Assembly (NCBI RefSeq): GCF_024499055.1
Contig: NZ_CP071249.1
Span: 1,465,001 to 1,529,000, forward strand
Direction: 5' to 3'
DNA: 64,000 bases
Origin: Turicibacter bilis
Lineage (GTDB): Bacteria > Bacillota_I > Bacilli_A > MOL361 > Turicibacteraceae
The notes under the pieces were generated by a model, which had not been told where the DNA came from, made no database searches, and was given only the letters and a program-made list of their open reading frames with translations. This document shows, in pieces, positions 1 to 64,000 of the stretch. Position 1 is the first letter of the stretch, and every line of letters starts with the position of its first letter. A program made the position numbers and the translations under genes.

Positions 1-466
1 CTTGTAAATTTTGACCGACTACATTTTCTCCATCCACCTCAATGACTAAATCATTTGCTAAAATTCCAGCTTCATCTGCCGGTGAATCAGGAAATGGCGA
101 TACAATCATTGTATACCCATTAACATTCGTTACTTCGCATCCAATCCCTGAATAAGTCTCTTCTAAGTGCTCAACAAAATTTTCATAGTCTGTCATTGTA
201 AAATATGTTGAATGAGGATCGCCTAAAGCATCAATCATTCCTGAAATAGCTCCATCAATTAAAGATTGGCTGTCACCTTCATAAAAATAATGATATGTCT
301 TTAATGCTTCATACACTTGATTAATTGAAGCTGTCTCCCCATAATTAGCTGGTGAAACAATAGTTTGAGCTGGATTTTTAGCTGGAAATACTAAAGATAG
401 TAATAATGTAACAACAGCTCCTAAACAAAAGCTTCCCACAAGTTGCAATACTCTCTTACGCTTCAT
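1..466 (-). CDS. ctpB: S41 carboxyl-terminal processing protease, partial (C-terminal part outside window)
   Basis: Only the first ~155 residues are in the window; the gene runs off the left edge. The visible part begins MKRKRVLQ, has one hydrophobic segment at about residues 9-28 (signal anchor), then the S41 N-terminal signature 'DALGDPHSTYFT' and a PDZ domain beginning 'YSGIGCEVTN' with 'VSPFPDSPADEAGI'. S41 proteases cut proteins near their C-termini outside the membrane; in Bacillus, CtpB cleaves SpoIVFA in pro-sigmaK activation and lies next to ftsEX, as here. The start ATG has a clear ribosome site (AAGGAGTGATTGC before ATG). A terminator separates it from the M23 gene, so it is probably its own unit. 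The catalytic Ser/Lys lie outside the window and cannot be checked. Confidence 0.88.
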   Translation of the reverse strand, partial: MKRKRVLQLVGSFCLGAVVTLLLSLVFPAKNPAQTIVSPANYGETASINQVYEALKTYHYFYEGDSQSLIDGAISGMIDALGDPHSTYFTMTDYENFVEHLEETYSGIGCEVTNVNGYTMIVSPFPDSPADEAGILANDLVIEVDGENVVGQNLQ

Positions 467-654
467 GCAATCACTCCTTTTAATTGAATATCTTCTATAC
501 CCTTTATATCATTTCCTAACGATACCAAAAAATGTAGACTTTATAGGATTATCTCTATTTTATCAATTTTTATTTTCTTTGTCATGATTATAAAATGGAA
601 TAAATTAGTTTATATTGTGGTTATTTGATATAATGACTTAATTTCATAAACAAT

Positions 655-684
655 AAAAAAGACATGTCATAACATGTCTTTTTT
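655..684 (-). terminator. Rho-independent terminator of the M23 hydrolase gene
   Basis: Hairpin AAAAAAGACATGT / ACATGTCTTTTTT with a 4-nt loop and a T run on the minus strand, directly after the TAG stop at 688. The interval 467-654 has no other convincing feature. Confidence 0.85.
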
Positions 685-687
685 CTA

Positions 688-1896
688 CTACCATGATGAT
701 GGGAAACTGATATAGTTTCTTGGATTAACAGCGTATGGATAATTATAGTATCCTTCATAAACCTCAAAATGTAAATGAGCTCCAAAAGAATTACCCGTGT
801 TCCCCATTGTACCTAACTGTGTTCCTCTTGATACTTGTTGACCAACAGATACATATGGAGCTGAATGCATATGTGCGTAAACCGTTGTCAAAATCTGTCC
901 ATTAACATTATGTGTAATCATAACATGGTTTCCATAGGCACTATGCCATCCTGCACGAATAACCGTTCCCGCCTGTGCAGCATAAACAGGGGTTGATGTA
1001 TCACCATAGTTTGCTAAGTCAATTCCTGTATGATTTGGATAACACATGAATTCACAGCTCACATATCCTGTTGCTAATGGAATCATAAATCCAGTTCCAC
1101 TAATGACACCACCGCTACTAGATGAACCTCCACTTGAAACAGGAGGAGGTGGCGTTTGCTCTAGAATTTTCTTTTGTTCTTCAGCAATAGAGATAATCTC
1201 AGCTGCCGATAAACGTTCACTTTCTAATTGTTGCATTTGTTTTGCTAATTCTTGTTTTTGTTGTTCTAACTTTTCTTGATAAGCTGTTAGAGTCTCACGC
1301 TCTACTTCTAAACTAGCTTTATTCTCAGCAAGCTCTTGCTTTTGAACCTTTAAAGTAGCCAGCATCGCTTGTTGTTGACTCACTAATAAACTTAGCTCAT
1401 CCATTGATTCTGCATCACTTTCTGCAAAGTGATTAACAACACGTAATCGACGAATAAAATCAACGATGCTATCTGATTCAGATAAGACTTGCAAAATAGT
1501 ATTTCCTCGAGATAAGCGTTGTGAAACACGCATACGTTCTGCAACAACTTCTTTAAGCTCTTGAATATCATTTTCTAATTTTTTGATTTCATTTTCACTA
1601 TTTTTAATTTCATTTTCTTTAATTGATATTTTCTTTTCAAATTCAGAAATAGCAGTTTCTGTTTCAGAGATTTTTTGGATCGTTGTACCCATATCTCCTT
1701 CTACAATATCAATCTCTTTTTGAACAGCAGCCTCTTTACTTTTTAAATCAGAAATCTGACTTTGCGCCTCACTAATAATGTCATTACACTCTTGTTTAGT
1801 GGAACATGTAGTAGCTGCATCTACTGTAAAAGAAAACTTTGGAATTAAACTAAGCATTAGAGCCAAACTTAACATTGTAAAAATCTTTTTTGACAT
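688..1896 (-). CDS. Secreted coiled-coil M23 (LytM) peptidoglycan hydrolase, PcsB/CwlO/EnvC-like
   Basis: 402 aa. A signal peptide (about 1-27, ending near TVDA) is followed by a long coiled coil (about 35-250, Glu/Lys/Gln heptads), a Pro/Gly/Ser linker (PPPPVSSGG) and a C-terminal LytM domain (about 270-395). Zinc-ligand motifs are intact: HTGID (HxxxD) and HLHFEV (HxH), so it should be an active endopeptidase. In pneumococci (PcsB), Bacillus (CwlO) and E. coli (EnvC), coiled-coil hydrolases or activators of this kind are gated by FtsEX. Here the gene lies 27 bp downstream of ftsX on the same strand, which strongly suggests the same partnership; the pairing itself is inference. The start has an upstream GGGAGGG ribosome site. 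Confidence 0.9.
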   Translation of the reverse strand: MSKKIFTMLSLALMLSLIPKFSFTVDAATTCSTKQECNDIISEAQSQISDLKSKEAAVQKEIDIVEGDMGTTIQKISETETAISEFEKKISIKENEIKNSENEIKKLENDIQELKEVVAERMRVSQRLSRGNTILQVLSESDSIVDFIRRLRVVNHFAESDAESMDELSLLVSQQQAMLATLKVQKQELAENKASLEVERETLTAYQEKLEQQKQELAKQMQQLESERLSAAEIISIAEEQKKILEQTPPPPVSSGGSSSSGGVISGTGFMIPLATGYVSCEFMCYPNHTGIDLANYGDTSTPVYAAQAGTVIRAGWHSAYGNHVMITHNVNGQILTTVYAHMHSAPYVSVGQQVSRGTQLGTMGNTGNSFGAHLHFEVYEGYYNYPYAVNPRNYISFPSSW

Positions 1897-1923
1897 ATTT
1901 ATTCCCTCCCTTACCTTAATGAA

Positions 1924-2838
1924 TTAGATTTTTAATGAATATTTAATAACTGCAAAGAAACTTCCCAATAAACTCACAATAATTGATAGAATTCCTATTA
2001 AAACACCTAATTCATAAACTGTTGGGAACGGTGCTGTCATTTGAAGCATCGGAATAACTAAAACGCCTCCGAATAATTCATATAAAAATTGGTAACCATA
2101 AATGGTAAATAAGATAGGACCTACAGCCCCTAAAATACCAATAATGAAACCTTCAATTAAGAATGGGACTGTAACATGTGAAACTGATGCTCCAACTAAT
2201 TTCATAATTTTCAATTCATTTTTACGTGCATAAATAGTTAATTTAATTGTATTTTGGATTAAGAATACAGCTAAGATTAATAAAATAACAACAATCCATG
2301 AGAATGACTTACGAATAATATTTGTAATATTAGAAAAAGCTGCTAACGATGATTCTTCACCATAATCCACATAATCAACACCATCAATCTCTTTAACGAC
2401 TTTAGCCACTTCATCCACATTCTTTACATCATCTGCAGCTACAACTACTGAATCTCGTAACGGATTTTCATCACTTGTATTTTCAAAGAAAGTGGCTAAC
2501 TCCGGATCATCTTCACCAATACGATTAATAAAATCCGTATACTCTTCTTCTTTTGTCGTATGAATAATATCTGCTACGTGCTCTTGCGATTTCATTAAAT
2601 CAATTGCCGCAGCAATTTGTTCTTCTGTTGCTTCTTTTGAGAACTCAACAAAAATTTTAATTTCACTTTCTACTTGCTCAGTAAAATTACTCGTATTATG
2701 AGCAAATAATACGAATAATGAACATAAACTTAAAGTTAAGGTTAAGGTAATGACTGATGAAAGTGACATGAATAAGTTATTCCAAATATTTTTAAATCCG
2801 TCTCGGATATAACGGAAAAATTGTCTAATTAGTTTCAT
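1924..2838 (-). CDS. ftsX: Cell division ABC transporter permease FtsX
   Basis: 304 aa. A cytoplasmic amphipathic N-terminus, TM1 (about 20-45), a large extracellular domain (about 50-170) and three further TM helices match the FtsX topology. It works with FtsE as a mechanotransducer controlling an extracytoplasmic hydrolase rather than as a pump. The first codons overlap the end of ftsE by 14 bp, so the two are translationally coupled, and the M23 hydrolase follows directly. In B. subtilis FtsEX also affects entry into sporulation. Identification by family order and topology is firm. Confidence 0.95.
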   Translation of the reverse strand: MKLIRQFFRYIRDGFKNIWNNLFMSLSSVITLTLTLSLCSLFVLFAHNTSNFTEQVESEIKIFVEFSKEATEEQIAAAIDLMKSQEHVADIIHTTKEEEYTDFINRIGEDDPELATFFENTSDENPLRDSVVVAADDVKNVDEVAKVVKEIDGVDYVDYGEESSLAAFSNITNIIRKSFSWIVVILLILAVFLIQNTIKLTIYARKNELKIMKLVGASVSHVTVPFLIEGFIIGILGAVGPILFTIYGYQFLYELFGGVLVIPMLQMTAPFPTVYELGVLIGILSIIVSLLGSFFAVIKYSLKI

Positions 2839-3508
2839 AGTAACCTTTCACCTCATCACTAAAAATTGTTCCATGATCAATTGTTATCACACGGCAATCT
2901 TGCTCAAAGATTAGCTCATGATCATGAGTTGCCATAATAATCGTTTTTCCTTCATCGTTTAATTTCTTTAAAATATTAACGATTTGAGTTGAATTTTCTG
3001 GATCTAAGTTTCCAGTTGGCTCATCGGCAATAATAATATCTGGGTTATTCGCAATGGCACGGGCAATTGCCACACGTTGCTGTTCTCCCCCTGATAATTG
3101 ATTAGGATAAAAACGCATTTTATTCGTTAATCCAACTAATTCAATAGCTGCTACTGCTTTTGCACGAACCTCTTTACTCGGCAATCCAATGGCTTCTAAA
3201 GCAAAAGCAACATTTTGATAAACCGTCATTTTCTGCAATAATTTAAAATCTTGGAATACGACACCAATTTGACGACGTAACTTTGGTACTTTAAAGCGGT
3301 TAAGTTTACTCACATTAAGTCCCTTAACCATAATTTGACCACCCGTAGATTTTTCTTGACGATTAATCATTTTTAAAAATGATGATTTCCCTGCCCCACT
3401 CGGCCCAATCACGAACAAGAACTCTCCCGGCTCAATTTGAATATTTATATTATGAAGCCCAATAACTCCATTTGCGTACTTTTTACTGACATTTGTAAAC
3501 TCAATCAT
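2825..3508 (-). CDS. ftsE: Cell division ATP-binding protein FtsE
   Basis: 227 aa, full length. Walker A is GPSGAGKSS (about residues 36-44), the ABC signature is [10 protein letters not shown], Walker B is [12 protein letters not shown], and the H-loop lies in MATHDHE. FtsE is the cytosolic ATPase of the FtsEX complex. It is the first gene of the ftsE-ftsX-M23 unit. The 286 bp between it and luxS hold the luxS terminator and, presumably, its promoter: a TATAAT-like hexamer is seen around 3543-3548 on the minus strand, but I find no good -35. Confidence 0.97.
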
Positions 3509-3752
3509 AATCTCCCCACCTATCTCTAGACGTCTTTTCTCATTATAACATATCTGCCAGATACTTTCGTTTTCAATCCGGCAATTGCCAACAAATACTA
3601 ATATTTTTTATGTATATTTTTCAATAATCTTTCATTAACATTTTAGCATAATCAATTTTATATTAATAGAAAATGTCGAACAAAACAGGCTATCAAAGCC
3701 TTAAACTAATGACTTTTTACATTCTTTACACATTATAAAGTTTTTCTAAACC

Positions 3753-3794
3753 AAAAAAAGAGGAAAATCTCGTAAAAGATTCTCCTCTTTTTTA
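3753..3794 (-). terminator. Terminator after luxS
   Basis: Long hairpin with arms AAAGAGGAAAATCT and AGATTCTCCTCTTT (one mismatch), T-rich on the minus strand, abutting the luxS stop codon. Confidence 0.85.
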
Positions 3795-4274
3795 TTACGC
3801 TGGATAAACTAAATTAGCTTCTGTGATTTGGTTTAATGTATTTTCTAAGAAGGCCTTAGCTTCATATTTCGCCATTGGTAAATTCATATCTAAATAATTT
3901 CCACAATCGCGCGCACTTGCACCTGGAACGTCACCTTCATAATTCGCAACAAATTCAAAGGTTTCTTTAACTAAATCTACAATCTCTTCTGATTTTAGAT
4001 CGCCTTTTAAAATTAAATAGAACCCTGTACGACATCCCATTGGTCCAAAATAAATAGTCTGATCTGCTGCTGTTTCATGATTACGTAAAAATGTTGCAGC
4101 TAAATGTTCAATCGTATGAATTTCAGCAGTATTCATAACTGGTTCACGATTCGGTAATTTTGTACGAATATCAAATGTTGTTACGATTTCTTGTCCTATG
4201 ACATCTTGGCGTGAAACATAAATTCCACGTAATAAATCATCATGATTAACTGTAAAACTAGGAATCTTTTTCAT
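3795..4274 (-). CDS. luxS: S-ribosylhomocysteine lyase LuxS (AI-2 synthase)
   Basis: 159 aa. LuxS splits S-ribosylhomocysteine into homocysteine and DPD, the precursor of autoinducer-2. The metal ligands are visible as HTIEH (HxxEH) and the later Cys in ASARDCGNY; the catalytic Cys is in PMGCRTG. An in-frame ATG lies 24 bp upstream (4298), but it sits inside the ribosome site AAAGGAGTGAAGGAGAT, so translation should start at the second Met (MKKIPSF), the usual LuxS N-terminus. It follows prfB on the same strand with a gap of about 100 bp. Confidence 0.96.
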   Translation of the reverse strand: MKKIPSFTVNHDDLLRGIYVSRQDVIGQEIVTTFDIRTKLPNREPVMNTAEIHTIEHLAATFLRNHETAADQTIYFGPMGCRTGFYLILKGDLKSEEIVDLVKETFEFVANYEGDVPGASARDCGNYLDMNLPMAKYEAKAFLENTLNQITEANLVYPA

Positions 4275-4377
4275 ATCTCCTTCACTCCTTTTACTCACTA
4301 CTTATATTTAAATTCATTATACATGTAATCTGTGTATCTTTCTATCTATAGCATGAGTTATCCACAAACTTCCACCG

Positions 4378-5475
4378 TTAGATACTATGTCTTAAATAAG
4401 CATCAATAAATCCATCTAAATCGCCATCCATAACACCTTGGACATTTCCCACCTCATATGATGTGCGATGATCTTTAACTAATGAGTACGGATGGAAAAC
4501 ATATGAGCGAATCTGACTTCCCCATCCAATCTCTTTAACTTCACCACGGATTTTTGCTAACTCCGCTTCTTGTTCCTCTAACTTACGTTGATATAACTTA
4601 GATTTTAACATCTCCATCGCAGCTTCACGGTTTTTAATCTGTGAACGTTGGTTTTGGCATGTAACAATCGTATTCGTTGGTAAATGCGTAATACGTACCG
4701 CTGAATCAGTTGTATTAATGTGCTGACCACCTGCTCCACTTGCGCGGTACGTATCAATTTTTAAATCTTCAGCACGAATTTCGATATCAATATCTCCTGA
4801 GAATTCAGGCATGACATCACAAGAACAGAATGACGTATGACGACGCCCCCCTGAATCAAATGGAGAAATACGAACTAAACGATGTACGCCACGCTCGGCT
4901 TTAAAATAACCAAATGCATTTGTTCCTTTAATTTTGATTGTTACGCTTTTAATTCCAGCCTCTTCACCTACTAGATAATCTAAAACTTCTACTTTAAACC
5001 CTTTACGTTCAGCATAACGCGTATACATACGATATAACATTTCAGCCCAGTCTTGTGATTCTGTTCCACCCGCACCTGGATGTAGTTCTAAAATAGCATT
5101 GTTTGCATCATATGGACCACTTAATAAAATTTCTAATTCAAACTTATTTAACTTCTCACTGACTTCGCTAATCTGTGATTCAAGTTCAACTTGTAAGTCC
5201 TCATCGGGTTCTTCTAAAATTAACTCAAAAGCAACGGCTAAATCTTCTACTTCACCTTCTAAAGTATAGAATGTATTAACTTTATCTTTGATTGCATTGG
5301 CTGCATTAATAACTTCTTGAGCTTTACGTTGATCATCCCAAAAACCTACCGCTTGCATCTTTGCATCATACTCTTTAATCTCAGCTTCTTTTTGCTCAAC
5401 ATTTAAAGATTCTTTAAATTGAGAGATACGTTCAGACATTTTCTTGATTTCTGTTCTTATTTCATGAATTTCCAT
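4378..5475 (-). CDS. prfB: Peptide chain release factor 2 (RF2), no programmed frameshift
   Basis: 365 aa. RF2 reads UGA and UAA stops. The codon-recognition tripeptide SPF is in RISPFDSGG and the peptidyl-hydrolysis motif GGQ in [10 protein letters not shown], the residue modified by PrmC (38072-38923). Most bacteria carry an in-frame UGA near codon 25 and need a +1 frameshift autoregulated by RF2. Here the reading frame runs straight through that region ([14 protein letters not shown]) with no stop. I start at the ATG 4 codons after a possible GTG at 5487, because GGTGA is well spaced before it. The gene precedes luxS and follows secA, separated by about 570 bp. Confidence 0.96.
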
Positions 5476-6045
5476 CTCTGTCACCACTTCTTTATATCAA
5501 TTTTCATGTTTTTAAAATTGTTATCATAAACGCAAAACAAGTTCAAAAGATTATCATTATGATATCCTTGAACGATATAAGAAGCAGTAATTTTTTTACA
5601 CTGTAAAAAATGTTACTGCTTCTATAATTAGCCTATATTTATGATATTTTAAGACTATTAATTTGATCGACTCTATATTGAATAATGATCTATTTCTATA
5701 TATAAACAGATAAGTATTCTACATCTTAAGTAGCAAATAAAAAATACTGATATGTTTTACCTATCTAGGCAACCTATAGTCCAGTTAAAAATTTTCTCTC
5801 AAGAAAATTTATCTCGACTTATATATATAGAAAACAAAAGGTTTTTCATATTTTTCAATCACACTTAGTTCCCAAGTCCTTTTGAGACTAAGACCAACTA
5901 TAGTAGCGATGAATCACCTAGCAGTTTTGCTCGCAAAATAATTCTCCATTACTAGGGGTTAAAAGTTTTTATGATATGAAAACTTATTTCAACTTATATA
6001 TAGAATCGCCTACTATTAACAGTTGATGGTAAAAGTAGATAATTA
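5476..6045. other. 570-bp gap between secA and prfB: inverted and degenerate direct repeats, no gene
   Basis: No coding sequence or tRNA seen. A hairpin at 5581-5622 pairs GAAGCAGTAA with TTACTGCTTC around an inner TTTTTTACA/TGTAAAAAA stem; it lacks a T tail on either side, so it is an imperfect terminator at best for secA. Two related segments lie at about 5777-5832 and 5945-6006, each with a TATATATAAGT(T/C)GA-like block followed on the minus strand by a TTTTC...AAAA hairpin and TTTTAAC. It may be a decayed repeat element. Confidence 0.45.
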
Positions 6046-8571
6046 TTAATTATCATTTCCACAACATTGTTTATATTTCTTCCCGCTTCCACATGGACAC
6101 TCATCATTACGTCCTACTTTTTCAGTTTTACGTGTGACAGGGCGTTTTTTCTCTTCTTTTCCACTATTCGTCGCGGTTGGTTTAGCCACTTCTTCACGTT
6201 GTAAGTTTTGACGAATTTCTGCGCGTAAGATATAACGTGTTACATCATCTTCAATACGCTCAATTAAACGATTAAACATTTCAAATCCTTCACTTTGATA
6301 TTCATGTAATGGATTGATTTGACCATACGAACGTAAATGGATTCCTTGGCGTAATGCATCCATGGCATCAATATGGTTCATCCAGTGCGTATCAACGACA
6401 CGTAAAACAATAACTTTTTGGAATTCATGGAAGATTGAAGAGTCAATAGATTGCTCTTTTTGACGGTAATCATCTTTAACAAGATTAGCAATGTACTCAA
6501 TCATTTCAGCCTCTGTTTTTCCTTCAAGTGCTGATAATTCTACTTTATTCACTGGGAATAAGTTCGTATTTAAGTAATTTAATAATCCTTCATAATTATA
6601 TTCAGGAGCATCCTTTTGTTTTGAATCTTGTGCTTCTCCTACTGAATAAGTATGAACTAAGCGTGTTACTGAAGAGTCAATCATACCAAAGATAACATCT
6701 GTTAAGTCTTCCGTTTCTAAAATATCTTGACGTTGTCCATAAATGACTTCACGTTGACGACGGATGACATCATCATATTCCAGTAAATTTTTACGCATAT
6801 CATAGTTGTTACCTTCTACACGTTTTTGTGCTGATTCAACCGCTTTAGTAACCATTTTACTTTCAATTGGCTCATTTTCATCCATTCCTAATTTATCAAC
6901 CATCGTATGCATGCGATCAGAACCGAAACGACGCATTAATTCATCTTGGAATGATAAGTAGAAACGTGTATATCCTGGATCTCCTTGACGTCCAGAACGT
7001 CCACGTAACTGATTATCAATACGACGTGATTCATGACGCTCTGTCCCAATAACCGCTAATCCACCTAAAGCCTTCACTTCATCTGTTAACTTGATGTCTG
7101 TCCCACGACCAGCCATATTTGTCGCGATTGTAACAGCACCCTTTTTCCCAGCATCCATGATAATCTCAGCTTCACGCTCATGGTTCTTCGCATTTAAGAC
7201 GTTATGTGGAATACCTTTACGTTTTAATAATTGTGAGATATATTCTGATGTTTCAACGGCTACTGTCCCTAATAAAACAGGTTGTCCTTGTTTATGACGC
7301 TCAATAACATCATTAACAACCGCGTTAAACTTCGCATTCATATCTTTATAAACTAAATCTGGTGCATCTTGACGGGCAATTGGACGGTTCGTTGGAATCT
7401 CAACAACCATCATATTATAAATATTACGGAACTCTTCTTCTTCTGTTTTAGCTGTCCCTGTCATTCCTGATAATTTACTATATAAACGGAATAAATTCTG
7501 GAATGTAATTGTTGCTAATGTTGATGTTTCTTGCTTAATCGATACACCTTCTTTTGCTTGAATCGCTTGGTGAAGACCTTCAGAATAAGCACGACCCTTC
7601 ATTAAACGTCCTGTAAATTGGTCAACAATTACAACTTCATCTTCTTGAATGACGTAGTCTACGTCACGAGCCATCACATAGTTTGCTTTTAAGGCATTAT
7701 TGATATGGTGTAATAAGACGGCATGTTTAATATCGTATAAGTTCTCAATACGGAATGTGCGTTCTGCCTTTTCAATTCCGCCTTCATTTAATTGAATATT
7801 TTTTGTTTTAATATCGATGTTGTAATCTTCTTCATCTTTTAATGTTTTAACAAAACGGTCAGCATGCGCGTATAAGTTTGCTGTACGTTTTTGTCCACCT
7901 GAGATAATTAATGGCGTACGGGCCTCATCAATTAAAATGGAATCAACCTCATCCACAATGGCATAATTTAATTTACGTTGTACCATTTGTTTTGCATATA
8001 GCACCATATGATCACGTAAGTAATCGAATCCTAATTCATTATTCGTTGAATATGTAATATCGCATGCATATTGTTTCTTCTTCTCTTCAGACGGCATCCC
8101 TGCTAAGTTTAAACCAACTGTTAGTCCAAGCCAACGATATAATTCACCCATTTCACGAGCATCACGACTCGCTAAATATTCATTGACTGTAATAATATGT
8201 ACCCCTTTACCTTCTAAGGCATTTAAGTAAGCTGGCATCGTTGAAGTTAAAGTTTTACCCTCACCTGTTCTCATCTCAGCGATGTTCCCGCCGTGTAAAG
8301 CAATCCCCCCGATAATTTGTACTTTATATGGTTTCATACCAAGTACACGAGTTGATGCTTCACGAACAACAGCAAATGCTTCAACTAATAAATCATCTAG
8401 CGTTTCCCCTTTTTCAATTCTCTCTTTGAACTCTAGCGTTTTATTTTGAAGTTGCTCATCTGTTAACCCTTGCATATGTGGTTCTAAAGCAATTACTTCA
8501 TCTGCTAATTTATCAGCACGTTTTAATACTTTCACACTTGGATCTAACATTTTCTTAATTGCTGAAATCAT
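6046..8571 (-). CDS. secA: Preprotein translocase ATPase SecA
   Basis: 841 aa, normal length. The motor that drives unfolded preproteins through SecYEG. Walker A is in [11 protein letters not shown], the DEVD box in IVDEVDSI, helicase motif VI in [11 protein letters not shown]. The C-terminal zinc-binding tail is complete ([14 protein letters not shown]), the site that binds SecB or ribosomes in other species. Three ATGs lie in a row at the start; the third (8571) gives the best spacing from AAGGAG and is used here, though either of the others would add only one or two Met. It sits downstream of hpf but beyond two hairpins, so it probably has its own promoter. Confidence 0.97.
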
Positions 8572-8807
8572 CATCATCGCTCCTTGTCTATCGTTAACTA
8601 ACCTATGCTAGCTAATACTCTGTTTATTAACATAATGTTACCACTTTTGAATAAACATGTACACAAAAAATCCCCATATGGACATAATGTTACCTAATTT
8701 TTGTCACCTTCCTCTTTTGAAAGATGAACTTCAAGTCTTTATTCCAACGAAAACCGATCACACTTATTCCAAACTTCCCTTTATTTCTAGCACATTTGCT
8801 TCCGATA

Positions 8808-8836
8808 TAAAAGGCTACCTCTAACTAGAGACAGCC
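8808..8836 (-). terminator. Terminator downstream of hpf
   Basis: On the minus strand GGCT(GT)CTCT loops back on AGAG(GT)AGCC and is followed by TTTTATAT. It lies 77 bp after the hpf stop. Confidence 0.65.
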
Positions 8837-8877
8837 CTCAAATGAATGCAGATAGATTTTTAAATACACACTAAAGA

Positions 8878-8895
8878 GACTATCCTCAGATAGTC
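8878..8895 (-). terminator. First hairpin after hpf
   Basis: 7-bp perfect stem GACTATC/GATAGTC with a 4-nt loop, followed on the minus strand by TCTCTTTAG. The T tail is weak, so it may act together with the stronger hairpin at 8808-8836. Confidence 0.5.
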
Positions 8896-8913
8896 CCTTC
8901 TAATAATCATCAA

Positions 8914-9462
8914 TTAGTTATTTGTTTCAATAACAGCATATTTACCATCGTTACGACGATATACCACACAAACAGCATCAACCGCCATATCGCGATAAAC
9001 ATAAAAATCATGTCCTAATAACTCTAATTGCATAATGGCTTCTTCAACGTCCATTGGTTTTAAATGAACATTTTTCACTTTATAAGGGACCTCATCCTCT
9101 TCATTATAAACCTCTGGTGTATCATCAATCGTAATGAAGTAATTACTAATTCCTTCACGCTCACGGATTTTTTTATTCGCCTTCGTTTTATGACGACGGA
9201 TTTGACGTTCTAACTTATCTACAACTAAATCAATCGCTGCATATAAATCATCACTCGCTTCCTCAGCACGTAAGATAAATTGATTACCTGGAATAGTGAC
9301 CTCTACTTTTTGAATCACATCATAGATTTTAATGTAGACGCGAGCCTCTAAATCTTGGTTCGTAGGTAAGAATCGTTGTAAACTTCCCACTTTTTCCTCG
9401 ATATAATTTCTAATTGCATCCGTTACGTTGAAACGATTAGCTCCCCTGATTTGAATTCTCAT
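8914..9462 (-). CDS. hpf: Ribosome hibernation promoting factor, long form
   Basis: 182 aa. N-terminal S30AE/RaiA domain (about 1-100, beginning MRIQIRGANRFNVTDAIRNY) and C-terminal dimerisation domain (about 125-180, HLKPMDVEEAIMQLELLGHDFYVY region). Long HPF joins two 70S ribosomes into inactive 100S dimers in stationary phase. The start is the ATG with AGGAG 8 nt upstream; an earlier GTG overlaps that site and is unlikely. The position between comFC and secA is as in Bacillus. Lower 5' flank: a TATTATAATA box lies about 25 bp upstream. Confidence 0.95.
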   Translation of the reverse strand: MRIQIRGANRFNVTDAIRNYIEEKVGSLQRFLPTNQDLEARVYIKIYDVIQKVEVTIPGNQFILRAEEASDDLYAAIDLVVDKLERQIRRHKTKANKKIREREGISNYFITIDDTPEVYNEEDEVPYKVKNVHLKPMDVEEAIMQLELLGHDFYVYRDMAVDAVCVVYRRNDGKYAVIETNN

Positions 9463-9669
9463 TAGAATCACTCCTATCTATCTGATGTACCTTTATTATA
9501 ATATAAACCCCAGCAAAAAGAAAGCGGTTTCCGTTTTTTGTCGAACATAAAACTGTTACATAAAACGGATTATAAACTTCTTTGTCGAACTCCTTCTTTA
9601 TTAAAAAGAGATTTATATCATTTTAATCAAAATTAGTGAATTCTATACCTCTAAAACGGTTATAAATTT

Positions 9670-10080
9670 TTAATAAATTCTGATGGTCTCATTTGAAATG
9701 TTATCTAACGAAACAAAAATCAATTGAAGTTTCTCTCTTTCTTGCTTGGATAATCGTTTCTCTACCTGCTCTAATAAAATATCCATTCATGGATAAGGGC
9801 CCTGTGATACAGGATTTAAAATCATAATATGAGATTTTAATTTTAATTGTCTCTTAATCTCTTGATAATATGCCGAAATAAATAATTGAACTAAAATGAG
9901 ATCTCCTTTTTTCAATCGCTCTACAACTTCAGTCATCCATTCATTTTGTTCAAATAAACAAGGTCCCTTCTTCCTAACCAAGTATTGTTGACAAGTCGCA
10001 CAAATTATTGGCGGTTCAAGCGCTAACAACTCTTGAAATCGGTTAATAACGATAAATTGATAACAAACTAGACATCTCAT
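9670..10080 (-). pseudogene. comFC: comFC remnant: in-frame TGA and shortened phosphoribosyltransferase part
   Basis: The first ORF (97 aa, stop TGA at 9787-9789) begins with the ComFC zinc finger (CLVC...CATC). The same frame continues after the TGA as MDILLEQVEKRL... for 38 more codons to TAA at 9670. The end (IFVSLDNISNETIRIY) sits where ComFC proteins have their PRPP-binding 'VDDIxTTG' motif but has lost its key residues. Even with readthrough the product would be about 136 aa, far below the usual 220-240. Family knowledge: ComFC is needed for DNA uptake in transformation. It overlaps the 3' end of comFA by 38 bp and has its own AAAGAGGAG ribosome site. It could still make a small zinc-finger protein; I judge it decayed. 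Confidence 0.7.
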
Positions 10081-11423
10081 ATTTTGGCTCCTCTTTTAAT
10101 AAATGTTGCTTCCATGCGCTTTGATTCATTCGCTTAATTTGTTCACGCGCGGCATCCATCGCTTCTGTAATTCCATAATGAAAGAAAATAATCTCTCCAT
10201 GTGGATACTTAGGATTTCTACCGACACGTCCACTGATTTGTACTAAGGCACTTTCTTCATAAACTTCATGTTCAGCACAAAAAATAGCCACATCAATATC
10301 AGCAATCGTCACACCACGCTCTAGAATCATCGTTGTAATTAAAAACTGCCCTTCTCCCTCTTTAAATGCTTTTACTTTTGAAATTCTCTCCTCATCATTC
10401 GAATAAACGAAGGCAACTTCTAATTTCAGCAGCTTTTTTAATACCTGTTGAAGAAAATGCCCCGCTTCAATCGTTGGAACGAATAAAAGGGCTCGCCGAT
10501 TAGTCGCAAGTTTTTTTCTCATCCAACGTAAAACAGCCTTAGGAAGACGCCCTTTCTTCAAAGCTTTCTCAAGATTCCCTGCCCATTGAAATTTGGGAAT
10601 GTCAAGCGAATATAAATGATACCTTGCAGGAATGAGACAACATTTCAAAGCCCCCTTCTTAATCGCTATTTGATCCGCTTTTGATGGTGTTGCAGATAAA
10701 TAAATCGTAGCACAGGTTGGTTTACAAGCTTTCTTTGCTAGCCGTGGTAGCATCTCATCAAATGTATATGGAAAAGCATCTACCTCATCGATAATCAACA
10801 AATCAAATGCTTGATAAAAACGAATCAATTGATGAGTTGTACTAATCACAATATCCCCATAATCCATTTTTTCATCAGAGTGACCATGCAGTCCAATCAC
10901 CAACGCATACGGAAAGGCTTGTTTAAGTCGAGGTACCAACTCGATGACCACATCAGCTCTTGGAATCGCCCAACAAACTCGTTTTTGTTGCTGTAAAGCA
11001 AGAGCAATGGTTTCAAACATCATCTCTGTTTTTCCTGGCTCCACACACCGCCCAAATAATTCCAGTTTCTCCTTTTTTTAGAATATTTTTAGCGAAATCT
11101 GAGGCTCTTTGTTGAAGTGAAGAGAGTTTAAAATCTAAATTTAATACGTGAGCATTTTGTGTTACTTTTGCAGGCATTAATGACCGATATAAATAATGAC
11201 AGTTATCTACCATTTTAAAATCTAAACATTGGCGACAGTAGGTAATCAATTGTCCCTTGTAAGTAAAAGTACCAAACCATTCATCTGATTGATTCAAACA
11301 GCGCTCACACATTTGATTGTGAACCCCTATCACCTTTACGACGTCCTTTTCCTGAACCAATCCTTGCTCATGAAGTCGTAAATATTCTTCCTCTGTCCAT
11401 TCTCGTCCACTGATATCAAACAT
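10043..11423 (-). pseudogene. comFA: comFA, late competence DNA helicase, broken by a one-base frameshift in Walker A
   Basis: Two overlapping reading frames together cover a full ComFA (about 460 codons). The N-terminal part (11423 down to about 11036) has the four-Cys zinc motif (CERC...CRQC) and ends ...GIIWAVCGA. The C-terminal part resumes GKTEMMFETI and carries DEVD (IIDEVDAF), SAT (YLSATPS) and the arginine-finger motif QISGRVGRN. The join falls exactly in the Walker A loop: removing one base (the T at 11036) restores AVCGAGKTE. ComFA pulls single-stranded DNA into the cell during transformation. Start: ATG 11423 with AGAGGTGA upstream. Either a true mutation or a sequencing error; with comFC also broken, I favour decay. 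Confidence 0.85.
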
Positions 11424-11429
11424 AAAAAT

Positions 11430-11458
11430 CACCTCTAACATCAATTACGCTAGAGGTG
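11430..11458 (-). terminator. fruK terminator whose 3' arm contains the comFA ribosome-binding site
   Basis: Perfect 8-bp stem CACCTCTA/TAGAGGTG with a 13-nt loop, followed on the minus strand by ATTTTT and then the comFA ATG. The 3' arm AGAGGTG is also the comFA Shine-Dalgarno, so the same hairpin could end fruK transcripts and hide the comFA start in readthrough RNA. Confidence 0.65.
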
Positions 11459-11469
11459 TTGGATTTCTT

Positions 11470-12399
11470 TTATTTAATTTTTTCAACATGACAGCGAGGC
11501 AATAGAGATTTATAATCAGATTCAATCACATGAGCTGTCTCAAAAGTCATAGCATTCGCACTCGATAAAGCAATTGCTTTTTTTAACATCTCTTCCGGCT
11601 GGTCACCTTCTGCGAAAGAGATACACATTGAAGCCACAACGGTATCACCGCATCCAAGAGTGCTCTTAACTTCAACTTCTGGTGCCTTTCCTTTCCAAGC
11701 ACCTTGTTCTGAGACTAACATTGCACCTTCTTTTCCTAATGAAATTAGAACATACTCAATCCCCTGTCGACAAATTTCTTGAGCAAAATCAAGCATTTGA
11801 TCTTGAGTCGCAGATTGAACTCCCATTAACTCAAGCATTTCATCTTGATTCGGTTTAATTAAACATGGTTTTTGTTCAATAGCGACTTTCAGTAAAGATC
11901 CTGATGTATCTACAATAACCTTATCGCAGTAATTTTTACAAAGTTGAATAAGTTTCGTGAAGTAATCTTCATCAACTCCTCGAGGTGCGCTCCCACAAAT
12001 CGCAACAACTGTACTTTTTTTGGATAACTCTTCTACCTTATGTAAGAGCTCCGTTAATTCATTTGTTTCAATTTTAGGACCTTTTTCAAGTAACTCAGTA
12101 CGTTTTCCTTTTGTATCAAATAATTGAATATTTGTGCGTGTTGTTCCTTTAATATTAATAAAATGATCATTAATTTTTTCATCTTGAAAACATTGCTTAA
12201 AAATAGGTGCCACTATTCCGCCTAAAAAACCAGTGGCATTTACTTCGCGATTAAAATCTCGTAATACTTTTGCCACATCAATTCCTTTTCCAGCCGCAGA
12301 AGTACTTAAAATCTCAGCACGATTCGTTTCACCAATATTGATAGCATCAATCTTCATTAACTTATCTAATGCGGGATTTAACGTTATAGTCGTAATCAT
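11470..12399 (-). CDS. fruK: 1-phosphofructokinase / PfkB-family hexose-phosphate kinase
   Basis: 309 aa. PfkB fold with the N-terminal TLNPALDK motif typical of FruK, LacC and PfkB, substrate-loop AAGKGIDVAKVL, and the ATP/anion-hole motif STLGCGDTVVA near residue 250 (usually GAGDS, so Ala is Cys and Ser is Thr here; the catalytic Asp is kept). The likely reaction is fructose-1-phosphate to fructose-1,6-bisphosphate; tagatose-6-phosphate kinase cannot be excluded from sequence. No fruR or PTS gene is beside it, which is unusual for fruK. The ribosome site GAGGAG is about 13 nt from the ATG, longer than normal. Confidence 0.8.
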   Translation of the reverse strand: MITTITLNPALDKLMKIDAINIGETNRAEILSTSAAGKGIDVAKVLRDFNREVNATGFLGGIVAPIFKQCFQDEKINDHFINIKGTTRTNIQLFDTKGKRTELLEKGPKIETNELTELLHKVEELSKKSTVVAICGSAPRGVDEDYFTKLIQLCKNYCDKVIVDTSGSLLKVAIEQKPCLIKPNQDEMLELMGVQSATQDQMLDFAQEICRQGIEYVLISLGKEGAMLVSEQGAWKGKAPEVEVKSTLGCGDTVVASMCISFAEGDQPEEMLKKAIALSSANAMTFETAHVIESDYKSLLPRCHVEKIK

Positions 12400-12511
12400 C
12401 GTTTAATTCACACTCCTCTATTTATAAATAACATAATTATTCTTATAAATTTACTATGTCTATCATTAGTCTATTGCTATTTAGTATATTCAATTTTTTC
12501 TTATTCATTTA

Positions 12512-12544
12512 CAAAAAAAAAGACTGACTCAAAAGAGTCAGTCT
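12512..12544 (-). terminator. Terminator of the giant surface protein gene
   Basis: Perfect 10-bp stem AGACTGACTC/GAGTCAGTCT, 4-nt loop, followed on the minus strand by a run of nine T. Confidence 0.95.
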
Positions 12545-12555
12545 AATAAAATAAA

Positions 12556-15500
12556 TTATTTAGATTCATTTTTACGTTTATTCGTTGTATAAGCTACATA
12601 TCCAGCAATAATAAATGCCATTCCTGCTGCGAACCATCCGAATAACTGTCCATAACCTGTTTCAGGTTTTTCTTCAGCTAGATTATTTCCATTTTCATTG
12701 CTGTTTCCGTTTCCATTGTTGTTTCCGTTTCCGTTGTTGTTTCCGTTTCCATTGTTGTTTCCGTTTCCGTTGTTGTTTCCGTTTCCGTTGTTGTTTCCGT
12801 TTCCGTTGTTGTTTCCGTTTCCGTTGTTGTTTCCGTTTCCATTGTTGTTTCCGTTTCCGTTGTTGTTTCCGTTTCCATTGTTGTTTCCGTTATCAGAATC
12901 ATCTACTAATTGATTTAAATAATCAATAACTTCAGTGTTCATTGCTGGAACAACTAATGATAAGTAATGTGTATGTTGTGTATTTGTTAAAGTTAAGTTA
13001 TAAGTTAACGATTGACGTGCATGATACACTGTTACTGTTACTTCATAACCTTTAATTAAATCTTTAATTGACTGAACTGTTGCTTCTTCTGAAACTTCAA
13101 GCACTAATGGATTTTCTTGCGTCGCATTTCCTGAGATTGGTTTTAATACATCAGTATCGATAACCTCTTTTAATGATTCCGGAATCTCAAGTTGACCATT
13201 TCCTGGTGTTTCTTCACTATCTACAACAATTACCTCATCTGTGTTACGAACACGGATACGTTTACCTGCTGCATCTTCAGCTGCTAATCCAATAACTGAT
13301 AATGTATCACCAACTTTAATACGATTAGCCCATGCTCCAACAGCTTCTCCTGACTGTCCGCCACCAATATATCCATTAATGTGAACACGTGCTTCTCCAG
13401 ATTCATCACTAATAATAATATTTCCGGCTTGTGTATCAATTGATTTGACAACACCTTGAGTTGAAATTAAAAGTCCTTCATACTCTTCTAACATAGTTTG
13501 AGCTGCTGTTAATTTTGTTGGCTCAACTAAGTTAATTGATTCATCAATGATTTCTACATCTGTTAATTCTTGAACTTCACCTAATTGTGTATCACCTTCA
13601 TAAGAACCAACAACACCTGTAATACGTACCTTTTGACCTAATTTTAATTTTGTATTAGCGATTGGGTGAATTGTAATTCCACCTGTTTCATCTTGTACAT
13701 AAACAACATCAAAGAACGATGTTAATGGATTGTTGTTTCCAGATGTGATGATTCCTTCAATCGTACGAGTTTCACCTTTTAAATCAGGCTCATTATCTCC
13801 ATTTGCGTCAACATGTAATTCAGCAATCGGTGTAATTTGAGCTGCTTTTGCTGGTGCTACATCATTAATGATATTTGTCATAATTGTTCGGTTTGAATAA
13901 TCACGAGTTGGATCCATTTCAAAGTCTGAGAAGAATGTTACCCCAGAGGCAATAATTTTTGCTCCATTATCTAATGTTTCAACAGCTAAAGCAACAACTT
14001 CACCTGGTTTAACTTCTGTCCAGTCACCTTGATTATCAGCATCAGTATTTTGTGTCGTTGGATGTCCTTTAACGACAACATCTACATTTGCTGATTCGTT
14101 CTCAACTAACACTGAGTTTCCACTATAGAAACTGAATTTATAATCTTGATTACTTGAATTTCCTTGCTCAATTTTACCGAAGTCAATTCCTTTAGTATAT
14201 GGACTTTCCTCATTATAATCATCGAAGTATAAACGGAATTTTTGGTTGCTATATTCTGTATTATCGATAACTTGGTCATCATTGAAACGTAAAGCTGATC
14301 CAATAGCTTGTAATACTTTATTTCCTTGTGCAGCATTACCATACTCACCTGTTTTATCACCATAGTCAGCTTTTGAGGTAATAATTAAATGTCCACCAGC
14401 TTGAACGTATGCTTTGATGGCTTCTACTTCTGAATTACTATAGAAATGATCATTTGATGGATCGGTTAAAATTAAAACATCCATTCCATTTAACACATCA
14501 GCTGTAATTTCTTTCTCATTAATGTGAACAATTCCACCTTCTTGGCCCACTAATTCGGTTACATACTGCATTTTGTTTGGATATTTTGATTCCGTCACAT
14601 AAGCATTTGCATGACTACCATCAATTAACACATGGCTTACTTCGCTTGAATCAAACGTCTTTACTTCGATACGCTCTGAATATTGACGTTCAGCTCCATT
14701 AACCGTTAATGTAATTACCGCTTCAATAACATTTTTCCCTTTTTTCGTTAATGGGAATGACGCACTTAATGTTGCTGTATCAGATGGTTTAATTGTTGCT
14801 AAGGCAGCTGTTGCAATTGGTTCAGAAGATCCATTTACAAAGTATTCAACTTTTGCATTTGTTACTGGAGTTGCCTCATTATTATATACAACTGCATCTA
14901 CCGTAACTTCGTCTCCCACTAATACTTTTGAAGAGCTTACTGTTACACCTGAAATACCTACGTTTTCTTTTTCTCCAATCCATACTGGAGCTGTAACAGC
15001 AATATCTAAGTCATTTTGAGTTACTTTAACATAATAATAAGTTGATGATGCTTCCGGTTCAAATGATAATGTCCACTCTTTCTCTGTTGCATCAACATTT
15101 GTAATTTCATGAGCAACACGTCCGCCATCTGTAATTAATTGAATTTTATCGATTGTATCCCCAGCATCTGGATCCATTACTTTAATGTAAACTTCAGCCG
15201 AATCTTGTTCAGATAAAATTGACCCCATTGTTGCACCATTTAACTCGTAAGAAATGTGTAAGTTTTCATCTTCTGTTGAATAAACACGGCGCTCACGAAT
15301 GGCTTCATATAAACTATCTCGTGTTAATTCCTCAGCTTCAATAACTGTACGAGCCGTATTGGCATTTCCCCATAACCCTTTGTGGTTATCTTGGTTATTT
15401 GTCGGAGCAACGTGCCATCCTTTATCTAATGCACGAGTATAATATTCATATGATGGGAAGTGTGCACTACTGCGAATTGGTCCATCACCATTTCCAACTT

Positions 15501-17985
15501 CGATTAATGTAATTAACTCATCAATTTCTTCATCATAGAATCCGAAGTCTACGAAATCACCGAATGTTGTACCTGGGTGATTGAACTGTGAAACTGATTG
15601 TGGTTGTGTTTTTAATGTTTCGTAATAGTTACGTAAATTCATTGCAGAATTTGTACGAGTTTCAAATCCTTCTGTATTGAATGTATTCATGTGCCCGTAC
15701 TTACCAGTACCTGCTGACCATGTCATCTCATAAGCATAAATAGCAGTGAACTTATGATCTTCATTATATTTATCAGCCGCACTTAATCCCGTTTGCCATT
15801 TTTCACTCATTGATCCGTCTGCAATATTGGCTTGTGTATCATTATCAAATGAGTTTGAGTGATCTGTTACGGCTAAGAAATCAACCTTGGCATTTTCTCT
15901 AGCGTGAGTATACGCATCATCAATTGATCCAGCACCGTCTGATAAATTTGTATGCGAGTGTAATTGTCCGAAGTATAAGTTACGTGCAACATCTGCAACT
16001 TTAAATGTCCACTCTTTTTCAGTTTTATTACCTGCATTATCAGCTAATTGTAACTTCACTTTGTAAGTTCCATTTTCTAATGCTTCTTTAACTTGATAAG
16101 TTAATTCAGTTTCAGTAATTGTTGCTTTTTCAGTTACTTCTTCATCATTGAAGAATAATTTAATTGAATCTAACTTAATTCCTGAACGATCTGCATATTT
16201 TGCTGAAATTTTAGGGGTTTTATTTTTACCTACGTTTGCGTTATCGGCTGGTGAAATGGATGTGATTTCTGGATTTGTCTTATCATCTGATGAAATAGAA
16301 ATTTTATTTATATCTGTCGTCGCTTTATTTCCTTCGATATCTGACGCTTCTATCTTATACTCAATTCCTTTAGCATCTAAATCTTTCTTTCCAATAATCC
16401 CTTGATATACGCCATCATTTAATCCCATTGGAACTGATTTAAATTCATTTTCCCCAACGACACGATAGTATAGTGTTACATCTCCAACTTTACGGTTATC
16501 TGTAACATTAGCTTTAATTGTAATATCGTAATCTAAATTTCCTGAATCAACCATATCAACTAATGAAATAACTGGCGCTTCAGTATCTTCTTCTTTTACA
16601 CCTAATTTTTGTGCATGGAAGCTCATATCATCAAATGAAATATTCATTTGTCCTTTCTCTTCGATATAAATACGAATACGTGTTGCATCTTCAGGAATAC
16701 GAACTCCGAAGTTTTCATATTTACTACTGAATGAATTAAACATGGCTAAGTTTTTCCACTCATCTTTAAAGTTCGATTGATATTGAACACGTAAAACTGT
16801 TGTTCCAGATGCTTGAGAAGAATTTCCTTTAGCAGCAAACTTTAATAGTCCATGTCCAATTAAACGGAATTCATCAGTTTCAATATATTGACCTTGCTTT
16901 GCGAATTTTAATGAAGGTCCAGCAATATTTCCACCTGAATACTTATCATCATCGGCTAAATTTGTACTCCAACCTTGTGGTAAGTTTGGAAACTCTTTAA
17001 ACCCTTCATCAAAAACAGTTACTGGGTATTCTCCAGCTTTTGTTACTTCAATACGTTTTTGTCCAATATACTTTTTACCGTCAATCATTGTTGTTGCTGA
17101 AATTTGAGTAATTCCTTCTGCAACAGCATTCATTTTTCCAGCTTGATCCACTGTTAAAACTGAAGGAACAGTTGATTCGAATTTAACATCAGATACAGTT
17201 TGGCCTTCTTGATTTGTTACTTGTAATGTTGAGTTCATTCCAACTTCAAGTGTTGATGCTCCTGAGATTACTAATTCTCCATAAGCATCTGCATCTGGTT
17301 TTGATTCAGTTGGTGGAGTTATTGTTTCTCCATTTCCTGGTTTTTCTGTATTATCTGGAGTTGTTGTTCCACCATTAGCTGGAGGTGTTACTTCTCCACT
17401 ATCAGGTACTTCTGGCGTCTCTTCAGTTCCCCCTTCAACAATTGATCCTGTTCCTGTTAATGCAACCCCATCTAATGCAACATTAAAGGCACCTTTTGTT
17501 TCTAATAAAATTTTTACCTTTGTCGCTGTTTGAGGTACTTTAACTTCTGTCTTAATAAAGTTTGCTGTATCAAATGTTGTTAATGTATGAATATCTGTCC
17601 AAACTCCATTTTCTAATACTTGAACTTTTAAAACAGATTCTACATTTACTTGTGTTGAATAACCTTTTGTATAAAAAGTTAATGTTGCATCACTCTCTAA
17701 GTTGAATGATGGTGTTTGTAAATAATATCCTGACTTATTTAACTTTAATGATTTTGATGATGTTACACCACCTGAATAAGGCTTTTTATCAGCTTTTGCT
17801 TCCCATCCTTCTGCTAGAGTAGGATAGTTACTGAAATCAACACTTAATAATTCATCATTTTGTTGTTCAGCTTCTGTTTGCATAGCTTGTGCATATGCCT
17901 TTGGGTTAGGAATAATGATTCCTGATGTCGCAATACTAAAAGCTAATGTACTATTTAGTAGCTTCTTTAAAAAAGTGGTCCTCAT
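12556..17985 (-). CDS. Giant secreted wall-associated protein with PHP (CehA/McbA-type) metallohydrolase and OB-fold domains
   Basis: 1809 aa from the ATG at 17985 (GGAGG 5 nt upstream; the earlier ATG at 17997 overlaps this site). Signal peptide about 1-36; beta-sandwich domain about 45-185; Pro/Thr linker; bacterial Ig-like domain about 235-320; second sandwich about 325-465; Ig-like repeats to about 665; PHP domain about 667-915 with HSHTNLSDG, TDHSN, FNHPG and NNQDNH metal-ligand motifs; CARDB-like domain about 1008-1110; a glutamine-amidotransferase-like fold about 1115-1330 (VLIDGSH, DVLILTDPS, GGHLIITS); OB-fold pair about 1400-1587; an NNNGNG repeat tract; one TM helix and a KRKNESK tail. 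The sorting-like motif is KPETG rather than LPXTG. Substrate unknown: a phosphoesterase acting outside the cell is the cautious inference. Confidence 0.85.
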   Translation of the reverse strand: MRTTFLKKLLNSTLAFSIATSGIIIPNPKAYAQAMQTEAEQQNDELLSVDFSNYPTLAEGWEAKADKKPYSGGVTSSKSLKLNKSGYYLQTPSFNLESDATLTFYTKGYSTQVNVESVLKVQVLENGVWTDIHTLTTFDTANFIKTEVKVPQTATKVKILLETKGAFNVALDGVALTGTGSIVEGGTEETPEVPDSGEVTPPANGGTTTPDNTEKPGNGETITPPTESKPDADAYGELVISGASTLEVGMNSTLQVTNQEGQTVSDVKFESTVPSVLTVDQAGKMNAVAEGITQISATTMIDGKKYIGQKRIEVTKAGEYPVTVFDEGFKEFPNLPQGWSTNLADDDKYSGGNIAGPSLKFAKQGQYIETDEFRLIGHGLLKFAAKGNSSQASGTTVLRVQYQSNFKDEWKNLAMFNSFSSKYENFGVRIPEDATRIRIYIEEKGQMNISFDDMSFHAQKLGVKEEDTEAPVISLVDMVDSGNLDYDITIKANVTDNRKVGDVTLYYRVVGENEFKSVPMGLNDGVYQGIIGKKDLDAKGIEYKIEASDIEGNKATTDINKISISSDDKTNPEITSISPADNANVGKNKTPKISAKYADRSGIKLDSIKLFFNDEEVTEKATITETELTYQVKEALENGTYKVKLQLADNAGNKTEKEWTFKVADVARNLYFGQLHSHTNLSDGAGSIDDAYTHARENAKVDFLAVTDHSNSFDNDTQANIADGSMSEKWQTGLSAADKYNEDHKFTAIYAYEMTWSAGTGKYGHMNTFNTEGFETRTNSAMNLRNYYETLKTQPQSVSQFNHPGTTFGDFVDFGFYDEEIDELITLIEVGNGDGPIRSSAHFPSYEYYTRALDKGWHVAPTNNQDNHKGLWGNANTARTVIEAEELTRDSLYEAIRERRVYSTEDENLHISYELNGATMGSILSEQDSAEVYIKVMDPDAGDTIDKIQLITDGGRVAHEITNVDATEKEWTLSFEPEASSTYYYVKVTQNDLDIAVTAPVWIGEKENVGISGVTVSSSKVLVGDEVTVDAVVYNNEATPVTNAKVEYFVNGSSEPIATAALATIKPSDTATLSASFPLTKKGKNVIEAVITLTVNGAERQYSERIEVKTFDSSEVSHVLIDGSHANAYVTESKYPNKMQYVTELVGQEGGIVHINEKEITADVLNGMDVLILTDPSNDHFYSNSEVEAIKAYVQAGGHLIITSKADYGDKTGEYGNAAQGNKVLQAIGSALRFNDDQVIDNTEYSNQKFRLYFDDYNEESPYTKGIDFGKIEQGNSSNQDYKFSFYSGNSVLVENESANVDVVVKGHPTTQNTDADNQGDWTEVKPGEVVALAVETLDNGAKIIASGVTFFSDFEMDPTRDYSNRTIMTNIINDVAPAKAAQITPIAELHVDANGDNEPDLKGETRTIEGIITSGNNNPLTSFFDVVYVQDETGGITIHPIANTKLKLGQKVRITGVVGSYEGDTQLGEVQELTDVEIIDESINLVEPTKLTAAQTMLEEYEGLLISTQGVVKSIDTQAGNIIISDESGEARVHINGYIGGGQSGEAVGAWANRIKVGDTLSVIGLAAEDAAGKRIRVRNTDEVIVVDSEETPGNGQLEIPESLKEVIDTDVLKPISGNATQENPLVLEVSEEATVQSIKDLIKGYEVTVTVYHARQSLTYNLTLTNTQHTHYLSLVVPAMNTEVIDYLNQLVDDSDNGNNNGNGNNNGNGNNNGNGNNNGNGNNNGNGNNNGNGNNNGNGNNNGNGNNNGNGNNNGNGNSNENGNNLAEEKPETGYGQLFGWFAAGMAFIIAGYVAYTTNKRKNESK
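12703..12890. repeat. 18-bp tandem repeat, about 10.4 copies, encoding (NNNGNG)n
   Basis: Unit GTTTCCGTTTCC(G/A)TTGTT repeated head to tail inside the surface-protein gene; the only variation is G/A in one position, which is silent. It encodes the Asn/Gly stalk just outside the membrane anchor. Long open frames appear on other frames here purely because of the periodicity. Copy number is likely to vary between strains. Confidence 0.97.
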
Positions 17986-18050
17986 AATACCCTCCATGAA
18001 TTAATTTCTAGCTGTCATGAAAATGGCCTTTTCATTTTACAACCAATTAA

Positions 18051-18056
18051 ATTATA
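18051..18056 (-). promoter_or_regulatory. Probable extended -10 promoter of the surface protein gene
   Basis: Minus strand TGGTATAAT (TGn extended -10), about 65 bp upstream of the start codon. No clear -35. Confidence 0.5.
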
Positions 18057-18128
18057 CCAAATAATTTCTATAATTTTATACATTTTTAGATAATAATGTT
18101 ATTTTTTGTATAAAAATGATATATTAAC

Positions 18129-18158
18129 AAAAAAAGGCACACAAATGCGCCTCTTTTT
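18129..18158 (-). terminator. Terminator of the yibE/F-like gene
   Basis: Minus strand GGCGCA-TTTG-TGTGCC stem (one G-U) flanked by A and T runs, immediately after the stop codon. Confidence 0.8.
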
Positions 18159-18162
18159 TCAA

Positions 18163-19302
18163 TTATTTTTTCTTAATGCACATATAAGCTGCAATTAAGA
18201 CTGTAATTGGAACCGTAATAACAATTCCAATACTTCCAGCAATTCCTTGAATTAACTCTGTTCCAAGTACATCCAGATTTACTAATTGAAGTTCACTAAT
18301 TGTTGCTGAATAAATTAAAATAACAGTCGATAACGATCCTCCTGCTAACGCTAAAATCAACGTATTCGTCATCGTCCCAATCATATCAGTTCCAACATTC
18401 ATTCCACTACGAATTAACTCTCTTGTGGTTAATTTTGAGCTAACACTCGCCAGCTCAAACATGGATGAGGAAATTGACATTGCAACGTCCATTACAGCAC
18501 CTAATGAAGCAATTAAAATCCCTGCTAGTAACAATCCTTTAATTTGAAGTTTACTTGTTTCAGAAACATAAAGTAAAGCTTCAGTATCTTGCATTGTTCC
18601 ACCTGATAAATGCGCCAAGTCACTAAAAATATAAGCAATTAAGGTTGCAATTAATACTCCTGATAATGTTCCAATAATTGCTGTTATTGATTTTTTATTT
18701 AATCCCGCTACTAGCCATAACGTCACAAATGTACTTAAAAAGACGATAATAATGGCAGCTAACACTGGATGCATTCCACCTAACATTAATGGTAACATTA
18801 AGAAAATAACACATACACCTGTAAATAATAATGATACCAGTGATTTAATTCCTTTAAATTTTCCAACCCATGCAACTAATGCACAGAAAATAACTGCTAA
18901 TAACCCTAACACATGATTACGCTTATAACTACTTACAGTCAGATCAAGAATTTCTCCCTCATCTAAATAAGTTCCTACAATAATATTTGTATCTTTTTTT
19001 ACAATCGTATTGTATAAGCGACTAATATGATTTTTGAATGTGTATTCTTCTCCTTTATATGGTCCATCATCTAATTTAACACGTATCTCCTGTACCCCAA
19101 CAGTAAACTCTCCCGTATAATTATCAGGCCCTAAATCTTCATTTTGAACCTCTAATACTGTTGCACTATAATACTGAACATCACGATTTAATCGATTCGG
19201 TAAATAGCCTCCCTCAAAAATAAAACCTGAAATCCAAATAATAAATCCACAAGAAATCAAAACCAACACAATAGGTAATAACTCTTTACTCCACTTCTTC
19301 AC
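18163..19302 (-). CDS. YibE/F-like multipass membrane protein
   Basis: 379 aa. One N-terminal TM (about 10-30), an extracytoplasmic beta-rich domain (about 40-130, including the NRLNRDVQYYSATVLEV region), then about seven TM helices to the C-terminus (IKKK). This layout and the motif LGAVMDVAMSISSSMFE match the YibE/F family found in Firmicutes, whose function is unknown; some members accompany metal or toxin transporters, but no such gene is next door. It is a single-gene unit: terminators lie on both sides. I do not assign a substrate. Confidence 0.8.
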   Translation of the reverse strand: MKKWSKELLPIVLVLISCGFIIWISGFIFEGGYLPNRLNRDVQYYSATVLEVQNEDLGPDNYTGEFTVGVQEIRVKLDDGPYKGEEYTFKNHISRLYNTIVKKDTNIIVGTYLDEGEILDLTVSSYKRNHVLGLLAVIFCALVAWVGKFKGIKSLVSLLFTGVCVIFLMLPLMLGGMHPVLAAIIIVFLSTFVTLWLVAGLNKKSITAIIGTLSGVLIATLIAYIFSDLAHLSGGTMQDTEALLYVSETSKLQIKGLLLAGILIASLGAVMDVAMSISSSMFELASVSSKLTTRELIRSGMNVGTDMIGTMTNTLILALAGGSLSTVILIYSATISELQLVNLDVLGTELIQGIAGSIGIVITVPITVLIAAYMCIKKK

Positions 19303-19343
19303 TAAAAACTCCTCCTAGTTGTATTTTGTCCTCTAACAACATC

Positions 19344-19388
19344 CAAAAAAATGGAATGTTATACCTAATAAGTATACAACATTCCATT
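19344..19388 (-). terminator. Hairpin upstream of the yibE/F-like gene, sharing its stem sequence with the degV terminator
   Basis: Minus strand AATGGAATGTTGTATAC pairs with GTATAACATTCCATT (one bulge) and is followed by TTTTTTT. It lies 42 bp before the yibE/F start and 115 bp after the degV terminator, and its outer stem AATGGAATG is the same as in that terminator. A second terminator or a leader attenuator. Confidence 0.65.
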
Positions 19389-19496
19389 AATCAACAAAAT
19401 ATGACAACTATCTATTTTTATTAATTTGTGATATAAATACTAATTATTACAATTTATACTAGTGTTAAACTTTAAATGACTAGCAACACATCAGAA

Positions 19497-19530
19497 TAAT
19501 AAAAAATGGAATGCAAATTGCATTCCATTT
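19497..19530 (-). terminator. Terminator after the degV pair
   Basis: Perfect stem AAATGGAATGCA/TGCATTCCATTT with a 3-nt loop and TTTTTTATTATT tail on the minus strand. Confidence 0.93.
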
Positions 19531-19533
19531 CTA

Positions 19534-20385
19534 TTATTTATGTTTTACCCATCCAATGGCAACAGCACCTGGTCCACCATGAACCGCAACAACTAATGAA
19601 ATTGGATAAATCTTAACTTCGTGATTTGGGTAAACTTCTTGTAATTCAGCTTGGACTGTTTTAGCTCCTTCTTCATTACCAATATGCATAACAACTAATT
19701 GATAATCATCCGTTAATTTTGCTTCTTTTCCAATTTCAATTAATCGTTTTAATGACTTTTTAAAGGTACGAATTTTCTCAATTGCTTGTAATGTCCCATC
19801 CGGTTGCATTTGACAAATTGGCTTAATTTGCAATAAGCTTCCTAAAGCAGCTTCCACATTTGATAAACGTCCACCTTTACGTAAATTCGTTAAATCATTG
19901 ATGGCAGCATAGAATTGATTATTTTCACGCATCATTTCTAAATAATCAAGAATTTCTTGTACTGAAGCACCTTCTTGTGCTTTTTTAGCCGCATAGACAG
20001 CAAACATCCCTTGTGTATAAGTAACTGTGCGTGAATCAAACACATGAATATGTTCTGGATTAACCATTTCTGCGCATGTTTTAGCTGTTTGATGACTTCC
20101 ACTTAATTGGCTTGAAATATTGATATGAATAATATCCTCATATCCTTGTGCAAATAATGATTCATATAATTCCATCGTTGACCCTGGTGACGGTTGTGAT
20201 GTCGTTGGTAATCCACTATAGTTTTCACAACGCTCCATAAATTCTTCTGGTGTCATATCAATAAATTCACGGTAAGACTCTGTTCCAAATACAATTGAAA
20301 TATAGTTTACATGAATATCTAACGCTTTTAATTCTTCAGCAGGAATACATCCTGTGCTATCAGATACGATCGCTATTTTTGCCAT
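19534..20385 (-). CDS. DegV family fatty-acid-binding protein (FakB-like), copy 1
   Basis: 283 aa, full DegV length. Starts MAKIAIVSDSTGCIP, with the TTSQPSPG loop (about 60-68) and ISSQLSGSHQTA motif that line the fatty-acid pocket, and the C-terminal HGGPGAVAIGW. DegV/FakB proteins present a bound fatty acid to the kinase FakA, feeding exogenous lipids into phospholipid synthesis; no fakA is in the window. The ribosome site GGGAGGT is 8 nt upstream. It is co-directional with a second degV copy 27 bp upstream, so the two form an operon; paralogues usually differ in acyl-chain preference. Confidence 0.93.
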   Translation of the reverse strand: MAKIAIVSDSTGCIPAEELKALDIHVNYISIVFGTESYREFIDMTPEEFMERCENYSGLPTTSQPSPGSTMELYESLFAQGYEDIIHINISSQLSGSHQTAKTCAEMVNPEHIHVFDSRTVTYTQGMFAVYAAKKAQEGASVQEILDYLEMMRENNQFYAAINDLTNLRKGGRLSNVEAALGSLLQIKPICQMQPDGTLQAIEKIRTFKKSLKRLIEIGKEAKLTDDYQLVVMHIGNEEGAKTVQAELQEVYPNHEVKIYPISLVVAVHGGPGAVAIGWVKHK

Positions 20386-20412
20386 ATCCTTTTACCTCCC
20401 AAATGATGACTA

Positions 20413-21279
20413 TTAAATGTTATATTGATCCGGCATCCAGCAAGCTCCAACTCCACCACGTCCAAAGTGAATCGCCATAACTGGTCCGATTTCATTTCCT
20501 ACATGTACCTCAACTTGATCTTTACATGCCTCTTCCATTAACGCTTTTAATTCATTTGCACCTTCAACGGCATTCACATGTGTAATACGAACAATTTGCT
20601 TTCCTGATTTTGAAACATCTTCACGTAAACGTTCAACAATCCATTTAAAGACACGCTTTTTTGTACGAACTTTATCAAAGACATCTAATTTACCATCTGA
20701 TAATCCGATAATCGGCTTAATATTTAATAAATTTCCGATACTTGCTGCTGCTTTTGATAAACGCCCTGTACGTACTAATGTATTTAAATCGTCTACATAT
20801 AAATACATTGGTCCATGAGTTTTATAGAATTCAACTACTTTAATAAGCTCTTCAACGTCTTTCCCTTCTTCTAAAAGTTGGCATACACGTAAAAGAACAT
20901 TTTCTACTCCTATCGATGCTGTATTCGTATCAATCACTGTAATACGTCCTTCAGCACCTTCTACCATCGTACTAGCAATACGTGCGGAATTAACTGTACC
21001 ACTCACATGATTTGTGCAGAATAACCCTAAAATATAATCATAGTCTTGAAGTAATTTTGTATATAATTGAACAAATTCTTCTGGTGCAGGTTGTGATGTT
21101 GAATAGGTAGCTCCTTCATCAATCATACGAAATAATTCTTTATTATTAATTTCCTTTTGTTCAGCATATGCTTTATCATTTACGATAACATTTAGATACC
21201 CGTAATAAACATCTGGATAACGGTCTAAATCAGCTGCTGTTAAATTTGTAAGACTGTCTGTTACAATAGCGACTTTCAT
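20413..21279 (-). CDS. DegV family fatty-acid-binding protein (FakB-like), copy 2
   Basis: 288 aa from the ATG at 21279, chosen because GAGGTGG lies just before it and the product then starts MKVAIVTDSLTN, the normal DegV N-terminus; a longer frame starts 27 bp earlier without a ribosome site. It shares the TSQPAPEEF loop, the CTNHVSGTVNSA region (where copy 1 has ISSQLSGSH) and the C-terminal HFGRGGVGACW with copy 1. It is clearly a diverged paralogue, not a recent duplicate. First gene of the two-gene degV operon. Confidence 0.93.
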   Translation of the reverse strand: MKVAIVTDSLTNLTAADLDRYPDVYYGYLNVIVNDKAYAEQKEINNKELFRMIDEGATYSTSQPAPEEFVQLYTKLLQDYDYILGLFCTNHVSGTVNSARIASTMVEGAEGRITVIDTNTASIGVENVLLRVCQLLEEGKDVEELIKVVEFYKTHGPMYLYVDDLNTLVRTGRLSKAAASIGNLLNIKPIIGLSDGKLDVFDKVRTKKRVFKWIVERLREDVSKSGKQIVRITHVNAVEGANELKALMEEACKDQVEVHVGNEIGPVMAIHFGRGGVGACWMPDQYNI

Positions 21280-21612
21280 AATCCACCTCATTATTTTATC
21301 TATCAATATTATAGCACATCTTTAATTCATCAAAATGCATGACTTCTAAATATCTATCAAAATTAGTTTTAATTTCAAACCTTATTTATATTTTAATGGA
21401 AAAAAGAAAAATGTCAACTTATTCACCTAGATTCTGTTAATTATAACTGGTAGATTCTTTTACATCAAACACTTTTACCTCTTCGTCAATCTGAATATCA
21501 TTTTAAGATTTAAATTCAATCATAATCATCTCTACCTCTTTAGATATGAAGTTTTAGAAAAGATGGTTAATTTTTATGTTATAATTAATTCAAACTAGTT
21601 GAGGTGATACAT

Positions 21613-22254
21613 TTGGAACGTTATTTAATGGTTGCACAAGATGGTGAACACGAAATCGTTGTTGATAAGTCACGTTTTATTTGTCATGTCAAACGTGTCT
21701 ATAATGATCAAGACGCTATGGAATTTATTAAAGAAATAAAAAAAATTCATTGGAATGCTACACATAACTGTTCAGCTTATCAAGTCGGAGATTTCAATGA
21801 AATTCAAAAAGCCAATGATGACGGTGAGCCAAGTGGAACAGCCGGTGTCCCGATGCTTGAAGTATTAAGAAAACAAGGCATTAAAAACTGTGTGGTAGTT
21901 GTAACGCGCTACTTTGGTGGCATTAAATTAGGTGCTGGTGGTTTAATCCGTACTTATGGAAAAGCCGTCTCTGAAGCGATTAAAGAACTTGGAGTCATTG
22001 AACGAAAAACAATGAAAACCATGTTTGTCAATGCAGACTACAACTTACTAGGAACAATACAAAGTCGTTTAGAAGGAACGGACTATTTAATCAGTCAAGT
22101 CCACTACACGGATAAAGTGTCAGTTGAAGTCTTAATCGATGTTGATTCAGAAGAGACATTTACCTCTTGGATTATTGATATGACAAATGGTAAAGTCGAT
22201 GTTGTCCCTGGAGAAACATCATTTAAAGAAGTCCCTTATCATCGTGAAGCATAA
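21613..22254 (+). CDS. yvyE: YvyE/YigZ (IMPACT) family protein
   Basis: 213 aa from a TTG start; GAGGTGA lies 5-6 nt before it and the product then starts (M)ERYLMVAQDGEHEI, matching the family N-terminus. The hallmark DDGEPSGTAGVPML (about residues 74-87) and RYFGGIKLGAGGL are present. The N-terminal UPF0029/IMPACT fold is followed by a DUF1949 ferredoxin-like domain (about 140-205). Homologues affect stress and stringent responses but no biochemical reaction is settled. It is one of few + strand genes, convergent with rarA over a shared terminator. Confidence 0.93.
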   Translation: MERYLMVAQDGEHEIVVDKSRFICHVKRVYNDQDAMEFIKEIKKIHWNATHNCSAYQVGDFNEIQKANDDGEPSGTAGVPMLEVLRKQGIKNCVVVVTRYFGGIKLGAGGLIRTYGKAVSEAIKELGVIERKTMKTMFVNADYNLLGTIQSRLEGTDYLISQVHYTDKVSVEVLIDVDSEETFTSWIIDMTNGKVDVVPGETSFKEVPYHREA

Positions 22255-22255
22255 G

Positions 22256-22296
22256 AAAAACCATTATCCACAAAAAAGATGGATAATGGTTTTTTA
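22256..22296. terminator. Bidirectional terminator between yvyE and rarA
   Basis: Stem AAAAACCATTATCCA/TGGATAATGGTTTTT with T runs on both strands. The rarA stop codon overlaps its edge. Confidence 0.93.
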
Positions 22297-23562
22297 TTGA
22301 CTATTATTTTTAATGAAGTTTTGATACGCAACAAATCCTTGTTCAATTTTATTAGGAACAGGTTTATAATAAGTTTTATTTTTTAAACGATTCGGTAAAT
22401 ACTGTTGTTTAACATAATGATTAGGATAATCATGTGGAAACTTATATTCGATGCCATGACCTAATTTCTTTGCTCCTCCATAATGCGCATCCTTTAAGTG
22501 CTTTGGTATTTCACCAACGTTACCTACCTTTAAGTCGGCTAAGGCTTCATCAATGGCCGAAATTGCTGAATTTGATTTTGGACTATTCGCAAGTAAAATA
22601 ACGGCTTGCGCAAGTGGAATACGAGCTTCAGGAAAACCGAGTTGCATCGCTGCATCTGTACAACTTTTAACGATAGAAATCGCTTGTGGATAGGCAAGTC
22701 CAATATCCTCAGCTGCAATCACTAACAGACGACGACAAATAGAGGTTAAGTCACCGGCTTGAATCAAACGTGCTAAATAATGAATGGCTGCATCTGGATC
22801 ACTTCCGCGGATTGATTTTTGAAACGCACTTAAAGTGTCATAATGCTGGTCACCAAATCGATCATAAGAAAAGCCCGCTGTCACCGTACATTCACGGGCA
22901 ACCTCCATGGTTAAAACGAATCTTTCTGTACGACAGTTTGGATAAAGTGCAATTTCTAATGCATTAAGCGCACGACGCAAATCTCCGTTAGCGACATTAG
23001 CAATATAATGTAATGCTTCTTCCTCATAAGTCAGTGGATAGAGATAAAACTCTGACTCTACAAGCTCGACTGCACGTTTGAGTCCCTCTACAATCTCTTC
23101 TGGTGTCAAAGGCTTAAATTCTAAAATAGTAGACCGACTTAAAATGGCGCTAAAGATAGTAAAATAAGGATTTTCTGTTGTACTCGTAATCAGGGTAATC
23201 TGCCCAGTTTCAATATATTTAAGCAACGTCTGCTGTTGCTTCTTATTAAAGTTCTGAATCTCATCTAAATACAAGAAAATACCATTCATTCCTTCTAGCG
23301 TATTTAAACTTTGAATAATCTGCTTAATATCTTCCGTCTTTGCATCGGTTGCATTCAACTTATAGATTTTCTTATTTGAAAGACTCGCAATAATATTCGC
23401 AATCGTTGTCTTCCCTGTCCCACTCGGTCCATAAAAAATAAGATTGGGGATATGATTAACTTCAATTAATTTTCTTAAAATTTGATTTTCACCAATTAAA
23501 TGTTGTTGCCCAACAACCTCATCTAACGTTCTCGGACGAATTAAATCAGCTAATGGCTTCAT
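22294..23562 (-). CDS. rarA: Replication-associated recombination protein A (RarA/MgsA), AAA+ ATPase
   Basis: 422 aa. Walker A GPSGTGKTT (about 45-53), Walker B LYLDEIQNF, sensor 1 TSTTENP, arginine finger region AILSRS; the C-terminal MgsA tetramerisation domain follows (about 235-420, including the conserved AHYGGAKKLGHG). RarA acts at stalled replication forks with SSB and loads or remodels polymerase clamps. Full length. It is transcribed alone on the minus strand, convergent with yvyE. The ribosome site is GGGGTGAGAATGC before ATG. Confidence 0.95.
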   Translation of the reverse strand: MKPLADLIRPRTLDEVVGQQHLIGENQILRKLIEVNHIPNLIFYGPSGTGKTTIANIIASLSNKKIYKLNATDAKTEDIKQIIQSLNTLEGMNGIFLYLDEIQNFNKKQQQTLLKYIETGQITLITSTTENPYFTIFSAILSRSTILEFKPLTPEEIVEGLKRAVELVESEFYLYPLTYEEEALHYIANVANGDLRRALNALEIALYPNCRTERFVLTMEVARECTVTAGFSYDRFGDQHYDTLSAFQKSIRGSDPDAAIHYLARLIQAGDLTSICRRLLVIAAEDIGLAYPQAISIVKSCTDAAMQLGFPEARIPLAQAVILLANSPKSNSAISAIDEALADLKVGNVGEIPKHLKDAHYGGAKKLGHGIEYKFPHDYPNHYVKQQYLPNRLKNKTYYKPVPNKIEQGFVAYQNFIKNNSQ

Positions 23563-23762
23563 GCATTCTCACCCCTTTATAAATAGCATCGGATATTTAT
23601 TGTATCACTTAGTTTCATGAAATAAAACTAAACACTTGAATACACATTAGCTCATGTATTCATCACTTCTTGCTTACTCATCATTTCTTTGAAACTATTT
23701 TTTAATGTTGGTAAAATCTAATATTTTGTTGATAACCGACGCACTAACTTTCAAAGTTATTA

Positions 23763-23795
23763 AAAAAGCTTCAGACAAATGTCTGAAGCTTTTTA
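23763..23795 (-). terminator. Terminator after mbl
   Basis: Perfect 15-bp stem AAAAAGCTTCAGACA/TGTCTGAAGCTTTTT with a 2-nt loop. Confidence 0.95.
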
Positions 23796-23801
23796 TCTGT
23801 C

Positions 23802-24797
23802 TTAACGACGGCGGATTTTATCGATATGATCAAGCATGATTCCTGTTCCGATAACAACACAATGTAATGGATTGTCTGCTACAAAGACAGGAACATGTAA
23901 TTCGTCTGCTAATAAACGGTCTAATCCGTGTAATAATGCTCCCCCACCAGTTAACACGATACCTTTGTTCATGATATCAGCTGATAATTCTGGAGGAGTT
24001 TGTTCAAGTACATTTTTAGCTGCATGAACAATGATGCGTACTGATTCACGTAATGACTCTTCAACTTCTGTTGATGAAATTGTAATTGTGCGTGGTAACC
24101 CTGATACTAAGTCACGTCCACGAACTTGTAATTCTTCTTCGCGACCTTCTGGATAAACAGTTGCAACACTAATTTTAATTTCTTCTGCTGTACGATCCCC
24201 AATTAATAATTTATAATTTGTTTTGATATAATCTACAATATCTTGGTCAAAACGGTTACCGGCAATTTTAATTGATGCTGATGTAACAATATCTCCTAAT
24301 GATAAAACGGCGATATCTGCTGTTCCACCACCAACATCGATAACCATGTTTCCTGATGGTTTAGAAATATCCATTCCAGCCCCTAATGCTGCAATTTTTG
24401 GTTCTTCTTCAATGAAAACTTCACGCGCTCCACATTTTTCCGCTGCTTCACGAATTGCATTTTTTTCAACTAATGTAATATTAGTTGGACAGCAAATCAT
24501 GATACGTGGCTGTGAAAGCATTCCTTTAATATTTAATGAGTTGATAAAATGTTTTAACATCATTTCAGTTGCTGCGATATCAGCAATAACCCCATCTTTC
24601 ATTGGGCGTACAACTTCAATCTTTCCAGGTGTACGTCCAAGCATTTGACGAGCTTCTTCACCAGCAGCGATCATTCGTCCTGTTTGTGCATCCATTGAAA
24701 CGACAGATGGTTCCTCTAGAACAATTCCTTTACCTTTTTCATATATTAATACGTTAGCAGTACCTAAGTCAATTCCAATATCTTTAGAAAATAGCAT
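23802..24797 (-). CDS. mbl: Rod-shape actin homologue Mbl (MreB family)
   Basis: 331 aa. Actin fold: phosphate-1 motif IGIDLGTANVLIY (about 7-19), phosphate-2 MVIDVGGGTADIAV, adenosine motif GIVLTGGGALLHGL. The opening DIGIDLGTANVLI and ERTPPELSAD-like region (EQTPPELSADI) are closer to Bacillus Mbl than to MreB. It guides the elongation machinery that inserts new wall along the cylinder. No mreC/mreD follows, again as for mbl. It lies downstream of spoIIQ, beyond a terminator; spoIIID, which precedes mbl in Bacillus, is missing from this spot. Confidence 0.94.
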   Translation of the reverse strand: MLFSKDIGIDLGTANVLIYEKGKGIVLEEPSVVSMDAQTGRMIAAGEEARQMLGRTPGKIEVVRPMKDGVIADIAATEMMLKHFINSLNIKGMLSQPRIMICCPTNITLVEKNAIREAAEKCGAREVFIEEEPKIAALGAGMDISKPSGNMVIDVGGGTADIAVLSLGDIVTSASIKIAGNRFDQDIVDYIKTNYKLLIGDRTAEEIKISVATVYPEGREEELQVRGRDLVSGLPRTITISSTEVEESLRESVRIIVHAAKNVLEQTPPELSADIMNKGIVLTGGGALLHGLDRLLADELHVPVFVADNPLHCVVIGTGIMLDHIDKIRRR

Positions 24798-24922
24798 ACT
24801 TTCCTTCCTCCAAACTAATTTTTCAGTATTAGTATGTCTAAATAATTCATCACTATTTTATATTTTATCACAATTATATAGGTACGACTATATCTTTTCA
24901 AAGCGAAAAAATATTTTTCAAC

Positions 24923-24956
24923 AAAAAAAGGCACTAATTTACATTAGTGCTTTTTT
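24923..24956 (-). terminator. Terminator after spoIIQ
   Basis: Minus strand GCACTAATGTAAATTAGTGC stem flanked by A6 and T7. Confidence 0.93.
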
Positions 24957-24960
24957 ATTA

Positions 24961-25683
24961 TTATAAATCACCTAATTTTTTATCAATGACAGTTTCAGGA
25001 TTTACTTTAACATTATCTTTTAACACTTCAAAGTGGACAACGTTTCCTGAATCCGGTTCAAGTTGTGAAAGTCCTGTTTTACCGATTACATCACCTTGTT
25101 CGATTTCAGCTCCCGCTTCAACAGCTACATCATAAACACCTGTATAGACTGTTTTAACACCATTTTGATGTTCGATTGTCACAACTGTTCCTTTTAGAAC
25201 TTCATCTTTAACAGTAAGAACTTTTCCTGATAAAGCGGCTACAACGCTAACTTCTTCATTATTAGAGTTTTTTAAGCTCACACCTTTAGATTCACGAGTA
25301 TATACTGTTTCTCCTACTTTGTAGTTGAATAAACTTTTTACTTGGATCGATGTGTCAGCTGTTTGGTCATAATACGATTTAGCTACTACAACATCCTCAC
25401 CTTCAAGTGGCGATTTAATAACTTCTTGTAATAGAGCAACTGTTTTAGCATCTGTTGTTTTATTGACAGTTGTTGTTCCATCACCATTTGTATAAACAAC
25501 ATCATTATCACCATTTGCTGGATTAGATACTGTTTGATTTCCGTTCATTCCAGTTAACCATAATTGAACGCCTGCAAATGTAGCAGATGCTCCTAGAAGT
25601 ACAACTAATGCGAAGCTAATTGGATCGATTTTTTTGAATAATTTTTTGTTTTTTAGATTTGACATTCTTTCTTTGAATTTCAT
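24961..25683 (-). CDS. spoIIQ: SpoIIQ-like sporulation protein with degenerate LytM domain
   Basis: 240 aa. Cytoplasmic basic N-terminus, one TM helix (about 23-45), a linker, and a LytM/M23-fold domain (about 105-235). The zinc ligands are mostly lost: the HxxxD site reads SKGVSL and the HxH site VVHFEV, so it should not be a peptidase. In Bacillus, SpoIIQ in the forespore membrane binds SpoIIIAH from the mother cell to form the feeding-tube channel. Its position next to spoIID and upstream of mbl is the Bacillus order and supports the assignment. Another membrane-bound degenerate LytM protein is possible on sequence alone. Confidence 0.85.
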   Translation of the reverse strand: MKFKERMSNLKNKKLFKKIDPISFALVVLLGASATFAGVQLWLTGMNGNQTVSNPANGDNDVVYTNGDGTTTVNKTTDAKTVALLQEVIKSPLEGEDVVVAKSYYDQTADTSIQVKSLFNYKVGETVYTRESKGVSLKNSNNEEVSVVAALSGKVLTVKDEVLKGTVVTIEHQNGVKTVYTGVYDVAVEAGAEIEQGDVIGKTGLSQLEPDSGNVVHFEVLKDNVKVNPETVIDKKLGDL

Positions 25684-25736
25684 ATGATCATCACCTCACC
25701 GTTATGATGACCACATTTTTCCTATCTTATTCAAAA

Positions 25737-26717
25737 TTAGTAATTTTTTTCAATTATATTAACATTTTGGTAATAATGATTAATGATATCTCGATAGTTT
25801 TTCCCCTGTTTCGCTAATTCATTAGCTCCATATTGGCTCATTCCGACTCCATGTCCATACCCATATGTCGTAATAATCACCTTATTGTCATTAAATGTTA
25901 GTGAAAAATCCGCTGATCTTAAACCGAGAATTTCTCGAAATTCACGTCCTGAGTAAACTTTATCACCGACTAAAATTTCATTCACATTCTTTCCTTCTGT
26001 TTTATTTAAGATCACAAAGCTATCTTTTGTTAAACTTTTATTATTAAATTTATTTCTTAACTCATCTAATGTAAATTCTGTTTGAACTTCATAGTTAGGT
26101 GCAGTTTTATCCCATTCACTATTGACGCTTTTTAAATAGGGATACGATGTTGACCAGTAATCTTCTGAATTTTCTGTATAGCCATTACTAATCGAGAAAT
26201 AAAATGGCTTAATTAATTCATCTTGATATGTAATAATCTCTCCTGCTGTCTCCTGAACAGCTTGTGAAACTTTTCCATAATACTCATCAAATTTATCCTG
26301 CCACTTCTCTTTGAGTTGTTCATTGTCTAAGTAAACTTGATGCTTGACCGTATCATGAATAGCATCTTGTGATTCTAATAATTGAATCGTATAAGTTCTA
26401 GCCGCTACGGCCTGCGCCTTAAGTGCCTCAAGATCATATAAAGCTGGCATTTCACCTGAAACAACTCCAATTAAATATGTTTCTAAAGGAAGTTCAATGG
26501 ATTCATTTTTTGCTTCCCTAAAAACAGTCACTATCTGTTCATTCGTCCCCTCTTCTTCTTGATTTTCTTCTTCGTTTTGTTCTTTTGTAATAGCCATAGA
26601 TTGAGGGGGATTAAAATCCGTTTCTGGACTTTGTGCTTGGTAAATGACTTGAAATGAAAGTGGAATACAAATCAAAGTTACGATAAAGATTACAAATCCT
26701 ACTGCAATTTTTTTCAC
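25737..26717 (-). CDS. spoIID: Stage II sporulation protein D (peptidoglycan lytic transglycosylase)
   Basis: 326 aa. TM anchor about 5-27, then an acidic linker and the SpoIID domain (about 75-320) with LETYLIGVVSGEMPA, LKAQAVAARTYT (the Glu and Ala/Arg region that forms the active site) and the C-terminal YGYGHGVGMSQYGA. SpoIID works with SpoIIM/SpoIIP in the mother cell to remodel septal wall during engulfment. It precedes spoIIQ by 53 bp. In Bacillus it is read by sigmaE; I see no certain sigmaE promoter here. Confidence 0.95.
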   Translation of the reverse strand: MKKIAVGFVIFIVTLICIPLSFQVIYQAQSPETDFNPPQSMAITKEQNEEENQEEEGTNEQIVTVFREAKNESIELPLETYLIGVVSGEMPALYDLEALKAQAVAARTYTIQLLESQDAIHDTVKHQVYLDNEQLKEKWQDKFDEYYGKVSQAVQETAGEIITYQDELIKPFYFSISNGYTENSEDYWSTSYPYLKSVNSEWDKTAPNYEVQTEFTLDELRNKFNNKSLTKDSFVILNKTEGKNVNEILVGDKVYSGREFREILGLRSADFSLTFNDNKVIITTYGYGHGVGMSQYGANELAKQGKNYRDIINHYYQNVNIIEKNY

Positions 26718-26789
26718 GATATCACCTATCTTTTCTAAAAATACATCCTATTCAAAGGTATGCACAAGATAAAGTGATATGACTATTAA

Positions 26790-27005
26790 CTAAAAGATTT
26801 GTTTAATTAAAGAAAAGATATCGGTAAAATATCCTAAAAACAGCTTACTAATACTAACTGTTAAAATCATATATAAAAGAATGATTTCCTGACGACCTGT
26901 TCCTTTTTTAAAAAGTTGTTCTAATCTTAACGACATTAAAACTTTAAACACAATAGGTAACATTAAAATATACCAAATAATCATGAAATACGCTTGAATA
27001 TTCAT
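26790..27005 (-). CDS. DUF1146 family small membrane protein (YwzB-like)
   Basis: 71 aa from the ATG at 27005, which has a strong AGGAGGG 7 nt upstream; the longer frame (27041) starts before this site. Two TM helices (about 8-28 and 44-64) separated by a basic loop LRLEQLFKKGTGRQE. DUF1146 proteins are found in Firmicutes directly after the ATP synthase operon, as here, but no function is known. Confidence 0.88.
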   Translation of the reverse strand: MNIQAYFMIIWYILMLPIVFKVLMSLRLEQLFKKGTGRQEIILLYMILTVSISKLFLGYFTDIFSLIKQIF

Positions 27006-27065
27006 TGTCATCCCTCCTAAAAAATAAAACCTATAAATCATTCATAGGTTTTATTTTACACGGAT

Positions 27066-27330
27066 TTATTTATTATTTGAATAAGTTAAGTAGATTTTCT
27101 GAAGCAACTTCTGGTTCTGATCTCCAAGAATAACATTTTCAACAGCTACTCCAATTTCCGTACGAACTTGACTCATAGAGTATTTATCTGTAAAGAAAGC
27201 TGGCGTATAGTAATAAGCACCTTCTTGTGCTGGTCATGAAATCTTTGTTGTATCTTTGTTAGATAAAAATAAGAAATAGGTAACATTATAAAATAAGAGG
27301 TATTTTTGTTTTTGATACAATAGGTGACAA
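27066..27330 (-). pseudogene. Decayed ORF remnant between atpC and the DUF1146 gene
   Basis: A minus-strand frame reads PAQEGAYYYTPAFFTDKY and then SMSQVRTEIGVAVENVILGD and so on to TAA at 27066-27068, about 56 codons. It is cut upstream by TGA at 27234-27236, beyond which the same frame continues about 30 codons (FLSNKDTTKIS). There is no start codon or ribosome site. The composition looks like the end of a real protein, perhaps an extracellular solute-binding protein, but I cannot name it. Likely debris of a deleted gene. Confidence 0.45.
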
Positions 27331-27372
27331 GACACCTTTGATAACAAATAAGAAAATAATAAGAATTCCTAT

Positions 27373-27404
27373 AAAAAAAGAGGCCATATCGGCCTCTTTT
27401 TATT
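27373..27404 (-). terminator. Terminator of the upp-atp operon
   Basis: Stem AAAAAGAGGCC/GGCCTCTTTTT with a 5-nt loop; it overlaps the last codon of atpC. Confidence 0.94.
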
Positions 27405-27810
27405 CAGAGATTCTTTTTTCACCAACTCGTATTTGGTTGAGAAGTTTCGCAATTTCCATTTCAGATTTAATTAAATCTTCACGGGTTTTAGCGTTTTGTT
27501 TTTGACGTTCACTACGCTCAAGCTCCATTTTAGCACGTGCAACATCAATGTCTTCAGCCATCATTGCATCATTTGATAAAACGTTAATGTGGTTATTTGA
27601 AACCTCAAAAATTCCATTATCAACAGCAATGTATGAGCTTTCCCCATTCATATCGATACGTAACTCTCCAACACCTAATGGTGTCATCATTGGAATATGA
27701 TTGTGTAAAACAGCAAAATCTCCGTCAATCCCACGAGCGAAGACGCGTTCTGCTTCTCCATCGAATACAAGTTTATCTGGTGTTACTACGCGAATAGTCA
27801 TCACTGACAC
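27400..27810 (-). CDS. atpC: F-type ATP synthase epsilon subunit
   Basis: 136 aa. N-terminal beta sandwich (about 1-85, with FAVLHNHIPMMTPL) and a C-terminal helical hairpin (about 90-130, KMELERSERQKQ). Part of the central stalk and an inhibitor of ATP hydrolysis. The start is GTG with GAGGTGG upstream; the next ATG (27801) is too far from the ribosome site. Last gene of the operon, 14 bp after atpD. Confidence 0.96.
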   Translation of the reverse strand: MSVMTIRVVTPDKLVFDGEAERVFARGIDGDFAVLHNHIPMMTPLGVGELRIDMNGESSYIAVDNGIFEVSNNHINVLSNDAMMAEDIDVARAKMELERSERQKQNAKTREDLIKSEMEIAKLLNQIRVGEKRISE

Positions 27811-27824
27811 GGTACCACCTCACA

Positions 27825-29228
<1,404 letters not shown>

Positions 29229-29244
29229 TTATGATGACCTCCTT

Positions 29245-30102
29245 TTATTCTAAGGCTGAAGCTCCACCAACAATCTCTGTGATTTCTTGCGTAATTGCTG
29301 CTTGCCTTGCTCTATTGTAAACTAACTGTAAGTCTTGAATAATTTCTAATGCATTATCTGTTGCATTTTGCATCGCATTCATACGAGATGCATGTTCTGA
29401 AAGCTTAGCTGTAATTGCTACCCCATAAATTGTACCTTCTAAGTATTTAGGTAAAATAGCATTAATTACATCTTCCTCTTTAGGTTCAAATGAATACTGA
29501 GCCGTTGCCTTTTCAGCTTTCTTTGGTACTAAAGGTAAAATTTGTTTTGTAGTCGGTTCTTGAGCGATTTTAGAGATATAGTTATTATAAATAATAACTA
29601 CTTCACTTAAAGCACCATCCATATAATCACCGATTACTTTATCAACAACAGGTTTAATGTCTTGATATATGATGTCATCTGGAACAAAAACAAATTCATT
29701 TTCAATCGTTAAATCAGCACGTTTTGCATAATCAAATCCTTTACTACCGATCATATAAATTTTATATTGATCTTTCGCTAGAGAGTTAACTTCATGCTGT
29801 AATAACTTTAAAACATTTCCGTTATAGCCACCTGCTAAACCACGATCAGATGTGATAACTAAGTATCCTGTACATTTTGATTCGCGTTTTGATTTGAAGA
29901 ATGGATGGTGTCCCATACTAGATGTACTAGAAATGTTACGAACCATATCTTCAAGTGTTTGCATATAATGGTGATAGTTTTTAGTTTTAGCTTCAGATTT
30001 TGTTAATTTTGCAGCTGAAACCATTTGCATGGCTTTTGTAATTTGACTCGTACTTTGAGTCGAAGTAATTTTATCTTTAATGTCGCGCATTGACTGAGCC
30101 AT
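29245..30102 (-). CDS. atpG: F-type ATP synthase gamma subunit
   Basis: 285 aa. Rotor shaft: long N- and C-terminal helices that form the coiled coil (MRDIKDKITSTQSTSQITKAMQMVSAAKL region, and the end AARQ-like RQAAITQEITEIVGGASAL). The central Rossmann-like domain includes TSDRGLAGGYN. Full length; GGCGGTGA ribosome site. Confidence 0.97.
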   Translation of the reverse strand: MAQSMRDIKDKITSTQSTSQITKAMQMVSAAKLTKSEAKTKNYHHYMQTLEDMVRNISSTSSMGHHPFFKSKRESKCTGYLVITSDRGLAGGYNGNVLKLLQHEVNSLAKDQYKIYMIGSKGFDYAKRADLTIENEFVFVPDDIIYQDIKPVVDKVIGDYMDGALSEVVIIYNNYISKIAQEPTTKQILPLVPKKAEKATAQYSFEPKEEDVINAILPKYLEGTIYGVAITAKLSEHASRMNAMQNATDNALEIIQDLQLVYNRARQAAITQEITEIVGGASALE

Positions 30103-30122
30103 ACTTGTTCACCGCCCTTCTA

Positions 30123-31628
<1,506 letters not shown>

Positions 31629-31639
31629 TCACCTCTATT

Positions 31640-32182
31640 CTATTTTAACTCAACATTTAATAAGTTATTTTTTAAGTTCTTTAATTGTAATTTGATTGAG
31701 TTATCATATACAACATTACCTAAATTAACTTTATATCCACCTAATAATGATGGATCAATTTCAACATTAAGTTTAACTTTTTGATTTAACTTTTTCGTGA
31801 ATGCATACGTTAACTCTGTTAACTGACCTTCACTTAAAGCAACTGCGCTATATACAGTTCCTTCAAGAATGCCAAAATGTTGATTCACTAATTCGTTATA
31901 AGCAATCATAATTTCAGTTAATAAATTAATACGATCTTTATCAATTAAAACCATTAAAAAATTAACTAAAATTTGTGATGCATCTTTAGAGAAAATTGTT
32001 TTAATTAACTCTTTTTTATCATTTTTATCTAATTTAGGAAGCGTTAAAATCTCCATAAATTGTGGCTGCTCTTTCATAACAGAGCGAATAACATTGAAAT
32101 CATTTTTAATGTCTTCTAAAACATTTGACTCAAGCGCTGCATCAAATAATGCTTGAGCATAAGTAGAAGCGATTTTACTCAT
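31640..32182 (-). CDS. atpH: F-type ATP synthase delta subunit
   Basis: 180 aa from the ATG at 32182 (MSKIASTYAQALFDAA), which overlaps the end of atpF by 8 bp; AGGTGG lies just upstream. Helical N-terminal domain (about 1-105) and the C-terminal signature DPSLLGGYKVNLGNVVYDNS. Connects the peripheral stalk to F1. Confidence 0.96.
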   Translation of the reverse strand: MSKIASTYAQALFDAALESNVLEDIKNDFNVIRSVMKEQPQFMEILTLPKLDKNDKKELIKTIFSKDASQILVNFLMVLIDKDRINLLTEIMIAYNELVNQHFGILEGTVYSAVALSEGQLTELTYAFTKKLNQKVKLNVEIDPSLLGGYKVNLGNVVYDNSIKLQLKNLKNNLLNVELK

Positions 32183-32675
32183 GGCTTCCACCTACTTTAG
32201 CAATGAATTGATCAAATAATTCGTTATGAACATTAGCATCGATTTCTTTTTCAATCATTTTCTCAGCTGAAGATACAGCTAATTCTACGATATCTGAACG
32301 AATTTGAGCATAAACTGCTTTGCGTTCTTGCTCAATATCTGCTGCTGCTTTAGATAATTTTTGTTGAGCTTCTTTACGAGCATTAGACACGATTTCATCA
32401 TGCATATGTTGTGCTTGTTTTTTAGAGTTTTCAACAATCTCACGTGCTTCGTCGCGTGCAACTTGCACTTGTGCTTCAGCAGACTGTTTTAAAGCCATCG
32501 CATCAGCTTTTAACATTTCTGCATGGTTAATCTCTTGAGAAACTAATTCTTGACGCTTACGTAAGAATTCTTTCATAGGAGCCCATGCAAAACGTTTAAT
32601 CACTAAGAATAAGACTAAAGTCGATAAAATTTGTAACGTAAAATTGACTAAGTCTGGCATGATATAGATTTGCAA
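32175..32675 (-). CDS. atpF: F-type ATP synthase b subunit
   Basis: 166 aa. One N-terminal TM helix (about 8-27) and a long charged coiled coil (about 30-155). Peripheral stalk. The start appears to be TTG at 32675: AAGGGGG lies 8 nt before it, whereas the first ATG (32660) is more than 20 nt away. Translational coupling with atpH through overlap. Confidence 0.95.
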   Translation of the reverse strand: MQIYIMPDLVNFTLQILSTLVLFLVIKRFAWAPMKEFLRKRQELVSQEINHAEMLKADAMALKQSAEAQVQVARDEAREIVENSKKQAQHMHDEIVSNARKEAQQKLSKAAADIEQERKAVYAQIRSDIVELAVSSAEKMIEKEIDANVHNELFDQFIAKVGGSHE

Positions 32676-32743
32676 GTAGGTTGCCCCCTTTCTTATCTGT
32701 CTTTAATATAACTACGTATAATAACTGCTTACAGTACTACGAA

Positions 32744-33028
32744 TTATAATGAGCTAACAAGTGGGTTGATGAATAATAAGATGATGGCAACTACGAATCC
32801 GTAGATCGCTGATGTTTCGGCGATCGCTTGCCCTAAGATCATCATTTGCATTACGTCACCTTTTGCTTCTGGTTGACGACCTACTGCTGCTGCAGCTTGA
32901 CCAGCCGCGTTACCTTGCCCGATCCCTGTACCGATACCTGAACATACCGCTAATCCAGCACCAACTGCTGACATACCTAATACGAATGCTTCACTTGAAA
33001 TTGAAGATGCAACTGTTTGTAAAAACAT
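32744..33028 (-). CDS. atpE: F-type ATP synthase c subunit, Na+-type ligand set
   Basis: 94 aa, two TM helices joined by the polar loop GRQPEAKGD. The ion site carries Gln38 (GIGQG), Glu71, Thr72, Ser73 and Tyr76 (AETSAIY). These positions match the Q/E/S-T/T-S/Y set that binds Na+ in the Ilyobacter and Acetobacterium c rings, and differ from H+-type Bacillus c subunits. From family knowledge I infer a sodium-coupled enzyme. The N-terminus is about 6 residues longer than in Ilyobacter. Confidence 0.96.
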   Translation of the reverse strand: MFLQTVASSISSEAFVLGMSAVGAGLAVCSGIGTGIGQGNAAGQAAAAVGRQPEAKGDVMQMMILGQAIAETSAIYGFVVAIILLFINPLVSSL

Positions 33029-33080
33029 AATTTAATTCCTCCTGATTTAACATTTATTTTCCTTAGTTTTTTGTTGTTAA

Positions 33081-33764
33081 CTACTCCATTGCTCCTTGAG
33101 ACCAAATCATAGTTAACATGATGAAGATTAATGTTTGGATAACACCAGAGAAGATATCGAAATATCCATGTAAAGCCGGTGCGATCAATGGCGAGAACCA
33201 TCCAAGCGCTTGATAAATAAGCGACATAATGATACCACCACTTAAAATATTACCGAATAAACGGAAAGATAACGAGATTGGTTTCGCAAGCTCTCCGGTA
33301 ATATTTAAAGGTAATAAGAATGGGAAGTCTCCAAGGTACGTATCGTATAAGTACCCTCCGATTCCTTTTGCTTTAATCCCTGATCCGATCATGACAACAA
33401 TCGTAATAACCGCTAAGGCTAATGTAACGTTGTAATCAGATGTTGGTGCACTTAATCCTAGTAACCCTAATAAGTTGGCACAGATTAAATATGCTGTTAA
33501 TGTCCCAATGAATGGTGCAAAATTTAAGTGCTTAACACCCATTGTTTGCTCAACTAATCCTTCAATACCTGTCACTAAAATCTCTAGGAACAAGACAATA
33601 CCTTTTGATGGTTTAGATGGATCAGCCTTTTTAACGGCATTCCCACAAATAATAAAGAACACACATAGCACAAGAACTAAAACAACCGAGTTAAACACCG
33701 TTGGATTAACAATTGTGTTTCCCTCTTTATCTCCTATGAAGATATTCATCAGTAGTGGACTCAT
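33081..33764 (-). CDS. atpB: F-type ATP synthase a subunit
   Basis: 227 aa, about five to six TM helices. The essential arginine is in LSFRLFGN (about 165-172), and the conserved end helix runs IQTLIFIMLTMIWSQGA. Forms the ion half-channels with the c ring. Order a-c-b-delta-alpha-gamma-beta-epsilon is complete. Confidence 0.96.
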   Translation of the reverse strand: MSPLLMNIFIGDKEGNTIVNPTVFNSVVLVLVLCVFFIICGNAVKKADPSKPSKGIVLFLEILVTGIEGLVEQTMGVKHLNFAPFIGTLTAYLICANLLGLLGLSAPTSDYNVTLALAVITIVVMIGSGIKAKGIGGYLYDTYLGDFPFLLPLNITGELAKPISLSFRLFGNILSGGIIMSLIYQALGWFSPLIAPALHGYFDIFSGVIQTLIFIMLTMIWSQGAME

Positions 33765-33896
33765 TCTTAACCTCCTTTCTTAGAGATTCCTTTGCTGAAG
33801 GTGACTCCATATTTTCTTGTTAATCCGATTATGATAATCGGTGGCTAAAATAGATCGAATCATACGTTCTAATTAGCTATATATATTCAACGACGA

Positions 33897-34301
33897 TTAC
33901 TTTTTGTTTTTTCCATAACCAAACGTAAAGAAACCATCAGTTTGAATCGCAAATCTTACCATCGAAATACCGATGAAGGCTGCAACGAATGCTGGTGTTC
34001 CTAATAAAAGAACTGTTGCAACAAGAGCTCCGGCATAAATCACTAAACGAAGCAATAAGTTTGTCTTCATCGTTGATTTAGCACCTTTTTCTTGTTGTTC
34101 AAGAGCATTCTTTGTTCCGATAACAATAAGTCGGAAGTTAATTAAATTTACTACAACTCCTAACCAATATCCAATTAAAACATTAACTATTGGTAATTTG
34201 AATACCATTGTAATCACGGCAATAAAAAACGTAAATACTAATGCTAACTGAATTACTCGTTTAGGAATGACACGAATTGGATCATTTTGTAATTGACTCA
34301 A
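33897..34301 (-). CDS. atpI: ATP synthase subunit I (AtpI)
   Basis: 134 aa with four predicted TM helices (about 17-36, 38-55, 80-98, 100-118). Start is TTG at 34301, overlapping the TGA of the upstream gene (TTGA), with GAGGG upstream. AtpI helps assemble the c ring, and with AtpZ is thought to move Mg2+/Ca2+ in alkaliphiles. The divergence from model AtpI is typical; the position at the head of the operon supports the call. Confidence 0.85.
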   Translation of the reverse strand: MSQLQNDPIRVIPKRVIQLALVFTFFIAVITMVFKLPIVNVLIGYWLGVVVNLINFRLIVIGTKNALEQQEKGAKSTMKTNLLLRLVIYAGALVATVLLLGTPAFVAAFIGISMVRFAIQTDGFFTFGYGKNKK

Positions 34302-34531
34302 GACTTATCCCTCTTATCTATTTTAATTATTAACAGATAGACACTTTTAATGCCACTAAAAACTCCGATAAATACAAATAACAGTAAAAATAACGGAGAT
34401 GTGTTTAACCATTGATCGAGATACTTTCCAATAAATAATCCAACAAATATATTGGCAATCATGGTGATCCCTATTTGAGAAAGAAGTGACATCCACTTCA
34501 TGGCTTTAACAACTTTATGTGGCTGACTCAT
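34298..34531 (-). CDS. atpZ: AtpZ-like two-helix membrane protein
   Basis: 77 aa. Two TM helices (about 15-37 and 45-67) with GLFIGKYLDQWLN between them, the AtpZ/AtpI-family pattern. The start codon shares one base with the upp stop (TAATG), and the stop overlaps atpI by 4 bp, so upp-atpZ-atpI are translationally coupled. It is likely an assembly factor or ion-channel partner of AtpI. Confidence 0.82.
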   Translation of the reverse strand: MSQPHKVVKAMKWMSLLSQIGITMIANIFVGLFIGKYLDQWLNTSPLFLLLFVFIGVFSGIKSVYLLIIKIDKRDKS

Positions 34532-35160
34532 TATTTTGTTCCAAAGATACGGTCACCAGCATCTCCTAAACCTGGAACGATATAACCTTTTTCATTTAAT
34601 TTTTCATCTAATGATGCTAAGTAAACTGTTACATCGGGATGAGCTTCATTAATTGCTTTAACTCCTTCAGGAGCTCCTACTAAGCAAACTAGCTTAATAT
34701 TTTTAGCGCCACGTTGTTTAATTGAATTGATAGCAGCAATAGCAGATCCCCCTGTTGCTAACATCGGGTCAACGATAAAAATATCACGTTGATCTAATTC
34801 TTCTGGGAACTTAGCAAAGTATTCAACAGGTTGTAATGTTTCCTCATCACGGAAGATTCCAATGTGTCCAATACGAGCTGAAGGAATCATTTGTAAGATA
34901 CCATCAACCATTCCTAATCCTGCACGTAAAATTGGAACAACAACCATTTTCTTACCTGCAATTACATTTGCTTTTGTTTTAGCAACTGGTGTTTCAATTT
35001 CGATTTGTTCTAATGGTAAATCGCGTGTAATTTCATACACCATTAATCCACCAATCTCATTAATCATTTGACGAAATTGCGTCGTAGATGTATCTTTCTG
35101 ACGAATTTGTGTCAACTTATGCTGAATTAATGGATGATCTAAAATATTAACTTTAACCAC
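34531..35160 (-). CDS. upp: Uracil phosphoribosyltransferase
   Basis: 209 aa, the same length as Bacillus Upp, from a GTG at 35160 with GAGGTGA 5 nt upstream; a longer frame begins at 35178 but precedes the ribosome site. PRPP motif [11 protein letters not shown] (about 128-138) and the uracil-binding end [13 protein letters not shown]. Salvages uracil to UMP. First gene of the ATP synthase operon, as in several Firmicutes. Confidence 0.97.
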
Positions 35161-35186
35161 ATCGGTCACCTCATACACCTTATATT

Positions 35187-35215
35187 TTTATATAATTCAA
35201 TTAGTAATTCTACAA
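35187..35215 (-). promoter_or_regulatory. SigmaA-type promoter of the upp-atp operon
   Basis: Minus strand -35 TTGTAG (35210-35215) and -10 TATAAA (35187-35192) separated by 17 bp, 27 bp before the upp start. Confidence 0.7.
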
Positions 35216-35344
35216 CTTTTTTACTTTCATTTCAATGTATACTCCGCAGAAAAAATACCAAGAACTTCAAGAGTCTAAAAATAAAAACATCACTTTTATT
35301 TTCACACACTTTAATTATTTACTTTTTTCAAGTATCTATGAAAT

Positions 35345-35371
35345 AAAAAAGAAATCCTAAGCACAGGATCC
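35345..35371 (-). terminator. Terminator after rpiB
   Basis: Minus strand GATCCT-GTGCTT-AGGATT stem followed by TCTTTTTT. Short stem; overlaps the rpiB 3' edge. Confidence 0.65.
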
Positions 35372-35372
35372 C

Positions 35373-35813
35373 TTAAGCGTTTTCATACTTCGAGATTTTT
35401 TCGATACGAGCAGTGTGGTGTGCCCCCATAAACTCAGTCGTTAACCAAACTGATACAATCTCACGTGCTAATCCTGGACCAATGACACGTCCACCCATAG
35501 CTAAAACATTTGAATCATTATGCTCTCTTGTTGCTTTTGCAGAGAATAAGTCATGAACTAATGCACAACGAATCCCTTTTACTTTGTTGGCAGCAATACT
35601 AATTCCAATTCCAGTTCCACAGATTAAAATACCGCGATCAAATTGCCCCGCGGCTACAGACTCTGATACTTTAAATGCATAATCTGGATAATCAACTGCA
35701 CAACTATCATAACTTCCGAAATCTTCGAATTCAACATTCATGTCTTTGAGTAAACCTAAGATTTCTTGTTTTAATTCAAATCCACCATGGTCACATGCAA
35801 TAGCTACTTTCAT
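35373..35813 (-). CDS. rpiB: Ribose-5-phosphate isomerase B
   Basis: 146 aa from the ATG at 35813 (AAAGGAG 9 nt upstream); the longer frame adds 25 residues with no ribosome site. Family motifs MKVAIACDHGGFELK and the catalytic Cys loop ICGTGIGISIAANK; the end HTARIEKI is also conserved. Interconverts ribose-5-P and ribulose-5-P in the pentose phosphate pathway (RpiB/LacA-LacB fold). A single gene between terminators, in the Bacillus ywlF position. Confidence 0.95.
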   Translation of the reverse strand: MKVAIACDHGGFELKQEILGLLKDMNVEFEDFGSYDSCAVDYPDYAFKVSESVAAGQFDRGILICGTGIGISIAANKVKGIRCALVHDLFSAKATREHNDSNVLAMGGRVIGPGLAREIVSVWLTTEFMGAHHTARIEKISKYENA

Positions 35814-35950
35814 GAATAACGCTCCTTTTATTCTGTAAAATAATTCTATCTTTTTTATTATAACATATTTTTTTCTAAACTTTTGCATTAAAGGTGTAAA
35901 AAAAATCCTATGTAAGTTCTCATCTATTAACTTTACTCCAAATTTTAAAT

Positions 35951-35995
35951 AAAAAAAGAACTAATTATCGGTAATTAAAACCAATTTTAGTTCTC
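35951..35995 (-). terminator. Terminator after the GNAT-like gene
   Basis: Outer stem AGAACTAA/TTAGTTCT with inner TTGGT/ACCGA pairing and a run of seven T on the minus strand. Confidence 0.8.
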
Positions 35996-36041
35996 CTTTA
36001 TATAAAACAATCTATATTTTACCAAAATTTATTGTCTACTA

Positions 36042-36467
36042 TTAAAATTTGATACTCATCAGTTGAACATCCTCTAATTTTAATAACTCCGGAATATTTA
36101 GATTGGATGTTTTCTTCATTTCCACAAATCCTAGCAATCCAAATAATTGACGCGCATATGGATGAGAAGTGATAGCGACTAATTGATTAATCTCTTTTTC
36201 TTTAGCTGATCGATACAATTCAAAAAACATATTCACCAATAAATCTGGAACAATGTTTTGATCATAAATAAAATAACGAATAATCCCAACTTGATCAAAA
36301 GCCTCAAATGAAACCATTCCTGATACTTTATCAAACTGTTTAATGAGGATGGATTGCTCAATAATCTGTGGATTAACTGTTTCAAGTGTCGTCACTTTCT
36401 TCATAAATTCTAGAACAAGGTCATAATCAGTTGCTTCATAACGTTTTACTTCTTTATCAGTCATCAT
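36042..36467 (-). CDS. GNAT-like N-acetyltransferase family protein
   Basis: 141 aa. The central strands (VSGMVSFEAFDQVGIIRYFIY), helix, and the C-terminal HPYARQLFGLLGFVEM (GNAT motif B-like, 'A..LF..LGF') fit an acetyltransferase fold. The acetyl-CoA pyrophosphate loop (Q/RxxGxG/A) is not recognisable, so activity is uncertain. It follows spoIIR, the place of ywlB, another GNAT gene, in B. subtilis. The ribosome site AAGGGGG is part of a hairpin (36475-36505). Confidence 0.65.
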   Translation of the reverse strand: MMTDKEVKRYEATDYDLVLEFMKKVTTLETVNPQIIEQSILIKQFDKVSGMVSFEAFDQVGIIRYFIYDQNIVPDLLVNMFFELYRSAKEKEINQLVAITSHPYARQLFGLLGFVEMKKTSNLNIPELLKLEDVQLMSIKF

Positions 36468-36474
36468 AAAAATC

Positions 36475-36505
36475 CCCCTTCAACGTCATGTATATGTTAA
36501 AGGGG
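36475..36505 (-). promoter_or_regulatory. Hairpin containing the GNAT-gene ribosome-binding site
   Basis: Minus strand CCCCTT(T)AAC pairs with GTT(G)AAGGGG, nine pairs around one mismatch, followed by GATTTTT and ATG. The 3' arm is the Shine-Dalgarno. It could terminate spoIIR readthrough and mask translation, like the hairpin before comFA. Confidence 0.55.
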
Positions 36506-36566
36506 AATAAAATATGCTGATAAGATTTTAAAATAAAAGGACGGAAAGGAGGATGGTGATGACTAA

Positions 36567-37274
36567 TTAATACTCATCCTCATATAAATACCAATTTGCT
36601 TTTGTTGAATCATCTGATATTACATAAGCTTCTGTTTCTTTTGTACCAAACAAAGTATCTACAACTTCACCAATATACGATTTGAATTTTTTTTCTTGGA
36701 ACGCTTCTTGTGTACTTTCCATTGCATTATATTGTGCGTTCCACTCACTTGAATCTTCTGATTCATTAGATGTTGCACTTGGGCCTAAACAAAGATCTGG
36801 ATTCATAAAGCACCACCAGTTATTCCCCATTCCTTCACCAATTGTGATAACTAAGCTCTCATAATATCCCGCTTCATATGTTTCACCATTGTATTGTTTT
36901 TCTGGGAATAAATGCGCCCCATAGCTCACTTCAAAACCTGTCTCATAATTAATCGTATCTAAGACATGTGCGACTGTATCTTCAATGTCACCGATATTTT
37001 GCATAATAAATTCACGAGTTGAATTAATCGTTTCAAAAGCAGATTTATTAGCTGCTAAATATTCATCAATTGCATAACGAACCATTTTCTTAGCTTGTTG
37101 ATCTTCATATTTATTTGAATTTGGAATAATACGAATACGAATGGCTGTATCATTCACAATGACTTGTGCATTATCTGATTGAGGTTCTGCTTTCCCAATT
37201 TGATAAACTGTTACCATCATAATTAATGTTAATACTACGATAATTGTTGATTTCTGATTCATTCTAAACACCAT
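36567..37274 (-). CDS. spoIIR: Stage II sporulation protein R
   Basis: 235 aa from the ATG at 37274, best placed after AGGTGA; a longer frame starts 21 bp earlier and another ATG four codons later. Signal anchor about 5-25 then the family core: IRIRIIPNSN (about 42-51), the E-rich helix, and the hallmark GEGMGNNWWCFMNPDLC (about 147-163). SpoIIR is secreted from the forespore and triggers SpoIIGA to process pro-sigmaE. Located between tsaC and the GNAT gene, the Bacillus order. Confidence 0.95.
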   Translation of the reverse strand: MVFRMNQKSTIIVVLTLIMMVTVYQIGKAEPQSDNAQVIVNDTAIRIRIIPNSNKYEDQQAKKMVRYAIDEYLAANKSAFETINSTREFIMQNIGDIEDTVAHVLDTINYETGFEVSYGAHLFPEKQYNGETYEAGYYESLVITIGEGMGNNWWCFMNPDLCLGPSATSNESEDSSEWNAQYNAMESTQEAFQEKKFKSYIGEVVDTLFGTKETEAYVISDDSTKANWYLYEDEY

Positions 37275-37338
37275 CCCTTTCACCTGATACCTCATTATGG
37301 ACAGTTTTCAAAAAATTATACGTAGTATTCCTCAAAAA

Positions 37339-37944
37339 TTATTTTTTATGCAAAACTTTTTGAATTTCTTCTAATGAAATGGCTCCTTCTCGTAAAATTT
37401 TAAATTCACTCGTCGTGCAATCTAAAATAGTTGAGGGAATTTGTGCTTTCGTTTCTCCATCATCAAAGACATAATCCACACGATGAATAACTGGATTATC
37501 CACCTCTACCCTTGTTGGGCTTACTTCACCTGAAACATTGGCACTCGTTGTTGCCAATGGACCTAATTCACTTAATAACTTTAAAGCTAATGGATGATCA
37601 GGAATTCTAACTCCAATTGTCTGTTTTCCACGCGTAATCTCATTAGGTAAAGGCATATAACAATTTAAGATTAACGTTAATCCTCCAGGTAAAAACGCAT
37701 CAATCAACTTTTTAACTTCTACTGATAATGGACCTACAATTTTCTCTAACTGGTCTTCATTTGCGCATAAAACAATTAAAGACTTTTCTGTTGGACGATT
37801 TTTAATTTCAAAAATTTTATCTAAAGCATTGGGTGAATGAATACTAGCTCCTATTCCATAGACTGTATCCGTTGGAAAAACAATCACATCTTCTTGGGTA
37901 ATCATCGCTAACGCTTCACTTAATTGATGACTTTGATAAATCAT
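37339..37944 (-). CDS. tsaC: L-threonylcarbamoyladenylate synthase, short TsaC-type (YwlC/Sua5 family)
   Basis: 201 aa from MIYQSHQLSEAL; AAAGGA lies about 11 nt before the ATG. YrdC-fold motifs FPTDTVYGIG (about 22-31), KNRPTEKSLIVL, PGGLTLIL, GVRIPDHP, and LATTSANVSG. Makes the TC-AMP used for t6A37 of tRNA. Bacillus YwlC is about 346 aa with an extra Sua5 domain; this one has only the catalytic domain. It sits between prmC and spoIIR. Confidence 0.94.
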   Translation of the reverse strand: MIYQSHQLSEALAMITQEDVIVFPTDTVYGIGASIHSPNALDKIFEIKNRPTEKSLIVLCANEDQLEKIVGPLSVEVKKLIDAFLPGGLTLILNCYMPLPNEITRGKQTIGVRIPDHPLALKLLSELGPLATTSANVSGEVSPTRVEVDNPVIHRVDYVFDDGETKAQIPSTILDCTTSEFKILREGAISLEEIQKVLHKK

Positions 37945-37963
37945 GCATTTACAAATCCTTTCT

Positions 37964-37991
37964 ATAAAAAGAAGGATGTCATAGGACATCC
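37964..37991 (-). terminator. Terminator after prmC
   Basis: Stem GGATGTC/GACATCC, 4-nt loop, then TTCTTTTT on the minus strand; only about 20 bp before the tsaC start. Confidence 0.85.
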
Positions 37992-38071
37992 CCTTTTTCT
38001 TATCCTTCCCTAAAAGGAAATTAATTTTTTATATAGAAACCAAAATGTATTTCACATTTCTAGGCTAAATC

Positions 38072-38923
38072 TTAGTTATTAATGATAATAGTCATGCGGT
38101 CTTTCCCATTTAAGTCTTTTAATGTTTCAAACTTAGAATTAGGAAAATGTTGCTTCACTAATTCCGCCATTGCTTCTTTATGGTTATATGCATGTTCAAA
38201 TGCAATAATATTTTTCTCATTTACAACTTTATGAGCATCTTTTAAAATTTGACGATAGAATTTTAATCCATCTTCTCCACCAAATAACGCTAAGTGTGGT
38301 TCATTATCTTTAACAAGTGGATCCACATCTTCAGTTAATGGAATGTATGGAGGATTTGATACTAGAATATCAAACTTTAATCCGCGTTCAATTAACGGTT
38401 GTAACATATCTCCTTGATAGAATGTTACATTTGCTCCTAAATTAGAAGCATTTTGTTTCGCAACTTCTAAAGCGGCCTCTGATAATTCAGTCACCGTTAC
38501 TTCCATATTCGGTTCTTCAACTGCTAAAGTAACACCAATCGCTCCACTTCCTGTTCCTACATCGACGACCTTAACAGGAGCACCATCAAATACATCATCA
38601 TAAGTTGATAAAACATTAGCCACTAATTCTTCCGTTTCAAAGCGTGGGATTAAGACATCATCATTGACAATAAATTTATGTCCAAAGAATGTTTCGTATC
38701 CCATAATGTGTTGAACAGGAATATTTTGTTCAACATATGTTTTAACACAGCGCTCAAATTCTTCAACTTGTTCCACTGGCACTTGCATATTCATATCGGC
38801 TAAAATCTCATAACTTTCTTTCCCAGTTACATGCATTAATAATAATTTAACAGCCGAATCTTCTTTTCCATTTTCAAGGGCGTAATCTTCAGCCCATTTT
38901 AACAATTCACGCATTGTTTTCAT
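38072..38923 (-). CDS. prmC: Release factor glutamine methyltransferase PrmC (HemK)
   Basis: 283 aa from the ATG at 38923 (GGTGA upstream). N-terminal helical domain, then the SAM site VVDVGTGSGAIGVTLA (about 108-123) and the catalytic NPPY in ILVSNPPYIPL. It methylates the Gln of GGQ in RF1 and RF2, both encoded in this window. Usually it follows prfA directly; here 800 bp with the C-loop hairpin array separate them. Confidence 0.95.
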   Translation of the reverse strand: MKTMRELLKWAEDYALENGKEDSAVKLLLMHVTGKESYEILADMNMQVPVEQVEEFERCVKTYVEQNIPVQHIMGYETFFGHKFIVNDDVLIPRFETEELVANVLSTYDDVFDGAPVKVVDVGTGSGAIGVTLAVEEPNMEVTVTELSEAALEVAKQNASNLGANVTFYQGDMLQPLIERGLKFDILVSNPPYIPLTEDVDPLVKDNEPHLALFGGEDGLKFYRQILKDAHKVVNEKNIIAFEHAYNHKEAMAELVKQHFPNSKFETLKDLNGKDRMTIIINN

Positions 38924-39289
38924 CTTTATCACCGTCTTCTTAAAATCAACCATCATTTTACTCTAAAATGCTAAAACATGCAAATAAAATTTTTTACAAC
39001 TTATCTTGGATTATTAGATATGAAAGCATACACTCACTCTGAAGAATATGAATCCTAATGATATAACTCTCTCCTATAATAAAGATGCACCTTCATTCTA
39101 TTATGGAAGATATCCAATCTTTCATGGAACCATTTAGGATATGATACATATATTAGAATTAGATGTAGCAAGGAAATCAGTAGTTAAGTGTAAAATTCAC
39201 ACCACTATTTTGTTCATACGACTTTTATAATAAATAATCTTAACTTTTTTACATAAATTACGTTTAAAATTCATAGTACTGGTTCATAA
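38924..39289. other. Gap upstream of prmC, no recognised feature
   Basis: AT-rich, with no ORF, tRNA or clear terminator. It must hold the prmC promoter on the minus strand, but I cannot pick one out. A TATAAT hexamer on the + strand at 39290-39295 begins the next region. Confidence 0.4.
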
Positions 39290-39622
39290 TATAATTGTCC
39301 GTAAGACGAGAACTTACGGGCATACTCTTCCCCCCCATATAAAACTTTATTTCATTACTCATTTCTCTCCCCAATTTTTAAAGTTTTATTTTTCATACTC
39401 TCTCCTTATAATTCTCTCCCAAAGTATTTAATACTTTACTCCCTCGATTATGGTAAAGACTTTTTCTGAGCCTACTCTCACCCCCCCAAGAGAGACTCGA
39501 GGGAAGATGACAATTCAATCCCCCCATTGAATTGTCATCACAATTAAGACTGTAAAGGTTCCCCCCCTTTACAGTTTCTCCTAATTTTTAAAAAAGCGCC
39601 CCTCCCCCGGGCGCTTTTTTCT
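39290..39622 (+). ncRNA. Candidate structured RNA: array of hairpins with C-tract loops and C-rich linkers
   Basis: No ORF. On the + strand a -10-like TATAAT (39290-39295, no good -35) precedes, in order: CCGTAAG/CTTACGG (39299-39319); ATAAAACTTTA/TAAAGTTTTAT around a loop with CTCTCCCC; AAAGTAT/ATACTTT; CCCTCGA/TCGAGGG enclosing CTCTC-ACCCCCCCAA-GAGAG; a perfect 14-bp stem GATGACAATTCAAT/ATTGAATTGTCATC with a six-C loop (39505-39538); ACTGTAAAGG/CCTTTACAGT with a C-rich loop; and AAAAGCGCCC/GGGCGCTTTT plus T6, a terminator. Nearly every loop or linker holds CUCUCCC-like sequence complementary to GGGAG/GGAGG ribosome sites. Strand of transcription is inferred; on the minus strand the loops would be G-tracts. 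Confidence 0.5.
39594..39622. terminator. Strong bidirectional terminator closing the C-loop array
   Basis: GC-rich stem GCGCCC/GGGCGC with A-run before and T6 after on both strands; loop CTCCCC on the + strand. Confidence 0.85.
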
Positions 39623-39676
39623 ATTTCTAGACTTATATAAATAAATTTTAAGATAATCATAAAGTAGAGAATAAAT

Positions 39677-39712
39677 AAAAAATCTAACTTCATTTTGAAG
39701 TTAGATTTTTTA
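39677..39712 (-). terminator. Terminator after prfA
   Basis: Perfect 16-bp stem AAAAAATCTAACTTCA/TGAAGTTAGATTTTTT with a 3-nt loop, 10 bp from the prfA stop. Confidence 0.95.
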
Positions 39713-39722
39713 TTTAATATCA

Positions 39723-40787
39723 TTAGTCTTGAGCGGCTAATTTACGTTTTTGTTCTTCTGTAATTAAAGCTTCAACAACTGGCTCTAATTTACCTTCCAT
39801 AACGCGGTCTAACTGTTGGATAGTGAATCCAATACGGTGGTCAGTGACACGGTTTTGTGGATAGTTGTAAGTACGGATTTTTTCAGAGCGTTCACCTGTT
39901 CCGATTTTAGAACGACGTTCTTCACCTTCAGCCTCTAAACGCTCTTGTAAGATTGAATCATAGATACGAGCCTTTAATACTTTTAAGGCATTGGCTTTAT
40001 TTTCGTGTTGTGATTTTCCGTCCTGACATGATACAACGATTCCAGTTGGAACGTGAGTTAAACGTACCGCTGATTTAGTTGTATTTACTGACTGTCCTCC
40101 AGGTCCTGATGAACAGAAAGTATCAACACGGATATCATTCATACTTACTTCGATATCTACATCTTCAGCCTCTGGCATAACTAAAACAGTTGCTGTTGAT
40201 GTGTGGATACGTCCTTGAGATTCAGTGGCAGGGACACGCTGTACACGGTGTGCTCCTGATTCATATTTCATGTGAGAGTATACACTTTCACCTGAGATCA
40301 TGAACTCAACTTGTGACATCCCTCCAGATTCAGAGTAGTCAACGTTCATGACTTGAATTTTCCATCCTTTTACCTCAGCATATTTTGTATACATACGGTA
40401 TAAGTCTGATGCGAAGATATTTGCTTCATCTCCACCCGCAGCTCCACGGATCTCAACGATTACGTTTTTCTCATCGTTGGGATCTTTAGGAATTAATAAG
40501 ATTTCTAAACGCTCTTCTAATTGTGGAAGGCGTGGTTTTAACTCTTCTAATTCCATTTCGGCCATTTCACTAATTTCTGGATCAGAGTCTTTTGCCATTT
40601 CTTTTAAATCTTCAATTGAAGCTGCAATTTCTTTATATTCAGTATACACATTAACTGTCTCTTCAAGACCACGTTGTTCTTTTGATAATTCAGTTAATTT
40701 TTTAATATCAGTAACGATTGCAGGATCAGCCATCATTTCGTTAATTTTTTCATAACGCTCTAAGATTGCCTCTAAACGTTCAAACAT
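39723..40787 (-). CDS. prfA: Peptide chain release factor 1 (RF1)
   Basis: 354 aa from MFERLEAIL at 40787, with a strong AGAGGAGG site; a longer frame adds 20 residues upstream of that site. Anticodon-like PAT motif in RVPATESQG and GGQ in [10 protein letters not shown]. Reads UAA and UAG. Downstream of dnaB by about 100 bp and closed by its own terminator. Confidence 0.97.
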
Positions 40788-40891
40788 AGTCGAATCCTCC
40801 TCTAATTGTTCATTCCTAATTATAATATAAGTCAAACGTATCGTCAAAATGTGTTTTATGTAAAACGCATCTTAAACTTAGATGTTTTTTA

Positions 40892-42253
40892 CTAGACGTC
40901 TGGGATGTGAGCTGACTCTGGAACATTAACCAGATTTTCGAATCGGCTGATTTCTTTTCTAAAGGCTAACTTAACTGTCCCGACAGCCCCACTACGGTGC
41001 TTCGCGAAAATAACTTCAACGATATTATCGTTTAATTCCGGATCCTTTTTATAGTAATCTTCACGATATAAGAAAGTAACGATATCGGCATCCTGCTCGA
41101 TACTTCCTGATTCACGTAAGTCTGACATCATTGGTCGCTTATCTTCACGATTTTCCACCTGACGTGATAACTGCGATAAAGCAATAACCGGGATTTTCAA
41201 CTCACGTGCCATCTCTTTTAACATACGTGAAATTTCAGAGACTTCTTGTTGACGATTCCCACCGTTAGCCTTGCTACCAGAAAGTAACTGTAAGTAGTCG
41301 ATCATTACTAATCCAAGACCTTTTTGTTGATGAAGTTGTCGACATTTTGCTCGCAATTCTCCAACACGAATACCAGGTGTATCATCGATATAAATGCCTA
41401 AATTACTTAATACATCGGTGGCAATTTTCAATGAACGCCAATCCGCCCCTTCTAAATTCCCAGTTTTTAAACGATGCGCTTCAATTCGTCCTTCGGCACT
41501 AACTAAACGGGATACGAGCTGATCGGCCCCCATCTCTAAGCTGAAAATGGCAACATTCACATGATTTAGCTTGGCCACGTTTTGCGCAATATTTAAGGCA
41601 AATGCGGTTTTCCCCATCGCAGGACGGGCAGCAACGATAATTAAGTCGTTATTTTGAAGACCCGAAGTCATATTATCAAGTGCGGTAAATCCAGTTGTTA
41701 ATCCAGTTACTTCACCTGTTGATTGAGATAAACGCTCAACGTTTTTAATAAAGTCAATGATGACATTATCGATTTGTTTAAAATCAGACCCTTGATTTAA
41801 TCGAGCTAAGCCTGAGAATTGTTGCTCAGCCGTATCAATTAAATCTTGAGTTGATGTCTCTGGATCATATCCTTGCTCAATTAGACTTTGAGCACGATTA
41901 ATGATTAAACGTGAAATTGATTTTTCTAAAACAATCTCGACATAATGCTCTGTATGTGCTGTCGTTGCGACACTTTCGTAAATCGTTAAGATGTACTCCA
42001 CACCACCAATTTCAGCAATACGTTTATGATCTTGAAGATACGCTGTAACTGTTGTCACATCGACCCCAATATTTTGGTCCAATAGGATCAGCATCGTTTC
42101 ATAAATAATGCGATGACGATGATGATAAAAATCATCTGGCTGTAATTTGAGTTTGACATCCTCACACACCTTTTCATCGAGCAACATGGCCCCAAGAATA
42201 GCTTGTTCAGCATCGGTGCTATGAGGCATCTGACGATTTGGCGATTCTAACAT
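40892..42253 (-). CDS. dnaB: Replicative DNA helicase (DnaB/DnaC type)
   Basis: 453 aa. N-terminal DnaB domain (PHSTDAEQAILGAMLLD, about 9-25), RecA-like helicase core with Walker A AARPAMGKTAFALN (about 207-220), Walker B VMIDYLQLL, and DLRESGSIEQDAD. It unwinds DNA ahead of the replisome (called DnaC in Bacillus). Follows rplI in the yybS-gdpP-rplI-dnaB operon, as in Bacillus. The ribosome site is poor (AAAGTTGGG before the ATG), hinting at modest expression or coupling. Confidence 0.97.
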   Translation of the reverse strand: MLESPNRQMPHSTDAEQAILGAMLLDEKVCEDVKLKLQPDDFYHHRHRIIYETMLILLDQNIGVDVTTVTAYLQDHKRIAEIGGVEYILTIYESVATTAHTEHYVEIVLEKSISRLIINRAQSLIEQGYDPETSTQDLIDTAEQQFSGLARLNQGSDFKQIDNVIIDFIKNVERLSQSTGEVTGLTTGFTALDNMTSGLQNNDLIIVAARPAMGKTAFALNIAQNVAKLNHVNVAIFSLEMGADQLVSRLVSAEGRIEAHRLKTGNLEGADWRSLKIATDVLSNLGIYIDDTPGIRVGELRAKCRQLHQQKGLGLVMIDYLQLLSGSKANGGNRQQEVSEISRMLKEMARELKIPVIALSQLSRQVENREDKRPMMSDLRESGSIEQDADIVTFLYREDYYKKDPELNDNIVEVIFAKHRSGAVGTVKLAFRKEISRFENLVNVPESAHIPDV

Positions 42254-42292
42254 GGGATACCCAACTTTCTAACGTTAATCTATCATAACCTC

Positions 42293-42736
42293 TTATTTTT
42301 CTTTGATTTGAACTGAAATAGTTGCGACTACTTCTGGATGTAAATGAATTGGAACACGTGCCATTCCTAATCCACGGATTGGTTCTTCTAAATCCATTTT
42401 ACGTTTATCTAATTTGATTCCGAATTGTTTTTGGAACTCTTCAGCAATTGCTTTTGTGCTAACTGAACCAAACACACGCCCGTTATCTCCTGATTTTACT
42501 TTAACAATCACTGTTTTTTGTTCTAAATCAGCTTTTAACTTTTTGGCTTCTTCTAAGCGTAACTCGGCTTGTTTTTCTTCTTCCGCTTGTTGAGCTTTTA
42601 ATTTATTCATATTTCCTGGCGTTGCATCCATCGCTTTATTTTGTTTAATTAGGAAGTTCGCAAAACCATTTGGAAAATCTTTAACTTCACCTTTTTTACC
42701 TTTACCTTTAACATCTTCTAACATAATTACTTTCAT
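42293..42736 (-). CDS. rplI: 50S ribosomal protein L9
   Basis: 147 aa. N-terminal RNA-binding domain with the signature [20 protein letters not shown], a long connecting helix (about 45-75), and a C-terminal domain. Its start overlaps the gdpP stop by 4 bp (ATGA), so the two are translationally coupled. Confidence 0.97.
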
Positions 42737-44721
42737 TTAGACTCACCACTTTCTTCTAACTCTTTAACAATAACTTCTTTTAATTGTAAAACAGCATCTT
42801 GTGTACTGCTACTACGCATTTGTGTTGCTGCATTATTTAAATGCCCACCACCACCCAGTTGTTCCATTAACACTTGAACATTCACATCACCTAGTGAACG
42901 AGCACTAATTCCAATGTACTGCTCATCAATACGTGAGATTACGAATGAAGCCTTAATATTTTGAACATTTAACAACTCGTCGGCTGTTTGAGCAATTTGA
43001 ACTTTTTCAAGCACCATCTCATCATCTGCACAAGCAATAATAAACTCATCTTTAAAGATTTCTGCTCGTTCAATGAGATGTGCCTTACTATAATAATTCT
43101 CAAGCGGCGTTCGGAGCAATTGCTGAACTAACTTCTCTTCCGCTCCTTTTTGTTTTAAAATAGCGGCCGTTTCATACGTTCGTCGTCCCGTATGATACGA
43201 GAATCGACGCGTATCAACAATAATTCCCGCTAACATAATCGAAGCTTCTAATGGCGTCATTTTAATTTTCTGTGAATAGTAATCGAACATATCCACAACT
43301 AATTCGACCGTTGATGAGGCATAAGGCTCCGCAAACGAAAGCACCGAATCAATCACATCAACGCCTCGTCGATGATGATCAAAGACAGCGACTTTCTTAG
43401 CACGCGGTAAAAGTGCTGGCTCTATCACCATTTTTGGATCCTGCGTATCCGCAACTACTAGTAACGTATTTTTGGTCATTAATTCAATCGCTGCTTCACT
43501 TGAAATGAAATACTTTTTCAACTTTTCATCTTTTAAAATTTCATCAACAAAATTTTTAGCTGTTTTATCTAGCTCCTCCTGCTTTAAAACAATGTAAGCT
43601 TCTTTCTTTGAAGCAATTCCCATTCGTAATAATCCGATACTGGCTCCAATCGCATCCACATCCGGATAACGATGTCCCATAATAATGACACGTTCACTAT
43701 CACGAACTAAACGCTCATAAGCTTGTGCATTCACACGCGCACGAACACGATTACGTTTCTCAACTGGATTTGTTTTTCCACCGTAGAATAAAAACTTATC
43801 ATCACTTGCGATTTTAATCGCTACTTGATCCCCCCCACGGCTTAGTGCTAAATCTAACATATAATTCGCACGTTGTCCAAGTTCAGAAAAACTATCGTAT
43901 CCAGTTGCTAACCCGATACTAATCGTTAACATAATATCTTTTTCTTTAGCTGCTTCGCGAACCTTATCAATAATCGTAAATTTCGTCTCGCGAAGTTGCT
44001 GTAACACCTCGTACGGCATCATTAAAACAAAACGGTCACTAGCTGTCGTTCGAATATAGATTTTATGCTGATCGGCCCACTGCATAATAATCGAAATGAT
44101 TTTTCCATAGAATTCACTTTTTTCTTGTTCATTTAAATTATGAAAGACCTCGTCATAATTATCCATCACAAGAACTCCAACAACGGGCTGTTCATTGACA
44201 TATTTTCGTGATAACTCTGTATACTCTGTATAATCTGTAAAATACATCAATCGTTCATCTTTCATATGTAACACTTGATACGTCTGTTGATTAACAGTTA
44301 TCTTAAATGATTCCTCATCACCAAGCGATCGATTATAGAGTTGTTCACTTAAATCCTTTAACACCTTATCATGTAAATCTTGATTAAAAACGCGCTTTAA
44401 ATACCCATTAAACCAAACAATTTCATAAGCTTCATCATAAAGTAAAATCCCCATCGGTAATTGATTAAACGCTGTTTCCCCTGCATGCTTGACACGATAC
44501 GAAATCGATTCAATCTTCTTTAGCGTATCCGCTTTATAGTGAAAATAAGCATTCACACGATAGATAGCATCTCCTACAAAATATAAGAAGATGATTAGAG
44601 AGATCACATCAGATTGATAATAAGCATAAATTCCAGTCACTACTAAAGAAACAATAGAAATCACCAGATATCCAAGATGATCTTGATATTCTTCTAACCA
44701 TTTCCTAATCTTTTTCACCAT
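42733..44721 (-). CDS. gdpP: Cyclic-di-AMP phosphodiesterase GdpP
   Basis: 662 aa from the ATG at 44721 after AGGTGG. Two TM helices (about 17-55), PAS domain (about 85-165), degenerate GGDEF (about 175-310, SRGGDQ in place of GGDEF), DHH domain (about 340-500, with [13 protein letters not shown] and VFDHHRRG) and DHHA1 (about 580-655, [12 protein letters not shown]). It hydrolyses c-di-AMP to pApA, which sets potassium and osmotic balance and beta-lactam tolerance. All catalytic motifs are intact. Confidence 0.96.
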
Positions 44722-44737
44722 TACCACCTACCTTTCA

Positions 44738-45655
44738 TTATGATTTTTTAACAGCAAATCGCTCACGGTAATCGAACAACGCATCCATCACCCCGAGCAC
44801 CGAAATAAACATTGAGAAGCTAGACATTAAAGCAAAAATAATAATAAAAGTTCCAAATCCTCTCTTATTACGAGATCTAAAATAAGACATTGCCACCACA
44901 ATCCCCTGTAATAAGAACAACGTGTTTAAAAGCATAATGACATTCATCAATACAACATTTACTGCATGATTTGGAATAAATACAATCGCCACTTGACTAA
45001 TTAATAAAGTCACTGCTAATTTCGCACCTAATTGGAAACGGTTAACATTTCCACGTTTAGTAACTTCATAATTCATACGTTTAAGAACGTTAGTTGCAAC
45101 CGTATCACTTAAAAACGCTGAAGCTAATCCCATTAAGATAAGAATCGTTGGTAATAACGTCGTCATCATTGTACTAACCATATTTTGAACTGGTAACAGC
45201 ATCTCAGCATTATTCGCTGGTAAAAAAGCTGACATAGCTTCAAGCATCCCATTCATTTCATCCGCCATTTGTGCCATGGATTCTTGGAGATTTAATCCTG
45301 TAACCACATAAGTTAAAATTGGAAACGAAATGACTGATACAATTGCTGCATTTAAAAGACGTTGCCAATACGGCCATTTCTTTATAATCCCAATACCAAT
45401 CAGAGCACCCATCAACCCATAATTCAAGGTTGTAACTAGTCCATAAACTGAGCCAAATAAAAATGTTCCAATAAAGCACCCAATCAATAACCATAACACA
45501 TCTCGAACTCGATTTGTCGTGACTGAATAAACAATGAGTGGAATAGGTAATAAAATCGACATGATTGTCGGCAAAACTCCAATATTATATAAAACAAAAA
45601 AGACCATATAAATGGCTAGCATAATTGCCGCGTTAACAAGCGACTTCGTCTTCAT
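44738..45655 (-). CDS. yybS: YybS/DUF2232 family membrane protein
   Basis: 305 aa with about eight TM helices over the whole length. The DUF2232 family lies directly before gdpP in many Firmicutes, as here (10-bp gap); fold predictions resemble substrate-binding S components of ECF transporters, but the function is unknown. The start has AAGGGGG 8 nt upstream. First gene of the yybS-gdpP-rplI-dnaB unit. Confidence 0.88.
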   Translation of the reverse strand: MKTKSLVNAAIMLAIYMVFFVLYNIGVLPTIMSILLPIPLIVYSVTTNRVRDVLWLLIGCFIGTFLFGSVYGLVTTLNYGLMGALIGIGIIKKWPYWQRLLNAAIVSVISFPILTYVVTGLNLQESMAQMADEMNGMLEAMSAFLPANNAEMLLPVQNMVSTMMTTLLPTILILMGLASAFLSDTVATNVLKRMNYEVTKRGNVNRFQLGAKLAVTLLISQVAIVFIPNHAVNVVLMNVIMLLNTLFLLQGIVVAMSYFRSRNKRGFGTFIIIFALMSSFSMFISVLGVMDALFDYRERFAVKKS

Positions 45656-45693
45656 CTAAAAGACCCCCTTCATAAATGCCAATTAACGTCTCT

Positions 45694-45699
45694 ATTATA
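45694..45699 (-). promoter_or_regulatory. Extended -10 promoter of the yybS-gdpP-rplI-dnaB operon
   Basis: Minus strand TGGTATAAT about 40 bp before the yybS start codon; no clear -35, compatible with an extended -10 promoter. Confidence 0.6.
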
Positions 45700-45900
45700 C
45701 CACAATTTGAGCTGAATATATATTCACTTATATAGGGGCACAGCCACATTTTCATTTTAAATGGACGTCTATAAAAATTTTTATCTTTTTCTAGCAACTA
45801 TTCCTTTTGCTCATTCAAAAAAGATTCATCTGAATAAACTATTATTGAAATGAGGGTTCGATAAACAAATCTTCATTTCACCTGTTAGATTCTAAACTAA

Positions 45901-47340
45901 AAATCAAATCCAAACCAACATACACAATATAATCTAACAGTTTCTTGATCAGACCATTAACTAATCCCACAATAATATAACAAATCCTCCATCTTATTGT
46001 TTTCTGTCATCATTCCTTTATCACATAACTTATTTCATAAAACATCATCAAATTAACATTCCTCCATTCATAACTTCATCATCACTCATTTATCTCATCT
46101 ATCACCTTTAACATTCATACGTTTGATCAAGACATCTGAATATTTGAAACTTAATACACTCTTCTTATTATAGCCCATTCACTGCTACACTAAACAACAC
46201 ACCTTCCGAGCAAAATGAACTTCACTCATCATTATAACACCACACTACTTGTTTACGTCAGCTTTTAACCACTACTCATTCACACAATCCAGCCACACCT
46301 ATACTAATACATCAACCTTTAAACTAATACCACCATCCACTATCACAATACATTTATACTCATCCTTCCCCCACACTCCATACATTCAAACGACAATCCC
46401 TACTAATTAGTCAGTTTTATATCCACCACATCTTATACTAAAAAATAAACTTATCCCTAATAGTACATTTAGCCACATCCTTACTTCAAACTTGTAAATT
46501 CAAACCATATTTCATGCCAATTAACTAGTTTTACATCCACCACAATTATCCCAAAACAAACTCCCTTTCTAACCATATACTCATACACATACCTACTACA
46601 TCATCCGTATATTCAAACCACATTTTGTACTAACCCACCAGTTTTACATACAGCACACTTACACTAAAAAACATATTCATTTTTACCTCAAAATTCACAC
46701 ATTCAAACTAAATATCCTCCTAATCACTCAGTTTTAAACGCATCACATCTAAAACAAAATCCCCAAAAGCATTCAGTACATTTAAAGCATAGGATTTCTA
46801 ATATAATCATGACTCACTCCAACCAAAAACACAGTCCTTATCATAACAGTATAAAACCACACTTGTACTCACTCTTACCATTCACTATGAAACATGATAA
46901 AACTATAGCCTAGTATATAAAGCAAAAACACATTAAGGACCGAACTAATAATTGTACATTTAATCTATTAAAAACTCTTCTAACATTTATCATACACTCA
47001 CTCTCCTCATCCAACTAATCCGCAGAATCTTCATTCCTTAAACTCATCTATCTGTTGAAACACTGTATCCTCATTATCATTACAATCACTCTATGAACAT
47101 TGCAAATCTCTATCATCATCTTAGCAACCATTACATCTACACACTTACTTATCACTCATCCTCACCATTTAATTACTAGCATTCAAATTAATTAATATAG
47201 CTCTGTATTCGGTACAATCTCATCACAATCTAACTTCAAATATTCAGATTTATTAAATTATTTATCTCTGAATTCTTCATTTAACTTCAACCTCCAATAC
47301 CATTTAAAAAGATAAAATTCTCCTATTTATCTTCTAACCT
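45901..47340. other. 1.44-kb non-coding tract nearly devoid of G on the + strand
   Basis: By hand count G is about 67 of 1440 bases (roughly 5%); in 46261-46740 it is 16 of 480 (3%) against about 143 C (30%). A, T and C are otherwise mixed, so this is not simple A/T richness. Both strands are full of stop codons and no ORF of note exists. With so few G the + strand RNA could hardly fold; the minus strand RNA would be G/U/A only. A degenerate repeat of about 113 bp lies inside. It sits between rpsR and yybS, neighbours in Bacillus, and so interrupts a conserved block. Function unknown. Confidence 0.75.
46384..46770. repeat. Degenerate tandem repeat, period about 113 bp
   Basis: The block 'ATTCAAAC' recurs at 46384, 46498, 46611 and 46701, and the block 'AGTTTTA(T/C)AT(C/A)CA(C/G)CACA' at 46413, 46527, 46640 and 46730 (last copy diverged): spacings 114, 113 and 90. 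Between blocks the sequence has drifted, with all copies keeping the low-G composition. Confidence 0.6.
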
Positions 47341-47420
47341 CAACTAGTGATCATCATCTCATCCTTAATACGGAGATAAATAACGATTCATTTAAATCAT
47401 ACGATCCACTTTTATAATAA

Positions 47421-47445
47421 AAGAGGACCTCTTTCAGGTCCTCTT
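47421..47445. terminator. Terminator-like hairpin at the right edge of the G-poor tract
   Basis: Stem AAGAGGACCT/AGGTCCTCTT with a 5-nt loop; on the minus strand followed by TTATTATA. No intact gene ends here; just upstream on the minus strand are short in-frame fragments (ending EQEVKLILALK, and IIIDEAYQGNR further on) that may be debris of a lost gene at 47446-47700. Confidence 0.6.
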
Positions 47446-47752
47446 TGCTATTTTAACGCTAAAATTAACTTCACTTCTTGTTCTTCTTCACCTGTCGATA
47501 ACTATTTAACCCCTATACTCTCATATAAATACTTCGCTACCGTAAGTCGTCACTAAAGAAGTTACATTCTACTGCTTTTTTTACCCATAAAATAAAACTT
47601 CCTTACCCTATCTATTTCCTTGATAGGCCTCATCGATGATAATTTCCCCAAATTTTAAATTTCCTTATAAAAAACACTTAATTTTTTTAGGTATAGGTAT
47701 ATAATTAGAAGTGTAGTTATTTCATTATAATGTTTTATGAGGAGTGAAGAAG

Positions 47753-47920
47753 ATGGAAAAAAACAATTCTTATAACCCATTTCGTTTATTAAGTGATGCC
47801 CACTTAACAGAAGACATGAGTTGCTGTACAGATACTTACTTATTAGATCGCTCAACAATGAAAGTTGAACCATGTGAAGTAATTGCTAATGCTGAGCAAG
47901 CAAAAGAAGAAGAAAAATAA
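47753..47920 (+). CDS. Uncharacterised 55-aa protein with paired cysteines
   Basis: ATG with AGGAG 8 nt upstream, TAA at 47918, and a strong terminator 6 bp later: a complete single-gene unit on the + strand although too short for most gene finders. Sequence features: MEKNNSYNPFRLL start, Cys24-Cys25 in MSCCTDTYLLD, Cys41 in VEPCEV, and an acidic/Lys tail KEEEK. No signal peptide or TM helix. Codon pattern is gene-like. TATAAT-like hexamers lie upstream (around 47699 and 47725) without good -35 boxes. I do not recognise a family. It could be a small metal- or redox-binding protein or a peptide precursor. Confidence 0.7.
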   Translation: MEKNNSYNPFRLLSDAHLTEDMSCCTDTYLLDRSTMKVEPCEVIANAEQAKEEEK

Positions 47921-47925
47921 TTAAC

Positions 47926-47957
47926 AAGAACAGGACACTCATCCTGTTCTTTTTTTA
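47926..47957 (+). terminator. Terminator of the 55-aa gene
   Basis: Perfect 10-bp stem AAGAACAGGA/TCCTGTTCTT, 6-nt loop, T7 tail on the + strand. Confidence 0.93.
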
Positions 47958-48427
47958 TCCACCTTATAGAATTGTAGAAAGAATCATAAACACCTAGCGT
48001 AAGCTTTATAGCAAGCTTTCTCAGCATTGAAATGTACACCCCAATGAATAGCTGACTGTCAAAATCAAGACATTTATATCGTATGTACATCCTAATTTAC
48101 AGCTGACTGTCTTTTCGCTCCTAACAAAAAGGAATATTTTCGAGCTCTCTCAATTACTAAGCATATAACATCTTTTTTCATCATAAATTACAATATGAAT
48201 CATTATCATAAGAGTAGTAATAGTTAAATCCTAACTACCAAACTATAAATAGTGTCACTTTTATCATCACCTACAGTATCCACATTAACTTCTTGGGCCA
48301 AAGGAGTAAAAGAACTATTACGCATATCTTTAAATTTAGTTTATTCCTAAAATATCGCTTCGACTCTCACCTCAGATAAAAAAGATAGCTCATCAAAGCC
48401 ATTAAAGATGGCTAGATGAGCGACAAA
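47958..48427. other. Gap with a short direct repeat and a hairpin, no gene
   Basis: A 29-bp imperfect direct repeat (48032-48060 and 48083-48111, about 24 of 29 identical, ending AGCTGACTGTC) and a strong hairpin at 48392-48425 (GCTCATC..AGCCAT/ATGGCT..GATGAGC) followed by TATCTTTTTT on the minus strand, a second terminator after the RNA candidate at 48428-48565. Nothing else seen. Confidence 0.5.
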
Positions 48428-48565
48428 AAAACCACCTTCTATTGAAGGTGGCGTTAAAACTTGAATATTTTTAATAATTGGGCCCTGATGCAAATATCTC
48501 TGTTGCGAGATTCGCCAGAAGAAACGAATGTTTCTTTTACATCGTCTGACGAATAATAAAGGTTA
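48428..48565 (-). ncRNA. Candidate small structured RNA with a three-way junction and terminator
   Basis: Lies between the rpsR terminator and the next terminator. Minus strand folding by eye: P1 GATGTAA/TTGCATC (48537-48543 with 48487-48493, one G-U), P2 AAGAAAC-ATTC-GTTTCTT (48519-48536), P3 ATCTC-GCAACA-GAGAT (48496-48511), then an AT linker and terminator CCACCTTC-AATA-GAAGGTGG with T7 (48425-48450). No ORF. A TATTAT box lies just 5' of P1. It does not match any riboswitch or housekeeping RNA that I know, so it is only a candidate. Confidence 0.4.
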
Positions 48566-48578
48566 GCTTATGTTTTAT

Positions 48579-48605
48579 AAAAAAATGGCGCGAAAGTCCG
48601 CGCCA
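48579..48605 (-). terminator. Terminator of the rpsF-ssb-rpsR operon
   Basis: Stem TGGCGC/GCGCCA with loop GGACTTTC and T7 on the minus strand. Confidence 0.92.
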
Positions 48606-48627
48606 CTCTGTAAACAATGTGTTATTA

Positions 48628-48861
48628 CTATTCAGCAGAGAATGGTAATAATGCCATGTGACGAGCACGTTTAATAGCAACTGTTAATTCACGTTGGTAT
48701 TTAGCGCTTGTTCCTGTTACACGACGAGGTAAGATTTTTCCACGATCAGATACGAAACGTTTTAATAAATCTACATCTTTGTAGTCGATTTTCGTAATTT
48801 TGTTTGTAGTGAAATAGCAAACTTTACGACGACGACGTCCTCCACGACGGAATTGAGCCAT
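48628..48861 (-). CDS. rpsR: 30S ribosomal protein S18
   Basis: 77 aa from [12 protein letters not shown] at 48861 with AGGAGGA upstream; the longer frame to 48879 overlaps this site. Family signature [26 protein letters not shown] in the middle. With S6 it binds 16S rRNA and also the rpsF leader. Only one Cys near the N-terminus (VCYF), so it is the zinc-free form. Confidence 0.97.
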
Positions 48862-48913
48862 GATAGTTCCTCCTAACATCTTTTAAAATTATTTTTTATA
48901 TGTTATTTAAAAA

Positions 48914-49480
48914 TTAAAATGGTAAATCATCATCAGAAATATTAATAGTTGAGCTGAAATCTGGCTCATTATTAAATGATTGCGATGGATTTCCGAAGCC
49001 TTGATCCATACTTGGTGCTCCTCCGAAAGGATTTCCACCAAAGCCATTTGATGCTGGCGCTTGTTGTTGGAATGATGGCGTACCACCGTATCCACCTCCA
49101 AAGCCTCCACCAAAGTCTTGTGATGGTTGAGCTCCAAAGTTTCCTCGATCAGCAGATGCAGAGCGTGGTTCTAAGAACTGTACGCTATCGCACACCACAT
49201 CTGTTGTATAACGCATTGATCCATCCTGAGCCTGATAGCTACCTGTTTCAATACGTCCTTCCACTCCAATAAGAGATCCTTTACGTAAAAACTTCGCCAT
49301 ATTCTCAGCTTGGCCGCGCCATGCAACACAGTTAATGAAATCTGCTTGGCGTTCTCCATTTTGACTAGTGAAAGTGCGATTAACCGCAATACTGAATCGC
49401 AAGTTTGCGATCCCATTAGTTGTATACTTTAGTTCTGGATCACGAGTTAATCGCCCTACTAAAACAACGCGATTAATCAT
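48914..49480 (-). CDS. ssb: Single-stranded DNA-binding protein
   Basis: 188 aa. OB fold about 1-108 (MINRVVLVGRLTRDPELKYT start), Gly/Gln/Asn-rich linker (about 115-170) and the acidic interaction tip DDDLPF. Binds ssDNA at forks and recruits partners such as RarA through the tip. Central gene of rpsF-ssb-rpsR, the standard Firmicute order. Confidence 0.97.
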   Translation of the reverse strand: MINRVVLVGRLTRDPELKYTTNGIANLRFSIAVNRTFTSQNGERQADFINCVAWRGQAENMAKFLRKGSLIGVEGRIETGSYQAQDGSMRYTTDVVCDSVQFLEPRSASADRGNFGAQPSQDFGGGFGGGYGGTPSFQQQAPASNGFGGNPFGGAPSMDQGFGNPSQSFNNEPDFSSTINISDDDLPF

Positions 49481-49511
49481 TTATACCACCCTCACTTAGT
49501 ACATTAAAATC

Positions 49512-49799
49512 TTATTCTTCTTCTTTGATAGCGATGTAACGGATAACATCTTCGCTGATTCCAGCTAAACGATCAAATTCGTTTTTAGCTTCGATTGAAG
49601 AGTTAACTGTCATTACTACGTAGTAACCTTTTGTGAAATCTTCGATAGCGTATGCTAAATCACGCATACCCCACTCTTTAGTTTCAACGATTTCCGCACC
49701 CATGTTAGTGAACATGTTTTGGAAGTTAGCGATTACTGCTTTGCGTCCTTCTTCTTCTAAGTTAGGACGAACGATGTACATAATTTCGTATTTTCTCAT
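49512..49799 (-). CDS. rpsF: 30S ribosomal protein S6
   Basis: 95 aa. Ferredoxin-like fold, MRKYEIMYIVRPNLEE start and DLAYAIEDFTKGYYV centre. First gene of the operon; autoregulated with S18 through the leader just upstream. Ribosome site AGAGGAGG lies within the leader's 3' side. Confidence 0.97.
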   Translation of the reverse strand: MRKYEIMYIVRPNLEEEGRKAVIANFQNMFTNMGAEIVETKEWGMRDLAYAIEDFTKGYYVVMTVNSSIEAKNEFDRLAGISEDVIRYIAIKEEE

Positions 49800-49805
49800 T
49801 ATATT

Positions 49806-49866
49806 GCACCTCCTCTTGGTCTAGACGGCCCATATGCGGGCAAGGAGTAATAGTCTTATTACTCAC
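49806..49866 (-). promoter_or_regulatory. S6:S18-binding leader of rpsF
   Basis: Minus strand GAGTAAT...ATTACTC hairpin followed by CTTG-CCCGCATATGGG-CCG-TCTAGAC-CAAG: an outer CTTG/CAAG stem, an inner CCC/GGG stem and a CCG triplet on the 3' side of the internal loop. That is the known recognition motif by which the S6:S18 complex represses its own mRNA. It ends just before the AGAGGAGG ribosome site. Confidence 0.7.
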
Positions 49867-49874
49867 AGTCATAT

Positions 49875-49904
49875 ATTATAGCACAGGTATATCTACTATA
49901 GCAA
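49875..49904 (-). promoter_or_regulatory. Promoter of rpsF-ssb-rpsR
   Basis: Minus strand -35 TTGCTA (49899-49904), 18-bp spacer and extended -10 TGCTATAAT (49875-49880). Confidence 0.8.
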
Positions 49905-49952
49905 GTTAAAAAAAGATGTTATAATTTAATAATCCATCCACTTTTTAAAATT

Positions 49953-49986
49953 AAATCGGCACGCCAAGTAGCGTGCCGATTTTTTG
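49953..49986. terminator. Terminator between ychF and the rpsF promoter
   Basis: Perfect stem AAATCGGCACGC/GCGTGCCGATTT with a 6-nt loop. The better T tail is on the + strand; on the minus strand the tail is ATTTAATTTT. It probably ends ychF transcripts. The rest of 49905-50102 has nothing else recognisable. Confidence 0.8.
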
Positions 49987-50102
49987 ATTCACCACTAGAA
50001 TCTAGTTGTAGGTATCATGACAAGTTTTAGTAGCTACCTAATGACGAATCATATATAGTATGATTTAATTAACCAAAATTTATTCAATTTAAATGAATTT
50101 TT

Positions 50103-51203
50103 TTATACATTGAAACGGAATAACATAACATCTCCATCTTGAACGATGTATTGTTTTCCTTCTAAACGATAACGTCCCGCTTCACGAGCTGCTTGCTCTG
50201 AACCGTATTTTACTAAATCATCGTAAGAAACAGTTTCCGCGCGGATAAATCCACGTTCGAAATCACTATGAATGATTCCTGCACATTGAGGAGCTGTCAT
50301 TCCTTTAATGAATGTCCAAGCGCGAACCTCTTGCACCCCAGCTGTGAAGTAAGTTGCTAATCCTAATAAATCATAAGCTTCGCGAATTAATTGATCTAAT
50401 CCACTTTCTTTGATTCCTAATTCTTCTAAGAATGCCGCTTTTTCTTCATCTTCTAATTGAGAGATTTCTTCTTCGATACGTGCACATACTTTAATGACTT
50501 TTGCACCTTCACGATCAGCATACTCTTGTAATGCTTTCACGTATTCATTATCTTCTCCAGCCATTAAGTCATCTTCACCAACGTTAGCCACATATAAAAT
50601 TGGTTTTAACGTTAATAATTGTAAATGTTTAATTGCTTGGATATCATCTTCATCTAATTCTAAAGCACGAGCAGGTAATTCTTGATCGAATCCAGCTTTT
50701 ACTTTTTCTAAAACAGCTTGCTCAGCTTTAGCAGCTTTATCTCCTGATTTTGCTTGTTTTGCTAAACGTCCTAAACGACGATCGACTTGCTCCATATCCG
50801 CTAAAATTAACTCTAAGTTAATAACTTCAACGTCACGAATTGGATCAACTGAACCTTCAACGTGAATGATGTTTCCATCTTCGAAACAACGAACCACTTG
50901 AGTGATCGCATCTACTTCACGAATGTTAGCTAAGAATTTGTTTCCTAACCCTTCTCCATTACTTGCCCCACGCACTAATCCAGCGATATCTGTAAATTCA
51001 AAAGTTGTTGGAACAGTCTTTTTAGGACTAACTAATTCTGTTAATTTATTTAAACGCTCATCCGGAACTTCAACCACACCTACGTTTGGGTCGATTGTCG
51101 CGAATGGATAATTAGCTGCTTCAATTCCAGCTTGAGTAATTGCATTGAATAAAGTTGATTTCCCGACGTTTGGTAAACCAACGATTCCAGCTGTTAATGC
51201 CAA
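50103..51203 (-). CDS. ychF: Ribosome-binding ATPase YchF (OLA1 family)
   Basis: 366 aa from a TTG at 51203, giving (M)ALTAGIVGLPNVGKS as in Bacillus; AAAGGA lies 10 nt upstream, while the GTG three codons earlier is only 1 nt from it. P-loop GLPNVGKST, switch region FEFTDIAGLVRGAS, then a coiled-coil insertion and C-terminal TGS domain (about 280-365) with GFIRAETVSYDDLV. YchF prefers ATP because its G4 motif is altered (NVGEDD in place of NKxD). Confidence 0.96.
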   Translation of the reverse strand: MALTAGIVGLPNVGKSTLFNAITQAGIEAANYPFATIDPNVGVVEVPDERLNKLTELVSPKKTVPTTFEFTDIAGLVRGASNGEGLGNKFLANIREVDAITQVVRCFEDGNIIHVEGSVDPIRDVEVINLELILADMEQVDRRLGRLAKQAKSGDKAAKAEQAVLEKVKAGFDQELPARALELDEDDIQAIKHLQLLTLKPILYVANVGEDDLMAGEDNEYVKALQEYADREGAKVIKVCARIEEEISQLEDEEKAAFLEELGIKESGLDQLIREAYDLLGLATYFTAGVQEVRAWTFIKGMTAPQCAGIIHSDFERGFIRAETVSYDDLVKYGSEQAAREAGRYRLEGKQYIVQDGDVMLFRFNV

Positions 51204-51346
51204 TGTCTTCACGTCCTTTTTATCGTATAATATCGTTACTATTTTACACTATTTTTATCACTTTAGCAAAACGAACTCACATTCTGACATCTTTTTCTCT
51301 TAAACTTCATATAATGATTATAAATCAAGTGAAAGGATGTGGACAC

Positions 51347-51739
51347 ATGACACAAATTAATTTCTCAGTCAAAGGCTTAATTGTACGGAATCATGAATTT
51401 TTAGCCCTCCATAAAGTCAGTTCGCGCTGTGAATACTTTGATCTTCCAGGAGGAAAAATGAAACAAAATGAAAGTGCCGAAGAAACGTTGCGTCGAGAAA
51501 TATTAGAAGAAACCTCCCTCTTAGTCAGACCCATCCGATTACTACATCAATGGGACTTTATAAACGATGATTACCTTATTATGGGCGTCATTTACTTATG
51601 TGAAATTCTCGAAGGTGAGATTAAGCTATCTAACGAGCACGACTACTATGAATGGTTACCCTTAAATGAGGATTCTATTCCATTATTAACCCCATCATTA
51701 GCACAGTCCATCTCTCATTTAAATTTTGAAACTTTATAA
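51347..51739 (+). CDS. NUDIX hydrolase
   Basis: 130 aa from the ATG at 51347, with AAAGGATG upstream and a TATAAT box at 51310-51315; an open frame extends 64 codons further 5' but runs antisense through the ychF start. Complete NUDIX box GGKMKQNESAEETLRREILEET (two parts: GGKMKQNE, REILEET) at about 37-58. Substrate unknown: the family cleaves nucleoside diphosphates linked to other groups. Isolated + strand gene sharing a terminator with the convergent glycosyltransferase gene. Confidence 0.9.
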   Translation: MTQINFSVKGLIVRNHEFLALHKVSSRCEYFDLPGGKMKQNESAEETLRREILEETSLLVRPIRLLHQWDFINDDYLIMGVIYLCEILEGEIKLSNEHDYYEWLPLNEDSIPLLTPSLAQSISHLNFETL

Positions 51740-51767
51740 AAAATCCCAGCCTATGCTGGGATTTTTT
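51738..51767. terminator. Bidirectional terminator overlapping the end of the glycosyltransferase gene
   Basis: Stem AAAAAATCCCAGC/GCTGGGATTTTTT with a 4-nt loop. Its right arm encodes the last codons (KIPA-stop) of the minus strand gene. Confidence 0.93.
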
Positions 51768-54018
51768 GATTGAGCCAAAATGCCACTTCTGTTTTCCAAA
51801 CTGAAGCAGGAATCTCTTTATAATTTTTAACTTCATATAAAGAATACGTTTTTTGATACTTTCCGTTACGTCGAATCATCGTCTGAACAAAATTACATTG
51901 CAATGAAAATTCAGGATGCGTTAATAATGGAATCTCCAGACTTGTTAACTCACAGTTCATTTCTAACAAGAAATACTGATAATTAAAATTGATCGCGTGA
52001 ACAGATTCACCTTCGGTTGTCATTAAATCTATCAATAATGGTACACGCGGTAACTTTCTTAAAAACCCCTTTGATTTTTTCTGACGTTCACAAATATTCA
52101 ATTTAATATCATTAATCACACTTGAATCTAAAATACGATCTGGTAAATGTGGGACACGGTCATATAAAATTTTAATAAATTCTTGATAATCTTTTTCGTG
52201 CATCTGAGTAATTTTAAACACATAACGATAATCATCTGATGAATCTACACGAAGTAACTTTCCCTCAAAATCTGCTGTATACTCCTCACGCGTCAGTGAA
52301 AGCTCATAACTTTTAGTCTCATCCACTAGATACGGGAAATTGGAGATCAAAGAAATCCCATGCTCCGAGATATCAAACACCTTAAATAAATGCACGCTAT
52401 CTTCTAACTTCACTTCCACAGTAGCCTCCATTTTAAAACGATCACTTAACCGTTGCAATGGACGCCCTAAAATAAAGAAGATCGACATCAATAAGGCATA
52501 ACTATTCATCGTTAACCAGAATAGAACCATCGCATAGCCACTCCACTCTGGTGTAAATAATTGATAAATGCAACGCATCATTCCAATGATGGTGAAAACC
52601 ATGAATAGAATATGAGGAATCGCTAAACGTAACACATCTGAGTTTTTATGAACGACTTTCTTATCCTTACGTGTCACTTCAAACTTCTTCATACGAATTC
52701 CAATGCTCTCCACTAACACAGCGGGTAATAACGATGGCATTAAAATCGTTTCATACACATTGGTCCACTTCATCGTACGAACATTCCCAGAAAAACGACG
52801 AAGTGTCATCAATGTCATCACATACATCGGTAGCCAAAAGATTAAGACTTGAAGAAGGGTCGCTTTAACAACCATGATATTAAACACCGCAAATAAGATT
52901 GGTGCTAACAGATAAATAAATCGTTTTAAACTGTTATACCAATAAAAAATCGCATTCGTATAATTTAAACGTTGCTTGAAGGTTAATCCACTTACAAAGA
53001 AGGGACAATAACGACGGAATGTTTGAATGCAGCCACGCGCCCAGCGATTACGCTGCTTTAAAATTCCTTCTAAATCATGCGCGGCTAAACCTGATGCTTG
53101 AATGGAATCAATAGCATACGATAAATAACCAGCGCGCTGAATTTGCATGCCTGTCGCAATATCTTCCGTGATAATGCCTGTGACAAAACCACCAATCTCA
53201 TCTAATGCCGCGCGCGATAAAATGGTATTAGACCCACCATAAATGACAGAATTGCTTGAATTTTTCCCAAGCTGAATGTCTCGATAAAAATAGTCCTGCT
53301 CATTTGGAATACGATGTTCTGAATATAAATAATACTGGAAAATATCCGCATTATAAAACACCTGTGGTAATTGAATAAACCCCAGTGGTTGTGGTAGGTC
53401 CTCTTCTTCTACCCCCTGTTGACGAAGTTCTTGACGTTGTTGTTCATTCTCAATAAAAAACGGTAAACTTTCCATTAAAAAATTCTTCATCGGAATCATA
53501 TCGGCATCTAGTGTCACCACGTACGGAGAAGATGTCTGACTCAGTGCGTGATTTAAGTTTCCAGCCTTCGCATGTTCATTATTTTCACGTGTTAAATAGT
53601 GAATCTCTAATCGTTCCGCTAATCGCTGAATTGTTGGACGGCGTCCGTCATCTAATAAATAAATATGAACTTTCATTGGATCTGGATAACGCATATTTTT
53701 ACAGCCAATAATCGTCTTATACAATAACTCCTCAGATTCATTATAAGTTGCAATGAACACATCCACATCTGGATACAAGGTCTGATCGCTTATCTCTGGC
53801 TTCACTGGAACAACAGCCTTCGTTACATTTAAAAAATGAACAAAAAATTCTCCCATGCCAAACATCTCAACAATTAATAAAACAATCGCGTAAATAAAAG
53901 CAAACCATCCATACCCGATTGGAATCGTAAAAAGGATTCGCCAAATAAAATAAATACCTGAAAATAGCAAATAAAATAGCAACCAGTATCGCTTATTCTT
54001 TAGCTTTTCTGTCTCCAT
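51751..54018 (-). CDS. Cellulose-synthase-like family 2 glycosyltransferase with PilZ domain
   Basis: 755 aa. Two N-terminal TM helices, GT2 domain (about 80-340) with the full processive signature: LLDDGRR, TLDADM (DxD), ITEDIATG (TED) and QRNRW; then about four to six TM helices and a PilZ-like domain (about 520-620) with RLSDR (RxxxR) and DISEHG (D/NxSxxG), the c-di-GMP-binding residues; a C-terminal extra domain follows. BcsA-type enzymes extrude a beta-glucan when c-di-GMP is bound. No bcsB, bcsZ or other polysaccharide gene is adjacent, so the polymer is uncertain. The IS30 copy sits about 100 bp upstream of the start. Confidence 0.88.
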   Translation of the reverse strand: METEKLKNKRYWLLFYLLFSGIYFIWRILFTIPIGYGWFAFIYAIVLLIVEMFGMGEFFVHFLNVTKAVVPVKPEISDQTLYPDVDVFIATYNESEELLYKTIIGCKNMRYPDPMKVHIYLLDDGRRPTIQRLAERLEIHYLTRENNEHAKAGNLNHALSQTSSPYVVTLDADMIPMKNFLMESLPFFIENEQQRQELRQQGVEEEDLPQPLGFIQLPQVFYNADIFQYYLYSEHRIPNEQDYFYRDIQLGKNSSNSVIYGGSNTILSRAALDEIGGFVTGIITEDIATGMQIQRAGYLSYAIDSIQASGLAAHDLEGILKQRNRWARGCIQTFRRYCPFFVSGLTFKQRLNYTNAIFYWYNSLKRFIYLLAPILFAVFNIMVVKATLLQVLIFWLPMYVMTLMTLRRFSGNVRTMKWTNVYETILMPSLLPAVLVESIGIRMKKFEVTRKDKKVVHKNSDVLRLAIPHILFMVFTIIGMMRCIYQLFTPEWSGYAMVLFWLTMNSYALLMSIFFILGRPLQRLSDRFKMEATVEVKLEDSVHLFKVFDISEHGISLISNFPYLVDETKSYELSLTREEYTADFEGKLLRVDSSDDYRYVFKITQMHEKDYQEFIKILYDRVPHLPDRILDSSVINDIKLNICERQKKSKGFLRKLPRVPLLIDLMTTEGESVHAINFNYQYFLLEMNCELTSLEIPLLTHPEFSLQCNFVQTMIRRNGKYQKTYSLYEVKNYKEIPASVWKTEVAFWLNQKIPA

Positions 54019-54123
54019 AACTCTCTTCCTCTCCTCGTACTCTCATTGACTTTGTCGAATTATGTAACTTATACCTAATATACCATAAAATAAATTTTAA
54101 TGGATAAGACAGATTGTAATATT

Positions 54124-55148
54124 AAGTGCGACACATAAAAAAAGCTCATAAATAGGATCTTTGTTATAGAATGAAGTTACCAAAAAAAATTCTTAACAAG
54201 GAGATCTATTTATGAGTTATAAACATCTTAACACATTTGAGCGTACACGTATAGAAGTTCTTTCAAAAATGGGCTATTCAACGAGACAAATTGCGGGGCA
54301 ATTAAATCGCCATCATTCAACGATTGCTCGTGAACTGAAACGAAATACTCAACAGACGTATCAGGCTGAGTTAGCAGACGAATTAGCTGGGCAACGTCGC
54401 TTAGTTTGTCATCGTTCAGAGGAGAAATCAGAACAACTGATACAAACAATTCAACAGTATTTAAAACTAACTTGGTCATCTGAACAAATTTCTAATACCG
54501 TTTTAAAAGGTGTTATCTCATTTAAAAGCATTTATCGTTGGATTTACGATGGAACGATTTTATCAGGAGATTTAAGCTGTCTAAGACAAAAGGGTAAACG
54601 TCGAAAACCTCGAGAAACACGTGGACGATTTAACATTGGAACATCGATTCATCAACGTCCCAAAGAGGTGAAAAAGCGTCATACATTTGGACACTGGGAG
54701 TTAGATACGGTTGTTTCAAGTCGTGGTAAAAGTAAAGGTTGTTTAGCCACCTTCGTTGAACGTCAAACACGCTTTTATGTGGCTGTAAAATAGAAAATCG
54801 CTCGGCTTCAGAAATGTATCGAGCGATTAGTGAAATCTATGAATGCTATCCAGTAAATACATTTAAAACATATACGGTGGATCGAGGAAAAGAGTTTGCC
54901 TGCCACTCGCAAGTTGAGGCTGAATTAAAGGTTCCTGTTTATTTCGCAGATGCCTATTCATCTTGGCAAAGAGGAAGTAACGAAAATGCCAACGGTCTTC
55001 TTCGAGAATTTTTCCCGAAGAAGACCGACTTAGCAAGGGTAACTGAAGAAGAGGTTAATGAGGCACTCTGCCTCATTAATCATCGACCACGAAAATGTTT
55101 AGGTTGGAAAACTTCATTCGAGCTATTTCATGAGCAAGTGTCGCATTT
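54124..55148 (+). mobile_element. IS30-family insertion sequence, inactive
   Basis: About 1 kb. Ends carry inverted repeats around TGCGACAC (54127-54134 and its complement 55138-55145), with a second shared block GCTCAT(A/G)AA(A)TAG farther in (about 54143-54155 and about 55120-55136). It holds one transposase gene split by a frameshift. No clear target duplication was found. Inserted between the glycosyltransferase and prepilin peptidase genes. Confidence 0.88.
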
Positions 55149-55155
55149 GTATTGA
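54212..55155 (+). pseudogene. IS30 transposase, frameshifted
   Basis: Frame 1 (54212-54793, 193 aa) has the N-terminal HTH (MGYSTRQIAGQLNRHHSTIARELKRN region, IS30 type) and the first catalytic Asp in HWELDTVV. Frame 2 (to 55155) continues ENRSASEMYRAIS with the second Asp in YTVDRGKEF and the Glu in SNENANGLLREFFPKKTD. Adding one A in the GTAAAATAG run near 54790 would join them. IS30 elements do not normally use programmed frameshifting, so this is read as inactivation. The TGA stop (55153-55155) lies just past the inverted repeat core. Confidence 0.9.
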
Positions 55156-55219
55156 CAATTCGTCATAAATAAAAAAATTAGATTAAATAAAAGGACGTTT
55201 CGTTGTTATACGACACGTC

Positions 55220-55981
55220 TCATTTATTAAAATACCAATCTAGTAAAGATGAACCATAAAATAAACAAAGATAAGAAGCAATCGCAATAAATGGTCCGAA
55301 GCCCAGTGGCTTCGTCTTATTTTTCATAAAAATTAACATATAAATTAAAGCTAAAACTGCTGCTAAAAATAATGATAGGAATGTGCTAGAAATCCCTAAG
55401 ACAAATCCAATAACAGCGTATAACTTGATGTCTCCACCACCAAGTGCTTCTTTCTTAAAAAGCAATTGTCCCAATAAACCAACAGCATATAACGTCAGAA
55501 AACCAACGCCCGCTCCTATTAAGCCTGACACTAAATCATACTGTGGATAAATGACATAAAGGATAAGAAGTACCGCACCGAAAAATAGAAGTACCTTGTC
55601 TAAAATCAACTGATAATAAATATCGGATACGGTGATGATGATGAGCATCGATAAAAAGGCCCACGCAACATAAATTTCACCTGTCGTAAATCCTTCAAAT
55701 CCATAGAACCAAACAGGAAACACAAATAAGAGTCCAGCAAAAATCTCCGATAATAAATAAATCGGCTTAATCTTCATGCCACAGGAGCGACACGTCCCAC
55801 CTTGTAACACATAAGAAAGTACCGGCATCAACTCATAAAATGTGAGTTCGTGAGAACACCCTGGGCAGCGGGAACGATCACTCACCCAATCCTCCCCAAT
55901 CGGCATCCGATATCCAACCACGTGATAAAAAGAACCTAAAGTAGATCCGAGAAAAAAAATTAATATATATATTATTAACAT
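55220..55981 (-). CDS. Type IV prepilin peptidase / N-methyltransferase (PilD/ComC)
   Basis: 253 aa from the ATG at 55981 (GAGGAG upstream); a longer frame adds 18 residues before that site. N-terminal TM, then the zinc four-Cys loop CPGC...CRSC (about 39-73) of the methyltransferase domain, and the peptidase aspartates in TVSDIYYQLI and GGGDIKLYA. About eight TM helices. It matures prepilins for competence or type IV pili. No pilin gene is in the window, and the comF genes are broken, so its current substrates are unclear. Confidence 0.93.
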   Translation of the reverse strand: MLIIYILIFFLGSTLGSFYHVVGYRMPIGEDWVSDRSRCPGCSHELTFYELMPVLSYVLQGGTCRSCGMKIKPIYLLSEIFAGLLFVFPVWFYGFEGFTTGEIYVAWAFLSMLIIITVSDIYYQLILDKVLLFFGAVLLILYVIYPQYDLVSGLIGAGVGFLTLYAVGLLGQLLFKKEALGGGDIKLYAVIGFVLGISSTFLSLFLAAVLALIYMLIFMKNKTKPLGFGPFIAIASYLCLFYGSSLLDWYFNK

Positions 55982-56123
55982 TTGACACTCTCCTCTCTGT
56001 ATATCTTCATATACGCTATCTAACATTAATTTCATTTTTAATTGATTCCTATATTTAATTTTTTTACCTCTTTTTGTAAATATTATTTAAATTTGTGGAT
56101 AAACTAAATCTCGAGGTGAAGTT

Positions 56124-58136
56124 ATGAGATTATGTGAGATGTTATCCACTTTTTTTAGATCTAAATATACGCGTGTGACCACGATTATTTGTGTTGAACT
56201 GGTCGCGATTCTTTGTTTAACAGTTTATCAATATTTCAAGTATTTGCCTGCTCCAGACATTAATGTAAATACAGCGATTACGTTTTATGATGCGGATGGT
56301 GAAGTCTTTTTAGAGAAGACGTATCCGAAAGATCAACACTGGGTTAGCCTAAATGAGATTTCTCCGTATGTGATTAATGGTTTCATTGCAACTGAGGATC
56401 GGAACTTTTATGACCATTTCGGATTCGACCCGCTTCGAATAGCCAAAGCTTTGGTAACCAATATCACGTCAGGAACCCGTTCACAAGGTGCATCAACGAT
56501 TACTCAACAATACGCTCGTAACCTTTATTTAAGCTTTGAAAAAACATGGTCTCGTAAAATTAAGGAAGCTTTTTATACGCTTCGGCTTGAGTTAAGTTAC
56601 GATAAAGACACGATTTTAGAAGGTTATTTAAACACCATTAACTTTGGCCACGGGAATTATGGCATTGAAGATGCTTCACTTTATTACTTTGGAAAGCATG
56701 CCAGTGAGCTCACATTGGCTGAAGCCTCCGTTTTAGTTGGAATTCCAAAAGGACCTAGCTACTACTCCCCAATTAGTCATCCTGAAAATTCAGCCAAACG
56801 TCAAAAAATCGTCTTAAATTCGATGCTGGCCGAAAATTATATTAATCAAGAAGAATATGATGAGGCCATGAATACTGAAACAGTCGTCATCGGTGAATAC
56901 CCAGAAGACATTGATTACGATGCGCCATACTACGTAGATGCGGTGTTAACTGAAGTGGACAAACTCTTAGTTGGTCAAACAAGCTCTTACCGTAACTTAA
57001 ATATTTACACCACATTAGACCGTGATATTCAAACCTATGTGAACGAAGCCATTCAAGAGAATGTGACAGATCAAGAGGTTCAAACTGCCGTTATTGTCAT
57101 CGAACCTTCCACCGGGTACGTTAAAGCTCTGAGTGGAGGTAATGATTATGAGACCTCTCAGTATAATCGAGCCCTTTATAGTGAACGTCAGATTGGTTCC
57201 TTAATGAAACCTTTCCTTTACTATGAGGCTTTAGAATATGGATTCAATCCATCCACCACCTTTATGAATGAGCCGACTACCTTCCCTTATAATGATGGAA
57301 AAGATACTTATACCCCAAATAATTATTCCAATGCTTATGCGTATTCTAACATTCCGATGGCCAATGCACTTGCCGTTTCAGATAATATTTATGCGGTTAA
57401 AACTCATACCTTTTTAGGGCTCAATGTTCTTCCCGAAACAACGAAACGTTTTGGGATTACAGCTGATATTCCTGAACTTCCATCGGCTGCACTTGGAGTT
57501 GAGCCGGTCAATATTATGGAAATGGCAGAGGCTTACAGTGTCTTTGCTAATAATGGGAAGTCTGTCGAACGAAAATTTATTACACAAATTACAGATGATC
57601 GTGGATTTTTAGTTTATTCCGATAAACCAACGGAAGGTGAGCAAATCTTAGATCCAACCAAGACCTATGTGATGAATGAAATGATGACAGGAATGTTTAA
57701 TATGCAACAAAATAATCATCTTTCAGTCACAGGACTCTCCATTATTCCAAATTTAACTCATCAATACGCTGGAAAAAGTGGATCAACTAACACTGATTCA
57801 TGGATGATTGGTTATACCCCAGAACTTGTAACGACGGTTTGGACCGGTTACGATCAAGGACGGACACTAGATGGTGTTGAGGTCAACCGTTATGCTAAAA
57901 ATATATGGTCACAAGTCATGGAAAACTCACTCAAAGAATCAGGGTCACAGTGGTTTGAAACCCCTAAAGATGTCGTTGCGGTTAAAGTTGATCCAACGAC
58001 TGGTTATTTAGCTTCAGAGAATTGTCAGAAAAAAGTCACACTCTATTATGAAACAACTAATGTTCCAAGCACCGCTTGTATCGGACATCACCATGAAAGT
58101 GCCCTTGTGCATCATGAAGAATTGAGTAATGACTAA
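56124..58136 (+). CDS. Class A penicillin-binding protein (glycosyltransferase and transpeptidase)
   Basis: 670 aa. TM anchor about 17-37; GT51 domain (about 70-245) with EDRNFYDHFGFD, RSQGASTITQQ and RKIKEAFY; transpeptidase domain (about 320-600) with SxxK as SLMK (about 359), SxN as SDN (about 418) and KSG in place of KTG (KSGSTNTD, about 550). It polymerises and cross-links peptidoglycan. Start has GAGGTGA 4 nt upstream. Similar to the PbpF/PbpG/PBP1A group. The tail is His-rich (GHHHESALVHHEE). Divergent from the prepilin peptidase gene. Confidence 0.95.
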   Translation: MRLCEMLSTFFRSKYTRVTTIICVELVAILCLTVYQYFKYLPAPDINVNTAITFYDADGEVFLEKTYPKDQHWVSLNEISPYVINGFIATEDRNFYDHFGFDPLRIAKALVTNITSGTRSQGASTITQQYARNLYLSFEKTWSRKIKEAFYTLRLELSYDKDTILEGYLNTINFGHGNYGIEDASLYYFGKHASELTLAEASVLVGIPKGPSYYSPISHPENSAKRQKIVLNSMLAENYINQEEYDEAMNTETVVIGEYPEDIDYDAPYYVDAVLTEVDKLLVGQTSSYRNLNIYTTLDRDIQTYVNEAIQENVTDQEVQTAVIVIEPSTGYVKALSGGNDYETSQYNRALYSERQIGSLMKPFLYYEALEYGFNPSTTFMNEPTTFPYNDGKDTYTPNNYSNAYAYSNIPMANALAVSDNIYAVKTHTFLGLNVLPETTKRFGITADIPELPSAALGVEPVNIMEMAEAYSVFANNGKSVERKFITQITDDRGFLVYSDKPTEGEQILDPTKTYVMNEMMTGMFNMQQNNHLSVTGLSIIPNLTHQYAGKSGSTNTDSWMIGYTPELVTTVWTGYDQGRTLDGVEVNRYAKNIWSQVMENSLKESGSQWFETPKDVVAVKVDPTTGYLASENCQKKVTLYYETTNVPSTACIGHHHESALVHHEELSND

Positions 58137-58143
58137 CATATAC

Positions 58144-58219
58144 AAATCTTCAAGATAGAAAAAAAGAAGCACCTTGAACAAAGATGCCTCTAAACTTCTA
58201 TTTTGAAGATTTTTTATTC
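58144..58219 (+). terminator. Long-loop terminator after the PBP gene
   Basis: Arms AAATCTTCAAGATAG and CTATTTTGAAGATTT separated by about 40 nt, then TTTTT on the + strand. Confidence 0.6.
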
Positions 58220-58235
58220 TTCTCGATTACTTTTA

Positions 58236-58592
58236 TTAGTAGTCCCCTCTTAAGTAAACACCTTTTTCTAACTGCTTTAATGCGTCTTCAATTAACCCTT
58301 TAGCTGATTTTGAAACCTCACTTAAGTGAAATAACTTCTCCGTTACGTTCTAAGATTAATGGGTCCACCATTCGTGATTTAAGTTTTCTTTTAATCGTGT
58401 AGTTGATTTCATCTTCGATTAGCTTGACATTAGGGTGAAGCTTTTCTAATCGTTTAACAATACCTTCTTCTAATGCTCGTTTTAATAATTAATGTTTCTC
58501 TTCGCAATAAATTGAAATTCTAATTACTGTGATTAATACCAATAATAACCCTACATTAACAATTCCGTATAATAACTTTTATTTTTTATCAT
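58236..58592 (-). pseudogene. Decayed gene for a small membrane-anchored protein
   Basis: Minus strand fragments in two to three frames: ATG at 58592 (MIKNK), then KLLYGIVNVGLLLVLITVIR (a TM segment) in another frame, TAA, then KRALEEGIVKRLEKLHPNV and, further on, SRMVDPLILERNGEVISL, TGA, and after a frameshift EVSKSAKGLIEDALKQLEKG ending LRGDY at 58236. The restored product would be about 118 aa: TM anchor plus a charged helical domain. I do not recognise the family. The rest of 58137-58734 contains only terminators. Confidence 0.7.
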
Positions 58593-58676
58593 TTTAATGT
58601 CATTCACTAACATTCTATGAACCATAGTTCATATTAAAGGAATTCTAACTATAGTTTAAATACCAACTGAAATCAG

Positions 58677-58706
58677 AAAAGCCAGAGGACAACTCCTCTG
58701 GCTTTT
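58677..58706 (-). terminator. Terminator after htrA
   Basis: Perfect 13-bp stem AAAAGCCAGAGGA/TCCTCTGGCTTTT, 4-nt loop. Confidence 0.9.
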
Positions 58707-58734
58707 AAATGTTATTCAATACATTCCTTATTCA

Positions 58735-59895
58735 TTAAAGGCTATTTCCGTCTGCGGGTTGAATAGTTTCTGATAGTGTTTTGGTTTGACCATCTTGAAT
58801 AACTGTTAATTCAAGCTTATCTCCCTCGCGCATTAAATATAATTTCTTTCTAAATGCCATTGTATCTTCAACTTCTTCACCATTAATAGCTGTGATAATG
58901 TCTCCAGCTTTAAGCCCCATTTTTTCAGCAAGTCCACCTTCAAAGACTTCATAGATAAACACACCTGTTTTTTGATCAGTCGGGATCTTTAACATTTCTT
59001 TTAAACGATCTGGGATCATACTCATTTCTTGAATATAAACCCCTAATTGTGGACGACGAACTTCACCGTACGTCTCTAAATCTGTAATGATCGGAATTGC
59101 TACATAAGTTGGAATTGAGAATGACATTCCTTCAACTGAGCTCGTTGCAATTTTCATTGAGTTAATTCCAACAACTTTTCCATCTAAGTTGATTAAAGCT
59201 CCTCCACTATTCCCTGGATTAATCGCTGTATCCGTTTGTAAGACAGTCATTTCCCAATCATCACGGTTATCCCCATTTAAATCCACAGCAATAACACGAT
59301 CTTGCCCTGAAACAATCCCTAATGTTGCCGATCCAGCGAAATCTAATCCTAATGGATTCCCAATGGCAATCACTGTTTGTCCCACTTTTAAATCTTCCGT
59401 GTTTCCAAATTCAGCTACTGTTTCTACCTCAACACCACTTACTTTTAATACAGCTAAATCTGTATAAATATCGCTACCAACTAAAGTGGCCTCAGCACGT
59501 TCTCCATTTGAGAAAACAACTTCAAAATAATCTCCATTGTCAACCACGTGTTGATTCGTCACGATATAAGCATCATTACCATCTGTTTTATAAATAATTC
59601 CTGATCCTTCACCTTGAGTCGTATTACGAGCAAAGTTAACAACCCCAACAATCGCTGGTGATACTTTATTAATTGCATCGATTCGTGCCTCTTCTTGTGT
59701 TACGACTTCACGCTCAACCACGTTTTGTACAATTTGAGTATTCCCTTCTGAATCTGTATTTTGAGTCAATCCAGAGTTTACATTTTGATTATCACTCTTA
59801 TCTTGATAATAATTAGCAATAAAGAAAACACTCCAAGCTGTGACTAATACAACAATTAATGTATAAATTACTTTACCCATATTGAAGTTTTTCAT
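58735..59895 (-). CDS. htrA: HtrA-type membrane-anchored serine protease with PDZ domain
   Basis: 386 aa from the ATG at 59895 (AAAGGTGG 8 nt upstream). TM anchor about 8-28, acidic linker, trypsin-like protease domain with the triad His in VTNQHVV (about 114), Asp in YTDLAVL (about 143) and Ser in NPGNSGGAL (about 229), then a single PDZ (about 285-380). It degrades or refolds misfolded exported proteins and is usually induced by envelope stress (CssRS in Bacillus; not seen here). It follows tatD by 23 bp, so the two may be co-transcribed. Confidence 0.95.
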   Translation of the reverse strand: MKNFNMGKVIYTLIVVLVTAWSVFFIANYYQDKSDNQNVNSGLTQNTDSEGNTQIVQNVVEREVVTQEEARIDAINKVSPAIVGVVNFARNTTQGEGSGIIYKTDGNDAYIVTNQHVVDNGDYFEVVFSNGERAEATLVGSDIYTDLAVLKVSGVEVETVAEFGNTEDLKVGQTVIAIGNPLGLDFAGSATLGIVSGQDRVIAVDLNGDNRDDWEMTVLQTDTAINPGNSGGALINLDGKVVGINSMKIATSSVEGMSFSIPTYVAIPIITDLETYGEVRRPQLGVYIQEMSMIPDRLKEMLKIPTDQKTGVFIYEVFEGGLAEKMGLKAGDIITAINGEEVEDTMAFRKKLYLMREGDKLELTVIQDGQTKTLSETIQPADGNSL

Positions 59896-59918
59896 TTCAC
59901 CATCCACCTTTCAACATT

Positions 59919-60686
59919 TTATTTAATCTTAAATAAGGCACAAGCATTTGCTGTCGTCTGTTCACAGACCGTTTCATATGGTAAATTCTTTAATTCTGAA
60001 ATTTTCTTTGCCACTAAGGAGACATAAAACGGCTCATTACGTGTTCCACGATGCGGATGCGGTGTCAAATATGGAGCATCCGTTTCCACTAATAAATCCT
60101 CTAATGCAATCTCAGTGGCGACTGCCTGTGGACGACGACCATTTGTGAATGTGACAGGTCCACCCAGTGAAATCTTAAAGTTTAAATCAATAAATTGACG
60201 TGCCATTTCCACACTTCCACTATAGCAGTGCATCACACCACCCACTACATTTGCATCGTGAGCTTTTAAAATTTCTAATGTATCTGCAATTGATTCACGC
60301 GTATGAATGACAAGTGGCTTATTCACTTCATGAGCTAATTTAATTTGTCGAATGAATACTTCTTTTTGTAAATCAACCGGCGACGTATCCCAATGATAAT
60401 CAAGTCCGCATTCACCAACAGCCACTACTTTCGGATGTTTGACCTGTTCAACTAACTCCGCAAACAATTCTTCCGTTAAATAGATAGAATCCACTGGATG
60501 CCATCCCACAGCGGCGTAAATGAAGTCATATTGTTCCGCTAATTCAATGGCGCGTCGATTAGAGCGCTGATCATATCCAACAACAAGCATGCGTGTCACG
60601 CCCTCATTCTTCGCGCGTTCCATGACTTCTAGTAAGTCTTGGGCATATTTCTTATCATTTAAATGTACATGAGTATCAAAAAGCAC
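59919..60686 (-). CDS. tatD: TatD family metal-dependent DNase
   Basis: 255 aa. TIM-barrel hydrolase: metal ligands HVHLND (residues 6-8 region), GECGLDYHW, VIHTRE, MHCYSG and ETDAPYLTPHPHRG. TatD enzymes act as 3'-5' nucleases in DNA repair; YabD is the Bacillus counterpart. Full length, starting MLFDTHVHL with AGATAGGTGATAAC upstream. Confidence 0.95.
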   Translation of the reverse strand: MLFDTHVHLNDKKYAQDLLEVMERAKNEGVTRMLVVGYDQRSNRRAIELAEQYDFIYAAVGWHPVDSIYLTEELFAELVEQVKHPKVVAVGECGLDYHWDTSPVDLQKEVFIRQIKLAHEVNKPLVIHTRESIADTLEILKAHDANVVGGVMHCYSGSVEMARQFIDLNFKISLGGPVTFTNGRRPQAVATEIALEDLLVETDAPYLTPHPHRGTRNEPFYVSLVAKKISELKNLPYETVCEQTTANACALFKIK

Positions 60687-60980
60687 GTTATCACCTATCT
60701 TTAAAAGTAATCACTCATTATATTTTCCGCCATTTCCAATTTTATCATACATCAAAATATCGGACATTTTATGATATTGATTTAGAAATCTTGTGGAAAA
60801 ATAAGTGTTATTTTCATTATAACAAAATCATCCTAAAATCAGGATAGATTAACAAGAAAAGTATTTAAATCTCCAAAAATAGACATGTCCTCCTATCTAC
60901 TAGTTAAACACCTCTTACTTAAATTAACCTTAAATCAAATAACCTGAACAACTAAAATAAAAAAGCTCGGATTGAGGTTT

Positions 60981-61226
60981 TCATTTTAATTGTTTTCCAC
61001 AATACGGACAAACCTTAACCCCTAACGACCCTTGTAAAGGTAAAAATTTTCGACAACTCGGGCAGCGCCAAAAAATAAATAAAATAACCATCGCGGTAAA
61101 AAAGACCGCCATGCCTATCCATGAACAAACTTGAATATATTTCTGCACTGACAATCTCAATAAAAATAACACAATAGCAATAATAAGGAACACATAACCA
61201 ACTACTCTCGCTTTCAACGGTGACAC
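60981..61226 (-). CDS. Small membrane protein with C-terminal zinc ribbon
   Basis: 81 aa from the GTG at 61226, with AGAGGGGG 6 nt upstream; the longer frame (61283) starts inside the oppF terminator. Two TM helices (about 10-28 and 34-52) followed by a four-Cys ribbon CPSC...CPYC (about 55-77). Family not recognised; such proteins are common and uncharacterised in Firmicutes. The 294 bp to tatD hold no other feature, and only a weak hairpin (CTC-AATC-GAG with T6) follows the gene. Confidence 0.75.
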   Translation of the reverse strand: MSPLKARVVGYVFLIIAIVLFLLRLSVQKYIQVCSWIGMAVFFTAMVILFIFWRCPSCRKFLPLQGSLGVKVCPYCGKQLK

Positions 61227-61262
61227 TAAAATCCCCCTCTTCTTATTTCCATTATATGAATG

Positions 61263-61293
61263 AAAAAAAGACATTATCCACAAGGATAATATC
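61263..61293 (-). terminator. Terminator of the opp operon
   Basis: Minus strand GATATTATCC/GGATAATGTC (one G-U), 4-nt loop, T7 tail, 50 bp after oppF. Confidence 0.93.
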
Positions 61294-61342
61294 TTTTCTC
61301 TGTTTCAAATATGTTACCTTTCTTATCTCAAGATTAACATAT

Positions 61343-62257
61343 TTAATCTTCAATCCAACATGCTAATTCTTCAGGTGTCGCTAAAACTGAGTGGGTCTCA
61401 CTGAGTTGATGGCGCACCCCTTTTGAATAATCCACATCCGATGAATCATAGATTAAAATTTCTCGAGATTTTTCATAAATCGGATCAGGATTTGGAATCG
61501 CTGATAATAAAGATTTTGTATACGGATGGACTGGGTTATTGAAAATTTCATCACGTGTTCCCACTTCAACTAAGTACCCTAAATGCATGACTCCAATACG
61601 ATTGGAGATATATTTAACCATCGATAAATCATGCGCAATAAATAAATAGGCAATCCCTGTTTCCTTTTGAATTCGTTTCATTAAATTCACAACTTGTGCT
61701 TGAATCGAAACATCAAGTGCACTAATGGCTTCATCCGCGATGATTAGTTTGGGATTCATAATTAACGCACGGGCAATTCCAATCCGTTGACGTTGTCCTC
61801 CAGAAAATTGGTGCGGATAACGGTACGCATGGTCACGAGATAACCCAACGCGTTCTAACATTTTAAACACCATTTCATCACGTTCTTCTTTAGATTGATA
61901 CAGCTTGTGGACATCTAATCCTTGTGCAATTAAATCTAATACTTTTTTACGCGGATTGAGTGAAGCCATCGGATCTTGAAAAATCATTTGCATATTTGTT
62001 CGTAAGTGACGCTCTGTTTCTTTATTTAATTTTCCTGAGATATCCACACCATCAAATAAAATAGTTCCATCTGTTGGTTCATATAAACGAATAATCGAAC
62101 GTCCTGTTGTGGATTTTCCAGACCCACTTTCCCCAACTAACCCAAACGTTTCCCCAGGATAAATCTCAAAATCTAAACCATTGACAGCTTTTACGGTGTA
62201 ATTTTTATTTATTTTAAAATGTTGTGTTAAATTCTCAACCTTTAATAATGGCTCCAT
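61343..62257 (-). CDS. oppF: Oligopeptide ABC transporter ATP-binding protein OppF
   Basis: 304 aa from MEPLLKVENL at 62257 (AAAGGAGG upstream). Walker A GESGSGKST (about 43-51), signature FSGGQRQRIGIARA, Walker B LIIADEAISALD, and the C-terminal peptide-transporter extension (HPYTKSLLSAIPNPDP). In the DEAISALD segment Pro-Thr of the usual DEPTSALD is Ala-Ile, as is common in OppF. The C-terminal CxxC-like iron-sulfur motif is absent (only AcWIED). First base shared with the oppD stop. Confidence 0.93.
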   Translation of the reverse strand: MEPLLKVENLTQHFKINKNYTVKAVNGLDFEIYPGETFGLVGESGSGKSTTGRSIIRLYEPTDGTILFDGVDISGKLNKETERHLRTNMQMIFQDPMASLNPRKKVLDLIAQGLDVHKLYQSKEERDEMVFKMLERVGLSRDHAYRYPHQFSGGQRQRIGIARALIMNPKLIIADEAISALDVSIQAQVVNLMKRIQKETGIAYLFIAHDLSMVKYISNRIGVMHLGYLVEVGTRDEIFNNPVHPYTKSLLSAIPNPDPIYEKSREILIYDSSDVDYSKGVRHQLSETHSVLATPEELACWIED

Positions 62258-63327
62258 TAGAAACAACCTCCTTTCTTCATCTTCTCAATTCGACGTTTCA
62301 AGGCTTCTGGCATTTCCACCTTTGGCGCTCTCGCATCAGCCAACCAAGTGGATACCCGATGTTTTCCCCCAACATTATACATGGGTGGGTCTAAGCGATA
62401 ATCAATATTTAAAGCAAACTCATTACGGGGTGCAAAAGCATCCCCTTCGACTTGATACAATAAATTCGGTGGCGTTCCCGGAATGGTGTATAAATACTCA
62501 TCATCGGATTCTAAATCCGGAATCGAAGATAAAAGTCCCCACGTATAAGGATGTCTTGGATCATAGAAAATCTCTTCTACCGATCCTTTTTCGATAATTT
62601 TACCTGCATACATCACGGCTACATAATCCGCAATATTAGCAACGACACCTAAGTCATGCGTAATAAAGATAATTGCTACATTTGTTTTTTGTTGAATCTC
62701 TTTTAATAAACGTAAAATTTTTGCTTGAATCGTCACATCAAGTGCCGTCGTTGGTTCATCACAGATTAAAACTTCGGGTTCACACGCTAACGCAATCGCA
62801 ATCACGACACGTTGACGCATCCCCCCTGAAAGTTGGTGTGGATATTGTTTAAATCGTTTCTCAGGATCGGTAATTCCAACAAGCTCTAACAATTCAATCG
62901 CCTTTTCCTTCGCTTCATGAAATGACGTATGATAATGCTCCTGCATCCCTTCAATAATTTGACGCCCAATCGTCATTGTTGGATCAAGTGACGTCATTGG
63001 GTCTTGAAATACCATCGCAATCCGTTTTCCACGAATATGACGTTGCATCTCTTGGTCACTTAACTTCGTTAAATCACGCGTCACTTCTTCTCCATCACGT
63101 TCATAAGTAAACTGAATACTGCCTTTTTCAATCTTCCCATTCTCACTTAAAATCCCTAAAATAGCTTTCGTCGTCACAGACTTACCGGAACCACTTTCCC
63201 CAACGATTGCAAGTGTCTCTCCCTCATATAAATCAAGTCGAACGCCACGAATCGCACTGACACTACCTGATGACGTCGCAAATGAAATTTCTAAGTCACG
63301 AACTGATAAAACTTTTCGTCTTCCCAT
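62257..63327 (-). CDS. oppD: Oligopeptide ABC transporter ATP-binding protein OppD
   Basis: 356 aa from MGRRKVLSVRD at 63327 (AGGAGGTGA upstream). Walker A GESGSGKSV (about 39-47), signature LSGGMRQRVVIA, Walker B VLICDEPTTALD, and the extension with RHPYTWGLLSSIPD and GTPPNLL. Partner of OppF; together they energise import of short peptides, which in Firmicutes may include signalling peptides. Confidence 0.94.
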   Translation of the reverse strand: MGRRKVLSVRDLEISFATSSGSVSAIRGVRLDLYEGETLAIVGESGSGKSVTTKAILGILSENGKIEKGSIQFTYERDGEEVTRDLTKLSDQEMQRHIRGKRIAMVFQDPMTSLDPTMTIGRQIIEGMQEHYHTSFHEAKEKAIELLELVGITDPEKRFKQYPHQLSGGMRQRVVIAIALACEPEVLICDEPTTALDVTIQAKILRLLKEIQQKTNVAIIFITHDLGVVANIADYVAVMYAGKIIEKGSVEEIFYDPRHPYTWGLLSSIPDLESDDEYLYTIPGTPPNLLYQVEGDAFAPRNEFALNIDYRLDPPMYNVGGKHRVSTWLADARAPKVEMPEALKRRIEKMKKGGCF

Positions 63328-63339
63328 AAACATCACCTC

Positions 63340-64000
63340 CTACATCTCTTTCATCTTCGGATCAAACGCATCACGAAGTCCATCTGCTAACAAATTAAAA
63401 CTTAACATCAAAATTGCTAAAACCACAACTGGGAATAGTAGCATATGTGGATAAGCAAGTAACGACTTAAATCCATCACTAATTAATACCCCAAGTGATG
63501 CCATCGGTGGCTGTAAGCCAAGCCCGATAAACGCTAAAAATGATTCATAAAAAATCGCATTTGGAATCGAGAACATCGACATAATAATCACTTGTCCGAA
63601 AATATTAGGTAAAATATCCTGCTTAATAATCCCTGGTGTTTTAACTCCGAGTGTTCGAGAGGCTAAAATGTAATCAAGTTCCTTTAACTTCAAGACTTGT
63701 GATCTAACCACACGACTCATCCCAATCCATCCCGTAATTAACAAGGCAATCGTAATTGACATAATCCCCGGTTTCATCACAATAACCAGTAGCGTCACGA
63801 TAACTAAATTCGGAATTCCACTTAGTATTTCAATAAAACGTTGCATATAAATATCCACACGCCCGCCAAGATAACCAGAAATCATCCCGTATGTCATCCC
63901 AAACACCATATCAATGACTACGGCTAACGCGGCAATATATAAGGAAACTCGAGTTCCCACCCAAACACGCGTCCAAATATCACGACCAAGCGTATCTGTT
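63340..64000 (-). CDS. oppC: Oligopeptide ABC transporter permease OppC, partial (5' end outside window)
   Basis: The frame continues past the right edge: the bases before the apparent Met read TDTLGRDIWTRVWVG, the classic OppC/DppC motif, so the true start lies beyond 64000. About 219 residues are visible, with five TM helices, the EAA loop (DILPNIFGQVIIMS) and the end DGLRDAFDPKMKEM. It follows the order oppC-oppD-oppF with 12-bp spacing. oppA and oppB would be further right. Confidence 0.95.
   Translation of the reverse strand, partial: TDTLGRDIWTRVWVGTRVSLYIAALAVVIDMVFGMTYGMISGYLGGRVDIYMQRFIEILSGIPNLVIVTLLVIVMKPGIMSITIALLITGWIGMSRVVRSQVLKLKELDYILASRTLGVKTPGIIKQDILPNIFGQVIIMSMFSIPNAIFYESFLAFIGLGLQPPMASLGVLISDGFKSLLAYPHMLLFPVVVLAILMLSFNLLADGLRDAFDPKMKEM

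Follow-up and report, generated by a model that had tools for sequence, protein, structure and literature searches.

In the LhrC1-5 RNAs of Listeria, G-rich Shine-Dalgarno (SD) regions are bound through CUCCC sites, of which there are three, redundant with one another: one in a loop, one in a linker and one in the loop of the terminator (PMC4132741), and in NfeR1/ar14 three hairpins with divergent stems each hold an anti-SD motif, the redundant sites occluding ribosome sites (PMC10746234). UCCC motifs that bind SDs in Firmicutes are further found in RNAIII, RsaE, SprD and FsrA (listed in PMC4132741). An array of C-looped RNA hairpins in the complete 2.79-Mb genome of Turicibacter bilis (G000), within the 64,000-nt stretch of DNA that was analysed (the window; Table 1), has the structural attributes of an anti-SD sRNA, being a conserved, structured RNA predicted to expose SD complements.

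As with LhrC, the host is a low-GC Gram-positive, the RNA is G-poor and present in several copies, and redundant CU-rich sites are placed in loops, linker and terminator; unlike LhrC, there are about eight sites compared to three, and the 3' hairpins covary. LhrC was absent from the Rfam matches, weak ones included, though the Rfam copy may hold no LhrC model. With the ar14/NfeR1/cuckoo RNAs (CcsR) of the alphaproteobacteria (RF02344) the array shares several hairpins with a C-rich unpaired motif (here P5, P6, P7, and the terminator), but the Turicibacter RNA belongs to a different phylum, is about three times longer, has a motif of C5-C7 or CUCUCCC with the ar14 motif, CCUCCUCCC, absent from the Turicibacter sequence, and, at 34.1 bits, stays below the gathering score of 58.8. 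The 6C RNA (RF01066) of the actinobacteria has two hairpins with C-rich loops, a shared trait, but here too the Turicibacter RNA falls below the gathering score (25.9 bits compared to 47). RNAIII, RsaE, SprD, and FsrA gave no Rfam match to the Turicibacter RNA and have fewer C-rich sites per molecule. Across the window nothing in Rfam reached threshold, in keeping with the preliminary description of the array as a possibly undescribed RNA. Due to the below-threshold ar14 and 6C scores, the missing ar14 motif, and the lack of an LhrC match, the RNA is filed under neither ar14 nor LhrC; it apparently represents a new family within a known functional kind and has an unusually large number of sites, and, by analogy, its mechanism is most likely like that of LhrC or ar14/NfeR1, with homology to neither implied.

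Table 1. Predicted features of the C-loop array (window coordinates).
Feature	Position	Strand	Observations
Promoter-like block GTTTAA-N17-CATAATATAAT	39262..39294	+	kept upstream of copies
Predicted RNA, about 327 nt	39296..39622	+	fold z, conservation, covariation
Helix P1 (39296-39305 with 39313-39322)	39296..39322	+	10 pairs, 3 doubly changed among copies
Linker C-tract CUCUUCCCCCCC	39325..39336	+	unpaired in predicted folds, 6 of 6 genus copies
Helix P2 (39339-39349 with 39379-39389)	39339..39389	+	near-invariant, covariation silent
P2 loop, 29 nt, exposes CUCUCCCC	39365-39372	+	
Invariant core AUUUUUCAUACUCUCUCCUUAUAAUUCUCUCCC	39388..39420	+	reverse complement is SD-spacer-AUG
Short helix P3	39421..39437	+	in every genus copy
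Helix P4 (39440-39447 with 39497-39504)	39440..39504	+	encloses P5; double changes in 9 pairs of P4 and P5 together
Helix P5 (39475-39479 with 39490-39494), loop ACCCCCCCAA	inside P4	+	
Helix P6, perfect 14 bp, loop CCCCCC	39506..39539	+	double changes in 6 pairs
Helix P7, loop UUCCCCC	39549..39575	+	3 doubly changed pairs; 5 counting outer pairs
Intrinsic terminator, loop CUCCCCC	39590..39620	+	3 pairs doubly changed between genera

The array stands at 39290-39622, where the preliminary description had placed it, with the promoter-like block beginning outside these limits, and it is flanked, again as described, by prfA (39723-40847) and prmC (38072-38956), both on the opposite (minus) strand. 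The plus strand of 39296-39622 reads as a stand-alone non-coding RNA gene, with transcription predicted from sequence. Overlapping the promoter-like block is a direct repeat of 23 nt (39184-39206 and 39258-39280), imperfect at 78%, which may be the relic of a lost tandem copy. Immediately past prfA there is a 26-nt inverted repeat (39667-39721), probably the prfA terminator, which could serve both directions.

The plus strand is predicted to fold at -94.6 kcal/mol, compared to -45.7 +/- 3.6 kcal/mol in dinucleotide shuffles (z -13.4; 0/100), while the z for the minus strand is -7.1. Eight main helices make up the predicted fold, rather than the seven stems originally counted, and C-tracts are exposed in five loops plus the single-stranded linkers. 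A C-run had been ascribed to every stem, which is correct for most but not for P1 and the short P3, whose adjacent C-tracts are linkers; the perfect 14-bp stem with its six-C loop and the closing terminator were both recovered. Outside the stems the array is nearly free of G, as first reported, with the 157 unpaired bases divided amongst C (62), U (58), A (34), and G (3). Complementarity to G-rich SD sequences is shared by CUCUUCCCCCCC, CUCUCCCC, CUCUCUCC...CUCUCCC, and four C-loops, the motifs that the fold exposes. In nearly every copy the predicted fold leaves the C-tracts single-stranded, and predicted folds from G004 pair the P4 region differently.

Using a DNA search, the RNA was found in all of the Turicibacter-genus genomes searched (5/5) and in a genome of the sister genus (G006), with two copies in tandem in G004 and three in G006. 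One G006 copy is located next to prmC at a contig end and two are next to prfA at the start of another contig, positions from which all three probably lie between prmC and prfA. No copy turned up in the two remaining family genomes, G005 and G007; in both, prmC follows gpsA. The suggestion that the array was inserted between prfA and prmC is unsupported, as the arrangement is common to Turicibacter and the sister genus, with the gpsA-prmC order occurring in a more distant genus of the family. Amongst 395 genomes of the class, covariance models built on each half of the RNA (5' and 3') had no convincing match outside the family; the weak matches inspected were ordinary terminators or unrelated sequence and were rejected as distant homologues. 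No match was found in the phages and plasmids searched.

The promoter-like block accompanies the copies, and a C-looped terminator closes most of them; in the prmC-side G006 copy the terminator loop is not C-rich. P2 is missing from one G006 copy, P3 is missing from one G006 copy, and in G002 the C-loop of P6 is lost (now CUUC). The core is identical across the genus and in one G006 copy and near-identical in a second, while G006c has an altered core spacer with the CAU and CUCCUU retained. In G000-G004 and G006, the promoter-like block that precedes the copies reads GTTTA-N17/18-(C/T)ATA(A/C)T. A sporulation sigma-G promoter was not assigned; the SASP promoters, based on our own reading of upstream sequences, have the pattern GTATW-N17-CATATTAA, similar to GTTTA-N17/18-CATAMTA but distinct from it, and the assignment is further weakened by G006, which possesses the RNA yet no Pfam SASP. 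Alpha/beta SASPs (Pfam) number seven genes in each of the four Turicibacter genomes searched and none in G006, with its three RNA copies. A regulon defined by the promoter pattern was dropped, with few extra matches that were inconsistent from genome to genome.

Amongst representative distinct copies, a hand count identified double changes in 24 stem pairs (P1, P4-P7, and the terminator), and stem mismatches read on the plus strand comprise seven G-U and one A-C, a 7:1 excess of wobbles that therefore marks the plus strand as the RNA strand. As the hand-counted arms were picked by eye, P4 included, an independent count on an alignment of P6, P7, and the terminator (A3) weighs more; in this alignment 94.8% of cells pair, compared to 35-50% with the partners slid, both sides have changed in 27 cells compared to 9.9 in shuffles, and none of 500 shuffles matched the covariation score. 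P2 hardly varies and the alignment gives no covariation evidence for it either way. Compensating stem changes and retained C-loops, which the preliminary description had proposed to look for in related genomes, are both present. Between species, the 5' half of the RNA is 98-100% identical, compared to 82-89% for prmC and 87-92% for prfA, while the 3' half is 68-84% identical with the stems and most of the C-loops retained. The frozen 5' core spans about 140 nt, with a CAU at SD distance. From sequence comparison, this looks like two constraints, one on sequence in the 5' linkers and loops and one on structure in the 3' stems.

Read as its reverse complement, AUAAGGAGAGAGUAUGAAAAA, the core makes up a full start site; the P2 loop yields GGGGAGAGAAAUG. 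The reverse complement of the G000 RNA contains three SD-spacer-ATG sites, where shuffles give 0.5 (p 0.015). Several relatives resemble G000 in this, but the count is not significant in G004a, G006b, and G006c. Exposed segments have a median of -15.0 kcal/mol with initiation regions and -9.3 kcal/mol with coding windows, a preference that is expected of any C-rich sequence. On SDs, the core pairs only modestly better than its own shuffles (RNA-bearing genomes, z -1.0 to -1.8; G005, z 0.0), and no single G000 gene has extended complementarity to it (<=3 mismatches over 20 nt). The 16S tail found in G003 is the ordinary CACCUCCUUUCUA.

Approximately one gene in 10 in the sampled G000 stretches has a G-run SD (GGGGG, often AGGGGG) replacing AGGAGG. 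In these stretches plus the window, AGGGGG occurs in 30 of 338 initiation regions, compared to 0.5 expected from coding sequence. G-run SDs account for 9-12% of sampled genes in four RNA-bearing genomes and 3% in G005, which has no RNA. Genome-wide, the control-subtracted AGGGGG/AGGAGG ratio at start sites points the same way, with 0.22-0.48 for the six genomes that carry the RNA and 0.10-0.13 for the two family members that do not, while some unrelated genomes of the class reach 0.3. These statistics draw on stretches of about 240-424 kb per genome plus genome-wide pattern counts, and, as all genomes with the RNA fall into one clade, the SD contrast amounts to one evolutionary comparison and does not prove co-evolution. 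Between species, G-run SDs are kept no better than other SD types. It is doubtful that the RNA is a near-global initiation regulator, with a core that mimics the complement of a consensus start site and a preference for a separate, co-evolved class of AGGGGG-SD mRNAs.

The reading that we favor, with a probability of roughly two in three, is that the approximately 327-nt structured plus-strand RNA is a multivalent, trans-acting anti-SD repressor of translation initiation. In its favor are the conservation and tandem copies, the covariation and wobble bias, the exposed C-tracts, a 5' half more conserved than the flanking genes, the better binding to initiation regions, the G000 start-site count, and the G-run SD contrast; LhrC (PMC4132741) and NfeR1 (PMC10746234), which are built alike, silence their targets by occluding the SD. 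Against it stand the core's modest advantage over its shuffles, the lack of a single extended G000 target, and the ordinary conservation of G-run SDs. Transcription of the plus strand would start near 39296 and stop at the terminator (39620), the stems would hold about eight C-rich sequences open, and these would pair with G-rich SD sequences on many mRNAs, the invariant linker pairing additionally with the start codon. Such pairing would block 30S binding and turn off the translation of many genes. We infer that the RNA is transcribed and stable, and that it pairs and represses in vivo.

The C-tracts could instead gather a binding protein for single-stranded C/U-rich RNA, of the cold-shock, KH, or Hfq type, much in the way that repeated GGA loops let CsrB-type RNAs gather CsrA. 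Many near-identical short sites on divergent stems are the usual look of a protein sponge, and a core without a single extended mRNA target in G000 is consistent with one, but the 5' core, frozen with its CAU at SD distance, would be left unexplained, and the best-known C-binding candidate, Rho, is absent by Pfam from G000, G005, and G006 (no RNA-binding domain PF07497, found in 9 of 14 control genomes). A sponge or decoy for Rho itself is excluded, as the host is without Rho by Pfam, and a sponge for another protein seems unlikely. It is also quite improbable that the RNA is a dedicated antisense regulator, its 5' core pairing with one or a few leaders while the C-loops stabilize or assist. 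A specific pairing partner predicts the near-invariant 5' half, and long duplexes are predicted between the 5' core and a permease (G000 1453682-1454341) and its orthologues (-21.4, -31.2, and -28.3 kcal/mol), but the search at <=3 mismatches over 20 nt returned no G000 target, and the C-loops are retained while their own stems diverge.

The preliminary description had considered both strands, and a multivalent C-rich RNA on the plus strand is preferred to G-tracts on the minus strand based on the wobbles, the fold z, and the promoter-like block with its terminator. A minus-strand element (hairpins with G-tracts, or small ORFs read in the direction of prfA-prmC) would match the strand of prfA and prmC, the SD-ATG motifs there, and the minus strand's own good fold, but it is highly improbable given the 7:1 G-U bias, the promoter-like block and terminator that follow the plus strand, and, in our reading of the alignment, the single-base indels that shift the frames of minus-strand ORFs between species.

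For the anti-SD repressor, candidate targets were ranked from 148 ORFs with orthologues in the sampled stretches of three species, with starts assigned by a simple script. Amongst the candidates whose predicted duplexes are best conserved are a binding-protein-dependent ABC permease and a neighbouring ATPase, a xanthine/uracil-type permease, a bifunctional aldehyde/alcohol dehydrogenase, glutamine synthetase and an adjacent ANTAR-domain protein, dihydroorotate dehydrogenase, and a phosphoribosyltransferase. The nitrogen and nucleotide flavour of these candidates, several of which are close chromosomal neighbours from a partial sample, is only a lead.

A literature search on regulatory RNAs of Turicibacter found no paper, and the regulatory RNAs of this common gut genus seem little described. 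If the anti-SD repressor reading is true, a conserved, structured RNA that exceeds the compared families in anti-SD sites per molecule would be present in every genome of the genus examined, and whether one RNA can discriminate amongst mRNAs according to the type of Shine-Dalgarno sequence they have would be directly testable.
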